Below are positions 1 through 64,000 of a stretch of DNA of 64,000 nucleotides, in pieces. The position numbers and the translations under genes were made by a program. The number at the start of each line of letters is the position of its first letter. Within the stretch, counting starts at the first letter, position 1. Origin of the DNA: Ignavibacteriales bacterium (GTDB taxonomy: Bacteria; Bacteroidota; Ignavibacteria; Ignavibacteriales; SURF-24); assembly GCA_026390815.1 (NCBI GenBank), contig JAPLFH010000046.1, positions 1 through 64,000 on the forward strand, in the 5' to 3' direction. The notes below the pieces were generated by a model. The model was not told the DNA's origin. It was given only the letters and a program-made list of their open reading frames with translations, and made no database searches.

Positions 1-691
<691 letters not shown>

Positions 692-738
692 AGAGTAATC
701 AAACTATTACTGATACTTTTACACTCACTTTTCTTTTT

Positions 739-773
739 AAAACCTGACTAACAGAAATGCAATCAGGTTTTTT
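739..773 (+). other. terminator-like hairpin in the 16S-tRNA spacer
   Basis: A 9-bp stem (AAAACCTGA at 739-747 with TCAGGTTTT at 763-771) closes a 15-nt loop and runs into a six-T tract, the shape of an intrinsic terminator. It lies inside the rRNA operon, so read-through must be assured. It may instead be a processing element for 16S, whose 5' flank is outside the window. Confidence 0.6.
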
Positions 774-776
774 AAT

Positions 777-790
777 GTTCCTTGAAAAGG
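777..790 (+). promoter_or_regulatory. boxA-like antitermination element, copy 1
   Basis: GTTCCTTGAAAAGG follows the terminator-like hairpin and precedes tRNA-Ile. Nearly the same word (GTTCTTTGAAAAGT) recurs at 1027-1040 before 23S. Repeated elements at these two positions of an rRNA operon suggest an antitermination (boxA/Nus) or processing role. This is inferred from position and repetition only. Confidence 0.4.
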
Positions 791-802
791 TGATTTAGAC
801 CT

Positions 803-876
<74 letters not shown>

Positions 877-928
877 CTTTAGGGTGTGCATCTATGGTGA
901 TTTAAGATAACCACCCAGAATTAATTCT

Positions 929-1001
929 GGGGCTATAGCTCAATTGGGAGAGCGCCGCCCTTGCAAGGCGGAGGTTAACGGTTCGATCCCGTTTAGCTCC
1001 A
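929..1001 (+). tRNA. tRNA-Ala (anticodon TGC)
   Basis: A 73-nt cloverleaf with acceptor stem GGGGCTA/TAGCTCC, D-arm AGCTCAATTGGGAGAGC, anticodon TGC inside CCTTGCAAG, and T-loop GTTCGATCC. Discriminator A, no encoded CCA. It follows tRNA-Ile by about 50 bases in the classical Ile-Ala spacer arrangement. Confidence 0.98.
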
Positions 1002-1026
1002 CTATAATCGCTTTATGCGAATAATT

Positions 1027-1040
1027 GTTCTTTGAAAAGT
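1027..1040 (+). promoter_or_regulatory. boxA-like element, copy 2
   Basis: GTTCTTTGAAAAGT repeats the element at 777-790. It overlaps the start of the outer pre-23S stem (1036-1048 with 4016-4028), so it may serve processing rather than, or as well as, antitermination. Confidence 0.35.
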
Positions 1041-1123
1041 TGAAAGAGTAAAAACTAGTTTCTTTTGAAATGATGTTTTACTAGCCATAATAGAACCTAA
1101 ATATCTGTGTATAAAAATATATT
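1036..1123 (+). other. 5' arm of the pre-23S processing stem
   Basis: Bases 1036-1048 (AAAGTTGAAAGAG) are perfectly complementary to 4016-4028. Bases 1099-1123 are complementary, with few mismatches, to 3977-4001 immediately after 23S. Together they bring the two ends of 23S into a long duplex of the kind RNase III cuts during rRNA maturation. Confidence 0.75.
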
Positions 1124-1128
1124 TTTTG

Positions 1129-3976
<2,848 letters not shown>

Positions 3977-3977
<1 letters not shown>

Positions 3978-4028
3978 ATATATTTTTATGTTCAGATATT
4001 TAATTTGTTATGGCGCTCTTTCAACTTT
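3977..4028 (+). other. 3' arm of the pre-23S processing stem
   Basis: Complement of the 5' arm before 23S: 3977-4001 pairs with 1099-1123, and 4016-4028 (CTCTTTCAACTTT) pairs perfectly with 1036-1048. Confidence 0.7.
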
Positions 4029-4051
4029 CTTTTTTAAAGTTTACAGATTTT

Positions 4052-4167
4052 TCTGGTGACTATAGCTAGGGTGTTACACCTCTTCCCATTCCGAACAGAG
4101 TAGTTAAGCCCCTATGCGCCGATGGTACTGCTCGGGTAACTGTGTGGGAGAGTAGGTCGTTGCCAGA
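4052..4167 (+). rRNA. rrf: 5S ribosomal RNA
   Basis: About 116 bases, from TCTGGTGAC to TTGCCAGA; the ends pair to form helix I. It contains the conserved loop sequence CCATTCCGAACAGAG and a GTGGGAGAGTAGGTC segment near the 3' end. It lies 75 bases after 23S and is followed directly by a terminator. Confidence 0.95.
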
Positions 4168-4176
4168 TTTTATTTT

Positions 4177-4203
4177 AATCCCGATCTTTGATCGGGATTT
4201 TTT
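4177..4203 (+). terminator. rRNA operon terminator
   Basis: Stem AATCCCGAT (4177-4185) pairs with ATCGGGATT (4191-4199) around a five-base loop and runs into a T-rich tail. A clear intrinsic terminator ten bases after 5S. Confidence 0.9.
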
Positions 4204-4255
4204 ATTTTAAATCATCTCTCAGTTTTTCTCTTTAATCATCCTTAAAAATTTCTTA

Positions 4256-4284
4256 TTGACAAAAGACTTAGAAATGCTTAGATT
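4256..4284 (+). promoter_or_regulatory. sigma-70-type promoter
   Basis: TTGACA (4256-4261), a 17-base spacer and TAGATT (4279-4284) match the housekeeping -35/-10 pattern, placing a transcript start near 4291. The transcript would begin with a short leader holding the hairpin CCCGC/GCGGG (4312-4316 with 4327-4331), followed by TGCTTTTTA, upstream of the gene at 4354. Confidence 0.5.
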
Positions 4285-4353
4285 CCAATTGGAATTTGTA
4301 ATTGGAGTTTTCCCGCAAAGAATAAGGCGGGTGCTTTTTACAGGATAAGAAGA

Positions 4354-5205
4354 ATGGAATATCTTTCTATGCAAGAAATTATTTCTATGAAAGAAGATAT
4401 AAAACATGAAATGGAATTATTGCTTTCTAATAAGGCGATAGTTCTAAAACCTAACTCACTGCAATGGATGTTCTTTAGCGATTGTATAAACAAATTATTT
4501 AATTCCAATCATCCTTCCAAATTCATTTCCTTAAATAATTCCAATAAGGCACAATTAAAATTTGAAACTGAAGACAAGCTGAGAAAATTTTATTTGAGAC
4601 CGGGTAGAAAAATAAATTTTGTTTTTCAGATGATTCATAAAAAAGATTTAAAAAAAATATTTTTTGATGAAGATGATTCTTATCCTGATATTGGCGGATA
4701 TTCTATCCTTGTGCGTGATACTTCAAAAGAAAATTCTTCAAATAATATTCTGACTGAAAAAGATGTTAAAGATTATATTGAACGTGTTGTTACTGAAGCG
4801 ATAGAAACTGAATTTAAATCATATATGATGCTGCCCAACATTATTCCTGATATTATAATTGATAAATGGTTTATTCCTGATAGCCCTGCTGTAAAAGAAA
4901 TAATGCATGTTGTGCTTAGGCATAAAGAAAGAGGATGGACACTTTCTAATCCTATGAATCCATCTTCAAAAAGAATTATTGATATGAAAGTAAGAAAAAC
5001 AGAGAAAGGAGAAGTTTTTGTTTCAACAATTGAGTATTGGTATTTACGCTGGTGGGATACAAATAAAAAAGCCTATACTTTTCCTTACAGGGAAACAAAC
5101 AGGCAGCAATATGTTTTAAGAAAGCACGAAGGTATGTGGAAAGTTTATGAAACTATAAGACCACAACCAAGAACATCAATTCCTCATAGAAGGAAGTATT
5201 ATTGA
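4354..5205 (+). CDS. hypothetical protein, 283 aa
   Basis: I do not recognise this protein. It has no signal peptide and no convincing membrane segment, and is rich in Lys, Asp and Glu. The last ~95 residues are the most structured-looking part: the tryptophan- and tyrosine-rich stretch EYWYLRWWDTNKKAY, then QQYVLRKHEGMWKVYE, an alternating pattern that could be an antiparallel sheet of an NTF2-like or ARC6-IMS-like fold (inference only). The start is supported by a purine-rich AGGATAAGAAG just upstream and by the promoter near 4256. It stands alone between the rRNA operon and a 450-base gap. Confidence 0.75.
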   Translation: MEYLSMQEIISMKEDIKHEMELLLSNKAIVLKPNSLQWMFFSDCINKLFNSNHPSKFISLNNSNKAQLKFETEDKLRKFYLRPGRKINFVFQMIHKKDLKKIFFDEDDSYPDIGGYSILVRDTSKENSSNNILTEKDVKDYIERVVTEAIETEFKSYMMLPNIIPDIIIDKWFIPDSPAVKEIMHVVLRHKERGWTLSNPMNPSSKRIIDMKVRKTEKGEVFVSTIEYWYLRWWDTNKKAYTFPYRETNRQQYVLRKHEGMWKVYETIRPQPRTSIPHRRKYY

Positions 5206-5654
5206 GAAGGAGTTTACATAATGATTTTTATCGGAAATAGCTTGATTATAATAACTTAGAGACACTGTTCTTTTTCAAGTTATTTCAAATTCATTATTTT
5301 ATAATAACTTACCGTTGTTTTCATAAATTTCGAAAAGTGATTTTCGAAAATTTTTATTTTTGCCCTTGCGTGTTAATTGTAAATTATTATAAATTAACGT
5401 TCTAATAATAGCATACCTCCTCTTCGAGAATACTTTTCGCAAACGGGGCATATTTTAGTTTTACCATTCTAATTAATTCCTATTTCCTTCAAAGAAATTG
5501 ACAATAAATTTCGCAAGCGGCTGCCCAAAATATACACTCAATTAATTTTCGAAGGATTATTTTATTGGCAAATCATTTACTAAAGAGAAATTGAACATTT
5601 GGTAGTTGGTTATTTTTCTTTGTAATTTTCATCCTAATAATAAACGGGTTTTCT
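5206..5654. other. 449-bp region without a convincing gene
   Basis: Very AT-rich. It holds a 12-codon reading frame at 5221-5259 directly after GAGAAGGAG; a 13-base direct repeat TTATAATAACTTA at 5246-5258 and 5299-5311; and a second repeat TTTCGCAARCGG at 5435-5446 and 5509-5520. A minus-strand frame of about 50 codons covers roughly 5300-5450 but has no recognisable product. I see no tRNA, known riboswitch or terminator here. Confidence 0.5.
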
Positions 5655-6038
5655 ATGGGAACTCAACAGCTTTTATATATTGTACTTGCTGTTATTATAA
5701 TAGCAATAGCTATTTTAACTGGAATGAATTATTACAAAAGTTGGGCTTCACAGTCCAACCGCGATAAATTATATAACCATATTAATTACCTTTCTTATGA
5801 AGCAATGGCACATTCTAAAAAAGTTAGGCAAATGGGCGGTGGGCAGGGAAGTTTTAGTGGTTGGAAAATAAATTCTAAACTTCTAAAAACACCGGATGGC
5901 AAATTTACTGTTACTATTAAAGCAGCAAGAATAGATTTTAATGCTCTGGGTGTAGAAAAAGGATATGATGGAAAAAATCCTGTTAGAGTATCTGCCCGAG
6001 TACAAGGAACCAAAATTACTCCAAGAATTTGGAATTGA
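5655..6038 (+). CDS. small membrane-anchored protein, 127 aa
   Basis: Residues 5-25 (QLLYIVLAVIIIAIAILTGM) form a single N-terminal hydrophobic helix, followed by a soluble domain with a Gly-rich stretch (MGGGQGSFSGW) and a short beta-rich C-terminus. The layout, a long hydrophobic helix at the extreme N-terminus followed by a helix extension and a small sheet, recalls type IV pilin-like proteins, but there is no prepilin peptidase Gly-Phe cleavage site. The sigma-factor gene follows almost directly, so it may belong to the same unit. Function unknown. Confidence 0.75.
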   Translation: MGTQQLLYIVLAVIIIAIAILTGMNYYKSWASQSNRDKLYNHINYLSYEAMAHSKKVRQMGGGQGSFSGWKINSKLLKTPDGKFTVTIKAARIDFNALGVEKGYDGKNPVRVSARVQGTKITPRIWN

Positions 6039-6055
6039 TAAATGCAAAATTATTT

Positions 6056-6577
6056 ATGAAAGAAACTGACAATAAATTTATTACCAGCCTGGTTGAGTCT
6101 TCTAAAAAAGGAAGCAGAAATGCTTTTATGCAACTTGTTGAAATAAATCTTGGAAATATTTATCTGCTTTGTTTAAGAATGTTGGCTGATTCTAAATTAG
6201 CGGAAAATCTAACCAAAGAAGTTTTTTTATTATCTTGGAAAAACATTAAGCAAGTAAGAACTGATACTTCATTTGCAAAGTGGTTGCACGGTTTTGCTGT
6301 ATTTACAATTCTTCAAAATTTCAGAAAAAAGAATTCAGAATTATCTAAGGCATCAGAAATTCAGAATATGGGTCGAAAAATTTCAGCAAGTTCAAATTCT
6401 CTGGAAAGAATTATTTACCAACTGGATGAGATGGAAAGGATGATTTTTATATTACATGATATTGAGAATTATTCGGTTGAAGAAATAGCTGATTTGTTTG
6501 AAAATATTTCTGTAAATGATATTAAATCCTACCTATTTGTTGCCAGAAATTATTTAGTAGAGGAATTGAAGAAATGA
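6056..6577 (+). CDS. ECF-like RNA polymerase sigma factor
   Basis: A 173-residue sigma-70-family protein. Region 2 is recognisable in LTKEVFLLSWKNI followed by SFAKWLHGFAVFTILQNF; region 4 is in IYQLDEMERMIFILHDIENY and the helix-turn-helix SVEEIADLFENISVNDIKS. There is no region 1.1 or region 3, as expected of extracytoplasmic-function (group 4) factors. A TTG-initiated frame extends upstream to 6029 and overlaps the previous gene, but the ATG at 6056 gives a normal N-terminus. Its stop overlaps the start of the anti-sigma gene (ATGA), which strongly implies a sigma/anti-sigma pair. Region 4 is rather divergent. Confidence 0.85.
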   Translation: MKETDNKFITSLVESSKKGSRNAFMQLVEINLGNIYLLCLRMLADSKLAENLTKEVFLLSWKNIKQVRTDTSFAKWLHGFAVFTILQNFRKKNSELSKASEIQNMGRKISASSNSLERIIYQLDEMERMIFILHDIENYSVEEIADLFENISVNDIKSYLFVARNYLVEELKK

Positions 6578-7785
6578 ATTGCTTTGAAATAACACCTCTG
6601 CTTCTTGATTATTTTGATAATCTAATATCTGAAGAACAAAAAAAAGAAATTGAAAACCATGTAAAGGATTGCATTAAATGTTCAAAGGATTTTAAAATTT
6701 TTACGGACTTTTTTTCTCAAATTGAATCCCTTCCCCAAAGCGTTCAGCCACCAAAAGGAATTCTGGATCAGATATTCAATGAAATTAATAATGAATCAGA
6801 ACTAAAAGATAATAATTCAAATGCGGTTTTAAGCAAAAATAAACTTAGGAAAATTAAAAAACAGCAACGATTGTTGGAGGAAAAAGAAAAAGCTGATCAT
6901 AGTAAAATTAAAAAACTTCCGCTGGATCTATTAGAAAAACCAATAAATGAAATAAATTTTAAATCTCGATTTTCCAAAAAGAAAATTTTAGTCATTCTTC
7001 CTCTGCTTATTGCAATATTAGTAATTTGTTTGTACTTGTACACCTCACTTCAAGAAAATTATCCGTGGGAAATAATTAAATCGGAAGGAAGTTATGTTAT
7101 TCAGAATCGATTAACTGATCAAAAGAAATTTTATCTTGATGATAAATTAATAACACATGATTATTCAAATGTAACTGTTAAAATTGCCGATTTTGGACTG
7201 CTCCATATTGATCAGAATTCAATTATTAAATTGATAGATGCACAAAAGGGGGAAAATAGAATAAAATTATTCCAAGGTTCTGTGAGTGCTAATACCTGGA
7301 CTCAGACGGGGAAATTTTCTATAGAAACACAGAATGCAATTACAACTGAAAATAAAAGCAATTTTAAAATAAATTATTTTGCAGACACAACAACTGTAAT
7401 TAATGTAATTAGTGGATTTGTTGAGATTAATTCTGGGAATAATGTGTTTATGCTTCCTGAAGGATATACTTTTAAAATACATCAAAATGAAACTGGTATT
7501 CCTGTAAACAATAGTTCAACTGGAAATTTAAAAATTGCATTAATAGAATTTGAAAAAAAGCATGATCAGAATTCGTTTAATATCATCCTTAATGAATCAG
7601 CTGAGTTTGATGCTCTTACTTTATGGCATATTTTCCCTTTAATTGATGAACACTTGAGAGGTAAATTATTTGATAAACTTAATTCCTTTTATGCTGCTCC
7701 AAATGGTGTAACAAAACAAGGAATACTTGAATTAAACAAAGAAATGTTGAAAAAATGGTGGGACGAAATAGCCTGGCAAATTTAA
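6574..7785 (+). CDS. zinc-finger anti-sigma factor with FecR-like domain
   Basis: 403 residues. The N-terminus carries an anti-sigma zinc-finger pattern (Cys3, His29, Cys33, Cys36: ENHVKDCIKCSKDF). A Lys-rich linker leads to one transmembrane helix at about 139-157 (KILVILPLLIAILVICLYLY). The outer part includes a FecR-like sheet domain (SYVIQNRLTDQKKFYLDDKL, then IADFGLLHIDQNSIIKLI and KLFQGSVSANTW). Translationally coupled to the sigma factor by a 4-base overlap, it probably holds that factor at the membrane until an envelope signal arrives. No TonB-dependent receptor lies next to it, so the signal is unknown. Confidence 0.85.
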   Translation: MNCFEITPLLLDYFDNLISEEQKKEIENHVKDCIKCSKDFKIFTDFFSQIESLPQSVQPPKGILDQIFNEINNESELKDNNSNAVLSKNKLRKIKKQQRLLEEKEKADHSKIKKLPLDLLEKPINEINFKSRFSKKKILVILPLLIAILVICLYLYTSLQENYPWEIIKSEGSYVIQNRLTDQKKFYLDDKLITHDYSNVTVKIADFGLLHIDQNSIIKLIDAQKGENRIKLFQGSVSANTWTQTGKFSIETQNAITTENKSNFKINYFADTTTVINVISGFVEINSGNNVFMLPEGYTFKIHQNETGIPVNNSSTGNLKIALIEFEKKHDQNSFNIILNESAEFDALTLWHIFPLIDEHLRGKLFDKLNSFYAAPNGVTKQGILELNKEMLKKWWDEIAWQI

Positions 7786-7804
7786 TTACTAGAATTAAGT
7801 TTAA

Positions 7805-9451
7805 TTAATTTATTTCCTCACCTTTTAATTCTTTTTTAATAGAATCAATCAAAGAATTTTCTTTCCTTCCTGCTAAATCATCCCCATTATTTACTTTTTG
7901 TTTAGGCTCGGCAGTTTGTGAAGTATAAAAAGTTTCTGTGGAGCTGTATTCATTATTTAAGGAAATAGTTTTCCCAAAGAATTCACTAAGTCTTTGATCA
8001 ATAAATTTCTTGTTTTGATTTAACATTATATTAATAGATTCATCACTGCCATGAACGTTAAGTTTATTACTTTCAAGACTGACTAATTGCAAATTAGATA
8101 AAGCAGAAGCGACAAGGATTTTTTCATTATTAATTGTTTGAATAAAATTTTTCCATTTGATCGTCAAGTCCATATTATCAGATTTTTTTATTGTAGAGGA
8201 AGATTCCGTTAAAGATTGGATCCCTGTTTTAATTAAAACCGGAGTTTCTTTCTTTTCAAGATTATCGGAAGTGTAGAATAAATTGTTGGATTCACTTACG
8301 CTATAAGCTGGAACTTTTTTTTTTATTTCTTCCAACTTTTGAATAACATCTTTTATTAAGGAAGATTTTTCCAATCCAATTAAGCTGCAAAGTGCAATCT
8401 CAATCTTTAAACGATGATTTTGTGTGTATCTTAATTCTTGTTGTGTTTTGTTTAGGAAATTTAAAATCCTCAGCAAATCACTTTCAGTAAATTTGTTTTT
8501 ATAGTTGAAATATTTTTCCTTATAGATTTCCGCACTTTCAATAAGATCAGCATTTCCAGAAAGATTAATTGTTAAAATATTTCTAAAATGTTCTATTAAA
8601 CCATTTAGGAAGTCAATAAAATTCCAACCTTTTTCGTACACCATTTTAGTTACTTCAAATGAAGCTGCGAATTTTTTATCAAGAATTGCATCAGATATTG
8701 TAAAGAATGTATCTTCATTAATAAGATTCAGCATATTGGAAAGTGTTTCTGCTTCAATCTCATTACCGCTAAAGGCAATAATCTGATCAAAAATACTTTC
8801 AGCATCGCGTAATGCACCATCTGCTTTTTTTGCTATTATAGTAAGCGATTGATCATCAATCTTTATTTTTTCTTCATCTGCAATTTTCTTTAATAATTTC
8901 TTAATTGGATTTAATTCAATCCTTCTGAAATCGAAACGCTGGCATCGTGAAATTATTGTTAGCGGTACTTTATGAACATCAGTTGTTGCAAAAATAAAAA
9001 TCGTGTATTCAGGTGGTTCCTCCAAAGTTTTCAAAAGTGCATTAAATGATTCAGTTGTTAACATATGCACTTCATCAATGATGTAAACTTTATATTTGCC
9101 TTTGGTAGGTGCATATTTTACTGATTCTCTAAGCGTACGTATTTCATCTATTCTTCTGTTAGATGCACCATCTATTTCAATAATATCAAGCGATTGGGAT
9201 GAGTTGAAAGATTTACACATCTCGCATTCATTGCAAGGTTCTGCATCTTTAGGGTGTAAGCAATTCAAAGTTTTTGCAAGAATTCTTGCTGTAGTAGTTT
9301 TACCAACTCCACGCGGACCTGCAAAAATATAAGCATGTGCAATTCTATTGTTTTTAATAGCATTTTTTAAAGTAATAGTAATATGCTCCTGACCAATCAC
9401 CTCTTCAAAAAGTGCCGGTCGCCATTTTCTTGCGGTAACAACATAACTCAT
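7805..9451 (-). CDS. dnaX: DNA polymerase III subunit gamma/tau
   Basis: Clamp-loader ATPase of the replicative polymerase, 548 residues. Walker A GPRGVGKT at 45-52, the four zinc-binding cysteines C64, C73, C76 and C79, Walker B/DEVH at 126-129 and the ISRCQRF sensor near 171 are all present, followed by domain III and a divergent tau tail. At codons 376-379 the coding strand has an uninterrupted run of ten A (8315-8324). A one-base slip in either direction meets a stop within about ten codons, giving a gamma-length product of 383-384 residues. The gene converges on the anti-sigma gene with only 19 bases between, and no terminator is seen there. Confidence 0.96.
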   Translation of the reverse strand: MSYVVTARKWRPALFEEVIGQEHITITLKNAIKNNRIAHAYIFAGPRGVGKTTTARILAKTLNCLHPKDAEPCNECEMCKSFNSSQSLDIIEIDGASNRRIDEIRTLRESVKYAPTKGKYKVYIIDEVHMLTTESFNALLKTLEEPPEYTIFIFATTDVHKVPLTIISRCQRFDFRRIELNPIKKLLKKIADEEKIKIDDQSLTIIAKKADGALRDAESIFDQIIAFSGNEIEAETLSNMLNLINEDTFFTISDAILDKKFAASFEVTKMVYEKGWNFIDFLNGLIEHFRNILTINLSGNADLIESAEIYKEKYFNYKNKFTESDLLRILNFLNKTQQELRYTQNHRLKIEIALCSLIGLEKSSLIKDVIQKLEEIKKKVPAYSVSESNNLFYTSDNLEKKETPVLIKTGIQSLTESSSTIKKSDNMDLTIKWKNFIQTINNEKILVASALSNLQLVSLESNKLNVHGSDESINIMLNQNKKFIDQRLSEFFGKTISLNNEYSSTETFYTSQTAEPKQKVNNGDDLAGRKENSLIDSIKKELKGEEIN

Positions 9452-9466
9452 ATAAACTCAATTTTT

Positions 9467-9976
9467 TTATGTGATAATAAGTTTATCAAAATTTAATTTT
9501 TCTAATAACAACTTGCAGATACTTTCTAGATATTTTTTATCAGTTTCATCAAAAGAATTAAGTGCACAACTATCCAGATCCAATACACCGTAAAGTTTGT
9601 CGTTTTTAATCAGCGGTATAACAATTTCTGATTTAGATTCAGAATCGCAGGCAATATGTCCTGGAAATTTTTCAACATCAGGTACAATAACCGTTTGTTT
9701 TTCAATTGCTGCTGTTCCGCAAACTCCTTTACCAATCTCAATCTTTGTACAAGCAATTTTCCCCTGGAATGGACCAAGAATTAATTCTCTTCCGGTATAA
9801 AGATAAAAACCAACCCAGCTTATTTTATCAAACGTTTGCTTTAAAGCAGCAGTAAAGTTAGAAAGACTTGTTAAAATGTAATCATTCTCATCAATTAAAA
9901 TTTTCAACTGCGGTATTAAAGCAAGATATTTTTCTTGATCGGATAAATAATTATCAATTATTATTGATTCTGACAT
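9467..9976 (-). CDS. msrC: free methionine-(R)-sulfoxide reductase (GAF domain)
   Basis: A 169-residue single GAF-domain protein of the fRMsr family, which reduces free methionine-R-sulfoxide with thioredoxin. The three catalytic/resolving cysteines are conserved at C76, C86 and C110, with the same 10- and 24-residue spacing as Cys84/94/118 of the E. coli enzyme. The surrounding motifs (SWVGFYLY, GPFQGKIAC, GKGVCGTAA, HIACDSESKSEIVIPL) are typical. It lies between lon and dnaX on the same strand, immediately after the lon stop, so it is probably co-transcribed with lon, a sensible pairing for oxidative-damage repair. Confidence 0.92.
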   Translation of the reverse strand: MSESIIIDNYLSDQEKYLALIPQLKILIDENDYILTSLSNFTAALKQTFDKISWVGFYLYTGRELILGPFQGKIACTKIEIGKGVCGTAAIEKQTVIVPDVEKFPGHIACDSESKSEIVIPLIKNDKLYGVLDLDSCALNSFDETDKKYLESICKLLLEKLNFDKLIIT

Positions 9977-12418
9977 TTACTTCTTCAGCTTATTTTTCTT
10001 TTTAATCTTTTGTGTTTTTATTGACTCAAAAACAAATGGTAGAGCATCAACAATTTTTTCGATGGAAACAATATTCAAACCTTTTTTAACTTCTTCCTGA
10101 ATCTCAACTAAATCTTTCTCATTCTCTTTTGGAATAAGAACCGTATTAATTCCCACTCGTTGAGCAGCCAACAATTTTTCATTTAACCCACCAATTGGTA
10201 AAACATTTCCGCGGAGAGTTATTTCACCGGTCATTGCAACATTGTTTTTAGCGGCTCTGCCACTAAATGCTGAGTACATTGCCATCGCCATTGTAATTCC
10301 TGCTGATGGTCCATCTTTTGGAATTGCACCTTCCGGAAGATGAATATGTATTTCTTTTCCTTTTTGAAAATTTGAATCCAATCCTAATAGTTTAGTATTG
10401 GAACGGATATAACTTAGTGCTGCTTGTGCAGATTCCTTCATAACATCACCAAGCTGACCAGTTAAAGACAAGCGTTCCGTACCATTCATTATTGTAGCAT
10501 CAACATTTAAAATTTCACCGCCAACGCTTGTCCAGGCTAAACCAACCACGCTGCCTATTCGTGCTTCTTGTGTTGTGCGCTGCCTTCTATACTTTGGAAC
10601 TCCAAGACATTCGGCAACTTTGTTTTCAGTGATCGGATATTCTTTATTCTTTTTACTTTCTTTTCCATTTTTAAGCTGTCTTAATACGATATCCCGCGCA
10701 GTTTTTCTGCAAACGGTTGCAATTTCACGTTCCATATTTCGCACACCGGCTTCACGGGTATATTCAGAAATAATTTTGATTACTGATGAATCCTCGAACG
10801 AAACATGTTTATCCTGCAATCCATGTGCAACAAGCTGCTTTGGAATGATGTGCCGTTTTGCTATCTGAAGTTTTTCATGTTCCAGGTATCCGGGTAATTC
10901 AATTATTTCCATTCTGTCTTGCAACGGAAGAGGGATGTTGTATTTTATATTTGCAGTTGTTATAAACATAACCTGCGATAAATCGTAATCAAGATCAAAG
11001 TAATGATCATTAAATGTATGATTCTGCTCAGGATCCAATACTTCAAGCAAAGCTGATGATGGATCGCCGCGAAAATCCATACTCATTTTATCAATTTCAT
11101 CCATCAGAATAATAGGATTTACCGTTCCAGCTTTTTTCATTGATTGAATTATTTTTCCTGGCAGAGAACCAATATAAGTTCTTCTATGTCCGCGAATTTC
11201 TGCTTCATCTCTAACACCGCCAAGACTAATTCTTACAAAATTTCTTCCGATGGCTCTTGCAATAGATTTACCAAGTGAAGTTTTGCCAACTCCCGGAGGT
11301 CCGGTAAAACATAAAATTTGTCCTTTCATTTGTTTAACAAGGTTAAGTACGGCAATATGCTCAACTATTCTTTCTTTAGGTTTATCTAAACCATAATGGT
11401 CTTCATCCAGAATTTTACGCACGTAATTGATGTCCAGGTTATCGATAGTTTTCTGATACCATGGAACATCTATCAACCACTCAAGATAATTTCTGATAAC
11501 TGTTGATTCAGGTGACATAGGTGGAGTTTTTTTGAGTTTGTTCAATTCTTCATTGGCTCTGTCTTCAGCATGCTTTGGCATTTTAGCCTTTTTAACCAAG
11601 TCCCGCAACCGGATAAATTCTGGTGAGGCTTCATCTTCGTCTCCAAGTTCATCCTGCAAAATTCTAATCTGCTCTTGTATTATAAACTTTCGCTGAGTCT
11701 TAGCAATATTTTCTTGTACTTTATGTTCAATTTCCTTTTCCACTTTCAGAATGTCAATTTCCGAATTCAAAATTTTTATTACTTCATAAAGCTGTTCTTT
11801 AATTGTAAACTTAGCAAGTATTGTTTGTTTTACTTCAATGTTCTGGGTGATGTTTGCTGCAACATAAAATAATTTCCTATCCGGCTCTTCAATATTGTCA
11901 TAAGCATTTATTGCTTCTGATGGAATTGTGCGGTTTATCTTTACATACTCTTTAAACAAATGAGTCATTTGTCTAATCAATGCATTCATCTCAACTGCAT
12001 TTTCTTCCTGTGGTAGAATAATTTCTATCCTTGCCTCAAAGAAATCAGGGTTTTCTGTAAATTCTAAAATTCGTCCCTGAATTATTCCATCAACTAAAAT
12101 TTTCATTAAACCGTTTGGCAGCTTAAGGATTTGAATAATCTTTGCAACGGTACCTTCGAGAAAAATATCTTCCTTCTTCGGTTCGTCTATATTAGCTCTT
12201 TTTTGAGCGGCAAGAAAAATATATTTTGAACTTTCCAGTGCATAGTTTGCTGCTTTTATGGATTGCTCTCTTCCAACAAGGACAGGGAAGATCATATAAG
12301 GAAAAATAACGTTATCACGTAGTGGTAGGATTGGTAAATTTTTTGGTACTTCATCTACAAACGAACTATCAATTAATTCTGCTAACTTCGTTTTCTCAAC
12401 AACTTTCAAATGCCACAC
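9977..12418 (-). CDS. lon: ATP-dependent protease Lon
   Basis: 813 residues, the normal length for LonA. N-terminal substrate-binding domain ([18 protein letters not shown] at about 28-45), a coiled-coil middle, the AAA+ module with Walker A GPPGVGKT at 373-380 and Walker B ILMDEID at 437-443, and a C-terminal protease domain with the Ser705/Lys748 dyad (KDGPSAGIT and [10 protein letters not shown]). It degrades misfolded and regulatory proteins in the cytoplasm. It is divergent from the phosphatase gene at 12657, with 238 bases between them. I saw no CIRCE operator and no clear sigma-32 promoter there. Confidence 0.97.
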
Positions 12419-12656
12419 TCCATATTTTCAATAAAAAATTTCACTCAAAATATACCAAATAATAGATGAGCTATCAAGGAATGAAGAATTGAAGAGGCGG
12501 TTTCTAAAATTGGTAATGAAAAAGTTAAGTTGTTGATAACAATCTGACAATTAAACAATTTTCTGCCATTTAGATTAGAACTAAAGCACCAACCAAATAT
12601 TTATTATTACTTCCATCATATTGTGTAAATTTGAATAACACTAATTTGGATTAAGA

Positions 12657-13427
12657 ATGATCGATAATGTAATTAAAATTTCTAAAGAAGCCGGAGAGAT
12701 AATTAAACAGGCATTCAGAACTAACTTTTCAGTTGAATATAAGACTAATGAATCGAATCTTGTAACGGAAATAGATAAAAAATCTGAAAAGCTAATTATT
12801 GATTTTATTAAGAAAAAATATCCATCTCACGGAATTCTTGCTGAAGAAACTGGTGGCGATTATTTAAATAAAGAATTTGTTTGGGTTATAGATCCGCTTG
12901 ATGGCACAACTAATTTTGCACATGGTTTACCAATTTTTTCTGTTTCAATTGGAGTACAGAAGAATGGAAAATCAATTTGCGGAGTTGTTTATGATATAAT
13001 GAGAGGTGTTTTATATTCAACTGAATTTGGTTCCGGTTCTTTTTGTAATGGACGACGGATGAAAGTGAGCGAGAATGAGAATTTGAGTCACAGCGTTTTG
13101 GTAACAGGTTTTCCATATGATATTGCCGAGAATCCTGGAAACGCAATTGATATTTTTGCAACATTTATTAAAAAAAGCAGAGCTATTAGAAGACTTGGAT
13201 CTGCGGCAATTGATTTTTGTTATGTTGCCGATGGAGTATTTGATGGCTTCTGGGAGGTTAATCTAAATCCTTGGGATATTTGCGCTGGCAGGTTAATTGT
13301 TGAAGAAGCTGGCGGTTTGGTATCTGATTTTGCAGGAAATGAAAAAGATATTTTTTGTAAACAAATACTTGCAACTAATGGAAAAGTAAGTAAAAGAATG
13401 TTACAAGAATTATCAAATTTTACATAG
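12657..13427 (+). CDS. suhB: inositol monophosphatase family protein
   Basis: 256 residues with all metal-binding signatures of the Mg-dependent, Li-sensitive phosphatase family: GILAEETGG, the WVIDPLDGTTNFAHGLP motif, and the C-terminal WDICAGRLIVEEAGG. Likely substrates are inositol-1-phosphate or related sugar phosphates. In E. coli the family member SuhB also assists rRNA transcription, but whether this one does cannot be told from sequence. It begins 229 bases after the divergent lon start and is followed by cmk. Confidence 0.9.
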   Translation: MIDNVIKISKEAGEIIKQAFRTNFSVEYKTNESNLVTEIDKKSEKLIIDFIKKKYPSHGILAEETGGDYLNKEFVWVIDPLDGTTNFAHGLPIFSVSIGVQKNGKSICGVVYDIMRGVLYSTEFGSGSFCNGRRMKVSENENLSHSVLVTGFPYDIAENPGNAIDIFATFIKKSRAIRRLGSAAIDFCYVADGVFDGFWEVNLNPWDICAGRLIVEEAGGLVSDFAGNEKDIFCKQILATNGKVSKRMLQELSNFT

Positions 13428-13552
13428 AAGATATAAATTGTTTTTGTATATAATCAAATAAAGAAAAAGCCATAAATGACATTTTTTTCACCTAAATTTT
13501 GGCACCTTGAAATTTTTTGAAGACACACCGCTTTTTAGTATCTTTACCATCA

Positions 13553-14254
13553 ATGTTTAATAAATTTATTATCACTATCGATGGTCCGGCAGGTTCTGGA
13601 AAAAGTACAACTGCTAAGCTAATTGCTGCTAAATTAGGTTACACATACCTGGATACCGGGGCTATGTATAGGGCAATAACTTACCTGGCTCTTAAAAAGA
13701 ATTTAACCGACAATGAAGATGAGATTATTAAATTAGCTGAAAATGTTCGGATTAATTTGAACTTTTCAAATGGAAAAACGATTGTAGTTATTAACGATGA
13801 AGATGTGACTGAAGAAATTCGCTCTTTTGAGGTTAATTCCCGTGTAAGTGATGTTAGTTTAATACCGGGAGTAAGAAAAGCATTGGTGAAACTTCAGCGC
13901 AAAATTGGAGAAAATACAAATATTGTTGCTGAGGGAAGAGATATTGGAACAGTTGTTTTTCCTGAAGCAGAAGTTAAGATTTTTCTAATTGCTACTTTAG
14001 AAGAAAGAGCTAAAAGAAGATTGAAAGAATTTGAACAGAAAGGTGAACGTATCACGATTAAGGAAATTCAGGAAAATTTAAGTAAACGCGATTATATCGA
14101 TTCGCATCGGGAAGTTAGCCCACTAATGAAAGCTGATGGTGCTTTTGAAGTCGATACTTCTGATTTAACAATTGAAGAACAGGTGAATAAAATATTAAAA
14201 ATTGCGGAAGTAGTTTCTAATAAAATGAAATCAGTCATCGTAAAAGATGTTTGA
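13553..14254 (+). CDS. cmk: cytidylate kinase
   Basis: A 233-residue (d)CMP kinase that makes CDP and dCDP for nucleic-acid and lipid synthesis. P-loop GPAGSGKST near the N-terminus, then YLDTGAMYRA, the EGRDIGTVVFP motif and the KRDYIDSHRE lid/CMP segment. A TTG-initiated frame starts at 13517, but the ATG at 13553 puts the P-loop at the usual distance from the N-terminus, so I use it. It is the first gene of a cmk-ispH-(HEPN/MNT)-rpsA run; cmk, ispH and rpsA are neighbours in many bacteria. Confidence 0.94.
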   Translation: MFNKFIITIDGPAGSGKSTTAKLIAAKLGYTYLDTGAMYRAITYLALKKNLTDNEDEIIKLAENVRINLNFSNGKTIVVINDEDVTEEIRSFEVNSRVSDVSLIPGVRKALVKLQRKIGENTNIVAEGRDIGTVVFPEAEVKIFLIATLEERAKRRLKEFEQKGERITIKEIQENLSKRDYIDSHREVSPLMKADGAFEVDTSDLTIEEQVNKILKIAEVVSNKMKSVIVKDV

Positions 14255-14267
14255 AAGATTTTAGTTA

Positions 14268-15146
14268 ATGAAAATTAATATAGATAGTAATGCAGGCTTT
14301 TGCTGGGGAGTAGTTAGAGCAATTGATTTTGCAGAAAAAGAGTTAAGCACTGCCAATAAAGTATATTCGCTCGGTGATGTTATTCATAATACGGCAGAAG
14401 TAAAAAGATTAAATGATCTTGGTCTTGAAACGATATCGGTTAATGATTTCTCAAAACTTGAAAAGGGAAGTAAGGTTTTAATTAGAGCGCATGGTGAGCC
14501 TCCAGCAACCTATAAATTAGCAGCTCAAAATGATTTGGAAATTATTGACGCAACCTGTCCCATTGTTACTAAGGTACAAGAACGGATAAGAAAATTTTAT
14601 GATAATAATTTTCAGGTTGTAATCTTTGGTAAAAAAGATCACGCAGAAGTTATTGGTTTACGTGGTGTAACTTCTGATAATGCAATTGTTGTTCTTAGTG
14701 TTGATGAAGCGTTGGAAAAAGTTGATTTTCAAAAACCAACTGTTCTTTTTTCTCAAACCACAATGGATAGAGAGACATTCCAAAAGATTACTGATGCGTT
14801 GAGAGAAAGGATAAAGGAATTGCAGATCGGTTCAATTGAAGAGGAAGCAGTTCAGTTTCATTCGAAGAATACAATTTGCGGACAGGTTTCCGGTCGCGAT
14901 AAAAAGTTACGAGAATTTGCTAAGGCAAATAATGTTATACTTTTTGTTGCTGGAAAGAAAAGCAGCAATGGAAAAGTTCTTTTTAATATTGCAAAAGAAG
15001 AAAATCCGAAGACATATTTTATAGAAGAAGAAAATGATATTCAGTTTGGATGGATTGATGATGCAGACACTGTTGGAGTTACCGGTGCTACTTCAACTCC
15101 ACAATGGTTAATGATAAAAATAAAAGGATATATTGAAAAGAGATAA
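14268..15146 (+). CDS. ispH: 4-hydroxy-3-methylbut-2-enyl diphosphate reductase
   Basis: Last enzyme of the methylerythritol-phosphate pathway, making IPP and DMAPP. 292 residues. The three [4Fe-4S] ligands are C12 (NAGFCWGV), C97 (DATCPIV) and C204 (NTICGQVSGRD); substrate-binding histidines H40, H75 (RAHGEP) and H125 are present. The third cysteine motif is the QVSGRD form rather than the more common AT..RQ form, a variant I associate with Bacteroidota-type enzymes. The TGATSTPQWL motif closes the active site. It starts 13 bases after cmk. Confidence 0.95.
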   Translation: MKINIDSNAGFCWGVVRAIDFAEKELSTANKVYSLGDVIHNTAEVKRLNDLGLETISVNDFSKLEKGSKVLIRAHGEPPATYKLAAQNDLEIIDATCPIVTKVQERIRKFYDNNFQVVIFGKKDHAEVIGLRGVTSDNAIVVLSVDEALEKVDFQKPTVLFSQTTMDRETFQKITDALRERIKELQIGSIEEEAVQFHSKNTICGQVSGRDKKLREFAKANNVILFVAGKKSSNGKVLFNIAKEENPKTYFIEEENDIQFGWIDDADTVGVTGATSTPQWLMIKIKGYIEKR

Positions 15147-15149
15147 GTA

Positions 15150-15547
15150 ATGAAAATTGATTTTGACATAAATAAAACCACTGCATATTGGGTAGAAGGT
15201 TCGATAGAAGATTTAGATGTGGCAAAATCACTTTTTAATTCGCAAAAGTTTCTTTATTCATTATTTTTTGGACATTTGGCTTTAGAAAAAATGCTTAAAG
15301 CACTATTTGTGAAAATTAATATGGAACATGCACCAATTACTCATTCATTACCGTTGCTCATTGAAAAAAATAAATTAATAATTCCTGAAGTGTTTAAAAT
15401 TAAACTCGTTGAGTTTATGGATTCTATATTGAAGGTAGGTATCCAATCGATAGGAAGAAGCACTTTGAAAAATGTGATGAAAAATTTACAAAACAAAAAC
15501 TTGAAGAGATAAAAGAAGTCCATCAATGGTTGAAAGCTCAATTATAA
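15150..15547 (+). pseudogene. HEPN-domain protein, frameshifted
   Basis: The open frame (15150-15512, 120 aa) begins as a normal HEPN (PF05168-type) protein: AYWVEGSIEDLDVAKSLF, then FFGHLALEKMLKALFVK and ITHSLPLLIEK. After EFMDS the reading frame fails. The missing C-terminus continues in another frame from 15422 to the TAA at 15545-15547, as FYIEGRYPIDRKKHFEKC and then LEEIKEVHQWLKAQL, the standard end of this family. One extra T in the TT at 15422-15423 would restore the frame. With the shift repaired, the protein is about 132 residues and its end overlaps the MNT gene start (15526), as usual for these pairs. This is either a real inactivation or an assembly error. Confidence 0.85.
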
Positions 15548-15843
15548 ATATTGTTAAAAAATACAAAGATCAGCTTAATAAAAAAGGCGTTGAAGTTAAT
15601 AAGATATTACTTTATGGTTCTTATGCAAAACATGTCAATTCTAAAGAGAGCGATATTGATGTGGCAGTTATCTCAGATAATTTCGGTATTGATCCTATTG
15701 ATGAAGGAATGATGCTTTTTAGAATTGCCGGCGAAATCGATTTAAGAATAGAACCTGTTGCTTTTTCAAGGAAATCATTTGAAGAAGATAATTGGTTACC
15801 ATTAATTTATGAAATAAAAAAAACTGGAATTGAGGTTAATTAA
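15526..15843 (+). CDS. MNT-type minimal nucleotidyltransferase (antitoxin-like)
   Basis: 105 residues, a minimal DNA-polymerase-beta-like nucleotidyltransferase. The signature G31-S32, ten residues, then D43-I-D45 (GSX10DXD) matches MntA-type antitoxins, which in characterised systems AMPylate their HEPN partner. The third carboxylate is probably in GEIDLRIEPVAF. It overlaps the 3' end of the frame-corrected HEPN gene by 22 bases. If the HEPN partner is truly broken, this antitoxin would be left alone. Confidence 0.9.
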   Translation: MVESSIINIVKKYKDQLNKKGVEVNKILLYGSYAKHVNSKESDIDVAVISDNFGIDPIDEGMMLFRIAGEIDLRIEPVAFSRKSFEEDNWLPLIYEIKKTGIEVN

Positions 15844-15941
15844 AGTCATCTTAATAACGAATGTTTAACTAAACACTTTTGCTTCAACTAATTTCTGATG
15901 ACTAATTAGTGAAAAGCAGGTAATTATTTTTTGGAGGCATA

Positions 15942-17762
15942 ATGTCTGAAGAGACAAACGAACGAGTTGAAGTCGTTCAAGTTCCAAGTAAAGGGGTAGA
16001 AAAGTATCTAAACTCAGATGAATATTCTGTTGAAGAATTAGAGCTTTTAACTAAACTGTATTCACAATCCTTTAAAGATGTAAAGGAAGGTGAAATTATT
16101 AAAGGTAAGATCGTCGGCATTCAAGGAGATAATGTAATTCTTGATGTTGGTTTCAAATCGGAAGGAACTATTCCTAAGAACGAATTTTTTGCTGGTGAAG
16201 AAATTAAAATTGGTTCTGACGTAGAAATAGTTATTGAAAGCGTTGAAGACGGCGAAGGAAATCTTGTCCTTAGTAAAAAGAGAGCTGATTTCTTAAGGAT
16301 CTGGAATAAAGTAGTTAATGCTTACGATACCGGCGAAATTATGCAGGGAAAAATTCTTAAGAGAATTAAAGGCGGAATGGTTGTTGACTTAATGGGTATT
16401 GAAGCATTCTTACCTGGTTCTCAAATAGATATTCGCCCTGTACGCGATTTTGATGCTTTCGTTGGTCAAACAATGGATTTCAAAGTTGTTAAGATCAATA
16501 TTCCTACTGAAAATGTTGTAGTATCTCATAAAGTTCTTATCGAAGAAGAAATTTCTGATCAAAGAAAAGCAATTCTTGATAGCCTTGAGAAAGGACAAAT
16601 CCTTGAAGGTATTGTTAAAGCAATTACCGATTTTGGCGTGTTCGTGGATCTTGGCGGCGTTGATGGATTAATTCACATTACCGATTTAAGCTGGGGAAGA
16701 ATTAATCATCCAAGTGAAGTTGTTAAGCTTGATGAAAAGATAAAAGTTGTTGTAACAGATTTCGATATGGAAAAGAAAAGAATTTCTCTTTCACTTAAAC
16801 AACTTCTTCCTCATCCATGGGATAGTATTGATGTTAAATATAAAGTTGGTGATAAAGTTGCTGGTCGTGTTGTATCGCTTACAGATTATGGCGCTTTCAT
16901 AGAAATTGAAAAAGGTATTGAAGGCTTAATCCACATTTCTGAAATGAGCTGGACACTTCATATTAAACATCCATCTCAGTTTGTTTCTATGGGACAGATT
17001 GTTGAAGCAATAATTTTAAGTCTTGATAAAGATGACAAGAAAATTTCACTTGGTATGAAGCAATTGGTTCCAGATCCTTGGACAGAACTTATGCAGAAAT
17101 ATCCGGTTGGAACTAAGCATACCGGCATTGCCAGAAACCTAACTAACTTCGGAGTTTTTGTTGAACTTGAACCAGGTGTTGATGGATTGGTTCATATTTC
17201 TGATTTATCTTGGACAAAGAAAATTCGTCATCCCGGAGAAGTTGTAAAGAAAGGTGAAAAAATAGATGTTGTTGTTCTTGGTGTTGATACCGACCAGAGA
17301 AAAATTTCTTTGGGTCATAAACAAATCCAGGATAATCCTTGGGACGTTTTTGAAAGAAACTATGCCGTTGGAACAATTGCTGAAGGTAAAGTTGTAAGGA
17401 TAATTGAGAAAGGGTTGATTGCAGAACTTCCATCTAAAGTTGATGGTTTTGTTCCTGTTACCCAACTTTCAACTTCAAAAATCAAAAATATTTCTTATTG
17501 TTTCCCTGTCGATTCAGAACTTCCATTGAAGGTTGTTGAGTTCGATAAAGAAAACAAAAAGATTGTTCTTAGTGCAGTCGGCGCATTGAAAGAAAAATCG
17601 AATGACGAAATAAAAGAATACATTGCTAAACACAAATTAGAAAAAGTTTCTATTGATGACATTAGAAACGCAAGTGCAGATACTGTTGATTCATCGGGTT
17701 TTCCAAATTATGAAACACCTGACGAACCCTTAGTTTCAAATCCTTCTGCACCAACTGTGTAA
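15942..17762 (+). CDS. rpsA: 30S ribosomal protein S1
   Basis: 606 residues with six S1 RNA-binding repeats; the last four show the repeated signatures GFGVFVDLGGVDGLIHITDLSW-like, DYGAFIEIEKGIEGLIHIS, NFGVFVELEPGVDGLVHIS and a final degenerate copy ending DGFVPVTQLS. S1 brings mRNA to the 30S subunit. The start follows TTGGAGGCATA, a strong Shine-Dalgarno. N- and C-terminal tails are acidic and low in complexity. The cmk-ispH-rpsA order is conserved widely; here the HEPN/MNT pair sits between ispH and rpsA. A terminator follows at 17794. Confidence 0.96.
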   Translation: MSEETNERVEVVQVPSKGVEKYLNSDEYSVEELELLTKLYSQSFKDVKEGEIIKGKIVGIQGDNVILDVGFKSEGTIPKNEFFAGEEIKIGSDVEIVIESVEDGEGNLVLSKKRADFLRIWNKVVNAYDTGEIMQGKILKRIKGGMVVDLMGIEAFLPGSQIDIRPVRDFDAFVGQTMDFKVVKINIPTENVVVSHKVLIEEEISDQRKAILDSLEKGQILEGIVKAITDFGVFVDLGGVDGLIHITDLSWGRINHPSEVVKLDEKIKVVVTDFDMEKKRISLSLKQLLPHPWDSIDVKYKVGDKVAGRVVSLTDYGAFIEIEKGIEGLIHISEMSWTLHIKHPSQFVSMGQIVEAIILSLDKDDKKISLGMKQLVPDPWTELMQKYPVGTKHTGIARNLTNFGVFVELEPGVDGLVHISDLSWTKKIRHPGEVVKKGEKIDVVVLGVDTDQRKISLGHKQIQDNPWDVFERNYAVGTIAEGKVVRIIEKGLIAELPSKVDGFVPVTQLSTSKIKNISYCFPVDSELPLKVVEFDKENKKIVLSAVGALKEKSNDEIKEYIAKHKLEKVSIDDIRNASADTVDSSGFPNYETPDEPLVSNPSAPTV

Positions 17763-17793
17763 GCTGATTTTTTTATCAGTAGTTTATAGAAAT

Positions 17794-17824
17794 GCCATCC
17801 TGAATTTTTCGGGATGGCTTTCTT
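17794..17824 (+). terminator. rpsA terminator
   Basis: GCCATCC (17794-17800) pairs with GGATGGC (17812-17818), followed by a T-rich run. A clear intrinsic terminator about 30 bases after the rpsA stop. Confidence 0.85.
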
Positions 17825-17858
17825 ATATTTAGATAGTTATTTATTGAAAGATTAATGC

Positions 17859-19154
17859 ATGCAAAGTAAAGTTGCGTTTTACACTTTGGGTTGTAAGTTA
17901 AATTACTCAGAGACTTCAACAATAGGAAATCTTTTTCTAAACAAGGGATTTGACGTAGTTGAATTTACAGAACAAGCTGACGTTTATGTTATAAATACAT
18001 GTTCTGTAACTGATAATACTGATAGAGAATGCCGTCAGATTGTGCGCCGGGCTTTAAGAAAAAATCCTGAAGCATTTATAGCGGTTACAGGTTGTTATGC
18101 ACAGTTAAAACCGGAAGAAATTGCAAAGATTAATGGCGTAGATGTTGTTCTTGGCAGTAACGAAAAATTCAAGCTCTTTGATTTTGTAGATAATTTTGGC
18201 AAGAAAGAATTATCTTGTATTTATGTTTCACCAACCGAGCAGCTTACTGATATTAATCCAGCTTCATCAACAGATGCTGACAGCAGAACAAGAGCGTTCC
18301 TTAAAATCCAGGATGGATGTGATTATAAATGTTCCTTCTGTACAATTCCTTTAGCAAGAGGTAAAAGTAGAAGTTTAACACAGGAACAGGTTATAACAAA
18401 TTTTACAAAACTCATTGATGAAGACTACAAAGAAATTATTCTTACCGGAGTAAATGTTGGTGATTATGGTAAAATGAATGGCACTGATTTATTCTCGCTT
18501 TTAAAAACAATAAACGAAATTCCCGGTAAGTTCAGGATAAGAATTAGCTCCATCGAGCCAAATCTTTTAACAGATGAAATCATTCAGCTTACAATTGAAA
18601 ATGGAAAGATGTGTAAGCATTTTCATATTCCTCTCCAAAGCGGCAGTGCTAAAATCCTTAAGCTTATGCAAAGAAGATATACAAAGAGCGATTATGAAAA
18701 ATTAATTTCCAAGTTGGCAACCCAAATTGCAGGCGTCGGAATTGGTGTTGATGTTATTGTTGGCTTTCCTGGTGAAACCGAAAATGATTTTTTAGAAACT
18801 TATAACTTTTTAAATGAATTACCCATTTCCTACCTGCACGTTTTTACTTATTCCGAAAGACCGAATACTAAAGCAATTGATTTACCTGGGAAGGTTGAAT
18901 TTGCAGAACGGAAAAGAAGAAACAATATGCTACGTATCCTTAGTGAGAAAAAGAAGAATGAGTTTTATAGGCGAATGATCGGGAATGATGTGGAAATATT
19001 ATTTGAACACGAAAATCATAATGGATTTATGAAAGGTTTTGCTTCCAACTATGTTCGTGTACAGAGTAAATATGATGAAACAAAAATAAACCAGTTTACT
19101 AAAGCAAAGATAGTAAATGTAGTTGATAATATTTGTTCAGTAGAAATTTTGTAG
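17859..19154 (+). CDS. mtaB: tRNA t6A37 methylthiotransferase MtaB
   Basis: A 431-residue radical-SAM methylthiotransferase. The N-terminal UPF0004 domain has the cluster cysteines in YTLGCKLNYSE, NTCSVTDN and VTGCYAQ; the radical-SAM motif is CDYKCSFC within QDGCDYKCSFCTIPLARGK. The GCKLNYSE signature and overall length fit the MtaB branch (2-methylthio-N6-threonylcarbamoyladenosine in tRNA) rather than MiaB or RimO. It acts in the cytoplasm on ANN-decoding tRNAs. It lies alone after the rpsA terminator. Confidence 0.93.
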   Translation: MQSKVAFYTLGCKLNYSETSTIGNLFLNKGFDVVEFTEQADVYVINTCSVTDNTDRECRQIVRRALRKNPEAFIAVTGCYAQLKPEEIAKINGVDVVLGSNEKFKLFDFVDNFGKKELSCIYVSPTEQLTDINPASSTDADSRTRAFLKIQDGCDYKCSFCTIPLARGKSRSLTQEQVITNFTKLIDEDYKEIILTGVNVGDYGKMNGTDLFSLLKTINEIPGKFRIRISSIEPNLLTDEIIQLTIENGKMCKHFHIPLQSGSAKILKLMQRRYTKSDYEKLISKLATQIAGVGIGVDVIVGFPGETENDFLETYNFLNELPISYLHVFTYSERPNTKAIDLPGKVEFAERKRRNNMLRILSEKKKNEFYRRMIGNDVEILFEHENHNGFMKGFASNYVRVQSKYDETKINQFTKAKIVNVVDNICSVEIL

Positions 19155-19226
19155 ATAAAAATTCCACTTGCATAATAGCGGAATGAATTCTAAACTTACT
19201 TCCAATATTTTTTATTCTGAGGAAAA

Positions 19227-19955
19227 ATGAAAAAAACAATTTTGCTGATGTTAGTCGTTTCATCTATATTAGCTGCACAATCAACATCATCCAAAACAAA
19301 TTTTGAATTGAGGAATGATGCAAAACAAATTCAATTAAAAAATATTTCTGTCTCCCTTAATCCCGATGAAGGATTTACAAAAAAAAGTGGATTTATGGCT
19401 GTGTTATATAGTTTACTGCTGCCCGGTATGGGCGAGTTATATGCTGGCAATTATGATAGAGGAAAATATTTTACTGTTGCAGATGGAGTTTTTTGGGGTG
19501 CGTATGCAGGCTTTAATATTTATGGTAACTGGCAGAGAAATAGTTATAAATCATTTGCGGCTACTTATGGCGGAGTAGAAATAAATGGTAAAGATGCCGG
19601 ATACTTTGCAAATATAAGCGAGTTTACCAACATTGATGATTATAATAGAAGAAAAGGTTTGGATGGCGATTTTGACCAGCTTTATGATGTGCAAAAATAT
19701 AACTGGAAATGGAAAGATGTTGCCCAGAGAACTGAATACAGAAATATGTGGGAATCGAGTGAGCAAGCGTTTAATAATGTAAGATTTGCTGTTGGAGCTT
19801 TGATATTGAACAGAATCATTAGTGCAATTGATGCTGCGTTGCTTGTTCGTTCTTATAACAAGCAATTGAATATTCAAACCGGTTGGAATGTTTCGGTTGG
19901 AAATAACAGCGTTTATCCATCTGGAATGGAAATAAATTTTCAAACTTCTTTTTAA
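19227..19955 (+). CDS. secreted/envelope hypothetical protein (DUF5683-like)
   Basis: 242 residues. A signal peptide covers about residues 1-18 (MKKTILLMLVVSSILAAQ). The mature part contains AVLYSLLLPGMGELYAGNYDRGKY, here with two hydrophobic stretches, resembling the LPG.GQ.Y.G...KG pattern of DUF5683-type envelope proteins, and a C-terminal segment with a second hydrophobic helix (FAVGALILNRIISAIDAALL). Function unknown. A GAGGAAAA sequence precedes the start, and a terminator-like hairpin follows at 19964. Confidence 0.8.
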   Translation: MKKTILLMLVVSSILAAQSTSSKTNFELRNDAKQIQLKNISVSLNPDEGFTKKSGFMAVLYSLLLPGMGELYAGNYDRGKYFTVADGVFWGAYAGFNIYGNWQRNSYKSFAATYGGVEINGKDAGYFANISEFTNIDDYNRRKGLDGDFDQLYDVQKYNWKWKDVAQRTEYRNMWESSEQAFNNVRFAVGALILNRIISAIDAALLVRSYNKQLNIQTGWNVSVGNNSVYPSGMEINFQTSF

Positions 19956-19963
19956 ATTAAGGG

Positions 19964-19996
19964 ATGCTATTTGTTTTGAACATATAGCATTTCTTT
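19964..19996 (+). terminator. terminator-like hairpin
   Basis: ATGCTAT (19964-19970) pairs with ATAGCAT (19984-19990) across a 13-nt loop and is followed by TTTCTTT's equivalent TTCTTTAACT. Moderate strength, well placed after the 19227 gene. Confidence 0.55.
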
Positions 19997-20040
19997 AACT
20001 AATCTTTTATTTTACACTCCAACAAAACTAAATATCCAGC

Positions 20041-20769
20041 TTGAATAATTATAAACTTAAAATCCAATATGATGGAACCAACTATGCAGGTTGGCAGATT
20101 CAGAATTATACACCAACTGTTCAGCAAACAATTGCTGATGCTATAAAAATTTTGTTGAAAGAAGAACTTCAATTGATTGGTGCTGGTAGAACTGATGCCG
20201 GTGTTCATGCACTTGGTCAGGTAGCTAATTTTAAGACTGAAAATGAAATTGATTTATACAAGTTTAAGCATTCATTAAATTCCATTCTTCCAAATGATGT
20301 TTCAATTGTTGATATTACAAAGGTGGATGAAAATTTCCATTCGCGGTTTAGTGCAAAGAAACGATGTTATTTATATTTTATCAGCAAGCATAAATCACCA
20401 TTTTATGAAAAATTTACTTATCGCTATCCTGAAAAATTAAATATCCCGGATCTTAATATTTTAGCAAATCCATTAATTGGTGAGCATGATTTTACATCAT
20501 TCTGTAAAAAGAAAAGTAAAACTAATAATAAAGAATGTATTGTTTATGATGTCCATTGGAAGGAAACAAAAGAAGTTATTATTTTTTTTATTGAAGCAAA
20601 CCGTTTTTTACACAGGATGGTTAGATCAATTGTTGGTACCCTCCTCAATGTTTCAAAAGAGAAATATGGTAGCGATTATATCAAAAATATTTTAGAGCAA
20701 AAAGATAGAATAATTGCAGGTGAATCTGTACCAGCAAAAGGATTATTTTTATACAAAGTAAAATATTAA
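20041..20769 (+). CDS. truA: tRNA pseudouridine synthase A
   Basis: 242 residues. Makes pseudouridine at positions 38-40 of the tRNA anticodon stem. The catalytic aspartate lies in GAGRTDAGVHALGQ at about residues 47-60; an N-terminal YDGTNYAGWQIQ and a later FLHRMVRSIVGTL are family hallmarks. The start codon appears to be TTG, since the conserved KLKIQYDG strand begins only a few residues in and no nearer ATG exists upstream. Confidence 0.95.
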   Translation: MNNYKLKIQYDGTNYAGWQIQNYTPTVQQTIADAIKILLKEELQLIGAGRTDAGVHALGQVANFKTENEIDLYKFKHSLNSILPNDVSIVDITKVDENFHSRFSAKKRCYLYFISKHKSPFYEKFTYRYPEKLNIPDLNILANPLIGEHDFTSFCKKKSKTNNKECIVYDVHWKETKEVIIFFIEANRFLHRMVRSIVGTLLNVSKEKYGSDYIKNILEQKDRIIAGESVPAKGLFLYKVKY

Positions 20770-20867
20770 AATGAATTGTTCTTTTGTTTAGATGAAAACA
20801 GTTCATGATTATTTAAAAGTAATTTAACAATAAAGCATTTAAAAAATGTAATTTCCAAAGAGGTAAA

Positions 20868-21623
20868 ATGATCGACCTAACAAACAATGTTGTTTTAATA
20901 ACAGGAGGTTCACGTGGGATTGGTGCCGCCTGTGTGGAAATGTTTGCCAAAGCCGGGGCTAATGTTTCATTTACTTTCAAATCAAATAAAAAAGCTGCCG
21001 AAGAATTAATTGCCAAAATAAATCTTCCAAATAAAATTGTTCCTTATCAGTTGGATTTAGAATCAGAATTAGATATCAATCAAAAAATTTCCCAAATCGT
21101 TTCTGATTTTGAAAAGATAGATATTCTTGTTAATAATGCTGGCATCTGGAAATATGGCGAAGCCGATAATATGAGTGTGCAAAATTGGGAAGAAACTTTA
21201 AAAGTAAATCTTACTGGAATGTTTTTAATTACAAAGGCAGTAATTCCTGTTATGAAAAAAAATCGTTATGGCAGAATAATAAATATTTCATCAACTGCTG
21301 GGCAGCGCGGCGAACCTTTCCATTCACATTATGCTGCGTCAAAAGGAGCAATGATTTCATATACAAAATCGCTAGCAGTTGAATTGGCGGATTTTAATAT
21401 TACAACAAATTCCGTTGCTCCTGGGTGGGTAGATACAGAAATGTGCAAAGAGGTTTTTGCTGATAAAGAATATAAAGAATTGGTTCGCAAATCCATTCCC
21501 GTTGGAAGAATTCCTCTACCTGAAGATATTGCCGGACCGGTTCTTTTTCTGGCATCAGAATTAGCGCGGCATGTTAATGGTGAAATTATTAATGTAAATG
21601 GCGGAAGTGTTTTGTGTGGATAA
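20868..21623 (+). CDS. short-chain dehydrogenase/reductase (FabG-like)
   Basis: 251 residues of the classical SDR family. The NAD(P) motif TGGSRGIG is at about 13-20, NNAGIW near 87-92, the catalytic Ser in NISSTAGQRG, and the YAASKG motif supplies Tyr and Lys. The length and the C-terminal NVNGGSVL fit a 3-oxoacyl-ACP reductase-like enzyme, but the substrate cannot be assigned. No acyl-carrier or fatty-acid genes adjoin it. It is preceded by AGAGGTAAA. Confidence 0.88.
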   Translation: MIDLTNNVVLITGGSRGIGAACVEMFAKAGANVSFTFKSNKKAAEELIAKINLPNKIVPYQLDLESELDINQKISQIVSDFEKIDILVNNAGIWKYGEADNMSVQNWEETLKVNLTGMFLITKAVIPVMKKNRYGRIINISSTAGQRGEPFHSHYAASKGAMISYTKSLAVELADFNITTNSVAPGWVDTEMCKEVFADKEYKELVRKSIPVGRIPLPEDIAGPVLFLASELARHVNGEIINVNGGSVLCG

Positions 21624-21698
21624 TATTAATGCCGGCAAATTTTTAATTGTTTAATCCAATAGCATTATATTTAAAAAGCTAATTAAATGGAGGTTGTA

Positions 21699-22181
21699 AT
21701 GGAATTTCTTGCAGGACTTCATCCAAAGATTGTACATTTTCCAATTGCTTTACTTTTAACTTATACTTTACTGGAATTTATTGGAGCAATCTTTCGGAAT
21801 GAATCATTTTCTAAAGCTGCTTATATAATTTTGGTGCTTGGAATTTTGGGCGCCATAACTGCCGTGTTAACTGGAAACCAGGCAGACGAAGTTGCAGAAA
21901 TATTGTTTGATAAAGATGTTATCATTCCTTTAGGTGCAATTTCTCAACACGAAACTTACGCAACAATTACACTGTGGTTTTTTGCGGCAGTGCTCGTATT
22001 TAGAACTTACTTTTTAATCAAGAAAAAATTTGTTGGAATTATGAAATATGTTTTTGTTGTGCTGGCATTAATCGGCAGCTATTTTGTTTTACAAACAGGA
22101 TTAAAAGGAGGAAGTTTAGTTTATCAGCATGGTGTTGGAACAGATTTATTAAAGCCACAACAAACTATTCAACCCAAGTAA
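21699..22181 (+). CDS. DUF2231 membrane protein
   Basis: 160 residues from the ATG at 21699, which has GGAGG five bases upstream; a frame from 21687 would add four residues. Four transmembrane helices. The N-terminal GLHPKIVHFPIALLL and the internal TGNQADEVAE and SQHETYATITLW stretches are the hallmark of DUF2231 proteins, which carry conserved histidines in the membrane and are often suspected of haem or metal association. Biochemical function is not established. Confidence 0.87.
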   Translation: MEFLAGLHPKIVHFPIALLLTYTLLEFIGAIFRNESFSKAAYIILVLGILGAITAVLTGNQADEVAEILFDKDVIIPLGAISQHETYATITLWFFAAVLVFRTYFLIKKKFVGIMKYVFVVLALIGSYFVLQTGLKGGSLVYQHGVGTDLLKPQQTIQPK

Positions 22182-22194
22182 CCGGCAAAAGACA

Positions 22195-22980
22195 TTGTAT
22201 ATAATTCTACTTCTTATTATTGTAAACTCTGCTGGCTTTCTTTTAAGGTACTATGGATTAGATAGATTCGTAATCGTACTTGGTTTCAGATTCCATTTAA
22301 GTCTTATTTTACCTTTTATTCTTTTACTTACCCAGAAAAAATTCGGGTTTATATTCAGCCAGTTAAAAAAATTCAAGCTAAAAATTTTCTTAACATATTT
22401 TTTACTTTCTACTATCCCAGTTCTTATCATTTGTACAGTTTTCTATTTGATGAAAGTTATTGAATTTGCTGATCCTGATTATTTTTATGAATTCGGTATT
22501 TCTTCTATAATTGATTTGCCAATCTATTTTATTTGGAATCTTCCACAATTACTAATGATTGGATTGTTCTTGAAGTTTATAAGTGAAAAGAAAAAATTCA
22601 GTTTTCCTTTAACAGTTCTTGTAACACTGTCCTTGTTTGTATATGAATTAATCCCGCTTCATAATGATAAATTAGTTTTATTCTCTGTATATCAAATGCT
22701 TACTGTTTCATTGCTTATTTCATTAATTCTTGTTAAGACTAAAAATTTGTATTCTTTTTCCTTACCAGTTTTTTTTATTTTATGGAGCAATGTTCTATTG
22801 TTTGGTAGCGATTCAAAAACTATGATACAAATTTTATTAGCAAAAAATTATGAAAGCTGGGAAGGATTTTTTGAGTTATCAAAATCATTGATAAATTACA
22901 GACTAATTATCCAAGTAGGAATTACAATAATTGTCTTTTTGATTTATTATATTGTCAAACGAAAAGAAAAGGATTCGTAA
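22195..22980 (+). CDS. hypothetical multi-pass membrane protein, 261 aa
   Basis: About seven or eight hydrophobic helices over 261 residues, with short basic loops (FSQLKKFKLK, FISEKKKF) and a basic C-terminus (KRKEKDS). The best start in frame is TTG at 22195, 13 bases after the DUF2231 stop, so the two may be co-transcribed. I saw no CAAX-protease Glu motif and no transporter signature. Function unknown. Confidence 0.75.
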   Translation: MYIILLLIIVNSAGFLLRYYGLDRFVIVLGFRFHLSLILPFILLLTQKKFGFIFSQLKKFKLKIFLTYFLLSTIPVLIICTVFYLMKVIEFADPDYFYEFGISSIIDLPIYFIWNLPQLLMIGLFLKFISEKKKFSFPLTVLVTLSLFVYELIPLHNDKLVLFSVYQMLTVSLLISLILVKTKNLYSFSLPVFFILWSNVLLFGSDSKTMIQILLAKNYESWEGFFELSKSLINYRLIIQVGITIIVFLIYYIVKRKEKDS

Positions 22981-22988
22981 TTTTATCT

Positions 22989-23579
22989 ATGAAAAAGATC
23001 TTTTTATTTTTTATTGTCAGCTTATACGTTTCTACCTTTGGGCAGCAAACTAATTCCGGTAGAGCCAAAGGATTGTTTTTTGCTATATCAGTTGGTCCGA
23101 GAATTCCAGTTTCAGAATTTGCTAACTCGCAGGCACTTGGATTTGGAATTAAAGCAGATATTTCCTACACAGATAATGAATATATCCCATTGTTTTTTTA
23201 TGGAAGAATTGGCTGGGAGCATTATCCTGGTTCAATAGATTTTTATCGACATACAATTTATTCATCAATTACTACTAATGTAATTCCAATAGAAGTTGGA
23301 ATAAAATTATTCTTTTCCCCAGTAGCGGAAGATATTGTTTTATTAATTCCTACAGTTGAATTAGGTCCGTCCTTGGCGATTTATGAAAAATCGCACCAAT
23401 TTAAAATTGATTCAGGAAGAAATGATTATCTTGAAGAAACAAGCAAGTTGGGATTTCATATTGGGGCCGGTTTCTCAATGTTTCTAATTGAAATTATGGG
23501 CTATTACAATTACTTTCCTGGGAACGAAAATCTTGCTGCTGATATTAAATTAAGAATACCCATTTTTATTAAATTATAA
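22989..23579 (+). CDS. secreted beta-barrel-like hypothetical protein
   Basis: 196 residues with a signal peptide at about 1-18 (MKKIFLFFIVSLYVSTFG) followed by alternating amphipathic strands with many aromatic residues, as in outer-membrane beta-barrels. The last residues (KLRIPIFIKL) could be the closing strand. It starts 8 bases after the upstream membrane-protein gene and ends 12 bases before the enoyl-CoA hydratase. Function unknown. Confidence 0.75.
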   Translation: MKKIFLFFIVSLYVSTFGQQTNSGRAKGLFFAISVGPRIPVSEFANSQALGFGIKADISYTDNEYIPLFFYGRIGWEHYPGSIDFYRHTIYSSITTNVIPIEVGIKLFFSPVAEDIVLLIPTVELGPSLAIYEKSHQFKIDSGRNDYLEETSKLGFHIGAGFSMFLIEIMGYYNYFPGNENLAADIKLRIPIFIKL

Positions 23580-23591
23580 TCCGGAGATCAA

Positions 23592-24374
23592 ATGCGTTAT
23601 AATAATTTGATTTTAGAGATTGATGGAAATATTGCCGTTATTAAAATAAACAGACCCGAGAAATTAAATGCACTTAACTTTGCAACAATGAAGGAACTTA
23701 GAAAAATATTCCAAAAATTAAAAAAGGATGAAAATATTTTTGTAATTATAATAACTGGATCTGGCGATAAAGCATTTATTGCCGGAGCGGATATTTCTGA
23801 ATTAAATCAACTCACTAAGAAAAGTGGAAAACAATTTTCTCTCTTCGGTCAGACAATTTTTAATATGATTGAAAATTTTGAAAAACCTGTTATTGCTGCC
23901 GTAAATGGATTTGCTCTTGGAGGTGGATGCGAATTAGCTCTGGCTTGTCATATTCGATTAGCTTCTGACAATGCAAAATTTGGGCAGCCGGAAGTTGGTT
24001 TGGGACTTATTCCTGGATACGGTGGAACCCAACGTTTAGCTCAGTTGATAAACAACGGAAGAGCCATGGAATACATTTTAACAGGCGATTTGATTGACGC
24101 AGCAGAAGCTTTAAGAATAGGTTTGGTTAATAAAGTATATCCCCAAGCAGAGCTTTTAGCACAAGCGAAAAAAATGGCATTGAAAATATGTACAAAAGGA
24201 CAAATAGCAATAAGGAAATCAGTCCTGGCAATCAATAAATCTAATGAATCATCACAATCTCTTGGTCAAAAATACGAAGCAGAATTATTTAGCGAGTGCT
24301 GTGCTACCAGCGATTTCAAAGAAGGAACTGCCGCATTTTTACAGAAGCGAAAACCAATCTTTAAAAATTTATAA
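23592..24374 (+). CDS. enoyl-CoA hydratase
   Basis: 260 residues of the crotonase superfamily. Both catalytic glutamates of true hydratases are present: E114 in GGGCELALA and E134 in GQPEVGLGLIPG. The oxyanion-hole segment AFIAGADISEL is at about 61-71. It hydrates trans-2-enoyl-CoA in beta-oxidation or related acyl-CoA routes. Preceded by CCGGAGATCAA. There are no other fatty-acid oxidation genes beside it. Confidence 0.92.
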   Translation: MRYNNLILEIDGNIAVIKINRPEKLNALNFATMKELRKIFQKLKKDENIFVIIITGSGDKAFIAGADISELNQLTKKSGKQFSLFGQTIFNMIENFEKPVIAAVNGFALGGGCELALACHIRLASDNAKFGQPEVGLGLIPGYGGTQRLAQLINNGRAMEYILTGDLIDAAEALRIGLVNKVYPQAELLAQAKKMALKICTKGQIAIRKSVLAINKSNESSQSLGQKYEAELFSECCATSDFKEGTAAFLQKRKPIFKNL

Positions 24375-24437
24375 TAGTTAATGATTGAATATCTGAAATA
24401 TTATGAACGTGTTGATGCAATTTCTTTGGACAATTAA

Positions 24438-25448
24438 ATGAAATTTTTTTTTAGCAAAACTTCTGTTCTTACTTTTCTATTAGGTGTTTCAATAATACTG
24501 CTTATTATTAATGCAATATTAGATCGTGTAATCAAAACTGATAATCTCACACCACAATCTCCAATAACCGTCCAGTACCTCAATAAAGAATTTGATGATC
24601 TGTTGTTAAGATTCAACCTTGAAAAAAACTGGGCAATTAAAAAAAAAATAAAGGGAAAATATGATTCCCTGTCATTCGTATATTCTGTTAAATTACCAAA
24701 GGACCTACCGATTGCTTTGGTGTTAAACGAAGTAAATAAAAAATTTTATTCCTTACCCGTAAAACTCTCTTCTAATGAAGAAAAAATAAATAAAAACACA
24801 ATTCTGAAAATTCTTTATAAAAATATTCTAATGCTTAAAGCCGAATTTTTGGTTGATACAACAAAATCAAGAAGATTAATAAATTTTGCTTTTATACTTA
24901 AAGATTTGGATAATCTGAACAAAAATGAAATTGATAAATTACTTATTACATCGGAAGAGTTTGCTATAATTCTTGTTCCAACTTCTACAGCTGAATACAT
25001 TAAAGAAAAAGCAATTGAAAACAGAAAGGAATATCTAATACTATTAAATGATGATATTGATGATCAAAAATATCTCTTAGAAGAAAAATTTAGCAAGCAA
25101 AGAAAATTGGGTTCATTAAGGGAAATTCTTCTAACATTTAAAGAGGCAAAACTGTTTTTATATGATGAAAATTCGAACTTTTATAAATCACCTATTTTTG
25201 GTTTTCTAAAAAAAGAATTTGCTAAAAGGAAGTTATCATTCATTCCATTAAGTAAATTTCATACTTTAAAGGCAGAAGGTGAAAATGAAATTAGTCTTGT
25301 CTTAAATTCTTACTTAAGTAAATCCTGGGTGAATAATACATTTATTGTTAGTCAGAAGGAATTCGCTTCTCTTTTACCGGCAGTTGAAGAACAAAGAATA
25401 AAAGGAAATAAACTGGTTTTACCATCAGAAAATAAATTTGGATTGTGA
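24438..25448 (+). CDS. membrane-anchored hypothetical protein, possibly YibQ-like
   Basis: 336 residues. One N-terminal transmembrane helix (about 9-28: SVLTFLLGVSIILLIINAIL), then a basic, mostly soluble domain. The middle, with NFAFILKDLDNLNKNEID, then EFAIILVPTSTAEYIKEKAI and later LSFIPLSKF, is reminiscent of divergent polysaccharide deacetylases (YibQ, PF04748), but the catalytic motifs are not clear, so this is only a guess. The gene has two mononucleotide runs in frame: nine T at codons 3-5 (24444-24452) and ten A near codons 68-71 (24639-24648). Confidence 0.72.
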   Translation: MKFFFSKTSVLTFLLGVSIILLIINAILDRVIKTDNLTPQSPITVQYLNKEFDDLLLRFNLEKNWAIKKKIKGKYDSLSFVYSVKLPKDLPIALVLNEVNKKFYSLPVKLSSNEEKINKNTILKILYKNILMLKAEFLVDTTKSRRLINFAFILKDLDNLNKNEIDKLLITSEEFAIILVPTSTAEYIKEKAIENRKEYLILLNDDIDDQKYLLEEKFSKQRKLGSLREILLTFKEAKLFLYDENSNFYKSPIFGFLKKEFAKRKLSFIPLSKFHTLKAEGENEISLVLNSYLSKSWVNNTFIVSQKEFASLLPAVEEQRIKGNKLVLPSENKFGL

Positions 25449-25614
25449 TTCTTAACGGAGATAATTTTTTTACGATTGGCTTATTTGATACATTACTTTT
25501 CCCCACTTTTTAACACAATTTATTTCACGAGTTGGTTTATTAACATTTTTTGATTTTTAATCGTGTTACATTTCTAATTTTTATAAAATAACTAAATCTT
25601 TTTTTAAAATTTTC

Positions 25615-25644
25615 TTGACTTTACCATTAGAAATAAGTTATTTT
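25615..25644 (+). promoter_or_regulatory. candidate dcw-cluster promoter
   Basis: TTGACT at 25615-25620 and TATTTT at 25639-25644 with an 18-base spacer lie about 55 bases before mraZ, upstream of the MraZ-box-like repeats. The -35 is good and the -10 moderate. Confidence 0.4.
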
Positions 25645-25653
25645 GCCATACAG

Positions 25654-25688
25654 TGGGAAATTGTGTTGAATAATCCCAAATTATGGGT
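25654..25688 (+). promoter_or_regulatory. MraZ operator-like phased repeats
   Basis: TGGGA at 25654, the degenerate TGTTG at 25664, TCCCA (the reverse complement of TGGGA) at 25674 and TGGGT at 25684 recur at exactly 10-base steps just before mraZ. Known MraZ operators are tandem TGGGN pentamers spaced 5 bases apart (10-base period). This region therefore probably binds MraZ, giving autoregulation of the dcw operon. Confidence 0.6.
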
Positions 25689-25696
25689 AGGAATTT

Positions 25697-26134
25697 ATGC
25701 TAATTGGAAGTTTTAAATACGCAATCGATTCAAAAAATAGAGTAAGTATTCCAGCCAAACTCCGCAAATACATTGATGGCGAAGGGAACAATAAGTTTTA
25801 CATCAATCGTGGAGTTGAGAAGTGTATCGACATTTATCCATCTTCTCAGTGGAAGGAATTAGCTGATAAGTTAGAGCATCTTAATCCATTCAATTCAAAA
25901 GATTCAATGTTTCTTAGAGTGTTTCTCCAAAAAGCATCCGAGGAAACTCTGGATTCACAATTTCGCATTCTTCTTCCACAAAATTTAATTGAACACGCAG
26001 AAATTGAAAATGAAGTGTTTATACTTGGTGCAATAAAAAAAATAGAAATATGGAATCCTTCCAATTACGAAAAATATCTTCAACAACAAGATGAATCATT
26101 TGAGCAAATTGCAGAAAAAGTTATGAGCAGGTAA
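25697..26134 (+). CDS. mraZ: transcriptional regulator MraZ
   Basis: 145 residues, normal length, with two SpoVT/AbrB-like halves: GSFKYAIDSKNRVSIPAKLR at the N-terminus and DSQFRILLPQNLIEHA in the second half, each matching the repeated MraZ motif. It forms a ring that binds repeats upstream of the dcw operon. It is the first gene of the cluster and is followed 1 base later by rsmH. GTAGGAA precedes the start. Confidence 0.95.
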   Translation: MLIGSFKYAIDSKNRVSIPAKLRKYIDGEGNNKFYINRGVEKCIDIYPSSQWKELADKLEHLNPFNSKDSMFLRVFLQKASEETLDSQFRILLPQNLIEHAEIENEVFILGAIKKIEIWNPSNYEKYLQQQDESFEQIAEKVMSR

Positions 26135-26135
26135 T

Positions 26136-27059
26136 ATGAGTGAATATCACGTCCCCGTAATGGTTAAAGAATGTACCGATTTTCTTTTATCGGATAAAGA
26201 AGGTGCTTACTTTGAAGGGACGATTGGATTTGGGGGGCACACAGAGGAGTTTCTAAAAATACTTAATCGAGATGCGAAATTAATTGCAACTGAACTTGAT
26301 GAGAAAACTTTTTTATATGCTAAAAATAAATTTGCTGAGGACGCTAGAGTAAAAGTTTATAAAACAAATTTTGCTGATATAGATAAAATTTCCAAAATTG
26401 AATTCATTGATGGGTATGATGGTGTTTTTGCCGATTTGGGTGTTTCGTCTTATCAATTAGATGATAAAGAAGCTGGGTTTACTTACAGAAATGAAAGCGC
26501 TTTAGATTTAAGAATGGATAAATCAATTATGATTACAGCAGCAGATATTGTGAATAGCTTTTCTGAAGAAGATTTATCCAAAATCTTTTTTGAATATGGT
26601 GAAGATAAAGATTCCAGAAAGATTGCCAAGAAAATAGTGGAAAGACGCACATCAAAAAAAATTGTTACAACGCTGGATTTATCTTCAATAATTGAGGAAA
26701 TAGTTCCGGCTTTTTATTTAAATAAAATTCTTTCAAAAATTTTTCAGGCTTTAAGAATTTATATCAACAACGAACTCGATGTGTTGAAAGACTTTTTAAA
26801 AAAAGCAGTTACACTTTTAAAGGATCAAGGGAATATTGTAATATTAACTTATCATTCGCTTGAAGATAGGATTGTAAAAGATTTTTTTAAGTATGAAAGT
26901 TTAAGTTGTGTTTGTCCTGCAAATTTTCCGGTTTGTGTTTGCGATAAAGTCCAACGGTTAAAAATATTAACTAAGAAACCAATTATTGCAAACCAGGACG
27001 AATTGAAAATAAATCGCCGGGCAAGAAGTGCAAAGTTAAGGGTAGCCAAAAGAATATGA
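26136..27059 (+). CDS. rsmH: 16S rRNA m4C1402 methyltransferase
   Basis: 307 residues (MraW). The SAM-binding segments GTIGFGGHTEEFL and IATELDEKTF, the catalytic-domain motif FADLGVSSYQLDD, and the C-terminal LTYHSLEDRIVKDFF are diagnostic. It N4-methylates C1402 in the decoding centre. It begins one base after the mraZ stop and overlaps ftsL by 4 bases, the standard dcw order. Confidence 0.96.
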   Translation: MSEYHVPVMVKECTDFLLSDKEGAYFEGTIGFGGHTEEFLKILNRDAKLIATELDEKTFLYAKNKFAEDARVKVYKTNFADIDKISKIEFIDGYDGVFADLGVSSYQLDDKEAGFTYRNESALDLRMDKSIMITAADIVNSFSEEDLSKIFFEYGEDKDSRKIAKKIVERRTSKKIVTTLDLSSIIEEIVPAFYLNKILSKIFQALRIYINNELDVLKDFLKKAVTLLKDQGNIVILTYHSLEDRIVKDFFKYESLSCVCPANFPVCVCDKVQRLKILTKKPIIANQDELKINRRARSAKLRVAKRI

Positions 27060-27385
27060 AGGAAAAGAAAAGAATAAAAATATTTTCACTTTTCCTTTAT
27101 GCTTTTTTAATTGGCGGAGTTATTCTTTTCTACATCGGATTAAAATTAGAAACTGATAGATTAAAGCGAGAGAATACAAACCTTGAAGCATTACTTTATG
27201 CCAAAAAAAATGATAACATTAAGCTTCTTGTGGAAGTACAAAAATTAGAGGCTGAAGATAAAATTATTCCTTTAGCAGAATTACGGCTTGGTTTAATAAA
27301 GTTTGATGCTCCAAATTCTGTTATAGAAATTGATTCCAAAGAATTAGAACAGGTAACTAAAATAATTAATAGCAAATATGAATAA
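27056..27385 (+). CDS. ftsL: cell division protein FtsL
   Basis: 109 residues. A basic cytoplasmic tip (MKEKKRIK), one transmembrane helix at about 10-27 (FSLFLYAFLIGGVILFYIGL), then a leucine/lysine-rich coiled coil. That topology and its place between rsmH and ftsI identify FtsL, which links FtsQ/FtsB to FtsWI. Overall similarity between FtsL proteins is low, so the call rests on topology and context. Confidence 0.85.
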   Translation: MKEKKRIKIFSLFLYAFLIGGVILFYIGLKLETDRLKRENTNLEALLYAKKNDNIKLLVEVQKLEAEDKIIPLAELRLGLIKFDAPNSVIEIDSKELEQVTKIINSKYE

Positions 27386-29396
27386 AGGTAGGGCTTTACT
27401 AATTGTGTTTTTGCTGATTGGATTCTGGTCGGTCCTACTGATAAGGCTTTTTACTATTCAAATTAAAGAACACGACGATTTAATATTCTATGCGAACCGA
27501 CAGCAGATAAAAGAAAAAAATCTCCGTGCCGAACGAGGATTTATTTATGATAGAAATGCAGACTTGCTTGCTTATGACAGAAATGATATTTCCATTTATG
27601 TAGATTGTAATAGAATCGATTCCTCATCAATTAGAAAGATAACTGAAAACTTTTCAAGAGTATTCAATAAAAGTACATCCCATTATAAAAGTTTATTAAT
27701 TCCAGGTTGTGGAGAAATTTGTATCGAGCGAAAAGTCGCTCGCGAAAAATCCATTCAATTAAAAGACCTTGTTTTGGATTGCCTTGAAATGAGAGAAGAC
27801 CCAACAAGAGTGTATTCCTATGATAATCTGGCTTCTCATCTTTTAGGATATGTGGGTACAGAAAAGTACAATGGTGTTGAAGGAATCGAAAAGTTTTATA
27901 ATAAAAATCTGAACGGCAAAGATGGAAAGATGATTGTTTTACGAGATGTTTGGGGAAGAATGATTTCTGTTGCTGAGGAAGCTACAATTCTTCCAGAGCC
28001 TGGTAACAGCCTTATTTTAACAATAGATAAGACCTACCAGAATATTCTAGAAGAGGAATTGCAAAAAGGAATAGACCTTTATAAAAGCCGTTCAGCAGTT
28101 GGTATAATTATGAACCCAAACAATGGCGAAATTCTTGCGATGGCAGATATGCCGGATTTCAATCCAAATACTTATTGGGATTATTCAAATGAAGTAAGAA
28201 GAAATCGAATATTAACAGATACTTATGAGCCAGGTTCTACTTTTAAAGCGATAACAGTTTCTACTTTGATAGATAAAAATTTATGTAAAAGTTCTGATAT
28301 GGTATTTTGCGAGAATGGCGATTATCAATTTAAAAAAGTTCATATCAAGGATACGCATAAATATGGTATGCTATCAGTAAAACAAGTTATTGAGCTTTCC
28401 AGTAATATTGGAATGGCAAAATTAATTTCCAGAATTAACAATGATGACTTATATAAATATTTACGTGATTTTGGTTTTGGAAATTATACCAGCATAGATT
28501 TACCCGGTGAGAGCAAAGGAAGACTTAAAAAGCCTGGTTTTTCCAGATTTGATGATTATACAAAACCATTCATGTCCTTTGGATACGAAATTTCTGTAAC
28601 ACCAATCCAGATAATTACTGCTTATGCTACTCTAATAAATGGTGGTTATTTATATCAGCCTCATTTGGTAAAGGAAATTAAAAAAAGAAGCAATGAAACT
28701 GTTGAGCAATATGAACCGAAGCAGCTTCGGAAAGTAATTAACTCAGAAACATCTGAAACAATAAGAGAATTTTTAGCCGGCGTTGTAGAAAACGGAACAG
28801 CAAAAAATTCTAAATCAAGTAAAGTTACATTTGGTGGAAAGACAGGAACCTCGCAAAAATTAAGCGGTAAAGAATACACCACAGAATATAATTCTTCTTT
28901 TATTGGATTTTTCCCAATCGATAAACCTGAAATAGTGTGTATGATTCTTTACAATTCTCCGCAAATTGGAAAGTATGGTGGTCTTGTTGCTGCACCGGTA
29001 TTTAAAAATATAGTAGAAAGATTAGCTGCATTCGATATAAATCTCATCTCTAAACCACCAGTTGAAAAGCAGAAAACTGCCAACATTGAACAGATTTTAG
29101 CATCCAATGAAAAACATGAATCCGGAGTTAAATATTCTGATGTTTCTGAACCAAGAATTGCAAATACAGAATTGCACAAAATAAATATCAAGAATAAAAA
29201 TATTATGCCGGATTTGCATAATAATAACTTAAGAGATGCACTTTCAATTTTAAATCAAATCGGATTGAATTATAAAATAAATGGGAATGGGAAAGTTGTT
29301 TCTCAAAGCATTTCACCCGGAACAACTGTAAAACCAGGTCAAGTCTGTTCCCTTAATTGTGAAGCAAAAAAAATTGCAAGAATTAATATTAACTAA
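27378..29396 (+). CDS. ftsI: penicillin-binding protein 3 / FtsI, PASTA-containing
   Basis: 672 residues: short cytoplasmic N-terminus, membrane helix at about 8-26, dimerisation domain, transpeptidase domain with the S287-T-F-K290 active site, the SSN motif (341-343) and KTG (488-490), and a C-terminal PASTA-like domain (about 613-668, with MPDLHNNNLRDALSIL and KVVSQSISPGTTV). It crosslinks septal peptidoglycan together with FtsW. A C-terminal PASTA domain is absent from E. coli FtsI but common in Gram-positive and some FCB enzymes. Overlaps ftsL by 8 bases and murE by one. Confidence 0.95.
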   Translation: MNKGRALLIVFLLIGFWSVLLIRLFTIQIKEHDDLIFYANRQQIKEKNLRAERGFIYDRNADLLAYDRNDISIYVDCNRIDSSSIRKITENFSRVFNKSTSHYKSLLIPGCGEICIERKVAREKSIQLKDLVLDCLEMREDPTRVYSYDNLASHLLGYVGTEKYNGVEGIEKFYNKNLNGKDGKMIVLRDVWGRMISVAEEATILPEPGNSLILTIDKTYQNILEEELQKGIDLYKSRSAVGIIMNPNNGEILAMADMPDFNPNTYWDYSNEVRRNRILTDTYEPGSTFKAITVSTLIDKNLCKSSDMVFCENGDYQFKKVHIKDTHKYGMLSVKQVIELSSNIGMAKLISRINNDDLYKYLRDFGFGNYTSIDLPGESKGRLKKPGFSRFDDYTKPFMSFGYEISVTPIQIITAYATLINGGYLYQPHLVKEIKKRSNETVEQYEPKQLRKVINSETSETIREFLAGVVENGTAKNSKSSKVTFGGKTGTSQKLSGKEYTTEYNSSFIGFFPIDKPEIVCMILYNSPQIGKYGGLVAAPVFKNIVERLAAFDINLISKPPVEKQKTANIEQILASNEKHESGVKYSDVSEPRIANTELHKINIKNKNIMPDLHNNNLRDALSILNQIGLNYKINGNGKVVSQSISPGTTVKPGQVCSLNCEAKKIARININ

Positions 29397-30868
29397 TGGA
29401 ATTATCCAAACTAATAAATAGTATAAGAGCAATACAAGTTGTCGGAGAAGTTGAACGCAAAGACGTTAATTCCATCGTGTACGATTCAAGAAAGATAAAA
29501 AAGAATTCTTTATTTGTTGCAATATCAGGCTTCAAAATGGATGGGCATAGTTTTATTCTGGATGCGATAAATAAAGGAGCAACAGCAGTTATTTTAGAAA
29601 AAGATCAACTCATTCCAGAAGAAATTTTCCTGCATAATAATGTTACAAAAATTTTAGTTAAAGACAGCCGTAAAGCTCTGGCAGAAGTTTCTAATTGTTA
29701 CTTCAAGGAGCCATCAAAGAATTTATGCTTAATTGGAATTACCGGTACAAAAGGAAAAACAACGACCTCATATTTTATAAAAAATATAATTAAGATAGCT
29801 GGTTTCAAAACTGGCTTAATCGGAACAATTGCTAACTACATCGGTGACAAAGAAATTTATACAAATTTAACTACACCGCAATCTTCCGATCTGAATGAAT
29901 TGTTTTCCGAGATGCTTGCAGAAGATTGTTCGCACTGTGTGATGGAAGTTTCTTCTCATTCTCTTGTCTTGCACCGAGTAAATGCTCTAAAATTTAAGGC
30001 GGCAGTTTTTACAAATATAACTTCTGATCACTTGGACTTTCATATCACTTTCGATGAGTATTTAAAAGCTAAAAAAATTCTTTTTGATTCACTTGATGAA
30101 GATGCAGTTGTAATTTATAACAATGATGATCCCAGTTCTGAAAAAATAATTGCTGATTCGAAAGCGAAATGTTTTTCATATGGAATGAAAAAAGGATCAG
30201 ATATTTATTTGTCAGATGTAAAATTTGATTTGAAAGGAACAAATTTCAATCTTGTTTATAAAAGCAATTCTTATAATTTGTTTACAAAACTTGTAGGAGA
30301 GTTTAACGCTTACAACGCCGCTGCCGCATTTGCAACTTGTGTTTTACTTGGAATTAAACCAGATGATGCTGTAAAAGGAATTAACACCACTCCGCAGGTT
30401 CCAGGTAGATTCGAAGCAATTCATCATGGAAACAAAACGGTAATTGTTGATTATTCTCATACAGCGGATAGTCTTGAAAAAACTCTTTGGGCAATTCAAA
30501 GTATTGTTAAAAATCAGAAAGCGATTTATACGGTATTTGGCTGCGGTGGTAACAGAGATAAAACTAAAAGACCAATAATGGGAAAGATTGCAAGCGATTT
30601 AAGCACTAAAGCAATAGTTACTTCGGACAATCCTCGTTTTGAAGAACCGATGTCGATAATAGATGAAATTGTCACCGGCATAACAAAAAATAATTTTGAA
30701 GTTATTGAAAACAGGGAAGAAGCAATAAGGGCAGCGATAAAAAATTCCGAAGAGAGCGCAGTAATTTTAATTGCCGGCAAAGGGCACGAACCTTACCAGG
30801 AAATTAAAGACGTTAGGAATCATTTTTCTGATAAAGAAATTGCGGAGAAGTATTTGTTTAATGAGTAA
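29396..30868 (+). CDS. murE: UDP-MurNAc-L-Ala-D-Glu:meso-DAP ligase
   Basis: 490 residues, third Mur ligase of lipid II synthesis. ATP-binding GITGTKGKTTTSY is at about 116-128 and the substrate-recognition motif is DNPRFEEP. DNPR is the form found in ligases that add meso-diaminopimelate, so the peptidoglycan is expected to be DAP type. The C-terminal GKGHEPYQEI is also characteristic. It overlaps ftsI by one base and murF by eight. Confidence 0.96.
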   Translation: MELSKLINSIRAIQVVGEVERKDVNSIVYDSRKIKKNSLFVAISGFKMDGHSFILDAINKGATAVILEKDQLIPEEIFLHNNVTKILVKDSRKALAEVSNCYFKEPSKNLCLIGITGTKGKTTTSYFIKNIIKIAGFKTGLIGTIANYIGDKEIYTNLTTPQSSDLNELFSEMLAEDCSHCVMEVSSHSLVLHRVNALKFKAAVFTNITSDHLDFHITFDEYLKAKKILFDSLDEDAVVIYNNDDPSSEKIIADSKAKCFSYGMKKGSDIYLSDVKFDLKGTNFNLVYKSNSYNLFTKLVGEFNAYNAAAAFATCVLLGIKPDDAVKGINTTPQVPGRFEAIHHGNKTVIVDYSHTADSLEKTLWAIQSIVKNQKAIYTVFGCGGNRDKTKRPIMGKIASDLSTKAIVTSDNPRFEEPMSIIDEIVTGITKNNFEVIENREEAIRAAIKNSEESAVILIAGKGHEPYQEIKDVRNHFSDKEIAEKYLFNE

Positions 30869-32243
30869 TCCTAAAATAAATATTGAGGATTTATTTAACC
30901 TGCCAAGCGCTGTTATTTACAATCCGGATAGATTCAATCATTCAACATCAGTTTCTACCGATACAAGAACAATAAAAAAGAATTCAGTCTATGTTGCGTT
31001 GAAGGGCAAGAAGTTTGATGGCCACACATTTGTAAATCAAGCTATTGAAAAAGGTGCTAATGCAATCATCATTAATAAAAACAAACTTAAAGATTTTGAT
31101 AAAGTTGAAGTTACAATAATAACTGTTAAGGATACGAAGAAATCTTATGGTGATTTGGCGAGAATTTGGAGAAGCAAATTAACTGGCAAAATAATTGGCA
31201 TAACCGGAAGCAACGGTAAAACATCAACAAAAGAAATGCTCGCTAAAATTTTTGAACAGAATTATTCTGTTTGTAAGACGCTGGCTAATAACAATAATCA
31301 AATAGGTGTGCCGCTAACGATATTTAGTGCAAATAATAATCATGATTTTATTGTTCTTGAAATGGGGACGAATCACTTTGGTGAAATTGAATTCATTGCT
31401 AAAATTGCTAAGCCTGATATTGCTCTCATCACCAATATTGGAGACAGCCATTTAGAATATTTTAAAAATCAAGATGGTGTTGCAAAAGAAAAGTTAGCTT
31501 TATTCCATGAAACAATTAATGCTGGTGGAAAAGTTTTTGTTAATACCGATGATCAATCTCTGAAAAGAAAAACTAAATCACTAAAGAATAAAATTACATT
31601 TGGATTTAATGGTTCACCCGATGTAAAAGGGAAGATCCTTGGTTTAACCGAAGATGGCAGACCCAAAATTCAGATCACTTTTAAATCAAATAAGTTTGAA
31701 GTTGCATTGGGTGTTTGCGGATTACCCAACGCTAAAAACTTTTTAGCTGCTACTGCAATCGCTTTATTTACTGGTATTCCAAAAACTGATATAAAAAAAG
31801 CAGCCAGCAAACTATGCGCGGTTGATAATAGATTGAACGTAATTAAAAAGAAAAATTTTATTCTGATTAATGATACTTACAATGCTAATCCGGAATCAAT
31901 GAAAGCAGCGTTTGAATTTATGGCATCACTCAAAACAGAAAGAAGAATTGCTGTTCTTGGTAATATGTTTGAGCTTGGAGAACGGGCGATTGAAGCACAC
32001 CAGTCTTTAGCTGTTCATTTAAAAAGGAATAAAATTAATGAAGTTTATTCAATCGGCAATTTAATGAAACATCTTGATGATGAATTAAAGAAAACGAAAA
32101 TCATTTCAAGACATTTTAGGAATCGAAAATCTCTTGAACAATTTTTAACAAATAGAAATTACGATAATTCCATTGTCCTGGTAAAAGGCTCGCACGGGAT
32201 GAAGATGGAAGAATTTTTACAAGCATTCACAGGAAAAAATTAG
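30861..32243 (+). CDS. murF: UDP-MurNAc-tripeptide:D-Ala-D-Ala ligase
   Basis: 460 residues from the ATG at 30861, which overlaps the last 8 bases of murE. A longer frame starting at 30771 lies inside murE and is not the likely start. Motifs: GITGSNGKTSTKEM (P-loop), NNNQIGVPLT, VLEMGTNHFGEI, and DTYNANPESMKAA. Completes the pentapeptide of UDP-MurNAc in the cytoplasm. Five bases separate it from mraY. Confidence 0.95.
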   Translation: MSNPKINIEDLFNLPSAVIYNPDRFNHSTSVSTDTRTIKKNSVYVALKGKKFDGHTFVNQAIEKGANAIIINKNKLKDFDKVEVTIITVKDTKKSYGDLARIWRSKLTGKIIGITGSNGKTSTKEMLAKIFEQNYSVCKTLANNNNQIGVPLTIFSANNNHDFIVLEMGTNHFGEIEFIAKIAKPDIALITNIGDSHLEYFKNQDGVAKEKLALFHETINAGGKVFVNTDDQSLKRKTKSLKNKITFGFNGSPDVKGKILGLTEDGRPKIQITFKSNKFEVALGVCGLPNAKNFLAATAIALFTGIPKTDIKKAASKLCAVDNRLNVIKKKNFILINDTYNANPESMKAAFEFMASLKTERRIAVLGNMFELGERAIEAHQSLAVHLKRNKINEVYSIGNLMKHLDDELKKTKIISRHFRNRKSLEQFLTNRNYDNSIVLVKGSHGMKMEEFLQAFTGKN

Positions 32244-32248
32244 CGGAA

Positions 32249-33358
32249 ATGTTTTACTATTTATTAGATTATATCAACAAAGTATTTAATCCACCTGGAT
32301 TTGATATTTTCCGATTCTTAACTTTTAGATCAGCACTATCAGCAATCACTGCATTAATTCTTTCATTTTATTTTGGACCTAAGATGATTGAATATTTAAG
32401 AAAAAAGCAGATTGGCGAAGCAAAAAAAATTGATGGACCCAAGAGTCATTGGTCTAAAGCAGGAACACCAACAATGGGAGGATTAATTATTATTTCTTCC
32501 ATCGCAATTCCGGTATTGCTCTGGGGCGATATTAAAAGCACATACATTATTTTAATTCTGTTTGGTACAGTCTGGTTATGTGGTGTTGGATTTTTGGATG
32601 ACTATCTTAAAGTAATAAAGAAATATCCAAATGGACTTATAGCACGTTACAAATTACTTGGTCAAATAATTATTGGTCTTATTGTAGGAAGCGCAATTTA
32701 TTTTTTGCCGGAATTCAAGGACGTAAATTCAATAACTACTTTGCCGTTTTTTAAAGATACCAATTTTGATTTTTCGTATCTCTATATACCGGCAGTTGTA
32801 TTTATAATTACTTATACATCAAACGCAGTAAATCTAACGGACGGGCTTGATGGGCTTGCAATTGGTACAATTATGATTGTAATGATTACTCTTGCGATCC
32901 TTAGCTATGTTTCAGGAAATATAATTTATTCTGATTACTTAAACATAATTTATCTTCCAGGTGCTGGTGAGTTAACAGTTTTTGTTGCTGCTGTAATTGG
33001 TGCATCACTTGGATTTTTATGGTTCAACTTTTATCCGGCACAAATTTTTATGGGAGATACAGGCTCGCTTGCTTTAGGTGGTGCGTTTGGGATTTTGACA
33101 GTATTGATAAAGAAAGAATTATTAATCCCAATTCTTGGCGGAGTATTTCTTCTCGAGACCTGTTCGGTGATAATTCAACGACTTTATTTTAAGTACACAA
33201 AGAAAAAATATGGAGAAGGCAGAAGAGTTTTTAAGATGGCTCCAATCCATCATCATTTTGAAATGCTTGGATGGCCAGAACCTAAAATTGTTATCAGGTT
33301 TTATATCATCACGATTATTTTAGCAATAATTAGTTTAACATCATTTAAGATAAGATGA
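32249..33358 (+). CDS. mraY: phospho-MurNAc-pentapeptide transferase
   Basis: 369 residues with about ten membrane helices. Signatures: KSHWSKAGTPTMGGL, FLDDYLKVIKK, the catalytic NLTDGLDGLAIG, and FMGDTGSLALGG; the C-terminal MAPIHHHFEMLGW holds the HHH loop. It transfers phospho-MurNAc-pentapeptide to undecaprenyl phosphate, forming lipid I at the inner face of the membrane. It overlaps murD by 4 bases. Confidence 0.97.
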   Translation: MFYYLLDYINKVFNPPGFDIFRFLTFRSALSAITALILSFYFGPKMIEYLRKKQIGEAKKIDGPKSHWSKAGTPTMGGLIIISSIAIPVLLWGDIKSTYIILILFGTVWLCGVGFLDDYLKVIKKYPNGLIARYKLLGQIIIGLIVGSAIYFLPEFKDVNSITTLPFFKDTNFDFSYLYIPAVVFIITYTSNAVNLTDGLDGLAIGTIMIVMITLAILSYVSGNIIYSDYLNIIYLPGAGELTVFVAAVIGASLGFLWFNFYPAQIFMGDTGSLALGGAFGILTVLIKKELLIPILGGVFLLETCSVIIQRLYFKYTKKKYGEGRRVFKMAPIHHHFEMLGWPEPKIVIRFYIITIILAIISLTSFKIR

Positions 33359-34704
33359 AAAATTTAGAAGGTAAAAAAATATCAATAATTGGTGCGGCAG
33401 AAAGCGGAGTTGGCGCTGCACGGTTAGTTAAGAATTTTGGTGGGATTCCATTCGTAAGCGATTCTGCTTCAAGTGCAAAATTTCAGGAAGCAATTACGAT
33501 TTTTGAACAAGAAAAAATAAATTTTGAATTTGATGGCAATACAGAAAAAGTTTTTGATTGCGATTTTATAATTACAAGTCCGGGTGTACCATCTAACTCG
33601 CCGGTACTTATTAAAGCAAGGGAAAAGAAAATTAAGATCGTAAGCGAATTGGAATTTTCTGCTTCGATATGTAAGGGAAAAATAATTTCCATAACCGGCA
33701 CAAATGGCAAAACCACAACTACAAGTTTATGCGCACATGTGTTTAACGCATGCGGACTCAAAACATATTTGGCTGGGAATATTCGTCCAGCTTTTTCTGA
33801 ATTGGCTCTTGATGTAAAAGAAGATGAATGTGTAGCGTTGGAAACTTCCAGCTTTCAACTTGATTATACATTTGATTTTAAACCTAAGATTTCCGCAATC
33901 TTAAATATTACTCCGGATCATTTAGATAGGTACGATAACAAACTTGGAAACTATCTTGATTCCAAGCTGAAAGTATTTAAAAATCAGGATAACACGGATT
34001 ACTTGATTCTGAATTTTGATGATAAGCTAACGCCAAAAGAAATCTCGAATACCAATGTAAATAAATTTTATTTCTCACTAAATCATGCTGTTGAAAATGG
34101 CGCTTACTTAAAAGGGAAGAAAATATTATTTAAGCGAAATGGAAAAGAAGAATTTTCTTGTTTGACAAGTGATATTTCTTTGAAAGGTGAGCATAACTAT
34201 GCTAATGCAATGGCAGTGATGATAATGGCAAAGATATTTGCTTTGGATAATAAAAAGATTATTTCAGCGCTGAGTAGTTTTCCTGGAGTAGAACATCGGC
34301 TTGAATTTGTAAAGGAAATTAATGGCGTTAAATATATAAACGATTCTAAAGCGACAAATGTAGATTCGGTTTGGTTCGCTTTACGAAGTTTTGATCAGTC
34401 TATCTTTTTGATCCTTGGTGGCAAAGATAAAGGAAATGATTACAATCAAATAAAAGATTTGGTTGAAAATAAAGTAAAAAAGATTTATGCAATTGGATCA
34501 TCATCCGATAAAGTTTTTAATTTCTTCCACAAAATTGTTAAGGTAGAAGTTAAAGCATCGTTAGGAGATTGTGTTACTTCTGCAAACCAGGAAGCGCGGG
34601 AGAATGATATTGTACTTCTTTCCCCAGCCTGCGCAAGTTTTGATATGTTTGATAATTATGAGCATCGCGGAAAAGCATTTAAAGAGGCAGTAAATAATTT
34701 ATGA
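33355..34704 (+). CDS. murD: UDP-MurNAc-L-Ala:D-Glu ligase
   Basis: 449 residues. The P-loop SITGTNGKTTTTS is at about 112-124. The central ligase signature NITPDHLDRYDN, the NDSKATN motif and the C-terminal LLSPACASFDMFDNYEHRG are typical of MurD. It adds D-glutamate to UDP-MurNAc-L-Ala. It sits between mraY and ftsW, with 4-base overlaps to both. Confidence 0.96.
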   Translation: MKNLEGKKISIIGAAESGVGAARLVKNFGGIPFVSDSASSAKFQEAITIFEQEKINFEFDGNTEKVFDCDFIITSPGVPSNSPVLIKAREKKIKIVSELEFSASICKGKIISITGTNGKTTTTSLCAHVFNACGLKTYLAGNIRPAFSELALDVKEDECVALETSSFQLDYTFDFKPKISAILNITPDHLDRYDNKLGNYLDSKLKVFKNQDNTDYLILNFDDKLTPKEISNTNVNKFYFSLNHAVENGAYLKGKKILFKRNGKEEFSCLTSDISLKGEHNYANAMAVMIMAKIFALDNKKIISALSSFPGVEHRLEFVKEINGVKYINDSKATNVDSVWFALRSFDQSIFLILGGKDKGNDYNQIKDLVENKVKKIYAIGSSSDKVFNFFHKIVKVEVKASLGDCVTSANQEARENDIVLLSPACASFDMFDNYEHRGKAFKEAVNNL

Positions 34705-35819
34705 ACCTAAAGTTGTCTTACAGAATATTACTTCTTGCAGTTATCAGCTTGATGATAATTGGATCTGCAGAAGTATTAAGTGCAAGCAGCATAATAAGCT
34801 ATTTGAAGTATGAAAGCTTTTATCACTTGTTCACTTCTCATCTAATAAAAATATTTATTGCTATTGGTGCGCTAATTTTATTCTCATTTATACCTTACGA
34901 AATATATAAAAAGTACAGCAAGAAGTTAATAGTTGGAATTGTAGTCCTTTTATTTATTACACTCTTTGTAGCGCATAGTACAAAAGGTGCTGGAAGATGG
35001 ATAAATTTATATGCGTTTTCTTTTCAGCCATCTGAAATTGCAAAGTTAGTTTTGTTAATACACCTTGCATATTTAATTGAAGAAAAAGGAAAAGATTTAA
35101 AAAATTTTAATAAAGGATTTCTCTTTCCACTTGTGTGGATTATATCAATTGCTTTTCTAATTATTTTACAACCCAATGTAAGTGTAAGTATAATGATAGT
35201 TATTGTTTCTTTTGCAATACTTTTTGTTGGTGGAGCTAAGTTAACACATTTAGTATTTTCGTTAGGGACAATCGGTAGTTTAGCAGGTTTTGCTATGTGG
35301 AGCATGCCGCACTCAAATAAAAGATTAGCAAGCTTTTTGGATAGCTTTGGCAATGGCGGGCATATCAACACGCAAGTTTTCCAGGCGAAAGTTGCATTGG
35401 GAAGCGGCTGGTGGTATGGGATAGGATTAGGTCAAAGCCGCCAGAGTGACTTGTTTTTACCGGAGGCTTATGGCGATTTTATTTTTTCAATAGTAGGTGA
35501 AGAGCTTGGTTTTATTGGCGCTGCAGTAATTCTTTTTATATACCTAACCATTTTTATTATCGGTGTTATTGTTGCCAAGAATGCAAAAGATCAATTTGGG
35601 CAGTTGCTTGCATTTGGAATAAGTTTTACAATCATTTTAAGTGCGTTTATTAATGCTGCAGTTGTAACAGGAATTATTCCTACAACGGGAATTCCTCTTC
35701 CTTTCATCAGTTATGGAGGAACATCTATTATCTTTACCTGTGCGGCAATGGGAATTATTGTAAATATTGCAATGCAGGCTTATAAAGCAAAACGAATAAA
35801 AGCAGAAATTAAAAAATGA
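34701..35819 (+). CDS. ftsW: septal peptidoglycan glycosyltransferase FtsW
   Basis: 372 residues with about ten membrane helices, SEDS family. Diagnostic segments: KGAGRWINL and FSFQPSEIAKL, the YGIGLGQSRQSDLFLPEAYGD loop containing the essential aspartate region, and the C-terminal GIPLPFISYGGTSI. It polymerises lipid II at the septum in complex with FtsI. Overlaps murD and murG by 4 bases each. Confidence 0.96.
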   Translation: MNLKLSYRILLLAVISLMIIGSAEVLSASSIISYLKYESFYHLFTSHLIKIFIAIGALILFSFIPYEIYKKYSKKLIVGIVVLLFITLFVAHSTKGAGRWINLYAFSFQPSEIAKLVLLIHLAYLIEEKGKDLKNFNKGFLFPLVWIISIAFLIILQPNVSVSIMIVIVSFAILFVGGAKLTHLVFSLGTIGSLAGFAMWSMPHSNKRLASFLDSFGNGGHINTQVFQAKVALGSGWWYGIGLGQSRQSDLFLPEAYGDFIFSIVGEELGFIGAAVILFIYLTIFIIGVIVAKNAKDQFGQLLAFGISFTIILSAFINAAVVTGIIPTTGIPLPFISYGGTSIIFTCAAMGIIVNIAMQAYKAKRIKAEIKK

Positions 35820-36919
35820 GTTTACAAGCAAACAAATATCGTTTTCTATTTGCAGGAGGAGGAACTGGTGGGCACATCTTTCCAGCCATTGCCGTTGCGG
35901 AAAATATTAGATTGCTTGTACCAAATTCGGAAATCATTTTTGTAGGAACAAGATCCAAAATTGAAGCGCACGCGGTACCTAATGCTGGATTTGCGTTTAA
36001 GTCGATCTGGATAAAAGGGTTTTCCCGAAAGCTTAGTTTGCAGAATTTTATTTTTCCTTTAAAGGTATTGGTGTCTTGTGTTCAATCTTTGTTGATCAAT
36101 ATGAAATTTAAACCGCAAGTAGCTATTGGATCCGGTGGATATGTTTCTGGTCCAGCAATTTGGGCGGCTTCAATTTTGGGCGCAAAAATAATTCTTCTTG
36201 AACAAAATAGTTATCCTGGTATTACAACACGCTTATTGGAAAAGAAAGCCTCAGAAATTCATATTTGTTTTGAGGATACAAAGAAATATTTAAGAGGAAA
36301 AGAAAAATTATTTGTAACTGGAAATCCTGTTCGTGCAAGTTTAAAGTTGATTGACAAAGAAATAGCTCTCAAAAAATTTAATTTCAGCAGCAAACAGAAA
36401 ACGATTTTAATCCTTGGTGGTAGTTTAGGCGCAGCTTCAATAAATATTGCAATTGCATCTGGCATTGATAGATTGAAGCTGGAGAATATTCAAGTTATTT
36501 GGCAGACTGGTAAACTATATTTTGATCGATTTAAAAATCTTGCAAACGATTCAATTTTAATTATTCCATTTATTGATGATATGTCCGCAGCATTTTCAAC
36601 CTGCGATTTGCTTATATCTAGAGCAGGCGCTACAACAATTGCAGAAATAACAAATCTGGGAATTGCATCTATTTTAGTCCCTTCGCCAAATGTTGCAGCA
36701 AATCATCAGTACTTCAATGCAAAATCTTTAGCTGATAAACGAGCAGCAATTTTAGTAAAGGATAGAGAAACTAACGATTCCTTATTCGATGCGATAATAA
36801 ATTTAGTCTTTAACGAAGAAGAATTAAATACACTGAAAGAAAATGTCAAAAAGTTTTCTAAACCCGAAGCTGCTTCAGTGATTGCAAAAAGAGCCATCAA
36901 ATTAGCGGAGGCGTTATGA
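35816..36919 (+). CDS. murG: lipid II synthase MurG
   Basis: 367 residues, GT28 glycosyltransferase that adds GlcNAc to lipid I. N-terminal AGGGTGGHIFPAIAVAE and the C-terminal UDP-GlcNAc-binding segment (SRAGATTIAEITNLGI, then PSPNVAANHQ) are diagnostic. Peripheral at the inner leaflet. It overlaps ftsW by 4 bases and the following small membrane protein by 4, so all are translationally coupled. Confidence 0.96.
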   Translation: MSLQANKYRFLFAGGGTGGHIFPAIAVAENIRLLVPNSEIIFVGTRSKIEAHAVPNAGFAFKSIWIKGFSRKLSLQNFIFPLKVLVSCVQSLLINMKFKPQVAIGSGGYVSGPAIWAASILGAKIILLEQNSYPGITTRLLEKKASEIHICFEDTKKYLRGKEKLFVTGNPVRASLKLIDKEIALKKFNFSSKQKTILILGGSLGAASINIAIASGIDRLKLENIQVIWQTGKLYFDRFKNLANDSILIIPFIDDMSAAFSTCDLLISRAGATTIAEITNLGIASILVPSPNVAANHQYFNAKSLADKRAAILVKDRETNDSLFDAIINLVFNEEELNTLKENVKKFSKPEAASVIAKRAIKLAEAL

Positions 36920-37392
36920 TGACAAATAATAAAAGTGAAAAGAAAATATTTAGTTTCAATATGTCTTTCTACTATCAATCAACAATAATTTACTTCATAG
37001 TATTTGTGATTTATGCTGTAATTCAGGGTCAGTTTATAGAAAATTCTTTTACATTAATCACGCGGGATCCCGTTGTTTACTTCTTCAGTCTTGTGGTTGT
37101 CCTATCGATTTTAAGTTTACTCTATAATTTGTATTTGAACAGGCATATCGAAATTACTGAGAAAGAAATAATATTTAAACGAGGTTCGTGGGAAAAAATA
37201 ATCAAGTTTGAAGATATAACAAGTATTAGAATTACACGGGAGAAAAAACATTTTAAGGCAACCGCTTTTACTTTAGTACAAGTTAGAACTAAAGAGAAAA
37301 AATTGCCAATTACAATCAGACCATACGATTATGAAAATTCTCACTTGCTAATGGAAGAAATTAAAGAACTTAAGAACCGGGTTGGTAATTAA
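36916..37392 (+). CDS. PH-like membrane protein inserted between murG and murC
   Basis: 158 residues: cytoplasmic N-terminus, two transmembrane helices (about 21-40 and 55-76), then a compact domain (LNRHIEITEKEIIFKRGSW, then IKFEDITSIRITREKK) that reads like a bacterial PH domain sheet, ending in a helix (LLMEEIKELKNRV). I know of no standard dcw protein like it. It overlaps murG by 4 bases and murC closely follows, so it is made together with the cell-wall enzymes. It may bind lipid or scaffold the complex (inference). Confidence 0.8.
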   Translation: MMTNNKSEKKIFSFNMSFYYQSTIIYFIVFVIYAVIQGQFIENSFTLITRDPVVYFFSLVVVLSILSLLYNLYLNRHIEITEKEIIFKRGSWEKIIKFEDITSIRITREKKHFKATAFTLVQVRTKEKKLPITIRPYDYENSHLLMEEIKELKNRVGN

Positions 37393-37396
37393 TAAA

Positions 37397-38776
37397 ATGT
37401 TTAATAAAATTAAGAAAATACATATTGTGGGAATTGGCGGGATTGGAATGAGTAGTATTGCTGATGTACTCTTCCATCGTGGTTATCAAATTACCGGCTC
37501 AGATAAATCTTTTAATGATGTAACAGAAAGGCTGCAGAAAATTGGAATAAAAGTTTACGCGGGACATTCGGCTAATAATCTTGCAAATGATGTTGATGTT
37601 CTGGTCTATTCATCGGCAGTGGCTATGGATAATCCTGAATTAGCTGAAGCATTAAAGAGAAAAATTCCGGTTGTAAAACGTCCGGAAATGCTTGCCGAAA
37701 TAATGCGCACTCAATATGGAGTTTGTATTGCCGGGACGCATGGTAAAACAACCACAACGTCGATGACAGGATTGATTCTTGTTGAAGGAAATCTTGATCC
37801 CACAATTATAGTTGGTGGAAATTTAAATGCTCTAGGAAACACAAATGCAAGAGTGGGAAAAGGTGAATTTATTGTTGTTGAAGCGGATGAATTTGACAGA
37901 ACCTTCTTGAGTTTGACTCCTGCAGTTGCTGCATTAACATCTCTGGAAGCGGAGCATCTTGATACTTATAAGGATCTGGAAGATATTAAATCAGCTTTTA
38001 TAGAATTTGCAAACAAAATTTCCTTTTATGGATTTATTGCACTTTGTTCGGATGATCCAAATTTGAGAAGTATAATTCCATTAATTAAGAAAAAAATAAT
38101 CACATATGGAATAAATGAAGATGCTGATGTAAGAGCCACAGGTTTAACTCATAGAGAATTTTCCTCCGAGTTCAGCGTGAATTATTTAAATGAAAACCTT
38201 GGCAAAATAAAATTAAATATTCCTGGCACTCACAATATTAATAATTCCCTGGCTGCAATAATAATTGCAAAAGAACTTGGTGTAGGTTTTGGTACAATCA
38301 AAAAATCAATTGAATCATTTAAAGGTGCTTTAAGAAGATTTGAAATTAAATACGATAAAAAAGTTTTGGTGATTGACGATTACGCTCATCATCCTACAGA
38401 AGTTGCTGCAACATTAGATGGAATTAGAAAAGGTTGGAACAGAAGATTGATAGCTGTCTTTCAGCCTCATCTCTATTCCAGAACAAGAGATTTTGCAGGA
38501 GATTTTGGAAAAGCATTTTTGAATTCAGATGTTTTTATTTGTACGGATGTTTATCCATCAAGAGAAGCACAAATAGCTGGCATCACTGGAAAACTAATAA
38601 CTGATGCTGTTAAAAACGAAGGACATCAAAATGTTTTATACGAAGCGGATAAAAATAATATTCCGGAATTGTTAATGAAGATTAAACAAGATGGTGATAT
38701 TATCATTACGATGGGTGCAGGAGATATTTATAAGTACGGTGAAAAATTTGTTCAATTGATTGAAGAGCATAATTGA
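37397..38776 (+). CDS. murC: UDP-N-acetylmuramate:L-alanine ligase
   Basis: 459 residues from the ATG at 37397; a TTG-initiated frame begins at 37382 and overlaps the upstream gene. N-terminal HIVGIGGIGMSSIADVLF is the dinucleotide-like fold, GTHGKTTTTSM the P-loop, and EADEFDRTFLSL and DDYAHHPTEVAAT the substrate motifs. It adds the first amino acid to UDP-MurNAc. murB, which would supply UDP-MurNAc and often sits after murC, is not in this window. Confidence 0.95.
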   Translation: MFNKIKKIHIVGIGGIGMSSIADVLFHRGYQITGSDKSFNDVTERLQKIGIKVYAGHSANNLANDVDVLVYSSAVAMDNPELAEALKRKIPVVKRPEMLAEIMRTQYGVCIAGTHGKTTTTSMTGLILVEGNLDPTIIVGGNLNALGNTNARVGKGEFIVVEADEFDRTFLSLTPAVAALTSLEAEHLDTYKDLEDIKSAFIEFANKISFYGFIALCSDDPNLRSIIPLIKKKIITYGINEDADVRATGLTHREFSSEFSVNYLNENLGKIKLNIPGTHNINNSLAAIIIAKELGVGFGTIKKSIESFKGALRRFEIKYDKKVLVIDDYAHHPTEVAATLDGIRKGWNRRLIAVFQPHLYSRTRDFAGDFGKAFLNSDVFICTDVYPSREAQIAGITGKLITDAVKNEGHQNVLYEADKNNIPELLMKIKQDGDIIITMGAGDIYKYGEKFVQLIEEHN

Positions 38777-39543
38777 AAACAAAAGGTAAAATAACCGGAA
38801 TACTTCTTTTTACAGCTTTGTTGCTTGGAGTAATTTATCTTTCTTTGTTTACAGACAGCGGCGTAAAAAATAAAATTGAATTAATTGAAGTGACTGGTAA
38901 TAATTTATTATCCCGAGATTCTTACTTAAAATTTTCAAAATTAAATAACATTTATGATTACAAATTTTTATCTTTGAACCTGATAAAAGAAAGATTTGAG
39001 AAACATCCGTTCGTTGAAAAGGCTGAGGTAAAGTTCAAAGGAAAAAATGAAGTTCTTGTTGAACTGACTGAAAAAAAATTCGAGGGGATTATTCTTAAAG
39101 ATTCTATCCAGTTTTTAATAACGGAAAACTTCCAGTTAATCCCGATTGTTTCAACAATAAAGAATTTGGATATACCAGTTATAACTAATCCGTACCTTGG
39201 GAAAAAATTAATAAGTTTTAATATTTTGAAAGATGATGAAACCAAAGCCGCATTTAAAATTATTGAAACTGCTAAACTTGTTAGTTCTGATCTCTACTCA
39301 AATTTGTCAGAGGTAAACCTGAGGAATGGAAAAGATATTATTCTTTCATTTAAAGGATTCGATTTTCAAGTGATAATTGGCAGAGGGAATGAAGTAGCAA
39401 AAGTTTTTTACTTTAAAGAAATATGGAATAAAATTCACAATAAACAATCTTCTGAACTTGCAATTAATTACGTTGATTTGAGATTTGAAAAATTAATTTA
39501 TGTTGGAACGGCAGATACATTGGATGTAGAAAAAGGTGTTTAA
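38773..39543 (+). CDS. ftsQ: cell division protein FtsQ/DivIB
   Basis: 256 residues: a short basic N-terminus, one membrane helix (about 6-24: ITGILLFTALLLGVIYLSLF), and a periplasmic part with a POTRA-like domain (IELIEVTGNNLLSRDSYLKF and HPFVEKAEVKFKG) followed by the beta domain. The start is TTG, overlapping the murC stop by 4 bases. It bridges early and late divisome proteins. Called on topology, motifs and dcw position. Confidence 0.88.
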   Translation: MKTKGKITGILLFTALLLGVIYLSLFTDSGVKNKIELIEVTGNNLLSRDSYLKFSKLNNIYDYKFLSLNLIKERFEKHPFVEKAEVKFKGKNEVLVELTEKKFEGIILKDSIQFLITENFQLIPIVSTIKNLDIPVITNPYLGKKLISFNILKDDETKAAFKIIETAKLVSSDLYSNLSEVNLRNGKDIILSFKGFDFQVIIGRGNEVAKVFYFKEIWNKIHNKQSSELAINYVDLRFEKLIYVGTADTLDVEKGV

Positions 39544-39546
39544 CGA

Positions 39547-40788
39547 ATGAAAAAAAATATTATAGCCGGATTGGATTTAGGTACAACCAAAGTTGGGGCA
39601 ATAATTGCCGAACGCAGTGAAAACGTAATTGATGTTTTGGGCTTTGGTGTGGCTCCTTCTGAAGGTCTGAACAGAGGATTGGTTGCCAACATTTCTAAAA
39701 CTGCTGAAGCAATTAAAGCAGCAATGGATATTGCACAGAATAGAGCTGGTTTAGAAATAAAAGTTGTTAATGTCGGAGTTGCGGGCGAACATATTACAAG
39801 CTTACGTCATAGGAATTATGTTACAATTAGTAATCCTGAAAAAGAAATTTCTCAGGATGATCTTAACAGACTTGAAGCGGATGTTAGAACAATCAGGATT
39901 CCTTCGGATCGACAAATTCTTCATATTATTCCGGAAGAATTTTCTGTTGATTACCAGGGTGGAATTGAGAATCCGCTTGGAATGAGCGGATCCAGATTAG
40001 AAGCAACAAACCATATTATTCTTGCTTCAATTCCAGCTATTCAAAATATTAAACGTTCAGTTGAACGCGCAGGTTTTATTGTTCAAGATTATATTCTACA
40101 GCCAATTGCATCAAGCCAATCTGTGCTGGAAGAAAATGAAAAAGATCTTGGTGTTGCTTTGATAGACATTGGCGGAGGTACAACTGATATTGCAATCTTC
40201 CACAAGAAAAGTATAAAACACACAAAGGTAATTGGTGTTGCAGGAAACCAGGTTACAAACGATATCCGGGAATCACTTGGGGTTGTAACAGATGAAGCTG
40301 AAATGTTGAAGAAGGAATATGGTTATGCAACTGAGAACTCCATCATTAAGGAAGAAGATATTTATATTAAGGGTGTTGGTGGAAGAGGTAACGTAAAAAT
40401 ACCAATTACTCTGCTAACGCAAATTATCAATCTTAGGATGAGAGAACTTTTTGCTTTGATTGATAATGAATTACGTCATACAGGATTTAAGAATAAGCTA
40501 AAAGCCGGAATTGTATTAACAGGTGGCGGAGCTTTGCTTAAAGGTTGCACAGAATTAGCTGAAGAAGTTTTTGGTCTGCCTTCAAGAATTGGGGTGCCGT
40601 TGGATTTAGGAACTGGTCTTTCAAAAGAAATTGAAAGTCCGGAATTTGCAACTGTAGCTGGATTAGCAAAAGGAATTCCAGGTACAGGTTCTTCAGAAAA
40701 TTTAATCAGTGTAAAATCTTCTGGTACAAAAAAGAAAAAAATATCTGAAATGATAAAACGTTTTAAAGTTTTTTTTGATGAATTATAA
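39547..40788 (+). CDS. ftsA: cell division protein FtsA
   Basis: 413 residues, actin-fold ATPase that tethers FtsZ to the membrane. Phosphate motifs GLDLGTTKVGAII and DIGGGTTDIAIF, adenosine motif TGGGALLKG. The C-terminus ends with a basic amphipathic helix (KKKISEMIKRFKVFFDEL), the membrane-targeting sequence. It starts 3 bases after ftsQ and is followed by ftsZ. Confidence 0.96.
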   Translation: MKKNIIAGLDLGTTKVGAIIAERSENVIDVLGFGVAPSEGLNRGLVANISKTAEAIKAAMDIAQNRAGLEIKVVNVGVAGEHITSLRHRNYVTISNPEKEISQDDLNRLEADVRTIRIPSDRQILHIIPEEFSVDYQGGIENPLGMSGSRLEATNHIILASIPAIQNIKRSVERAGFIVQDYILQPIASSQSVLEENEKDLGVALIDIGGGTTDIAIFHKKSIKHTKVIGVAGNQVTNDIRESLGVVTDEAEMLKKEYGYATENSIIKEEDIYIKGVGGRGNVKIPITLLTQIINLRMRELFALIDNELRHTGFKNKLKAGIVLTGGGALLKGCTELAEEVFGLPSRIGVPLDLGTGLSKEIESPEFATVAGLAKGIPGTGSSENLISVKSSGTKKKKISEMIKRFKVFFDEL

Positions 40789-40810
40789 TAACCACAACAA
40801 GGAGGAATAA

Positions 40811-42091
40811 ATGCCATCATTCTTTGCGATTATCGATCGTGAGCAACCGATGTCTGCACAACTGAAAGTAGTTGGTGTTGGCGGCGGTGGATGCAACGCT
40901 ATCGAAAGTATGATTAAAAGAGGTTTGACTGGTGTTGAGTATGTTGCTGTCAATACGGATGCGCAAGCTCTTTATTCTAACAGTGCATCTCAAAAAGTAC
41001 AGATTGGTGGTAAACTTACTAGCGGACTTGGCGCTGGAGCTGATCCAAACGTTGGTAAGAAAGCTGCCGAAGAAGACCGCGAAAGAATTACTAAAATTCT
41101 GGAAGGTAGTGATATGGTATTTATTACCGCCGGTATGGGAGGAGGAACAGGCACCGGCGCTGCTCCAATTGTTGCTTCCATCGCTAAAAGTCTTGGCGCT
41201 TTAGTAGTTGGAATTGTTACTAAACCTTTCCGATGGGAAGGTAAAAAGAGAATGTTAAACGCTGAAACTGGAATTGGTGATCTTAGACAGTTTGTTGATA
41301 GTTTGATCGTTATTCCTAACGAAAGATTATTAAACATACTCGATAAATCTACTCCGGCTTCACTTGCATTTGATAAACCAAATGAAGTGTTATATGAAGC
41401 AACACGCGGTATTGCGGACATCATTACAGTTGGTGGAATTATTAACGTTGATTTTGCTGATGTTCGTGCTGTGATGAATCAAAGTGGAGAAGCTTTGATG
41501 GGCTGCGGAATTGCCAGCGGCGAAAACCGTGCGCAGGAAGCTGCTCAGAAAGCCATCTCATCACCACTTCTTGAAGGTGTTAGTATAAAAGGAGCTAAAA
41601 ATATTTTACTAAACGTAACTGGTTCTAATTCATTAACTATGCAGGAGATTGACGAAGGGAATAAAGTTATTTACGATGCCGCAGGTGAAGAAGCAAATGT
41701 TATTTTCGGTTGGGTTTTGAAAGATGAAATGAATGAATATGTTTCTTACACTGTAATTGCAACTGGCTTCGATTCGGCAAGAAAGAATGTTGATAAACCA
41801 GTAAAACAGACTATAAAAGAAAAACCAACATTCAGTGGAATTAGAGGCGGATTTAATCATAGCGAATTTAATCAAAGTGAATTAAACTTCGGTGATAAAG
41901 AAGATCTTGATGTTCCTACAATCTTTCGGGTGAAAGGTTCTAAATCAACTTTAACAGAAGAAACTCCTTTACCAATAGGCGGATTTACAATCGATAAAAT
42001 CAGGAACTATCAGCTTAGTGATAAGAAAAAGAAAGAAGAAAAAATTGAAGATGAGGACAGCTCATCGTTCTTAAGAATGATGATGGATTAA
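40811..42091 (+). CDS. ftsZ: cell division protein FtsZ
   Basis: 426 residues, tubulin-like GTPase that forms the Z-ring. Tubulin signature GGGTGTGAAP, N-terminal VVGVGGGGCNAIE, and T7 loop NVDFADVRAVMNQSG. The usual C-terminal recruiting peptide appears as DLDVPTIFR but is followed by 53 further residues ending SSSFLRMMMD, so the tail is longer than usual. The start follows AAGGAGGAATAA, one of the strongest ribosome sites in the window. Last gene of the dcw run. Confidence 0.97.
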   Translation: MPSFFAIIDREQPMSAQLKVVGVGGGGCNAIESMIKRGLTGVEYVAVNTDAQALYSNSASQKVQIGGKLTSGLGAGADPNVGKKAAEEDRERITKILEGSDMVFITAGMGGGTGTGAAPIVASIAKSLGALVVGIVTKPFRWEGKKRMLNAETGIGDLRQFVDSLIVIPNERLLNILDKSTPASLAFDKPNEVLYEATRGIADIITVGGIINVDFADVRAVMNQSGEALMGCGIASGENRAQEAAQKAISSPLLEGVSIKGAKNILLNVTGSNSLTMQEIDEGNKVIYDAAGEEANVIFGWVLKDEMNEYVSYTVIATGFDSARKNVDKPVKQTIKEKPTFSGIRGGFNHSEFNQSELNFGDKEDLDVPTIFRVKGSKSTLTEETPLPIGGFTIDKIRNYQLSDKKKKEEKIEDEDSSSFLRMMMD

Positions 42092-42097
42092 AGGTTC

Positions 42098-42154
42098 ATC
42101 AAGTTAAAAAGCTATAAAGTTTGTCAAGTCGTATTAAAAGCTTTTTAACTTGAT
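42098..42154 (+). repeat. 16-bp inverted repeat after ftsZ
   Basis: ATCAAGTTAAAAAGCT at 42098-42113 is the perfect complement of 42139-42154, around a 25-nt loop. There is no T-tract after it, so by itself it is not an intrinsic terminator. It may stabilise the 3' end of the ftsZ message. Confidence 0.75.
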
Positions 42155-42181
42155 AAATCATTTTGACTTTAATTCTATCTT

Positions 42182-42254
42182 AGGCTGAATGATTTCACCT
42201 TGTTGTGGTTAACAAGAATAATGATTCTCATTATAGAAATCTTCAGCCTTTTTG
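42182..42254 (+). terminator. branched (three-way-junction) terminator-like RNA
   Basis: A 14-bp outer stem (42182-42196 with 42236-42249, one bulged base) encloses two small hairpins: CTTGTT/AACAAG (42199-42204 with 42211-42216) and TAATGA/TCATTA (42219-42224 with 42228-42233). The outer stem runs straight into TTTTTGTTT. It acts on plus-strand transcripts from the dcw cluster; in the minus direction there is no T-tract. Confidence 0.7.
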
Positions 42255-42375
42255 TTTAACCACAAAAACTTAATCAATTTTCCCAAATGTGTAATTGTAT
42301 TTTAAGAATATCCCCAATTTTTATGGCAAGACTAAATTAATTTTAAAAATGTAGAAAAAGGTGTCAAGTTTAATT

Positions 42376-43659
42376 TCATTTTTTTTTTATTATAGAAATA
42401 GTCCAATCATCATCCTGCTGGGTTGAATTAACAAACTTTCTCACTTCACCAAACAAATTTTTTAAAATGTCACCTGTTTTTTCATTTAGGTTTGCTCGAA
42501 TATTTTTTATAAACCTATCGTCACCATAAAATTCTTCAACACCGTTTTGAGCTTCAGGAATGCCATCGGTGTAAAGAACTATGGTATCGCCTGGATTAAA
42601 ATGAATTGATTCTTGTTCATAATTAGCAAAACTGAACATACCAAGTGGAATTCCTCCTTTTTCCATCAAATATAAGCTTCCATCTTTGCTAAAGTGAAAG
42701 CCAGGATTATGCCCGGCATTAACGTAGTTAAAAACTTTTTCTTTTATAAATATCTTACCAAGGAAACAAGTAATAAAAATATTGGTGGAAGTTTCTTTGT
42801 AAATAACTTCATTCAGTTTATTTACTATATCTTTTATTTCCAAATTAGTTTCAACCAGTGCGTGTAACCATGCTTGTATTGTTGATACCAGCAATGCGGC
42901 AGCTATTCCTTTACCTGAAACGTCAGCCACAACACAAATTAAATTTCCATCATTGTCTTCAATATAATCATAATAATCACCACCAATTAATTTACTGGGA
43001 ATGTTAATACCAGATATATCGTAATCCGGAATTTGCGGATCTGCTTTTGGTAAGAGTTTTCTTTGAATCTCTGCTGCTACCTGTAATTCATTTTCTATTT
43101 TTTGCTTTTTAAGAATTTCTTCGTGGAGTTTAACATTTTCCAATGCAATAGAAGCGTGCGAAGATAAAGCATTAAGAAAATCTTCATCAGCAAAAGTAAA
43201 TCGTTCATTTCTACTGTTTAATAATTGAAAAACTCCAATAATTTTATTTTGGTTATTTTTCAATGGCATACACAACATTGATTTGGTAGCGAAGCCGGAT
43301 ATTTGGTCGATACCATCATAAAATAATTTGTCTTTTTGAACATCCATAATATTCTTCGTTTCTCCGGTTAAAGCAACGGTACCTGCAATTCCCTTACCTA
43401 AAGGAAGTCTAATTTCCCTTACACCTTTGCCATTCAACACTTCTGACCAGAGTTCTTTTTTGATTTCATCAACCAGGTAAATTGAACCTCGCTCTGCTTT
43501 ACACGAATCCAAAGCTAAACCTAATATTATACTTAAAAGCTCTTTTAGATCTAACGTAGAGTTTAAAACTTTACTGGCTTGAATTAAGTTATTCAACCTT
43601 TCAATTTCAATTGTGTTTACTTGTTTCATTATTATTTGTTTACTTTCTTTTTGTGGCAT
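42376..43659 (-). CDS. GAF-domain PP2C-type (SpoIIE/RsbU) phosphatase
   Basis: 427 residues. An N-terminal GAF domain (RGSIYLVDEIKKELW, then LGKGIAGTVALTGE), a coiled-coil linker (KKQKIENELQVAAEIQRKLL), and a PPM/SpoIIE catalytic domain with metal-binding aspartates in GGDYYDYI, VADVSGKGIAAAL, LYTDGIPEAQNG and QDDDWT. Such proteins dephosphorylate anti-sigma antagonists in partner-switching systems; no antagonist or kinase gene is next to it. The gene ends in a run of ten A on its coding strand (42379-42388), directly before the stop codon. Confidence 0.9.
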   Translation of the reverse strand: MPQKESKQIIMKQVNTIEIERLNNLIQASKVLNSTLDLKELLSIILGLALDSCKAERGSIYLVDEIKKELWSEVLNGKGVREIRLPLGKGIAGTVALTGETKNIMDVQKDKLFYDGIDQISGFATKSMLCMPLKNNQNKIIGVFQLLNSRNERFTFADEDFLNALSSHASIALENVKLHEEILKKQKIENELQVAAEIQRKLLPKADPQIPDYDISGINIPSKLIGGDYYDYIEDNDGNLICVVADVSGKGIAAALLVSTIQAWLHALVETNLEIKDIVNKLNEVIYKETSTNIFITCFLGKIFIKEKVFNYVNAGHNPGFHFSKDGSLYLMEKGGIPLGMFSFANYEQESIHFNPGDTIVLYTDGIPEAQNGVEEFYGDDRFIKNIRANLNEKTGDILKNLFGEVRKFVNSTQQDDDWTISIIKKK

Positions 43660-43877
43660 GTTAAAAGTGTAATAAAACTGAAAAATGGTTAAAAGACTGA
43701 ACCCACTTTCATTTTCAAATTAAATAACTCTTTTATTAAAAGCAATTATATTAAATATTAGGTCGTTTATTGACAATGATATTTAGAATGAACATAAAAA
43801 TTTTTAAAACATCGAACTACAGTTAAAAAAGAATTGTTCATAAAAGAAGTTTAATTAATAAATAATAAGGAGAAACT

Positions 43878-45371
43878 ATGAAAGAAAAAAAGCGTAAACT
43901 TACAACTGCTTCAGGTAAACCCTACACAGAACACGAAGATACTATGACCGTTGGAGCACGTGGTCCAATCCTTTTACAGGATTATATTTACCACGAGAAA
44001 ATGGCACATTTTAACCGTGAGCGAATTCCCGAACGAATTGTTCATGCAAAAGGAACCGGTGCTTTTGGAACATTTACTGTTACCCACGATATTACAAAAT
44101 ACACCCGCGCAAAACTTTTTAGCAAAATTGGCAACAAGTGCAGAATGCTTGCCCGTTTTTCTACAGTCGGTGGTGAAAAGGGAAGCGCTGATAGTGAACG
44201 GGATCCACGTGGTTTTGCTTTAAAATTTTATACAGAAGATGGAAACTGGGACCTTGTAGGTAATAATACCCCGGTATTTTTCATTAAAGATCCAAAGAAA
44301 TTCGATGATTTTATTCATACCCAAAAACGTGAACCAAGAACAAATTTAAAAAGCCCAACTATGATGTGGGATTATTGGTCGCTAAATCCTGAAAGCTTAC
44401 ATCAGGTAATTATCTTAATGAGTGACCGCGGTACACCATTTAGTTATAGAAATATGAATGGATATGGCAGCCACACTTATTCGATGATTAATAAAAAAAA
44501 TGAAAAGATATGGGTGAAGTTTCACTTTAAAACATTGCAGGGTATTAAAAACTTTACTGGACCAGAAGCTGAACTAATGCGTGGAAAAGACCCGGATCAT
44601 GCTCAGCGGGATTTAATGGATGCAATCGATAATAAAAATTTCCCGAAGTGGGCATTAAAAATTCAGGTGATGACAGATGATCAGTCAAAGAAATTTAAAT
44701 GGAATCCATTTGATCTGACAAAGATTTGGACACATAAAGATTATCCGTTGATTGACGTTGGCATTATGGAATTGAATGAAACCCCAAAAAATTATTTTGC
44801 AGAAGTAGAACAAGCTGCCTTTGCACCAGCACATGTAATTGATGGAATTAGCTACTCACCTGATAAAATGCTGCAGGGAAGGTTGCTTTCTTATCCGGAT
44901 GCACACCGTTACAGACTTGGGGTTAATTACGAACAAATTCCAGTAAATAAATGTCCATTTGCAGTTAACAATTATCAGCGCGATGGTTTTATGCGTGTTG
45001 ATGGAAATAGTGGAAGTGATCCAAATTACCACCCAAACAGTTTTGATGATATTTATGTTGATGAAAGCTATAAGGAGCAACCAATGGTTCTGGATTCCAA
45101 TATTGCTGGCTGGTATGATAGAAATGCACCGGGAGAAGATGATCATTTTACACAGCCGGGTTTGCTTTTTAGTAAAGTTATGAATGATAAGGATAGGAAA
45201 AACCTCATTAGCAACATTGTTACTGCAATGAGCGGGATTACAGGACCTAAAAAGGATGAAATAATTAATCGTCAACTCAGTCATTTTTATCGTGCTGATG
45301 TAAGGTTGGGTACAAGTGTAGCAGAAGGATTAGGTGTTAAAATTGATGAAAAATTTCTGGCACAAGCTTAG
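43878..45371 (+). CDS. katA: haem catalase
   Basis: 497 residues, a small-subunit monofunctional catalase. Catalytic H56 in RIVHAKGTGAFG and N129 in VGNNTPVFF; the haem-ligand tyrosine in SYPDAHRYRLG. The N-terminal TTASGKPYTEHEDTMTVG is typical. It decomposes hydrogen peroxide in the cytoplasm. It is preceded by AAGGAGAAACT and about 200 bases of AT-rich upstream sequence without a clear PerR or OxyR box. A terminator follows at 45402. Catalase points to at least some exposure to oxygen. Confidence 0.97.
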   Translation: MKEKKRKLTTASGKPYTEHEDTMTVGARGPILLQDYIYHEKMAHFNRERIPERIVHAKGTGAFGTFTVTHDITKYTRAKLFSKIGNKCRMLARFSTVGGEKGSADSERDPRGFALKFYTEDGNWDLVGNNTPVFFIKDPKKFDDFIHTQKREPRTNLKSPTMMWDYWSLNPESLHQVIILMSDRGTPFSYRNMNGYGSHTYSMINKKNEKIWVKFHFKTLQGIKNFTGPEAELMRGKDPDHAQRDLMDAIDNKNFPKWALKIQVMTDDQSKKFKWNPFDLTKIWTHKDYPLIDVGIMELNETPKNYFAEVEQAAFAPAHVIDGISYSPDKMLQGRLLSYPDAHRYRLGVNYEQIPVNKCPFAVNNYQRDGFMRVDGNSGSDPNYHPNSFDDIYVDESYKEQPMVLDSNIAGWYDRNAPGEDDHFTQPGLLFSKVMNDKDRKNLISNIVTAMSGITGPKKDEIINRQLSHFYRADVRLGTSVAEGLGVKIDEKFLAQA

Positions 45372-45401
45372 TATTTAGATAAATGAAGATTCAAAATTTC
45401 T

Positions 45402-45437
45402 AAAGCCGTCATTAATTGAATGACGGCTTTATTTTTT
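45402..45437 (+). terminator. catalase terminator
   Basis: AAAGCCGTCATT (45402-45413) pairs perfectly with AATGACGGCTTT (45419-45430) around a five-base loop, then a TTTTTT run. Strong intrinsic terminator. Confidence 0.92.
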
Positions 45438-45725
45438 ATCAACAAGATAAAAATCCATTAACTCATTAGCGAAGTTTATTCTTTCCCTATCTATCACACT
45501 TTATTTCTGAATATTTATTTGTTCAGTAAAGGTAAACCATAATTATTCATCTCATTCTGCAAACACAATAAAAATCATGGAAATAGCTCAACTTCAACTT
45601 TAAATATTTTTGCTTGGACTTCTATATAAATTAATTCTGCTACAAAATATTTTAAAATCGAAAATTATTTTGTTTTGAGTACCGTCTTTAATAATTTTAG
45701 TACAAAAATGATGGGAAAGCTGATT
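45438..45725. other. non-coding gap after the catalase terminator
   Basis: About 290 AT-rich bases. Apart from the downstream gene's likely promoter region I see no feature here. The possible element TTGGAC...TATAAA near 45615 has too short a spacer to call. Confidence 0.4.
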
Positions 45726-46454
45726 ATGAAGAAATTCATATTTGTAATAACATTTTGTTTTACTACAATAAATTATTCACAGGATGAAATGGGCTGGGAT
45801 GCTAAGTTTGCAATTGGAATTGGTTACACTCCTGGATGGATTATTCCCAACTACAATGGAATAAATGAAAAACTAACAAACTTTGGCGTTGAAAAATTTT
45901 CTTCGGCAGGATTGTTTGTTACTGGCCAAGCTGGTTATATTTCAATTGCTGTAATAAAAAATGTTCGTATTGGTGGGATGGGATTAAGCGGCTCAATCTC
46001 CCACAGTGGAAGTAAAGATGGTTTTTATAAGGAAGCCAAATACTCAACATCTATGGGTGGATTAACAATAGAATATTCTATTCCATTTATAAAAAATGTT
46101 GCAGTTTCTTTTGGAGCGATGTTTGGATTAGGGAACACTACCTTGGAACTCTATCAAAACAAAGGAACATTAGACTGGAATAGTGCCTGGGATGAAGTAA
46201 CAAATCCAGATGAAAAGACGCAGAACATCAACAGGAAATTATCAAATTCATTTTTTACAATTACACCAACTTTAAATATTGATATTCCTTTCTATCGATT
46301 TTTTGCTTTCCGGGTTGGTGGCGGTTATATGCTGGCATTAGGAAAAAATTGGAAAGCAGATAACAATCAAGCATTAAATGGTATTCCTTCCAACTTGAAC
46401 AGTAATGCGCTGTTCCTTCAGGCGGGCATTTTTATTGGCTATTTTAATTATTAG
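45726..46454 (+). CDS. outer-membrane beta-barrel-like hypothetical protein
   Basis: From the ATG at 45726 the protein is 242 residues with a signal peptide (MKKFIFVITFCFTTINYSQD). Longer starts at 45675 (TTG) or 45708 would place extra residues before the signal. The mature part has strand-like repeats with glycine-rich turns (KFAIGIGYTPGW, IRIGGMGLSGSISHSG-like, VSFGAMFGLGNT) and ends with ALFLQAGIFIGYFNY, a terminal aromatic strand typical of outer-membrane barrels. Function unknown. It ends 8 bases before rfbB. Confidence 0.8.
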   Translation: MKKFIFVITFCFTTINYSQDEMGWDAKFAIGIGYTPGWIIPNYNGINEKLTNFGVEKFSSAGLFVTGQAGYISIAVIKNVRIGGMGLSGSISHSGSKDGFYKEAKYSTSMGGLTIEYSIPFIKNVAVSFGAMFGLGNTTLELYQNKGTLDWNSAWDEVTNPDEKTQNINRKLSNSFFTITPTLNIDIPFYRFFAFRVGGGYMLALGKNWKADNNQALNGIPSNLNSNALFLQAGIFIGYFNY

Positions 46455-46462
46455 GGGTTAAA

Positions 46463-47476
46463 ATGAAAAACATTCTTGTAACGGGTGGCGCTGGGTTTAT
46501 TGGCAGCAATTATATCAACTTTATTTTGCAGGAAAGAGATGATTATAGAATCATCAATCTTGATAAACTTACTTATGCCGGAAATTTAGAAAATCTGAAA
46601 GAAGCGGAGGATAATCCCAATTATCATTTTGTTAGAGGTGATATAACAAATTCTGAATTGGTGAATTATCTTTTTCAGAAGTTTGAAATAAAATATGTAA
46701 TTAACTTTGCAGCAGAAAGTCATGTTGATAGAAGCATCCTTGGTTCAGAAGTATTTTTCAGAACCAACGTAATTGGTACAAACGTTTTACTTGAAGCATC
46801 GCGCAGGTTTGAAGTAGAAAAATTCCTCCAGGTTTCTACCGATGAAGTTTATGGCAGTCTTGGGGCAACAGGATTATTTACTGAATCAACCCCGCTTTCA
46901 CCAAATAGCCCATATTCATCAAGTAAAGCTGCGGCTGATATGATGGTAATGTCTTTTCATCATACTTTTGGATTACCAGTTGTAATAACACGATGTTCGA
47001 ACAATTATGGACAGCTTCAATTTCCTGAAAAGTTAATTCCGCTAATTATTATTAATTGCATGAACAATAAAAAACTTCCTGTTTATGGCGATGGCTTAAA
47101 CGTGCGTGATTGGATTTATGTAATTGATCATAACAAAGCAATCAATTTAGTTTTTGAAAAGGGAAGAATTGGTGAAGTTTATAATATCGGGGCTAGCCAG
47201 GAGATGAAGAATTTGGAAATTGTAAAACTGGTTTTAAAAAATCTTGGCAAGACAGAAGAACTTATCGAATATGTTAAAGACCGCCCTGGTCACGACAGAC
47301 GTTACGCAATTGATTCATCAAAAATTCAAAATGAGCTTGGCTGGAAGCCGATATTCAAATTTGAAGAAGCAATTGTTCACACGATTGAATGGTACAAAAA
47401 AAATAAAAGCTGGTGGGAAAGGATAATCTCCGGCGAATACCAGAAGTATTACGAATCGCTTTATAGTAACAGATGA
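46463..47476 (+). CDS. rfbB: dTDP-glucose 4,6-dehydratase
   Basis: 337 residues, extended SDR family. N-terminal TGGAGFIGSNYINF, the VSTDEVYG segment carrying the catalytic Thr-Asp-Glu, and YSSSKAAADMM with the Tyr/Lys pair. It converts dTDP-glucose to the 4-keto-6-deoxy sugar used in rhamnose and other surface sugars. No rfbA, rfbC or rfbD gene is adjacent. GGGGTTAAA precedes the start. Confidence 0.94.
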   Translation: MKNILVTGGAGFIGSNYINFILQERDDYRIINLDKLTYAGNLENLKEAEDNPNYHFVRGDITNSELVNYLFQKFEIKYVINFAAESHVDRSILGSEVFFRTNVIGTNVLLEASRRFEVEKFLQVSTDEVYGSLGATGLFTESTPLSPNSPYSSSKAAADMMVMSFHHTFGLPVVITRCSNNYGQLQFPEKLIPLIIINCMNNKKLPVYGDGLNVRDWIYVIDHNKAINLVFEKGRIGEVYNIGASQEMKNLEIVKLVLKNLGKTEELIEYVKDRPGHDRRYAIDSSKIQNELGWKPIFKFEEAIVHTIEWYKKNKSWWERIISGEYQKYYESLYSNR

Positions 47477-47479
47477 AAA

Positions 47480-47521
47480 GATGTGTGATGGTTGATGTAA
47501 GATGGTTGATGGAAAATAGAA
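47480..47521 (+). repeat. degenerate heptamer array
   Basis: Seven-base units GATGGTT, GATGTAA, GATGGTT, GATGGAA, AATAGAA follow the rfbB stop (47487-47521). The two GATGGTT copies are exactly 14 bases apart. Low-complexity tandem heptamers, non-coding. Confidence 0.55.
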
Positions 47522-47542
47522 TATCAAGAATGAATTATTTAC

Positions 47543-48706
47543 TCATATTCTAAATTTGTTTTTCATATAATTAAGAACTTCAATTGCATAATCAACTTCT
47601 TCAAATGTATTCTGAGCACCAAATGAGAACCTAATTGTTCCATTTGCATCTTCAACAGATTTTCCCATTGCTAGAATCACGTGTGATGGTTTAAGAGTTC
47701 CAGAGGTACACGCAGCTCCGTTGGACGCCGCAATTCCGTTTATATCCAGATACATTAATATTGCTTCAGCATCGTTATTATAAAATTCATTTTTAAAAGT
47801 AATGCTTAAAATGAATGGGAAATTATTCTTTATACCATTTATTTCAATTCCAGTTGAATCGAGCTGCTGAATTCCACAGATAAAATGTTCTCGCAACTTA
47901 TTTACTGCTTCAAAATTGTTTTGCATTTCGGTTCTGGCAATTTTAACTGCTTCAGCAAATCCAACTATTGCCGCAGAATTTTCAGTCCCGCCTCTTCTAT
48001 TCCTTTCCTGTGAACCGCCGAAAATTATTGGGGAAAGTGGTGTTCCACTTTTTGCATAAACTGCTCCGACTCCCTTCGGACCATTTAATTTATGGGCTGA
48101 AATGGAAAGAGAATCAATTCCAAAATTCTTTGCATCAATTGGGATCTTGCCAAACGATTGCACTGCATCGGTGTGGAAGAAAGATTTATTCTGATGAACG
48201 ACTTCCGCAATTTGTTTAATATTATTTTCGGTGCCAGTTTCATTATTTATATGAATGACTGAAACCAATGAAGTTTTTTCATTTAAATTTTCTTTTAAAA
48301 TTTCCAAATCGATGGAACTATCATTAATCACATCCAATTGTTTTACCACAAATCCTGACTTACACAATTCCTGCAAAGGTTCAAGTACACATTTATGTTC
48401 TGCTTTAGTCGTTATTATTTCATTCCTGCTGGATTCGGTAAATTCAGTTTTTGAAATTCCAAACAAAGGAAAATTATTTGCTTCTGTTCCGCCGCTTACA
48501 AAATATATTTCACTTGGTGATGCATTTATAAAATCTGCAATCGTTTCGCGGGCTTCCTCAATTGCAACACGCACTTTTCTTCCAAATCCATGAATGGAAG
48601 AAGGATTTCCAAACTCTTCCTTTAAAAATGGAAGCATCTTTTCTAAAACTTTGGGATGAAGAGGTGTAGTTGCGGCGTGATCGAAATAAATATTTCGTTT
48701 ACTCAC
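47543..48706 (-). CDS. cysteine desulfurase (NifS/IscS family)
   Basis: 387 residues, class-V PLP aminotransferase fold. The PLP lysine is in ISAHKLNGPKGVGAVY; RRGGTENSAAIVGF and the sulfur-carrying cysteine in NGAACTSGTLKPSHV are present. N-terminal IYFDHAATTPLHPKV is characteristic. It supplies persulfide sulfur for Fe-S clusters and tRNA thiolation. No iscU or iscR gene is adjacent. It overlaps coaX by 8 bases, so it closes a birA-coaX-cysteine desulfurase operon on the minus strand. Confidence 0.93.
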   Translation of the reverse strand: MSKRNIYFDHAATTPLHPKVLEKMLPFLKEEFGNPSSIHGFGRKVRVAIEEARETIADFINASPSEIYFVSGGTEANNFPLFGISKTEFTESSRNEIITTKAEHKCVLEPLQELCKSGFVVKQLDVINDSSIDLEILKENLNEKTSLVSVIHINNETGTENNIKQIAEVVHQNKSFFHTDAVQSFGKIPIDAKNFGIDSLSISAHKLNGPKGVGAVYAKSGTPLSPIIFGGSQERNRRGGTENSAAIVGFAEAVKIARTEMQNNFEAVNKLREHFICGIQQLDSTGIEINGIKNNFPFILSITFKNEFYNNDAEAILMYLDINGIAASNGAACTSGTLKPSHVILAMGKSVEDANGTIRFSFGAQNTFEEVDYAIEVLNYMKNKFRI

Positions 48707-49463
48707 TACGGTTCCTTTCGAATATGGACTTTACTCCAAGTAAAACTAAATCATCTACTAAAATATTTTCGTAACGGATAAATGGTTGAATTATTCCAGC
48801 ATTACCACCGGTTAAATATATTTTGATTATTTCTGTTCCAGCAAAGTTTGTTAGGTGATTGTAGGCTTTTTCTATCAGGCTGATTGTAGAGTTCAGGATT
48901 CCGCTTGCAATAGAAGATCGAGTATCTTTACCTATGAATGAAATGTAATCACTTAAATCAATTTTAGGTAACTGAGCGGTATTTTTGTTTAAGGAATCAA
49001 TCATTGTTTTAATTCCTGGCAGAATAATTCCTCCCTCGAACATAGAATTATAATTTACAAAGTTCAAAGTAGTTGCCGTTCCAAAATCAATTATAAGCAG
49101 GTAGAATTTTTCTAAATCGTTAATTATAGGATTTTCTTTTCTATATAACGAATAAGCTCCTTCAGTAGCACATATTCTATCTATTCCTAAAGTTTCCGGA
49201 GTTTTGTAATTAATTGCTAAATTGAAATTTGATTTATGATTAATGATATACGGAGTTACTTTCAATTCTTTTTGTATATAATCTGAAAGCATTTTTGTTT
49301 TTTCTGAAACAACAGAAGAGATTGCTGCGTTTGTAATTCCAAAGTTTTTGAATGAATCCAAGGAAATATTTTCATTTGGAAAAACTTTATATGCAGCACG
49401 ATTTTGTTTTTTGTAAACAATAAGTTTAGTGTTAGTATTTCCAACGTCGCAGCAAAGAAGCAT
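48699..49463 (-). CDS. coaX: type III pantothenate kinase
   Basis: 254 residues. First committed step of coenzyme A synthesis. Phosphate motif DVGNTNTKL at about 6-14 and the central GIDRI and DFGTATTLN segments of the acetate-and-sugar-kinase fold identify CoaX. It starts at the last base of birA and overlaps the cysteine desulfurase gene, the usual birA-coaX pairing. Confidence 0.94.
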   Translation of the reverse strand: MLLCCDVGNTNTKLIVYKKQNRAAYKVFPNENISLDSFKNFGITNAAISSVVSEKTKMLSDYIQKELKVTPYIINHKSNFNLAINYKTPETLGIDRICATEGAYSLYRKENPIINDLEKFYLLIIDFGTATTLNFVNYNSMFEGGIILPGIKTMIDSLNKNTAQLPKIDLSDYISFIGKDTRSSIASGILNSTISLIEKAYNHLTNFAGTEIIKIYLTGGNAGIIQPFIRYENILVDDLVLLGVKSIFERNRSE

Positions 49464-50236
49464 TATCTTAAACTCACGTCGCCAAAATGGATTTTTTCAA
49501 TTTTATTATCATCAGTACGGAGCATAATAAATCCCTGTTCATCAATGTCATCAAATACGCCTGCCTTAGAATAATTATCATCAACAACAAATATTTTTTC
49601 ACCAATCATTCGGCAGCGGGAACGCCAATCATTAAGAACACTATTAGAATCGCGGGTAACTTTCCCAAGCATTTCTTCAAAGTTGTTCAGGATTTCACCC
49701 AACAATTGTTCTCTTTTAATATCATTTCCACTTTCGTTTTTAATTGAAGTTGGAGGAATTGCAAAGCTGCCTTGAAAAGAATTTTGGTTAACATTTAATC
49801 CAATACCAATTACTAATTTTTCAATTCGGTTTCCTTGTAAAGAAGATTCGATCAAAATTCCGGCAATCTTACTGCCATTAACCAAAATATCGTTTGGCCA
49901 TTTAAGATTTACCTTTAGCTGAAACAAATTTTCTAATGATAATGCAACTACAACAGCAGTTCCAAGATTGATAACATTTAAATTTTTCTCATATAATCTT
50001 CGCTTAAGTAAAATAGAAAAAGTTAAATTCTGATCTTTGACACTATACCACTTTCTATCTTTTCTTCCTTTACCATGGATTTGCCGTTCTGCAAGAATAA
50101 CTGTTCCATCGGGTTCTGTATTATTTTCAGGATCCATCAGGTAACTGTTGGTAGATTCAATTTCATCACAATAAATAAAATTCCTGCCGATAACATCTGT
50201 ATCCAGCTTCAAGTCGAACTCTTTAAACGAAAACAA
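49463..50236 (-). CDS. birA: biotin--[acetyl-CoA carboxylase] ligase
   Basis: 257 residues, catalytic and C-terminal domains only: there is no N-terminal winged-helix DNA-binding domain, so it should act as a ligase but not as a biotin-operon repressor. Motifs: ESTNSYLM, the biotin-AMP loop (here GKGRKDRKW, a variant of GRGRRGR), KWPNDILVNGSKIAGIL and IGIGLNVNQ. It biotinylates carboxylase carrier proteins. First gene of the birA-coaX-desulfurase operon, divergent from the chaperone operon. Confidence 0.93.
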   Translation of the reverse strand: MFSFKEFDLKLDTDVIGRNFIYCDEIESTNSYLMDPENNTEPDGTVILAERQIHGKGRKDRKWYSVKDQNLTFSILLKRRLYEKNLNVINLGTAVVVALSLENLFQLKVNLKWPNDILVNGSKIAGILIESSLQGNRIEKLVIGIGLNVNQNSFQGSFAIPPTSIKNESGNDIKREQLLGEILNNFEEMLGKVTRDSNSVLNDWRSRCRMIGEKIFVVDDNYSKAGVFDDIDEQGFIMLRTDDNKIEKIHFGDVSLR

Positions 50237-50436
50237 TTTGAACCTCCTTTGTACAAAACAAATTTAGCAATTGAATTCCATAAATGAAATATAGTGATGT
50301 CTGAAATGATGGCAGGTTTACGGACAAGATAACCACAGTTGTGCCGGATGGTCAGAATAGCTGCCAAAGATTCCGAGTCAGAAAAATATAATAAATTCAA
50401 TTAGTTTATTTTTCGCATTTATTCAAAAGATTTTGC

Positions 50437-50453
50437 TTGGCACAATCATTGGG
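50437..50453 (+). promoter_or_regulatory. sigma-54-like promoter of the chaperone operon
   Basis: TTGGCACAATCATTGGG: the -24 element TTGGCAC is perfect and the spacing between the two GG/GC doublets (10 bases) is exact, but the -12 doublet is GG instead of GC. It lies about 50 bases before the hsp20 start, giving a start site near 50464. No alternative sigma-70 or sigma-32 promoter is evident. Whether the organism has RpoN cannot be seen here. Confidence 0.5.
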
Positions 50454-50502
50454 TATTATAAATCGTAGTTATGAAGATGTAAAACAAAAAGGAGAAAAAA
50501 TC

Positions 50503-50937
50503 ATGACGCTTATAAAATTTGAACCTTTAAAGGAATTAGAAACTTTAAGCGATAGGATGCACAGATATTTTGAGGATTTTCCTTCATTTGGTTTTGATTT
50601 TACTGGGGGATTCTCTCCAAGGATAGATATTTCGGAGGATGAGAAAAATGTTTACGTAGAAGCAGAATTACCCGGATTGAAAAAGGATGATCTTAAAATA
50701 ACTCTGCAGGACAATATCTTAACCTTAAAAGGTGAAAAGAAAAAAGAAATAGAAAAAAAGGAAAAGAATTATTATAGAAATGAACGTAGTTATGGTTCTT
50801 TCCAAAGAAGTTTCACCTTACCAGTAGAAGTTGATTCTAATAATGTTGATGCACACTTTGAAAATGGTACATTAACACTAAAAATGGAAAAACTTCAACC
50901 AGCTAAAACTAAAGCAAAAGAAATTGAGCTGAAGTAA
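50503..50937 (+). CDS. small heat-shock protein (HSP20 family)
   Basis: 144 residues from the ATG at 50503, which has AAAAAGGAGAAAAAATC before it; an upstream frame from 50437 would overlap the promoter. The alpha-crystallin domain runs about 40-130, with ELPGLKKDDLKITLQDNILTL and GSFQRSFTLPVEVD. Holds unfolding proteins for DnaK. First gene of an hsp20-dnaK-hsp20 unit. Confidence 0.93.
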   Translation: MTLIKFEPLKELETLSDRMHRYFEDFPSFGFDFTGGFSPRIDISEDEKNVYVEAELPGLKKDDLKITLQDNILTLKGEKKKEIEKKEKNYYRNERSYGSFQRSFTLPVEVDSNNVDAHFENGTLTLKMEKLQPAKTKAKEIELK

Positions 50938-51005
50938 AAAAATAAAATATTCAATGGCAGAAGATTATTCTTCTGCCAAATTTAATTTAACCGTTAGGAG
51001 AAGAA

Positions 51006-52961
51006 ATGGGAAAAGTAATTGGAATTGATTTAGGAACAACAAACTCGTGCGTATCCGTAATGGAAGGTAACGAACCAGTTGTTATACCAAATTCGGAAGG
51101 TGGAAGAACTACTCCATCTATTGTTGCATTTACAAAAACTGATGAAAGATTGATCGGACAATCAGCAAAAAGACAGGCAATAACAAATCCGAAAAAAACC
51201 GTGTTCTCTATAAAACGTTTTATGGGAAGACGAATGGATGAAGTTACTTCTGAAATGACAAAGGTTCCTTATGAAGTACTTGCGGGCGATAATAATACAG
51301 CACGCGTAAAGATTGATGATAGAGTTTACTCACCACCGGAAATAAGCGCAATGATTCTTCAGAAAATGAAGAAAACTGCAGAAGATTATCTTGGTCAGGA
51401 AGTGACAGAAGCGGTTATAACTGTTCCTGCTTACTTTAATGATTCACAACGCCAGGCAACTAAAGATGCCGGTGAAATTGCTGGTTTAAAAGTTAGAAGA
51501 ATAATAAATGAACCTACGGCTGCGGCACTTGCTTATGGATTGGATAAAAAACAAAAAGATCAGATTGTTGCTGTTTATGATTTAGGCGGCGGTACTTTTG
51601 ATATTTCCATTCTTCAACTAGGTGATGGTGTATTTGAAGTAAAATCAAGTAACGGTGATGGACACCTTGGCGGTGATGATTTTGACCAGAGATTAATAGA
51701 TTATCTTGCAGATGAATTTAAAAAGCAGGAAGGAATTGATTTGCGTAAAGATCCGATGGCTCTTCAAAGATTAAAAGAAGCTTCTGAAAAAGCTAAGATC
51801 GAATTATCAAACTCGGTTCAGACTGATGTCAATCTTCCGTTCATAACTGCAACGCAAGATGGACCAAAACATATGAACATAGTTATTACACGAGCAAAAT
51901 TTGAACAATTAGTTGATGATTTAATCGAAAGAACAGTAGCACCATGCGAAAAAGCAATTAAGGATTCTGGTGTATCCACTTCTCAAATTAACGAAGTAAT
52001 TTTGGTTGGTGGTTCTACGCGTGTTCCAAAAGTCCAGGAATTAGTTAAACGATTGTTTGGCAGGGAACCACATAAAGGTGTTAACCCTGATGAAGTTGTT
52101 GCAATAGGCGCGGCAATACAAGGCGCTGTTTTAACAGGTGAAGTAAAGGACGTGTTGCTTCTTGATGTTACTCCTCTTTCATTAGGAATTGAAACTCTTG
52201 GCGGAGTAATGACAACATTGATTCAGGCAAATACAACTATTCCAACAAAGAAGAGCGAAGTATTTAGTACTGCGTCAGATAACCAACCTTCAGTAGAAAT
52301 AAATATTATACAAGGTGAAAGACCGATGGCAAATGATAACAGAACGCTTGGCAGATTTCATTTGGATGGTATCCCACCTGCACCACGCGGTATTCCGCAA
52401 ATTGAAGTTACATTCGACATCGATGCAAATGGAATACTACACGTAGGAGCTAAAGATAAAGGAACCGGCAAGGAACAGAGCATAAGAATAACTTCTTCCA
52501 GCGGACTTTCTAAAGATGAAGTTGAAAAAATGCGGACTGAAGCAAAAGCCCATGCAGCAGAAGATAAAAAGAAAAAAGAATCCGTTGAGATCAGGAATCA
52601 AGCTGACAACCTGATATTCCAGACAAAGAAACAGATTGAAGAATTGAAAGAAAAGTTACCTGTTGAATCAAAAAACAGATTGGAAACTGAAATTAAAAAA
52701 GTTGAAGATGCAATTGCTACAAATAATTCTGATGCAATTAAATCTGCAACTGAAGGATTAACCAAAGTTTGGAATGAAGTTGCTTCCCAGATGTATGCAC
52801 AAACTGGAGGACCTCAATCAGGTCAACAGCAAGATGCTGGTCAGCAACCTCAGCAAGAGCCGGGAACACAGGAAGATAAAAAACCTGATGAAAAAGAAGT
52901 CCAGGATGCTTCCTTTGAAGTTGTTGACGATGAAGAAAAAAAGAACAAAAACAAATCTTAA
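51006..52961 (+). CDS. dnaK: chaperone protein DnaK (Hsp70)
   Basis: 651 residues, full length. N-terminal [37 protein letters not shown], the [12 protein letters not shown] phosphate loop, and [14 protein letters not shown]; substrate-binding domain follows and the tail ends in [14 protein letters not shown]. It folds and protects proteins with DnaJ and GrpE, whose genes are not adjacent. It is preceded by TTAGGAGAAGAA and sits between two different hsp20 genes. Confidence 0.97.
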
Positions 52962-52981
52962 CTTAAAGGAGAAAAAATAAA

Positions 52982-53377
52982 ATGGAAGATAAAGATCTGG
53001 TAAACGTAGAAGAATCTAAAACTACAAACTGGGATGAAGCGCTTGAAAAAGAATGCTGGATAGCTCCCATAGTAGATATTTTTGAAACTGAAGAGGACTT
53101 TACTTTAATAGCTAATATGCCCGGTGTAAAAAAAGAAAATGTTAAAATCAAAATTGAGGACAACAGTTTACTTGTAATGGGCAAAGTGGATTATGAAAAT
53201 ATGCTTAACAGAAATTACGTATTAAACGAATCGCAGGCGGGGAATTTCTATCGCAAGTTTCAAATTTCTGAAAGTATTGATGATAGTAAGATTGCAGCCA
53301 AATTAGAGAATGGGCAGCTTAATATTCATCTACCAAAACACGAAAGAGCTAAACCTAAAAACATCGAAATAAAATAA
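52982..53377 (+). CDS. second HSP20-family protein
   Basis: 131 residues with an alpha-crystallin domain at about 30-131 (DIFETEEDFTLIANMPGVKK, then IKIEDNSLLVMGKVD). It is shorter and clearly divergent from the first HSP20 of this operon. It starts 20 bases after dnaK with AAAGGAGAAAAAATAAA before the ATG. A terminator follows at 53405. Confidence 0.92.
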   Translation: MEDKDLVNVEESKTTNWDEALEKECWIAPIVDIFETEEDFTLIANMPGVKKENVKIKIEDNSLLVMGKVDYENMLNRNYVLNESQAGNFYRKFQISESIDDSKIAAKLENGQLNIHLPKHERAKPKNIEIK

Positions 53378-53404
53378 TATTTTCCCAGTTACACTTCTCT
53401 TATG

Positions 53405-53429
53405 GTCCCGCCCGGCGGGACTTTTTTTA
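53405..53429 (+). terminator. chaperone operon terminator
   Basis: GTCCCGC (53405-53411) pairs with GCGGGAC (53415-53421), three-base loop, then eight T. Strong, unusually GC-rich for this window. Confidence 0.92.
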
Positions 53430-53621
53430 TGTAGAACTGGAAAATTGATTTAATAATAATTTGAATGCTTTAAATATTGAACTGCAGTTTTAATTTATAC
53501 TAGCGATAAATTTGATTTGATGATTGATAAATTATTAAAAATTATTTTCAATTTCCCAAATCATAATTTCCATTTTTAATTATTCATTCTTATTTTATCA
53601 CCAGATTATTTCATAATTTTG

Positions 53622-55616
53622 ATGAAAAAACTTCTACCTCTTTTACTTCTCTTTATCTATGCAGGATTAAGCTATCTTGATTCCTCGACCCATAATAAAA
53701 AGCAGGCAAACGAAAAAAGCGTTAATCAGGATGTTTACCAGGATGGGATTCTTAAAAGCGAACTATCTAACGTTTCTTCAGTTGCAAATTATAATATTCA
53801 GGTGGAGTTATTTCCAGAGACAAAAAAGATAATTGCTGAAGAAGAATTAACCTGGACAAACAAAACTCAATTTCCTGCAAATGAAATTCAACTTCATCTT
53901 TATCCAAATGCTTACAAAAACAGATTTACTCTTTTTGCTAAAGGAAGAGGAATTGAAATAAATAATGAAACTAAATCCGGAGTGGAAATTTCAGAAATAA
54001 AAATTGATGATAAACCAGTCAAGTTAATTTATATCCAGCCAGAAGTTGAAAACAAGTTTGATAGCACAGTAGCAAAAATTATATTAAATAAACCGGTACA
54101 ACTCGGTGAATCACTTAAAATCAATTTTAAATTTTCTGTACCAATTCCAAAAGCTGGAAAAAGGTTTGGGTATGCTGCAGATAGAAATTTCTTTTTTATC
54201 TCTCAGTGGTTTCCAAAGGTTGGAGTATTTGAAAATGGTAAATGGATTTGCAGCCAGTATCATCCTTTTACAAATTTCTTTTCCGCTTTTGGGACTTATG
54301 ATGTAAAAATAAAGATACCAGAAAAGTTTACTGTTAATGCTACAGGTGTTCATAAAAGTACAAGTAAAACTAAAGACGGCAAGTTGATTTACAATTTTAA
54401 GCAGGCAGGTGTTCACGATTTTGCCTGGATGGCAAGTGATGAATTTGTTATTCAACACTTAATCTATAAAAGAAAAGATGGATCAGAGATAAAAATAAAA
54501 GCAGTTATCCTGCCTGAGAATGAAAAATACAGGGAAAGATTTGTTAGATCAGTAGCAAATGCATTAGAATATTTTGAAAAATATATTGGCAATTATCCTT
54601 ATCAAACTATTACAATTGTAGATGTTCCTAGCACCAGTCAATCTGGCGGGATGGAATATCCAACTTTAATTACTACCGGTGCCGAATTATTTTCACCAAT
54701 GGAAACACTTCAACCTGAATATGTAACAATTCACGAATTTGTACATCAATTTTTTTATGCGGTTGTTGCTAATAATGAAGTATATGAAGCCTGGCTGGAT
54801 GAAGGTTTAACTTCCTATATTGCATCAAAGATTGTTGAAAAGTATTATGGACTTGGATCAATAAATTTTAAGTTTATTGGTAACTATCCAATATTAGGAT
54901 TGAACTTTCTTTCCTACAATGAGATTCCGTTAATTTATACGCTCGGAAAATATACCTATCCGGAAGGAGCCGCAATGCTTGCAAGATATTATTCTTCTCC
55001 AAATTCTTTTTCAATATTGGATACTTCATATAAACTTCCGAATACTCAACTTTATGCTATCGCCTCCTATAGTAAACCGGACCTGGTTCTAATTTCCCTG
55101 GAAAGGTATTTAGGGTTCAATAAGATGATGGATATTTTCAGAGATTACTATAACCAATATAAATTTCGCCATCCAACTTCTAATAACTTTCTTACAACAA
55201 TGCAAAAAAATATTCCGGAGAATTTATCCTGGGCTTTCGATAATCTTTTCCGAAACTCATCAATATTTGATTACAGTGTGAAATATGTTAAACCTACCGG
55301 CAATTTGGATGAGCATGAAGTTTTTATTGAAAGAATTGGTGATGGAATATTCCCGCAGGAGATAGCGCTGTATACTGATAGAGATACTGTCTATCAGAAC
55401 TGGGATGGAAAAGAAAGATGGAAGAAAATTTTATTTAAGACTAAAAACAAAGTTGCTGGTGCAGAAATCGATCCTTACAGAAAAAATATTCTTGATTTGA
55501 ATTATGCAAATAATTCTTACCTGATAAATAAACAATACGGTGGAAGCTTACGGCTTTCATTTAGATGGTTCTTTTGGATCCAAAGTTTATTGATAATATT
55601 AAGTAGTGTTACGTGA
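53622..55616 (+). CDS. M1-family metallopeptidase
   Basis: 664 residues with a signal peptide (MKKLLPLLLLFIYAGLSYLD). Zinc site HEFVH followed by the third ligand Glu in WLDEGL, 18 residues on; GGMEYPTLITTG is the substrate-binding GxMEN-type loop (with Y in place of N). A trailing hydrophobic segment (FRWFFWIQSLLIILSSV) may anchor it to the membrane. An exported aminopeptidase. It shares a 4-base overlap with the downstream membrane protein. Confidence 0.9.
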   Translation: MKKLLPLLLLFIYAGLSYLDSSTHNKKQANEKSVNQDVYQDGILKSELSNVSSVANYNIQVELFPETKKIIAEEELTWTNKTQFPANEIQLHLYPNAYKNRFTLFAKGRGIEINNETKSGVEISEIKIDDKPVKLIYIQPEVENKFDSTVAKIILNKPVQLGESLKINFKFSVPIPKAGKRFGYAADRNFFFISQWFPKVGVFENGKWICSQYHPFTNFFSAFGTYDVKIKIPEKFTVNATGVHKSTSKTKDGKLIYNFKQAGVHDFAWMASDEFVIQHLIYKRKDGSEIKIKAVILPENEKYRERFVRSVANALEYFEKYIGNYPYQTITIVDVPSTSQSGGMEYPTLITTGAELFSPMETLQPEYVTIHEFVHQFFYAVVANNEVYEAWLDEGLTSYIASKIVEKYYGLGSINFKFIGNYPILGLNFLSYNEIPLIYTLGKYTYPEGAAMLARYYSSPNSFSILDTSYKLPNTQLYAIASYSKPDLVLISLERYLGFNKMMDIFRDYYNQYKFRHPTSNNFLTTMQKNIPENLSWAFDNLFRNSSIFDYSVKYVKPTGNLDEHEVFIERIGDGIFPQEIALYTDRDTVYQNWDGKERWKKILFKTKNKVAGAEIDPYRKNILDLNYANNSYLINKQYGGSLRLSFRWFFWIQSLLIILSSVT

Positions 55617-56512
55617 AAAATAAAGTAAATGAAATATTTTCCTCTGCTGTAAAACTTCTTTTAAAGAATATTAAATTTATTTGGTTGTTTTGGGGATCTA
55701 ACATAGTATTTGGTGTTGTACTTTCACTGCCAATTTATTATATGCTCGAAGATAATCTTCTTCATTCAGCTTATAGCTATAAACTTAATTTTGGGTTTGA
55801 TTATATATGGTACCTTCAGTTTAGAGAATTGTATAAAAACACTATCGGTGTAATTCCATATATGATTTATGGAACAGTCGGTGTCTATGTTCTAATCCAG
55901 GTATTTTTTGTGGGTGGTCTAATTTCTGTAATAAATACACCAAAGAAAAATCATTATGTCGATTTCTTTTATGGTGGTGTTAAGTACTGGTATCGATTTG
56001 CAAAAGTTCTTCTTATTTCACTAGTTTTTTATGCAATAGCATTTATTATAAATGATTATCTAGGACTATTAGTACAGTACCTTTTTTCTAACAGTGCAAG
56101 AAAGCTCGAATTTTTTCTTCGCGGTTCGAGGTATTTATTGTTGATTTTTCTAATCGGGGTTGTAAGCCTGGTTTCTGATTACACAAAAGTATCATTATCA
56201 TTAAGAGATAGTGAAAAAGTATTAAAAGAAATTATTTACGTTATTAAATTTCTTAAGAAAAACTTTTACCAGATTTTCGTAATTTTTTTTCTTGTTGCCT
56301 GTCTGGGTGCAATTGCAGCAATAATTTATAACATCATCGATAGCTTTATTCCCAGCACAACTTTTATGTTTTTTTTGCTTGCCTTTATTCTTCAGCAATT
56401 GTTAATTATATTTAGACTGTTAGTTAAGATGCTATTTGTGTCTACAGAAGTGATTCTTTACAAAGACTTGAATGCTCAAATTATTCCAACTTATGCTGAA
56501 GAAGTAGATTAG
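55613..56512 (+). CDS. multi-pass membrane protein, hypothetical
   Basis: 299 residues with about six hydrophobic segments and no recognised family signature. The start codon is GTG, overlapping the peptidase stop (GTGA), so it is translationally coupled to the M1 peptidase. It may assist or anchor that enzyme, but nothing in its sequence shows this. Ends 9 bases before def. Confidence 0.78.
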   Translation: MKNKVNEIFSSAVKLLLKNIKFIWLFWGSNIVFGVVLSLPIYYMLEDNLLHSAYSYKLNFGFDYIWYLQFRELYKNTIGVIPYMIYGTVGVYVLIQVFFVGGLISVINTPKKNHYVDFFYGGVKYWYRFAKVLLISLVFYAIAFIINDYLGLLVQYLFSNSARKLEFFLRGSRYLLLIFLIGVVSLVSDYTKVSLSLRDSEKVLKEIIYVIKFLKKNFYQIFVIFFLVACLGAIAAIIYNIIDSFIPSTTFMFFLLAFILQQLLIIFRLLVKMLFVSTEVILYKDLNAQIIPTYAEEVD

Positions 56513-56521
56513 GAGAAAGTT

Positions 56522-57076
56522 ATGGCTATACTTCCAATTAATGTTTACGGCGATAAAATTTTAAGAAAAAAAGCCACCCAGGTTGATGAAAAGGAAATTG
56601 AAAAAATTATTCCTTTCATTAAAAGTATGTGGGAAACAATGCGCGGTGCAGCTAACGGTGTTGGCTTAGCTGCAAATCAGGTTGGATTAAATAAATCCAT
56701 TTTTATTGTTGATGTTTCGCAGGTTGAGGGTTATGAAAAGACAAAACCAGTTGTAATGATTAATCCCAAAATTTTACTTTTCTCTGAAGATAAAATAATT
56801 ATGGAAGAAGGATGTTTGAGCCTTCCGAATTTACGTGCTGAAGTAATTAGACCCAACTCTGTTAAAATTCTTTATCACGATACTGATCTGAATGAAAAAA
56901 TAATTGAAGCAAATGATTTTTTTGCACGGGTTATTCAGCATGAATATGATCATCTTCATGGAACATTTTTTACTGACCGTCTTGTTGATGGTTTGAAAAA
57001 ACAAGTGAAGGAAGAATTAATTAAAATTAAGAATCGTGAAGTTAAAATTGATTATTTAATAACTCAGAAAGTATAA
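56522..57076 (+). CDS. def: peptide deformylase
   Basis: 184 residues. All three motifs: GVGLAANQVG, EEGCLSLP (metal cysteine) and QHEYDHLHG (two metal histidines and catalytic Glu). Removes the formyl group from new proteins. It is preceded by AGGAGAAAGTT and is followed 58 bases later by fmt, the classical def-fmt order. Confidence 0.96.
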   Translation: MAILPINVYGDKILRKKATQVDEKEIEKIIPFIKSMWETMRGAANGVGLAANQVGLNKSIFIVDVSQVEGYEKTKPVVMINPKILLFSEDKIIMEEGCLSLPNLRAEVIRPNSVKILYHDTDLNEKIIEANDFFARVIQHEYDHLHGTFFTDRLVDGLKKQVKEELIKIKNREVKIDYLITQKV

Positions 57077-57134
57077 ACAAGATTAAATATATTTCCTTGT
57101 TTCCTTACCAACTTTGCAAATCAAATAGATTGAT

Positions 57135-58046
57135 ATGAAAATAATTTTTATGGGCACTCCGGATTTTGCTTTTCCTTCTCTGCAGGCAATTATTGAAAGA
57201 AAACACACAGTGGAAGTGGTTGTTACTGCGCCGGATAAAGAACGCGGTAGAGGACAGAAGTTAACTTATACACCGGTAAAAGAATTTGCACTTCAGAAAA
57301 ATATAACAGTACTTCAGCCGGAAAACTTAAGAGACGAAAATTTTATTAATCAACTTAAAGAAATTAATGCCGAAGTTTTTGTTATTGTAGCATTCAGAAT
57401 TCTTCCAAAAGAAGTTTTTACTTTGCCAAAGAAAGGTACCTTTAATTTACATGGTTCGCTTTTACCAAAATACAGAGGTGCCGCTCCAATCCAATGGGCA
57501 ATTATAAATGGTGAGACTGAAACCGGGTTAACTACTTTCTTTCTTCAGGAAAAAGTTGATACGGGGAATATTATCCTGCAAGAAAAAGTTGAAATTATAA
57601 ATGATGATAATTTTGGTTCACTCCACGATAAAATGAGTTTACTTGGTGCTTCTGTAGTATTGAAAACTCTTGAGTTGATTGAACAGAATAAAGTTGAAAT
57701 GAAGATGCAGGATAACCTGTTTGCAACACCGGCACCGAAGATTACAAAGCAAATCTGCCAGGTAGATTGGAATGAACCAGCCGAAAAAATTCATAACCTG
57801 GTTAGAGGATTATCTCCATATCCAGGGGCATTCTTTTTTAACAATGGAAAACAGATTAAGATTTATAAAACTTCTATTAATAAAGAGATAAAACTAATAG
57901 CCGGGGAAATTCTTCAAACCAAAACTGAGGCAGTGATAGGCTGCGGAAGTAACTCTCTTAACATTATCGAGATCCAACCTGAAGGAAGAAAACGAATGAT
58001 GATTGAAGAATTCCTTAGAGGATATACTTTAATTGTGGATTTATGA
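57135..58046 (+). CDS. fmt: methionyl-tRNA formyltransferase
   Basis: 303 residues. N-terminal IIFMGTPDFAFPSLQAI and the formyl-transfer motif NLHGSLLPKYRGAAPIQWAI with the catalytic Asn/His/Asp region are clear, followed by the C-terminal tRNA-binding domain (EIIQTKTEAVIGCGS-like). It formylates initiator Met-tRNA, the substrate later processed by Def. Confidence 0.95.
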   Translation: MKIIFMGTPDFAFPSLQAIIERKHTVEVVVTAPDKERGRGQKLTYTPVKEFALQKNITVLQPENLRDENFINQLKEINAEVFVIVAFRILPKEVFTLPKKGTFNLHGSLLPKYRGAAPIQWAIINGETETGLTTFFLQEKVDTGNIILQEKVEIINDDNFGSLHDKMSLLGASVVLKTLELIEQNKVEMKMQDNLFATPAPKITKQICQVDWNEPAEKIHNLVRGLSPYPGAFFFNNGKQIKIYKTSINKEIKLIAGEILQTKTEAVIGCGSNSLNIIEIQPEGRKRMMIEEFLRGYTLIVDL

Positions 58047-58095
58047 TTGCTGGTTGTGGATTGACGATCAACAGTTAACAAAAAGCCTATCAGTA

Positions 58096-58144
58096 TCTAC
58101 CATCTTCACTCTTAATTCTTCACTCTCCGTTCTTCACTCTTCAC
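58096..58144 (+). repeat. TCTTCAC heptamer array
   Basis: Seven consecutive 7-base units: TCTACCA, TCTTCAC, TCTTAAT, TCTTCAC, TCTCCGT, TCTTCAC, TCTTCAC, followed by six T (58145-58150). Four units are identical. Non-coding, between fmt and the PLP-enzyme gene. Confidence 0.7.
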
Positions 58145-58207
58145 TTTTTTGCAATTCATTTTAAGAATACTAAATTTGAAAAGAAGAAAAATAAATTGAG
58201 GTAAATA

Positions 58208-59380
58208 ATGGGCTTTTCTACTGATGCAATTCACGCGGGACAAATTCCTGATCCAACAACCGGCGCTGTAATAACGCCTATTTATCAAACAACAACTTAT
58301 GCTCACGATGAACTTGGAAAAACGAAAGGATACCATTATGGCAGAACTCATAATCTTACAAGAGAAGCCTTGGAAAAAAATATTGCATCGCTGGAAAAAG
58401 GCAAATATGGAATTGCTTTTTCTTCCGGAGTTGCAGCTGAACATGCATTAACCGGATTATTAAAACCGGGTGATCATGTAATTGCAACCAACAATTTATA
58501 TGGCGGCACTTATCGTTTGTATGAATTAATCATGAAAGAATATGGTCTAGAATTTTCCTGGTTGGATACTAGTAACTTGAAAAATGTTTTTTCTGCTATT
58601 AAACCAAACACTAAAATGGTCTTTGTAGAAACACCAACTAATCCTTTGCTTACGCTTACTGATTTAAAGAAATTGGCGGTTTTATGCAAAAATAAAGGTT
58701 TGATCAGTGTAGTCGATAATACATTTGCCACGCCATATTTCCAGAATCCTTTACTATTTGGAATTGATATTGTCGTTCATAGTACAACCAAATATCTTAA
58801 TGGACATAGTGATGTAATTGGTGGAATGATAATTACAAATAATGATGGAATAAATAAAAAACTAAGATTCACCCAAAATGCAATCGGAGCCATTCCGTCT
58901 CCATTCGATTGTTGGCTTACTTTACGTTCTACCAAGACTCTTGCTGTTAGAATGGAGCGGCATAATTTTAACGCAATGCAAATTGCTAAATATTTTAGTG
59001 GGGAAGGAGAGAACAAGAGTAAGAGTAAGAACGAGATCAAGAATAAGATTAAGAAAGTAATTTATCCAGGATTACAGGAACATCCATTCCATTCATTAGC
59101 TAAAAGGCAAATGCGCGGATTTGGTGGAATGCTATCTCTTGAACTAAAAGATTTTGATATTGCAAAAAGACTTTTAAACAATGTAAAGATTTTTACTTTA
59201 GCTGAAAGTCTTGGTGGAGTAGAAAGTTTAATCAGTCACCCGGCAACGATGTCTCACGCATCGGTTCCAAAAGAAGAGAGAGAAAAGTTTGGTATTACAG
59301 ACAGCCTTGTGCGTCTTTCAGTTGGGATTGAAGATGTTGAAGATTTAATTGAAGACATAGAGAATGCACTGAATGTTTGA
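58208..59380 (+). CDS. trans-sulfuration PLP enzyme (cystathionine gamma-synthase/lyase type)
   Basis: 390 residues of the Cys/Met metabolism PLP family. The PLP lysine is in HSTTKYLNGHSDVIGG; other motifs are YGRTHNLTREALE, SSGVAAEHALTGL, DNTFATPYFQNPL and KRQMRGFGGMLSLEL. Synthase and lyase activities cannot be separated here. An unusual in-frame hexamer repeat (59009-59056) inserts a Lys/Asn/Ser/Ile-rich loop of 16 residues (about 268-283) just before VIYPGL. GAGGTAAATA precedes the start. Confidence 0.92.
   Translation: MGFSTDAIHAGQIPDPTTGAVITPIYQTTTYAHDELGKTKGYHYGRTHNLTREALEKNIASLEKGKYGIAFSSGVAAEHALTGLLKPGDHVIATNNLYGGTYRLYELIMKEYGLEFSWLDTSNLKNVFSAIKPNTKMVFVETPTNPLLTLTDLKKLAVLCKNKGLISVVDNTFATPYFQNPLLFGIDIVVHSTTKYLNGHSDVIGGMIITNNDGINKKLRFTQNAIGAIPSPFDCWLTLRSTKTLAVRMERHNFNAMQIAKYFSGEGENKSKSKNEIKNKIKKVIYPGLQEHPFHSLAKRQMRGFGGMLSLELKDFDIAKRLLNNVKIFTLAESLGGVESLISHPATMSHASVPKEEREKFGITDSLVRLSVGIEDVEDLIEDIENALNV
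59009..59056 (+). repeat. in-frame AAGAGT-type hexamer repeat inside a CDS
   Basis: Eight 6-base units (GAGAAC, AAGAGT, AAGAGT, AAGAAC, GAGATC, AAGAAT, AAGATT, AAGAAA) keep the reading frame and encode ENKSKSKNEIKNKIKK. The family normally has no such loop here. Confidence 0.85.
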
Positions 59381-59395
59381 ACCTTCGAGGTTTTT
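59379..59395 (+). other. small hairpin after the PLP-enzyme gene
   Basis: AACCT-TCG-AGGTT (59380-59392) with a TTT run after it; a weak terminator or repeat-derived hairpin overlapping the end of the gene. Confidence 0.4.
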
Positions 59396-59472
59396 AGAAC
59401 TTCGAATGTCCTTCATTCTGGCTTTTAAGAAATCATTTAGATGATTATTTTGTAAATAAAAATGGAGGCAAT

Positions 59473-60798
59473 ATGGCTGATTTAAAATCCAATGGCGAAC
59501 AAAAAATTGTTGATGATACAAAATACTCCATGGATACTCACCTGATTTATGGAAAGAACATTACAACAAAATGGGATTATTCACATCACGTTGTTTCACC
59601 AATATCCTCTTCTACAACTTTCAGGTTGGATTCAGTTGAACGAGGTGCGCAAGGATTTATTAGCTTTGCTAATACTCCAAGCATGCACGAAGATGAAACT
59701 CCAATTTATATTTACGATCGACTTGGCGAACCTAACAAAGATATTTTAGAAGAGAATCTTGCTTATGTAGAAAAAGGTGAAATGGCAGTTACTTTTGCAA
59801 CAGGAATGGGCGCAATTTCCGGAGTTCTTGGGGCATTAACAAAAACTGGTGATGAAATAATCGTTCATACAACACTTTATGGCTGCACAATTTCTCTTTT
59901 TAATAATTGGTATCCGCGATATAACATCAAAGTTCCTAAAATAGATTTAACTAAAGCAGAAAATCTATTAAAGATTTTGAACGAAAATACAAAGGTTGTT
60001 TATTTTGAAACGCCTGCTAATCCAAATATGGATATAATTGATATAAGAGCAATCGCTGAAATTCTTGAGGATGTAAACAACAAACGGGATGAAAAAAATC
60101 ACGTAAAGATTGTAGTAGATAATACTTTTTCAACTCCATTTTGCCAGCGACCGCTTGAGTTTGGTGCCGATTTTGTCGTTCATTCATTAACTAAAGGAAT
60201 CGGCGGGTTTGGTACAGATATGGGTGGAGTTGTTATTGGAAAAAAATCTTACCGCGATATGGTTCTTCTTTATCGTAAAGATTTTGGTGGAGTTCTAAAT
60301 ACTAAAAGCGCCTGGGCTATTCTCACTTACGGATTGCCATCCTTGGCAGTTAGACAAAGACAGCAAGTAAAATCTGCGCAGCGTGTTGCGGAGTATTTAA
60401 ACTCTCATCCAAAAGTATCGCATGTAAATTATCCGGGATTACCAAACTTCAAATATTATGAATTAGCAAATAAACAAATGAAAGATTTCAATGGAAACTT
60501 TGCTCCGGGAAGTTTAATCTACTTTGTACTTAAAGGTAATACTCCTGAAGAAACACGGGAGAGAGGCAGGTTATTCATGAATTATGTTGCTGACAATGCT
60601 TACACGATGACGCTGGCAGTGAGTCTTGGACATACAAGAACATTAATTGAGCATCCAGCTTCGATGACCCATTCTGTTGTTCCATCAGATCAATTGTTGG
60701 AGAATGGAATTGATGCCGGTGGAATCAGGCTGGCATTAGGTTTGGAAAATGTTGATGATGTTCTTCTTGATTTGGAAGACTGCTTGAAAGTGATTTGA
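59473..60798 (+). CDS. trans-sulfuration PLP enzyme, second paralogue
   Basis: 441 residues, the same fold family as the preceding gene but longer at the N-terminus and in several loops (O-acetylhomoserine/methionine-gamma-lyase-like region). The PLP lysine is in HSLTKGIGGFGTDMGG, with DNTFSTPFCQRPLEFGAD upstream. The preceding AATGGAGGCAAT is a strong ribosome site. Probably acts with the neighbouring paralogue in methionine/cysteine interconversion; the exact reaction is not certain. Confidence 0.9.
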   Translation: MADLKSNGEQKIVDDTKYSMDTHLIYGKNITTKWDYSHHVVSPISSSTTFRLDSVERGAQGFISFANTPSMHEDETPIYIYDRLGEPNKDILEENLAYVEKGEMAVTFATGMGAISGVLGALTKTGDEIIVHTTLYGCTISLFNNWYPRYNIKVPKIDLTKAENLLKILNENTKVVYFETPANPNMDIIDIRAIAEILEDVNNKRDEKNHVKIVVDNTFSTPFCQRPLEFGADFVVHSLTKGIGGFGTDMGGVVIGKKSYRDMVLLYRKDFGGVLNTKSAWAILTYGLPSLAVRQRQQVKSAQRVAEYLNSHPKVSHVNYPGLPNFKYYELANKQMKDFNGNFAPGSLIYFVLKGNTPEETRERGRLFMNYVADNAYTMTLAVSLGHTRTLIEHPASMTHSVVPSDQLLENGIDAGGIRLALGLENVDDVLLDLEDCLKVI

Positions 60799-60803
60799 AA
60801 ATG

Positions 60804-60961
60804 TAGAATACAGAATACAGAACTCAGAAAACAGAATTAAGAAGTTAGTAGTTGTAAGACTGAAAATGGGACATGAAGATTGAGAAATGAATTCTTTGAA
60901 TAAAGAATGAAGATTAATAATTAAAATTCTGAATCCTGACTTCTTACTACTGAATACTTAT
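60804..60961 (+). repeat. CAGAATA-type heptamer array with complementary arm
   Basis: Units TAGAATA, CAGAATA, CAGAACT, CAGAAAA, CAGAATT, AAGAAGT, TAGTAGT fill 60804-60852. About 75 bases later TTCTGAA, TCCTGAC, TTCTTAC, TACTGAA, TACTTAT (60927-60961) repeat at the same period on the complementary strand; TAAGAAGT and ACTTCTTA are exact complements. Non-coding, directly before the T9SS cargo gene. Confidence 0.65.
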
Positions 60962-60978
60962 AAAAGGAGGTAAATGAA

Positions 60979-62316
60979 ATGAAAAAAATAATCGCGTTTT
61001 TCATTTTTATCATTCCTGTTTTTCTAAATGCTCAATTGCAAAGTGCCGGTTTGCAAGGAATGAATATTTACAGCTTAGCCCAATATGGTGATGCAGTTTA
61101 CGTTGGAACCGATGATGGCGTATACTGGATTAGACCACATTTCAGTTATTGGAGGACTTTTGGATTACAAGGTAAAAAAATTAAATCTGTCTATCCTCAT
61201 CAATACGGTGCAATTGGAACAGCAATTACTGTTTCGGTACTGCGTGATAGTATTTCTTCAAACGAACCATTAATATATTGTACCTCAGATTTGGGGCAGA
61301 CGTGGATTGTAAAAGATTCCGGTATAGTTAGAAATGATATTCCTTATTTAAAAGATATTAACGGATTTCCCTCACCACTAATTTGCGGAGAAACTTTTGC
61401 TGGTGGATTTGGAAAATTATACCGGAGAGATTTGAATAGTCCAACGTGGGAAAAAGTTTTTGATATTGGAATTGGGCAATTGAATGTGGTTGAAGCAAAT
61501 CAGCAAACTGCTGATGTTTGGGTTGGTGGAGAAACGACAATCTTTGCTCCATATATTTCCAAATCTGAAGATAAAGGTAAGACCTGGCTAACTTTTTATC
61601 CAAACTTAAACGGTGATAATGCCTGCAACTCAATTTTGTTTGATGATAATGATACAAACATTGTTTATGCCGGAATGGAAGGCTCGGTAATTAAATCTAC
61701 TGATAGAGGAGAAACCTGGAATCCCACAAAATTAACGGGAACTCTGTATTATTTTAATGCACTCGCAAAAGATTATCTTACCAGCACTATTTTTGCGGGT
61801 GGTTCAACAAATGAGAATTATTTTGGGTTATTTGGAAGTTCTGATGGTGGTGAATCCTGGTATCAGATAGCTCCAATACCTACAGTTATGTTAAAAGGTA
61901 TTTCGAGTCTGCAGGTTGTTGTAAGCTCTTGGTGCTGCGAAAGAAATCTCTATGTCGGAACGTTAGGTGATGGAATTTATACTTATCATTTGAAAGTAAT
62001 TGATGAAGTTCTGGATGAAAACCAAGATCCCCTACAATTTCATCTTTCACAAAATTATCCTAATCCATTCAATCCAACTACAGCGATTTCATATGTCATA
62101 CCTAAATCGTCATTCGTAGTTCTAAAAGTTTTTGATGTTTTAGGAAATGAAGTTTCAACTCTGGTAAATGAGAATAAGCTTGCAGGAAGTTACGCAGTTT
62201 ATTTTAATATTAAAGATCTGCCTGAAGGAAAGGCTGGTCTTTCATCCGGGATTTATTTTTACAAACTTCAAGTTGATAATTATATTCAAACGAGAAAAAT
62301 GACCATTCTGAAATAA
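60979..62316 (+). CDS. T9SS-secreted protein with BNR repeats
   Basis: 445 residues. Signal peptide (MKKIIAFFIFIIPVFLNAQ), then Asp-box repeats SEDKGKTW, STDRGETW, SSDGGESW, a sialidase/beta-propeller-like pattern. The C-terminus is a type IX sorting domain: LSQNYPNPFNPTTAISYVIP ... DVLGNEVSTLVNE ... SGIYFYKLQ ... RKMTILK. A 7-residue insertion (PEGKAGL) interrupts the end of this domain. GGAGG is 8 bases before the ATG; a minor ATG 5 bases earlier runs into a stop. No T9SS machinery lies in the window. Confidence 0.92.
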   Translation: MKKIIAFFIFIIPVFLNAQLQSAGLQGMNIYSLAQYGDAVYVGTDDGVYWIRPHFSYWRTFGLQGKKIKSVYPHQYGAIGTAITVSVLRDSISSNEPLIYCTSDLGQTWIVKDSGIVRNDIPYLKDINGFPSPLICGETFAGGFGKLYRRDLNSPTWEKVFDIGIGQLNVVEANQQTADVWVGGETTIFAPYISKSEDKGKTWLTFYPNLNGDNACNSILFDDNDTNIVYAGMEGSVIKSTDRGETWNPTKLTGTLYYFNALAKDYLTSTIFAGGSTNENYFGLFGSSDGGESWYQIAPIPTVMLKGISSLQVVVSSWCCERNLYVGTLGDGIYTYHLKVIDEVLDENQDPLQFHLSQNYPNPFNPTTAISYVIPKSSFVVLKVFDVLGNEVSTLVNENKLAGSYAVYFNIKDLPEGKAGLSSGIYFYKLQVDNYIQTRKMTILK

Positions 62317-62425
62317 AAGTGATTAATAAAAAACATCAATTTCAACTCATTTCATTTTTACTTTTTTAGTATAGCTATAATTTCATAGTTTTACATCAAG
62401 AATTATTTAGAAAGAATTTTATAAG

Positions 62426-63166
62426 ATGATTGTTTTAAAAAGTATCCTGTTCAATCAATTCCCGGAATTAATTTTTGGTTTTAGTACTAAAGTATGGAAT
62501 AATGAAATTCCTCCTTACTATTTCAACCTTTCACTTAGTGTTGGTGATGATGAGGAAATAGTAAAAAAAAACCGTGAGCAATTTTTTAACTTTCTTGAAT
62601 TAGGATTAGATAAAATTGTATTTCAAAAGCAAATCCATAGCGATATTGTTAAGTACGTGGATAAACCTGGTTTTTCAGGCGAAGGTGATTCTTTAATTAC
62701 TGATAAACCAAATATTGGATTGGCGGTATCTGTCGGTGATTGCACACCAATCTTTATTTACGATAAACTAAATAAAGTGATTTCTGCTGTTCATTCCGGT
62801 TGGCGTAGCACTCAGAAACAAATCCTTAAAAAAACTCTTCAAAAACTAAAAGATGATTTCAATTCTCAACCAGAAAATATTTATGCTTATATCGGTCCAT
62901 CAATTACACAAAAAAATTATGAAGTTGGAAACGAAGTTGCGGAATTGTTTGATCCGAAATATTCAATGCCAGTAGGTGAAAAATTTCTGCTTAATGTTCA
63001 AAAAGTAAATTATGATATGTTAATTAAATTTGGTATTCCTTCCACTCACATCCAGGTTTCTAATCTTTGCACTTATGAATCCAAAAACATGCTTCACTCC
63101 TACCGAAGAGATGGTGCAAAATCAGGTCGTTCTTATGGTGTATTAGCGTTTAAAAGTAAATTATGA
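62426..63166 (+). CDS. pgeF: PgeF/YfiH family (laccase-domain) protein
   Basis: 246 residues. Metal/active-site residues H in QIHSDIV, C in VGDCTPIF and H in AVHSGWRS match the YfiH family (DUF152), known as a peptidoglycan-editing factor and purine-nucleoside-active enzyme. Two residues differ from the most common AVHAGWRG. It overlaps the EamA gene by 4 bases. Confidence 0.9.
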   Translation: MIVLKSILFNQFPELIFGFSTKVWNNEIPPYYFNLSLSVGDDEEIVKKNREQFFNFLELGLDKIVFQKQIHSDIVKYVDKPGFSGEGDSLITDKPNIGLAVSVGDCTPIFIYDKLNKVISAVHSGWRSTQKQILKKTLQKLKDDFNSQPENIYAYIGPSITQKNYEVGNEVAELFDPKYSMPVGEKFLLNVQKVNYDMLIKFGIPSTHIQVSNLCTYESKNMLHSYRRDGAKSGRSYGVLAFKSKL

Positions 63167-64000
63167 AATCAGAAAATTTAAAAACTTTTTTAGGCTATAT
63201 AGTAATTTGCCTGGTTTGGGGTTCTACCTGGATGGCAATACGGATAGGGTTGGATTCAATGCCACCACTGCTTTCTGCGGGATTCAGATTTCTACTTGCT
63301 TCTGTATTTGTATTAATAATAATGCGGTTTATGGGATTAAGAATTCAAGTTGATGGAACTTCACTTATTATTTACCTGGTAATGTGTATCTTCTCTTACA
63401 TATTACCATTTGGATTTGTTTATTGGGGGGAAAAATATGTAAACTCCGGAGTTGCTTCCATTTTATTCGCATCGTTTCCGTTGTTTGTCGCTGTCTTTTC
63501 CAAGATGGCTTTTCCTAAAGATAGAATTGGCAATTTTAGTTTAATTGGAATAATCGCCGGCTTTGCTGGTATCGTTGTAATTTTCTCGAATGATCTCTCT
63601 ATGAACCTTACACTTAATCTTTATGGGATGATAGTTATTGTTCTTAGTTCATTAATGCAAGCAGGTATAGCGGTTGCAATAAAAAAATATGGGAAGCATT
63701 TAAATCCACTTTCTATGAACTTCATTCCTATTTTTTTTGCAGGAATTGTTCTAACTCTTGTTGGTTGGATGTTTGAGGATACAACTTCAATGAAAATAGA
63801 TTCCAAAGCTGTATTTACAGTAACATATCTGGCGTTGTTTGGGACGGTTGTTGCGTTTACAACTTACTACTGGCTATTGAAAAGAATGAGCGTAGTATTT
63901 TTATCGCTTAGTTCTTTCATTACTCCAATTATTGCAGTAATTGTTGGCTGGATTTTTCTTAATGAAAAATTAAGTGAAAGAACTTTATTAGGCAGTTTAC
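63163..64000 (+). CDS. EamA-family (DMT) transporter, 5' part
   Basis: An open frame from the ATG at 63163 to the window edge, 279 codons with no stop. N-terminal VICLVWGSTWMAIRIGLDSMPP is a signature of EamA drug/metabolite transporters, with repeats of paired hydrophobic helices (about ten) and LSSFITPIIAVIVGWIFLNE in the second half. Substrate unknown. It is truncated by the window end. Confidence 0.9.
   Translation, partial: MKSENLKTFLGYIVICLVWGSTWMAIRIGLDSMPPLLSAGFRFLLASVFVLIIMRFMGLRIQVDGTSLIIYLVMCIFSYILPFGFVYWGEKYVNSGVASILFASFPLFVAVFSKMAFPKDRIGNFSLIGIIAGFAGIVVIFSNDLSMNLTLNLYGMIVIVLSSLMQAGIAVAIKKYGKHLNPLSMNFIPIFFAGIVLTLVGWMFEDTTSMKIDSKAVFTVTYLALFGTVVAFTTYYWLLKRMSVVFLSLSSFITPIIAVIVGWIFLNEKLSERTLLGSL

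Follow-up and report, generated by a model that had tools for sequence, protein, structure and literature searches.

A two-gene HEPN/MNT cassette in the genome of an Ignavibacteriales bacterium is likely to be an inserted Class II pair in which the HEPN toxin was knocked out by a frame change and the MNT antitoxin was kept, and comparable pairs across the order decay in the same one-sided manner. Few two-gene modules of prokaryotes are as abundant as HEPN/MNT pairs, and for the class built on PF05168 both the toxin-antitoxin (TA) status and the toxic half had been unsettled; dozens of one-sidedly decayed loci now speak to both questions from genomes alone. We regard this family-wide decay as new evidence for Class II pairs being TA modules with HEPN as the toxin. 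Here, "the window" denotes the whole stretch of 64,000 nucleotides that was analysed.

The HEPN Gene and Its Frame Break

15150-15512, plus strand: HEPN gene (PF05168) in frame 0, ATG at 15150, stop at 15510-15512, product of 120 aa
15413-15433, plus strand: interval of the -1 frame change, bounded by a -1-frame stop at 15410-15412 and the conserved GRYP at 15434
15413-15547, plus strand: conserved HEPN C-terminus in the -1 frame, with the invariant R-Y at 15437-15442

The HEPN open reading frame (ORF) matches PF05168 with 37.8 bits against a cut-off of 22, covering profile positions 3-80 of 117 only. Its 120-aa product retains the family residues W14, E46, K47, K50, and H65 and lacks the R-Y motif and the C-terminal helices, so that the histidine is present and the arginine and tyrosine are gone. 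In the -1 frame (15413-15547) the displaced C-terminus is VYGFYIEGRYPIDRKKHFEKC...EVHQWLKAQL*, and since no ATG, GTG or TTG precedes GRYP in that frame, it is not a separate gene. With a profile derived from intact relatives the two pieces turn out to be consecutive parts of one domain, the first matching positions 4-109 in frame 0 (88 bits) and the second positions 91-131 in the -1 frame (35 bits); as each piece is detected separately, the second is not a chance match. All conserved HEPN residues are still encoded in the window, spread over two frames. A sequence-only reading of this DNA had put the break at about 15422 and an intact C-terminus in another frame ending at 15547; both points are borne out, and similarity to relatives agrees with about 15422 within the interval given above. 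A functional TA pair would have both genes open, which the broken HEPN frame precludes here, and we interpret the locus as probably a real inactivation of the toxin with the MNT antitoxin retained, an event that is probably recent.

The same sequence-only reading had left three options, namely a toxin inactivated beside its surviving antitoxin, a programmed frameshift and a draft-sequence error. A programmed -1 shift producing full-length HEPN at low dose would go in the usual direction of bacterial programmed shifts, and the downstream frame is indeed intact; yet the interval 15413-15433 has no X_XXY_YYZ slippery heptamer, a single open frame spans each of 85 homologues, and the broken homologues differ in both position and type of lesion (+1, -1, nonsense). 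Since the lesions vary between loci, the chance of a programmed frameshift is close to negligible. A functional role for the truncated 120-aa product, for example as a decoy or regulator, is scarcely more probable: its N-terminal half is kept and its stop lies close enough to the MNT start for coupling, but it has lost an arginine and a tyrosine that are (nearly) invariant in the 85 homologues, its C-terminus consists of out-of-frame residues, and relatives with a broken HEPN show different truncations.

Insertion Between ispH and rpsA

14268-15146, plus strand: ispH, the upstream neighbour, directly followed by rpsA in 12 relatives
15845-15935, plus strand: conserved rpsA leader, the right edge of the inserted cassette, with GTCATC at 15845-15850 and GATGAC at 15897-15902
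15942-17762: rpsA, the downstream neighbour

The pair lies between ispH and rpsA, as had been read from the sequence. Comparison of the locus with relatives, proposed in the same reading, showed that in the 12 in which ispH was found, rpsA lies ~100-270 nt downstream with neither HEPN nor MNT between them. In the window, HEPN stands directly 3′ of ispH, its ORF starting three bases past the ispH stop, and the rpsA leader stands directly 3′ of the MNT stop. The empty site in relatives together with these flush edges identifies the cassette as an insertion that left the rpsA leader undisturbed. Among the genomes compared the cassette is private to the window genome, and the ispH-rpsA locus itself is ordinary.

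The rpsA leader with its GTCATC/GATGAC repeat is present in four same-family relatives (L052-L055), where the inverted repeat is accompanied by a ATGTTTAACTAA-like core that also occurs in more distant genomes. Possibly this leader regulates ribosomal protein S1; 15845-15935 had no match among Rfam families. The start of the contig (window 1-4168) carries a partial 16S, two tRNA, 23S, and 5S rRNA genes. As for ispH, it was found in same-family genomes and in several genomes of a further family (f3), whereas at E <= 1e-20 no genome of family f2 of the order yielded it; that family may make isoprenoids by another route.

The MNT Gene and the Class of the Pair

15526-15843, plus strand: MNT, minimal nucleotidyltransferase of 105 aa, intact in a single open frame
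15616-15660, plus strand: GSX10DXD motif (G31, S32, D43, D45), reading GS-X10-DID
15751-15753, plus strand: third acidic residue of MNT, E76

The window MNT scores above the cut-off for PF18765/PF01909 and keeps, in one open frame, the GSX10DXD motif that had been noticed from the letters. Its start overlaps the end of the displaced HEPN frame by 22 nt, the same layout as in intact pairs, and the out-of-frame HEPN stop lies only 13 nt upstream of the MNT start, so that translational coupling could persist. In other genomes, the MNTs closest to that of the window (L012 and L013) both stand next to broken HEPNs; no close relative or conspecific copy was found among the genome contigs or plasmids searched. 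The NCBIfam MntA equivalog NF047752 gives 31.3 bits against a cut-off of 60, and across NCBIfam and PADLOC HEPN went unmatched, while the matches to MNT were all weak. One of these is the PADLOC candidate defence family PDC-S09, which matches the MNT at full length (15526-15843) with 42.9 bits, whereas HEPN matches nothing in PADLOC.

By its domains and motifs, the pair is a Class II HEPN/MNT module: a PF05168 HEPN stands next to a GSX10DXD MNT, and RX4HXY is missing but the tyrosine is conserved, its R-Y sitting in the displaced frame. The HEPN family to which the window copy belongs has no RX4-6H RNase motif, and the displaced C-terminus, which reads GRYPIDRKKHFEKC, contains no RX4H. The marks of Class I (Type VII HepT/MntA) are lacking, namely RX4HXY in HEPN and an MntA equivalog match at its cut-off. 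AMPylation of an RNase HEPN by MNT is established for Class I only (PF01934/PF08780, RX4HXY). The initial statement that such pairs are established TA systems in which the MNT modifies the HEPN RNase thus stands for Class I and does not carry over to this pair, which is of Class II without RX4-6H. Class II has been defined as PF05168 plus PF01909 with RX4HXY missing and a tyrosine conserved, and as of 2020 it had no biochemistry and a TA function still to be validated (Yao et al., 2020, PMC7641770). We found no demonstration of toxicity of a PF05168 HEPN in the open-licence literature searched.

One-sided Decay Across the Order

The survey covered 136 genomes of the order and was symmetric, being made with an MNT profile and with a HEPN profile, so that broken HEPNs were detected via MNT and broken MNTs via HEPN. 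Every listed locus was fetched, and each of its genes was classed as a single open segment, as multiple segments, or as a fragment. The tally excludes divergent MNT-first pairs (L001, L005, the second pair of L078, and the second HEPN of L080), since the profiles span no more than part of these.

Both genes are intact in 83 core pairs, and HEPN is damaged beside an open MNT in 49 (39 by stop or frameshift and 10 as HEPN fragments), these counts being taken from draft genomes in which some loci are related and the events not all independent. About 10 further loci (10-12) have an MNT without any HEPN. The reverse, an intact HEPN with a frameshifted MNT, occurs at a single locus (L151; 1 of 84 scorable), and both genes are disrupted at one core locus, two weaker both-damaged loci (L068 and L238) falling under the score limit. 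HEPN takes first position in every core pair scored. The resulting 39:1 split of lesions compares with a length expectation of 56:44 (p = 4e-9). Altogether 40 loci carry 46 HEPN lesions (18 nonsense, 18 -1, and 10 +1) at scattered positions, and even two loci that are 94% identical (L013 and L195) have different breaks. The window genome has a second decayed pair on contig 24 at 32.9 kb (L070), in which an intact MNT lies downstream of a HEPN fragment, together with several intact core pairs (L002, L003, L004, and L006); intact Class II pairs of this genome lie at 79.0-79.7 kb of contig 9 and at 59.6-60.3 kb of contig 24. A small sample from outside the order trends in the same direction, with seven intact pairs, five with HEPN damaged and MNT intact, and two MNTs alone; at one further locus there (L266/L283) the MNT is damaged and the HEPN also has in-frame stops within its profile match.

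Length or codon make-up was rejected as the source of the asymmetry, since length, homopolymers, and stop-mutability give an expected HEPN share of lesions of 54-61% and 97-100% was observed. Homopolymer slippage was likewise rejected as the sole cause, given the 18 nonsense lesions and a similar density of long runs in HEPN and MNT (3.5 vs. 3.8 per kb). One apparent solo intact HEPN (L228) was dismissed, having neither a start codon nor the invariant W. Two different genomes have nonsense codons at or beside the R-Y motif (L037, profile positions 96-98; L269, 95-97). Of the 28 frameshifts in HEPN, 11 cluster at profile positions 45-60, close to the A-rich codons that encode the invariant EKxxK (p ~2e-4), a region that is possibly a slippage hotspot in the toxin gene.

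These counts also bear on whether the window HEPN is intact in the organism and its frame change an artefact of a draft assembly. The break is read from one assembly of the species, a 59-contig draft, and there is a single lesion with every conserved residue present across the two frames, as such an error would leave it. The site, however, is not within a long homopolymer, and between 4.3 and 64 kb every other protein-coding gene of the window, ispH and rpsA among them, reads as a long ORF without interruption. Moreover, draft errors should hit MNT about as often as HEPN, and yet the lesions divide 39:1. One damaged MNT among the 84 pairs with an intact HEPN limits artefacts to at most ~1.5% per HEPN gene, compared with ~30% observed, which leaves an individual HEPN lesion with a ~5% chance of being an error. 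An assembly error is hence very unlikely, and an inactivated toxin beside its antitoxin is the best supported of the three options.

In the 85 intact HEPN homologues W, E, K, K, and Y are invariant (Y in 85/85) and H and R are each found in 84/85; no conserved H follows the RY. The PF05168 family has been listed as HEPN-T, with an alternative active site proposed from an upstream histidine together with an arginine (Anantharaman et al., 2013, PMC3710099), and the near-invariant H and R fit this proposal. In the intact module, HEPN would most likely be the toxin, with the invariant H and R at the core of the site through which it acts, and MNT would most likely neutralise it by nucleotidylating the invariant tyrosine beside that R. 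With a toxic HEPN and a protective MNT, a cell that first lost MNT would die and one that first lost HEPN would be unharmed, and one-sided decay is expected, which matches the data: a toxin should never stand without its antitoxin and an antitoxin may stand alone, and the counts are 49 plus about 10 against 1. The decay across the order thus points to HEPN as the harmful half of Class II pairs.

The pattern is hard to obtain from a two-subunit enzyme, although it would also arise if MNT were essential in its own right and HEPN merely dispensable. The earliest proposal for HEPN was in fact that of a substrate-binding subunit (history in PMC3710099), Class II and the homologues seen here are without the RX4HXY RNase motif (PMC7641770), and solo MNTs are under purifying selection, all of which would suit a dispensable accessory HEPN beside an enzyme with its own job. 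Such a pair, which would not be a TA module, fails to predict that an intact HEPN without an intact MNT is so rare (1/84) or that H, R, and Y are invariant in HEPN, both of which a toxin-antitoxin relationship predicts; we therefore consider the accessory role unlikely, if the least improbable of the alternatives weighed here.

Selection on MNT Genes Without a Working HEPN

Among 61 MNTs with a broken or absent HEPN, the residues G, S, D, D, and E are kept at 95-100%, as in the 83 MNTs of intact pairs, and dN/dS is 0.06-0.19, similar to controls. Two HEPN-less loci (L173 and L178) share one solo MNT together with the end of the gene upstream of it, and their MNTs give a dN/dS of 0.06 at a dS of 0.51. 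This indicates selection after HEPN loss provided that HEPN was already gone in their common ancestor, as supported by the upstream sequence they have in common. HEPN itself still shows a dN/dS of 0.07-0.17 in comparisons of broken with intact copies, and since most HEPN lesions look recent, selection before the break contributes to the low MNT values.

The best reading is that a HEPN-first Class II cassette entered the window lineage between ispH and the rpsA leader and that a later frame change just upstream of the R-Y motif knocked out HEPN, with MNT kept. That MNTs outlive HEPN under purifying selection calls for a function; neutralising paralogous or incoming HEPNs is the likeliest reason for their retention, the alternative being an independent nucleotidyltransferase role. 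It is conceivable, though we hold this only tentatively, that selection maintains orphaned MNTs as standing antidotes (or as enzymes that act on a new target) and that Class II cassettes in the order regularly pass from TA pair to solo nucleotidyltransferase immunity gene.

Comparison With Known Systems

The closest described group is Class II (PMC7641770), with which the window pair shares a PF05168 HEPN, a GSX10DXD MNT, the missing RX4HXY, and the conserved HEPN tyrosine. It differs in that HEPN comes first here in the core pairs, whereas the general gene order in HEPN/MNT pairs is MNT first (PMC3710099), and in that the window HEPN is broken. The Type VII HepT/MntA systems of Class I (Shewanella SO_3166/SO_3165 and Aphanizomenon HepT/MntA) likewise consist of two small adjacent genes with a HEPN fold and a GSX10DXD nucleotidyltransferase, and their MNT is related by sequence to that of the window (match to PDB 5yep chain); their HEPN, however, belongs to PF01934 with RX4HXY and their MNT gene lies upstream. 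The closest solved PF05168-type HEPNs by profile are TM0613 (1o3u), TT1696 (1ufb), and 1wol (E 4e-8 to 5e-7), to which the depositors gave no function. A parallel for the decay itself is offered by the orphan antitoxins of Klebsiella, left by decayed TA pairs without a working toxin, for which anti-addiction or cross-neutralisation has been proposed (PMC7192599). Those belong to type II/IV systems, whereas the window antitoxin is a nucleotidyltransferase enzyme, and unlike in the Klebsiella cases the decay described here was scored lesion by lesion against the partner gene.
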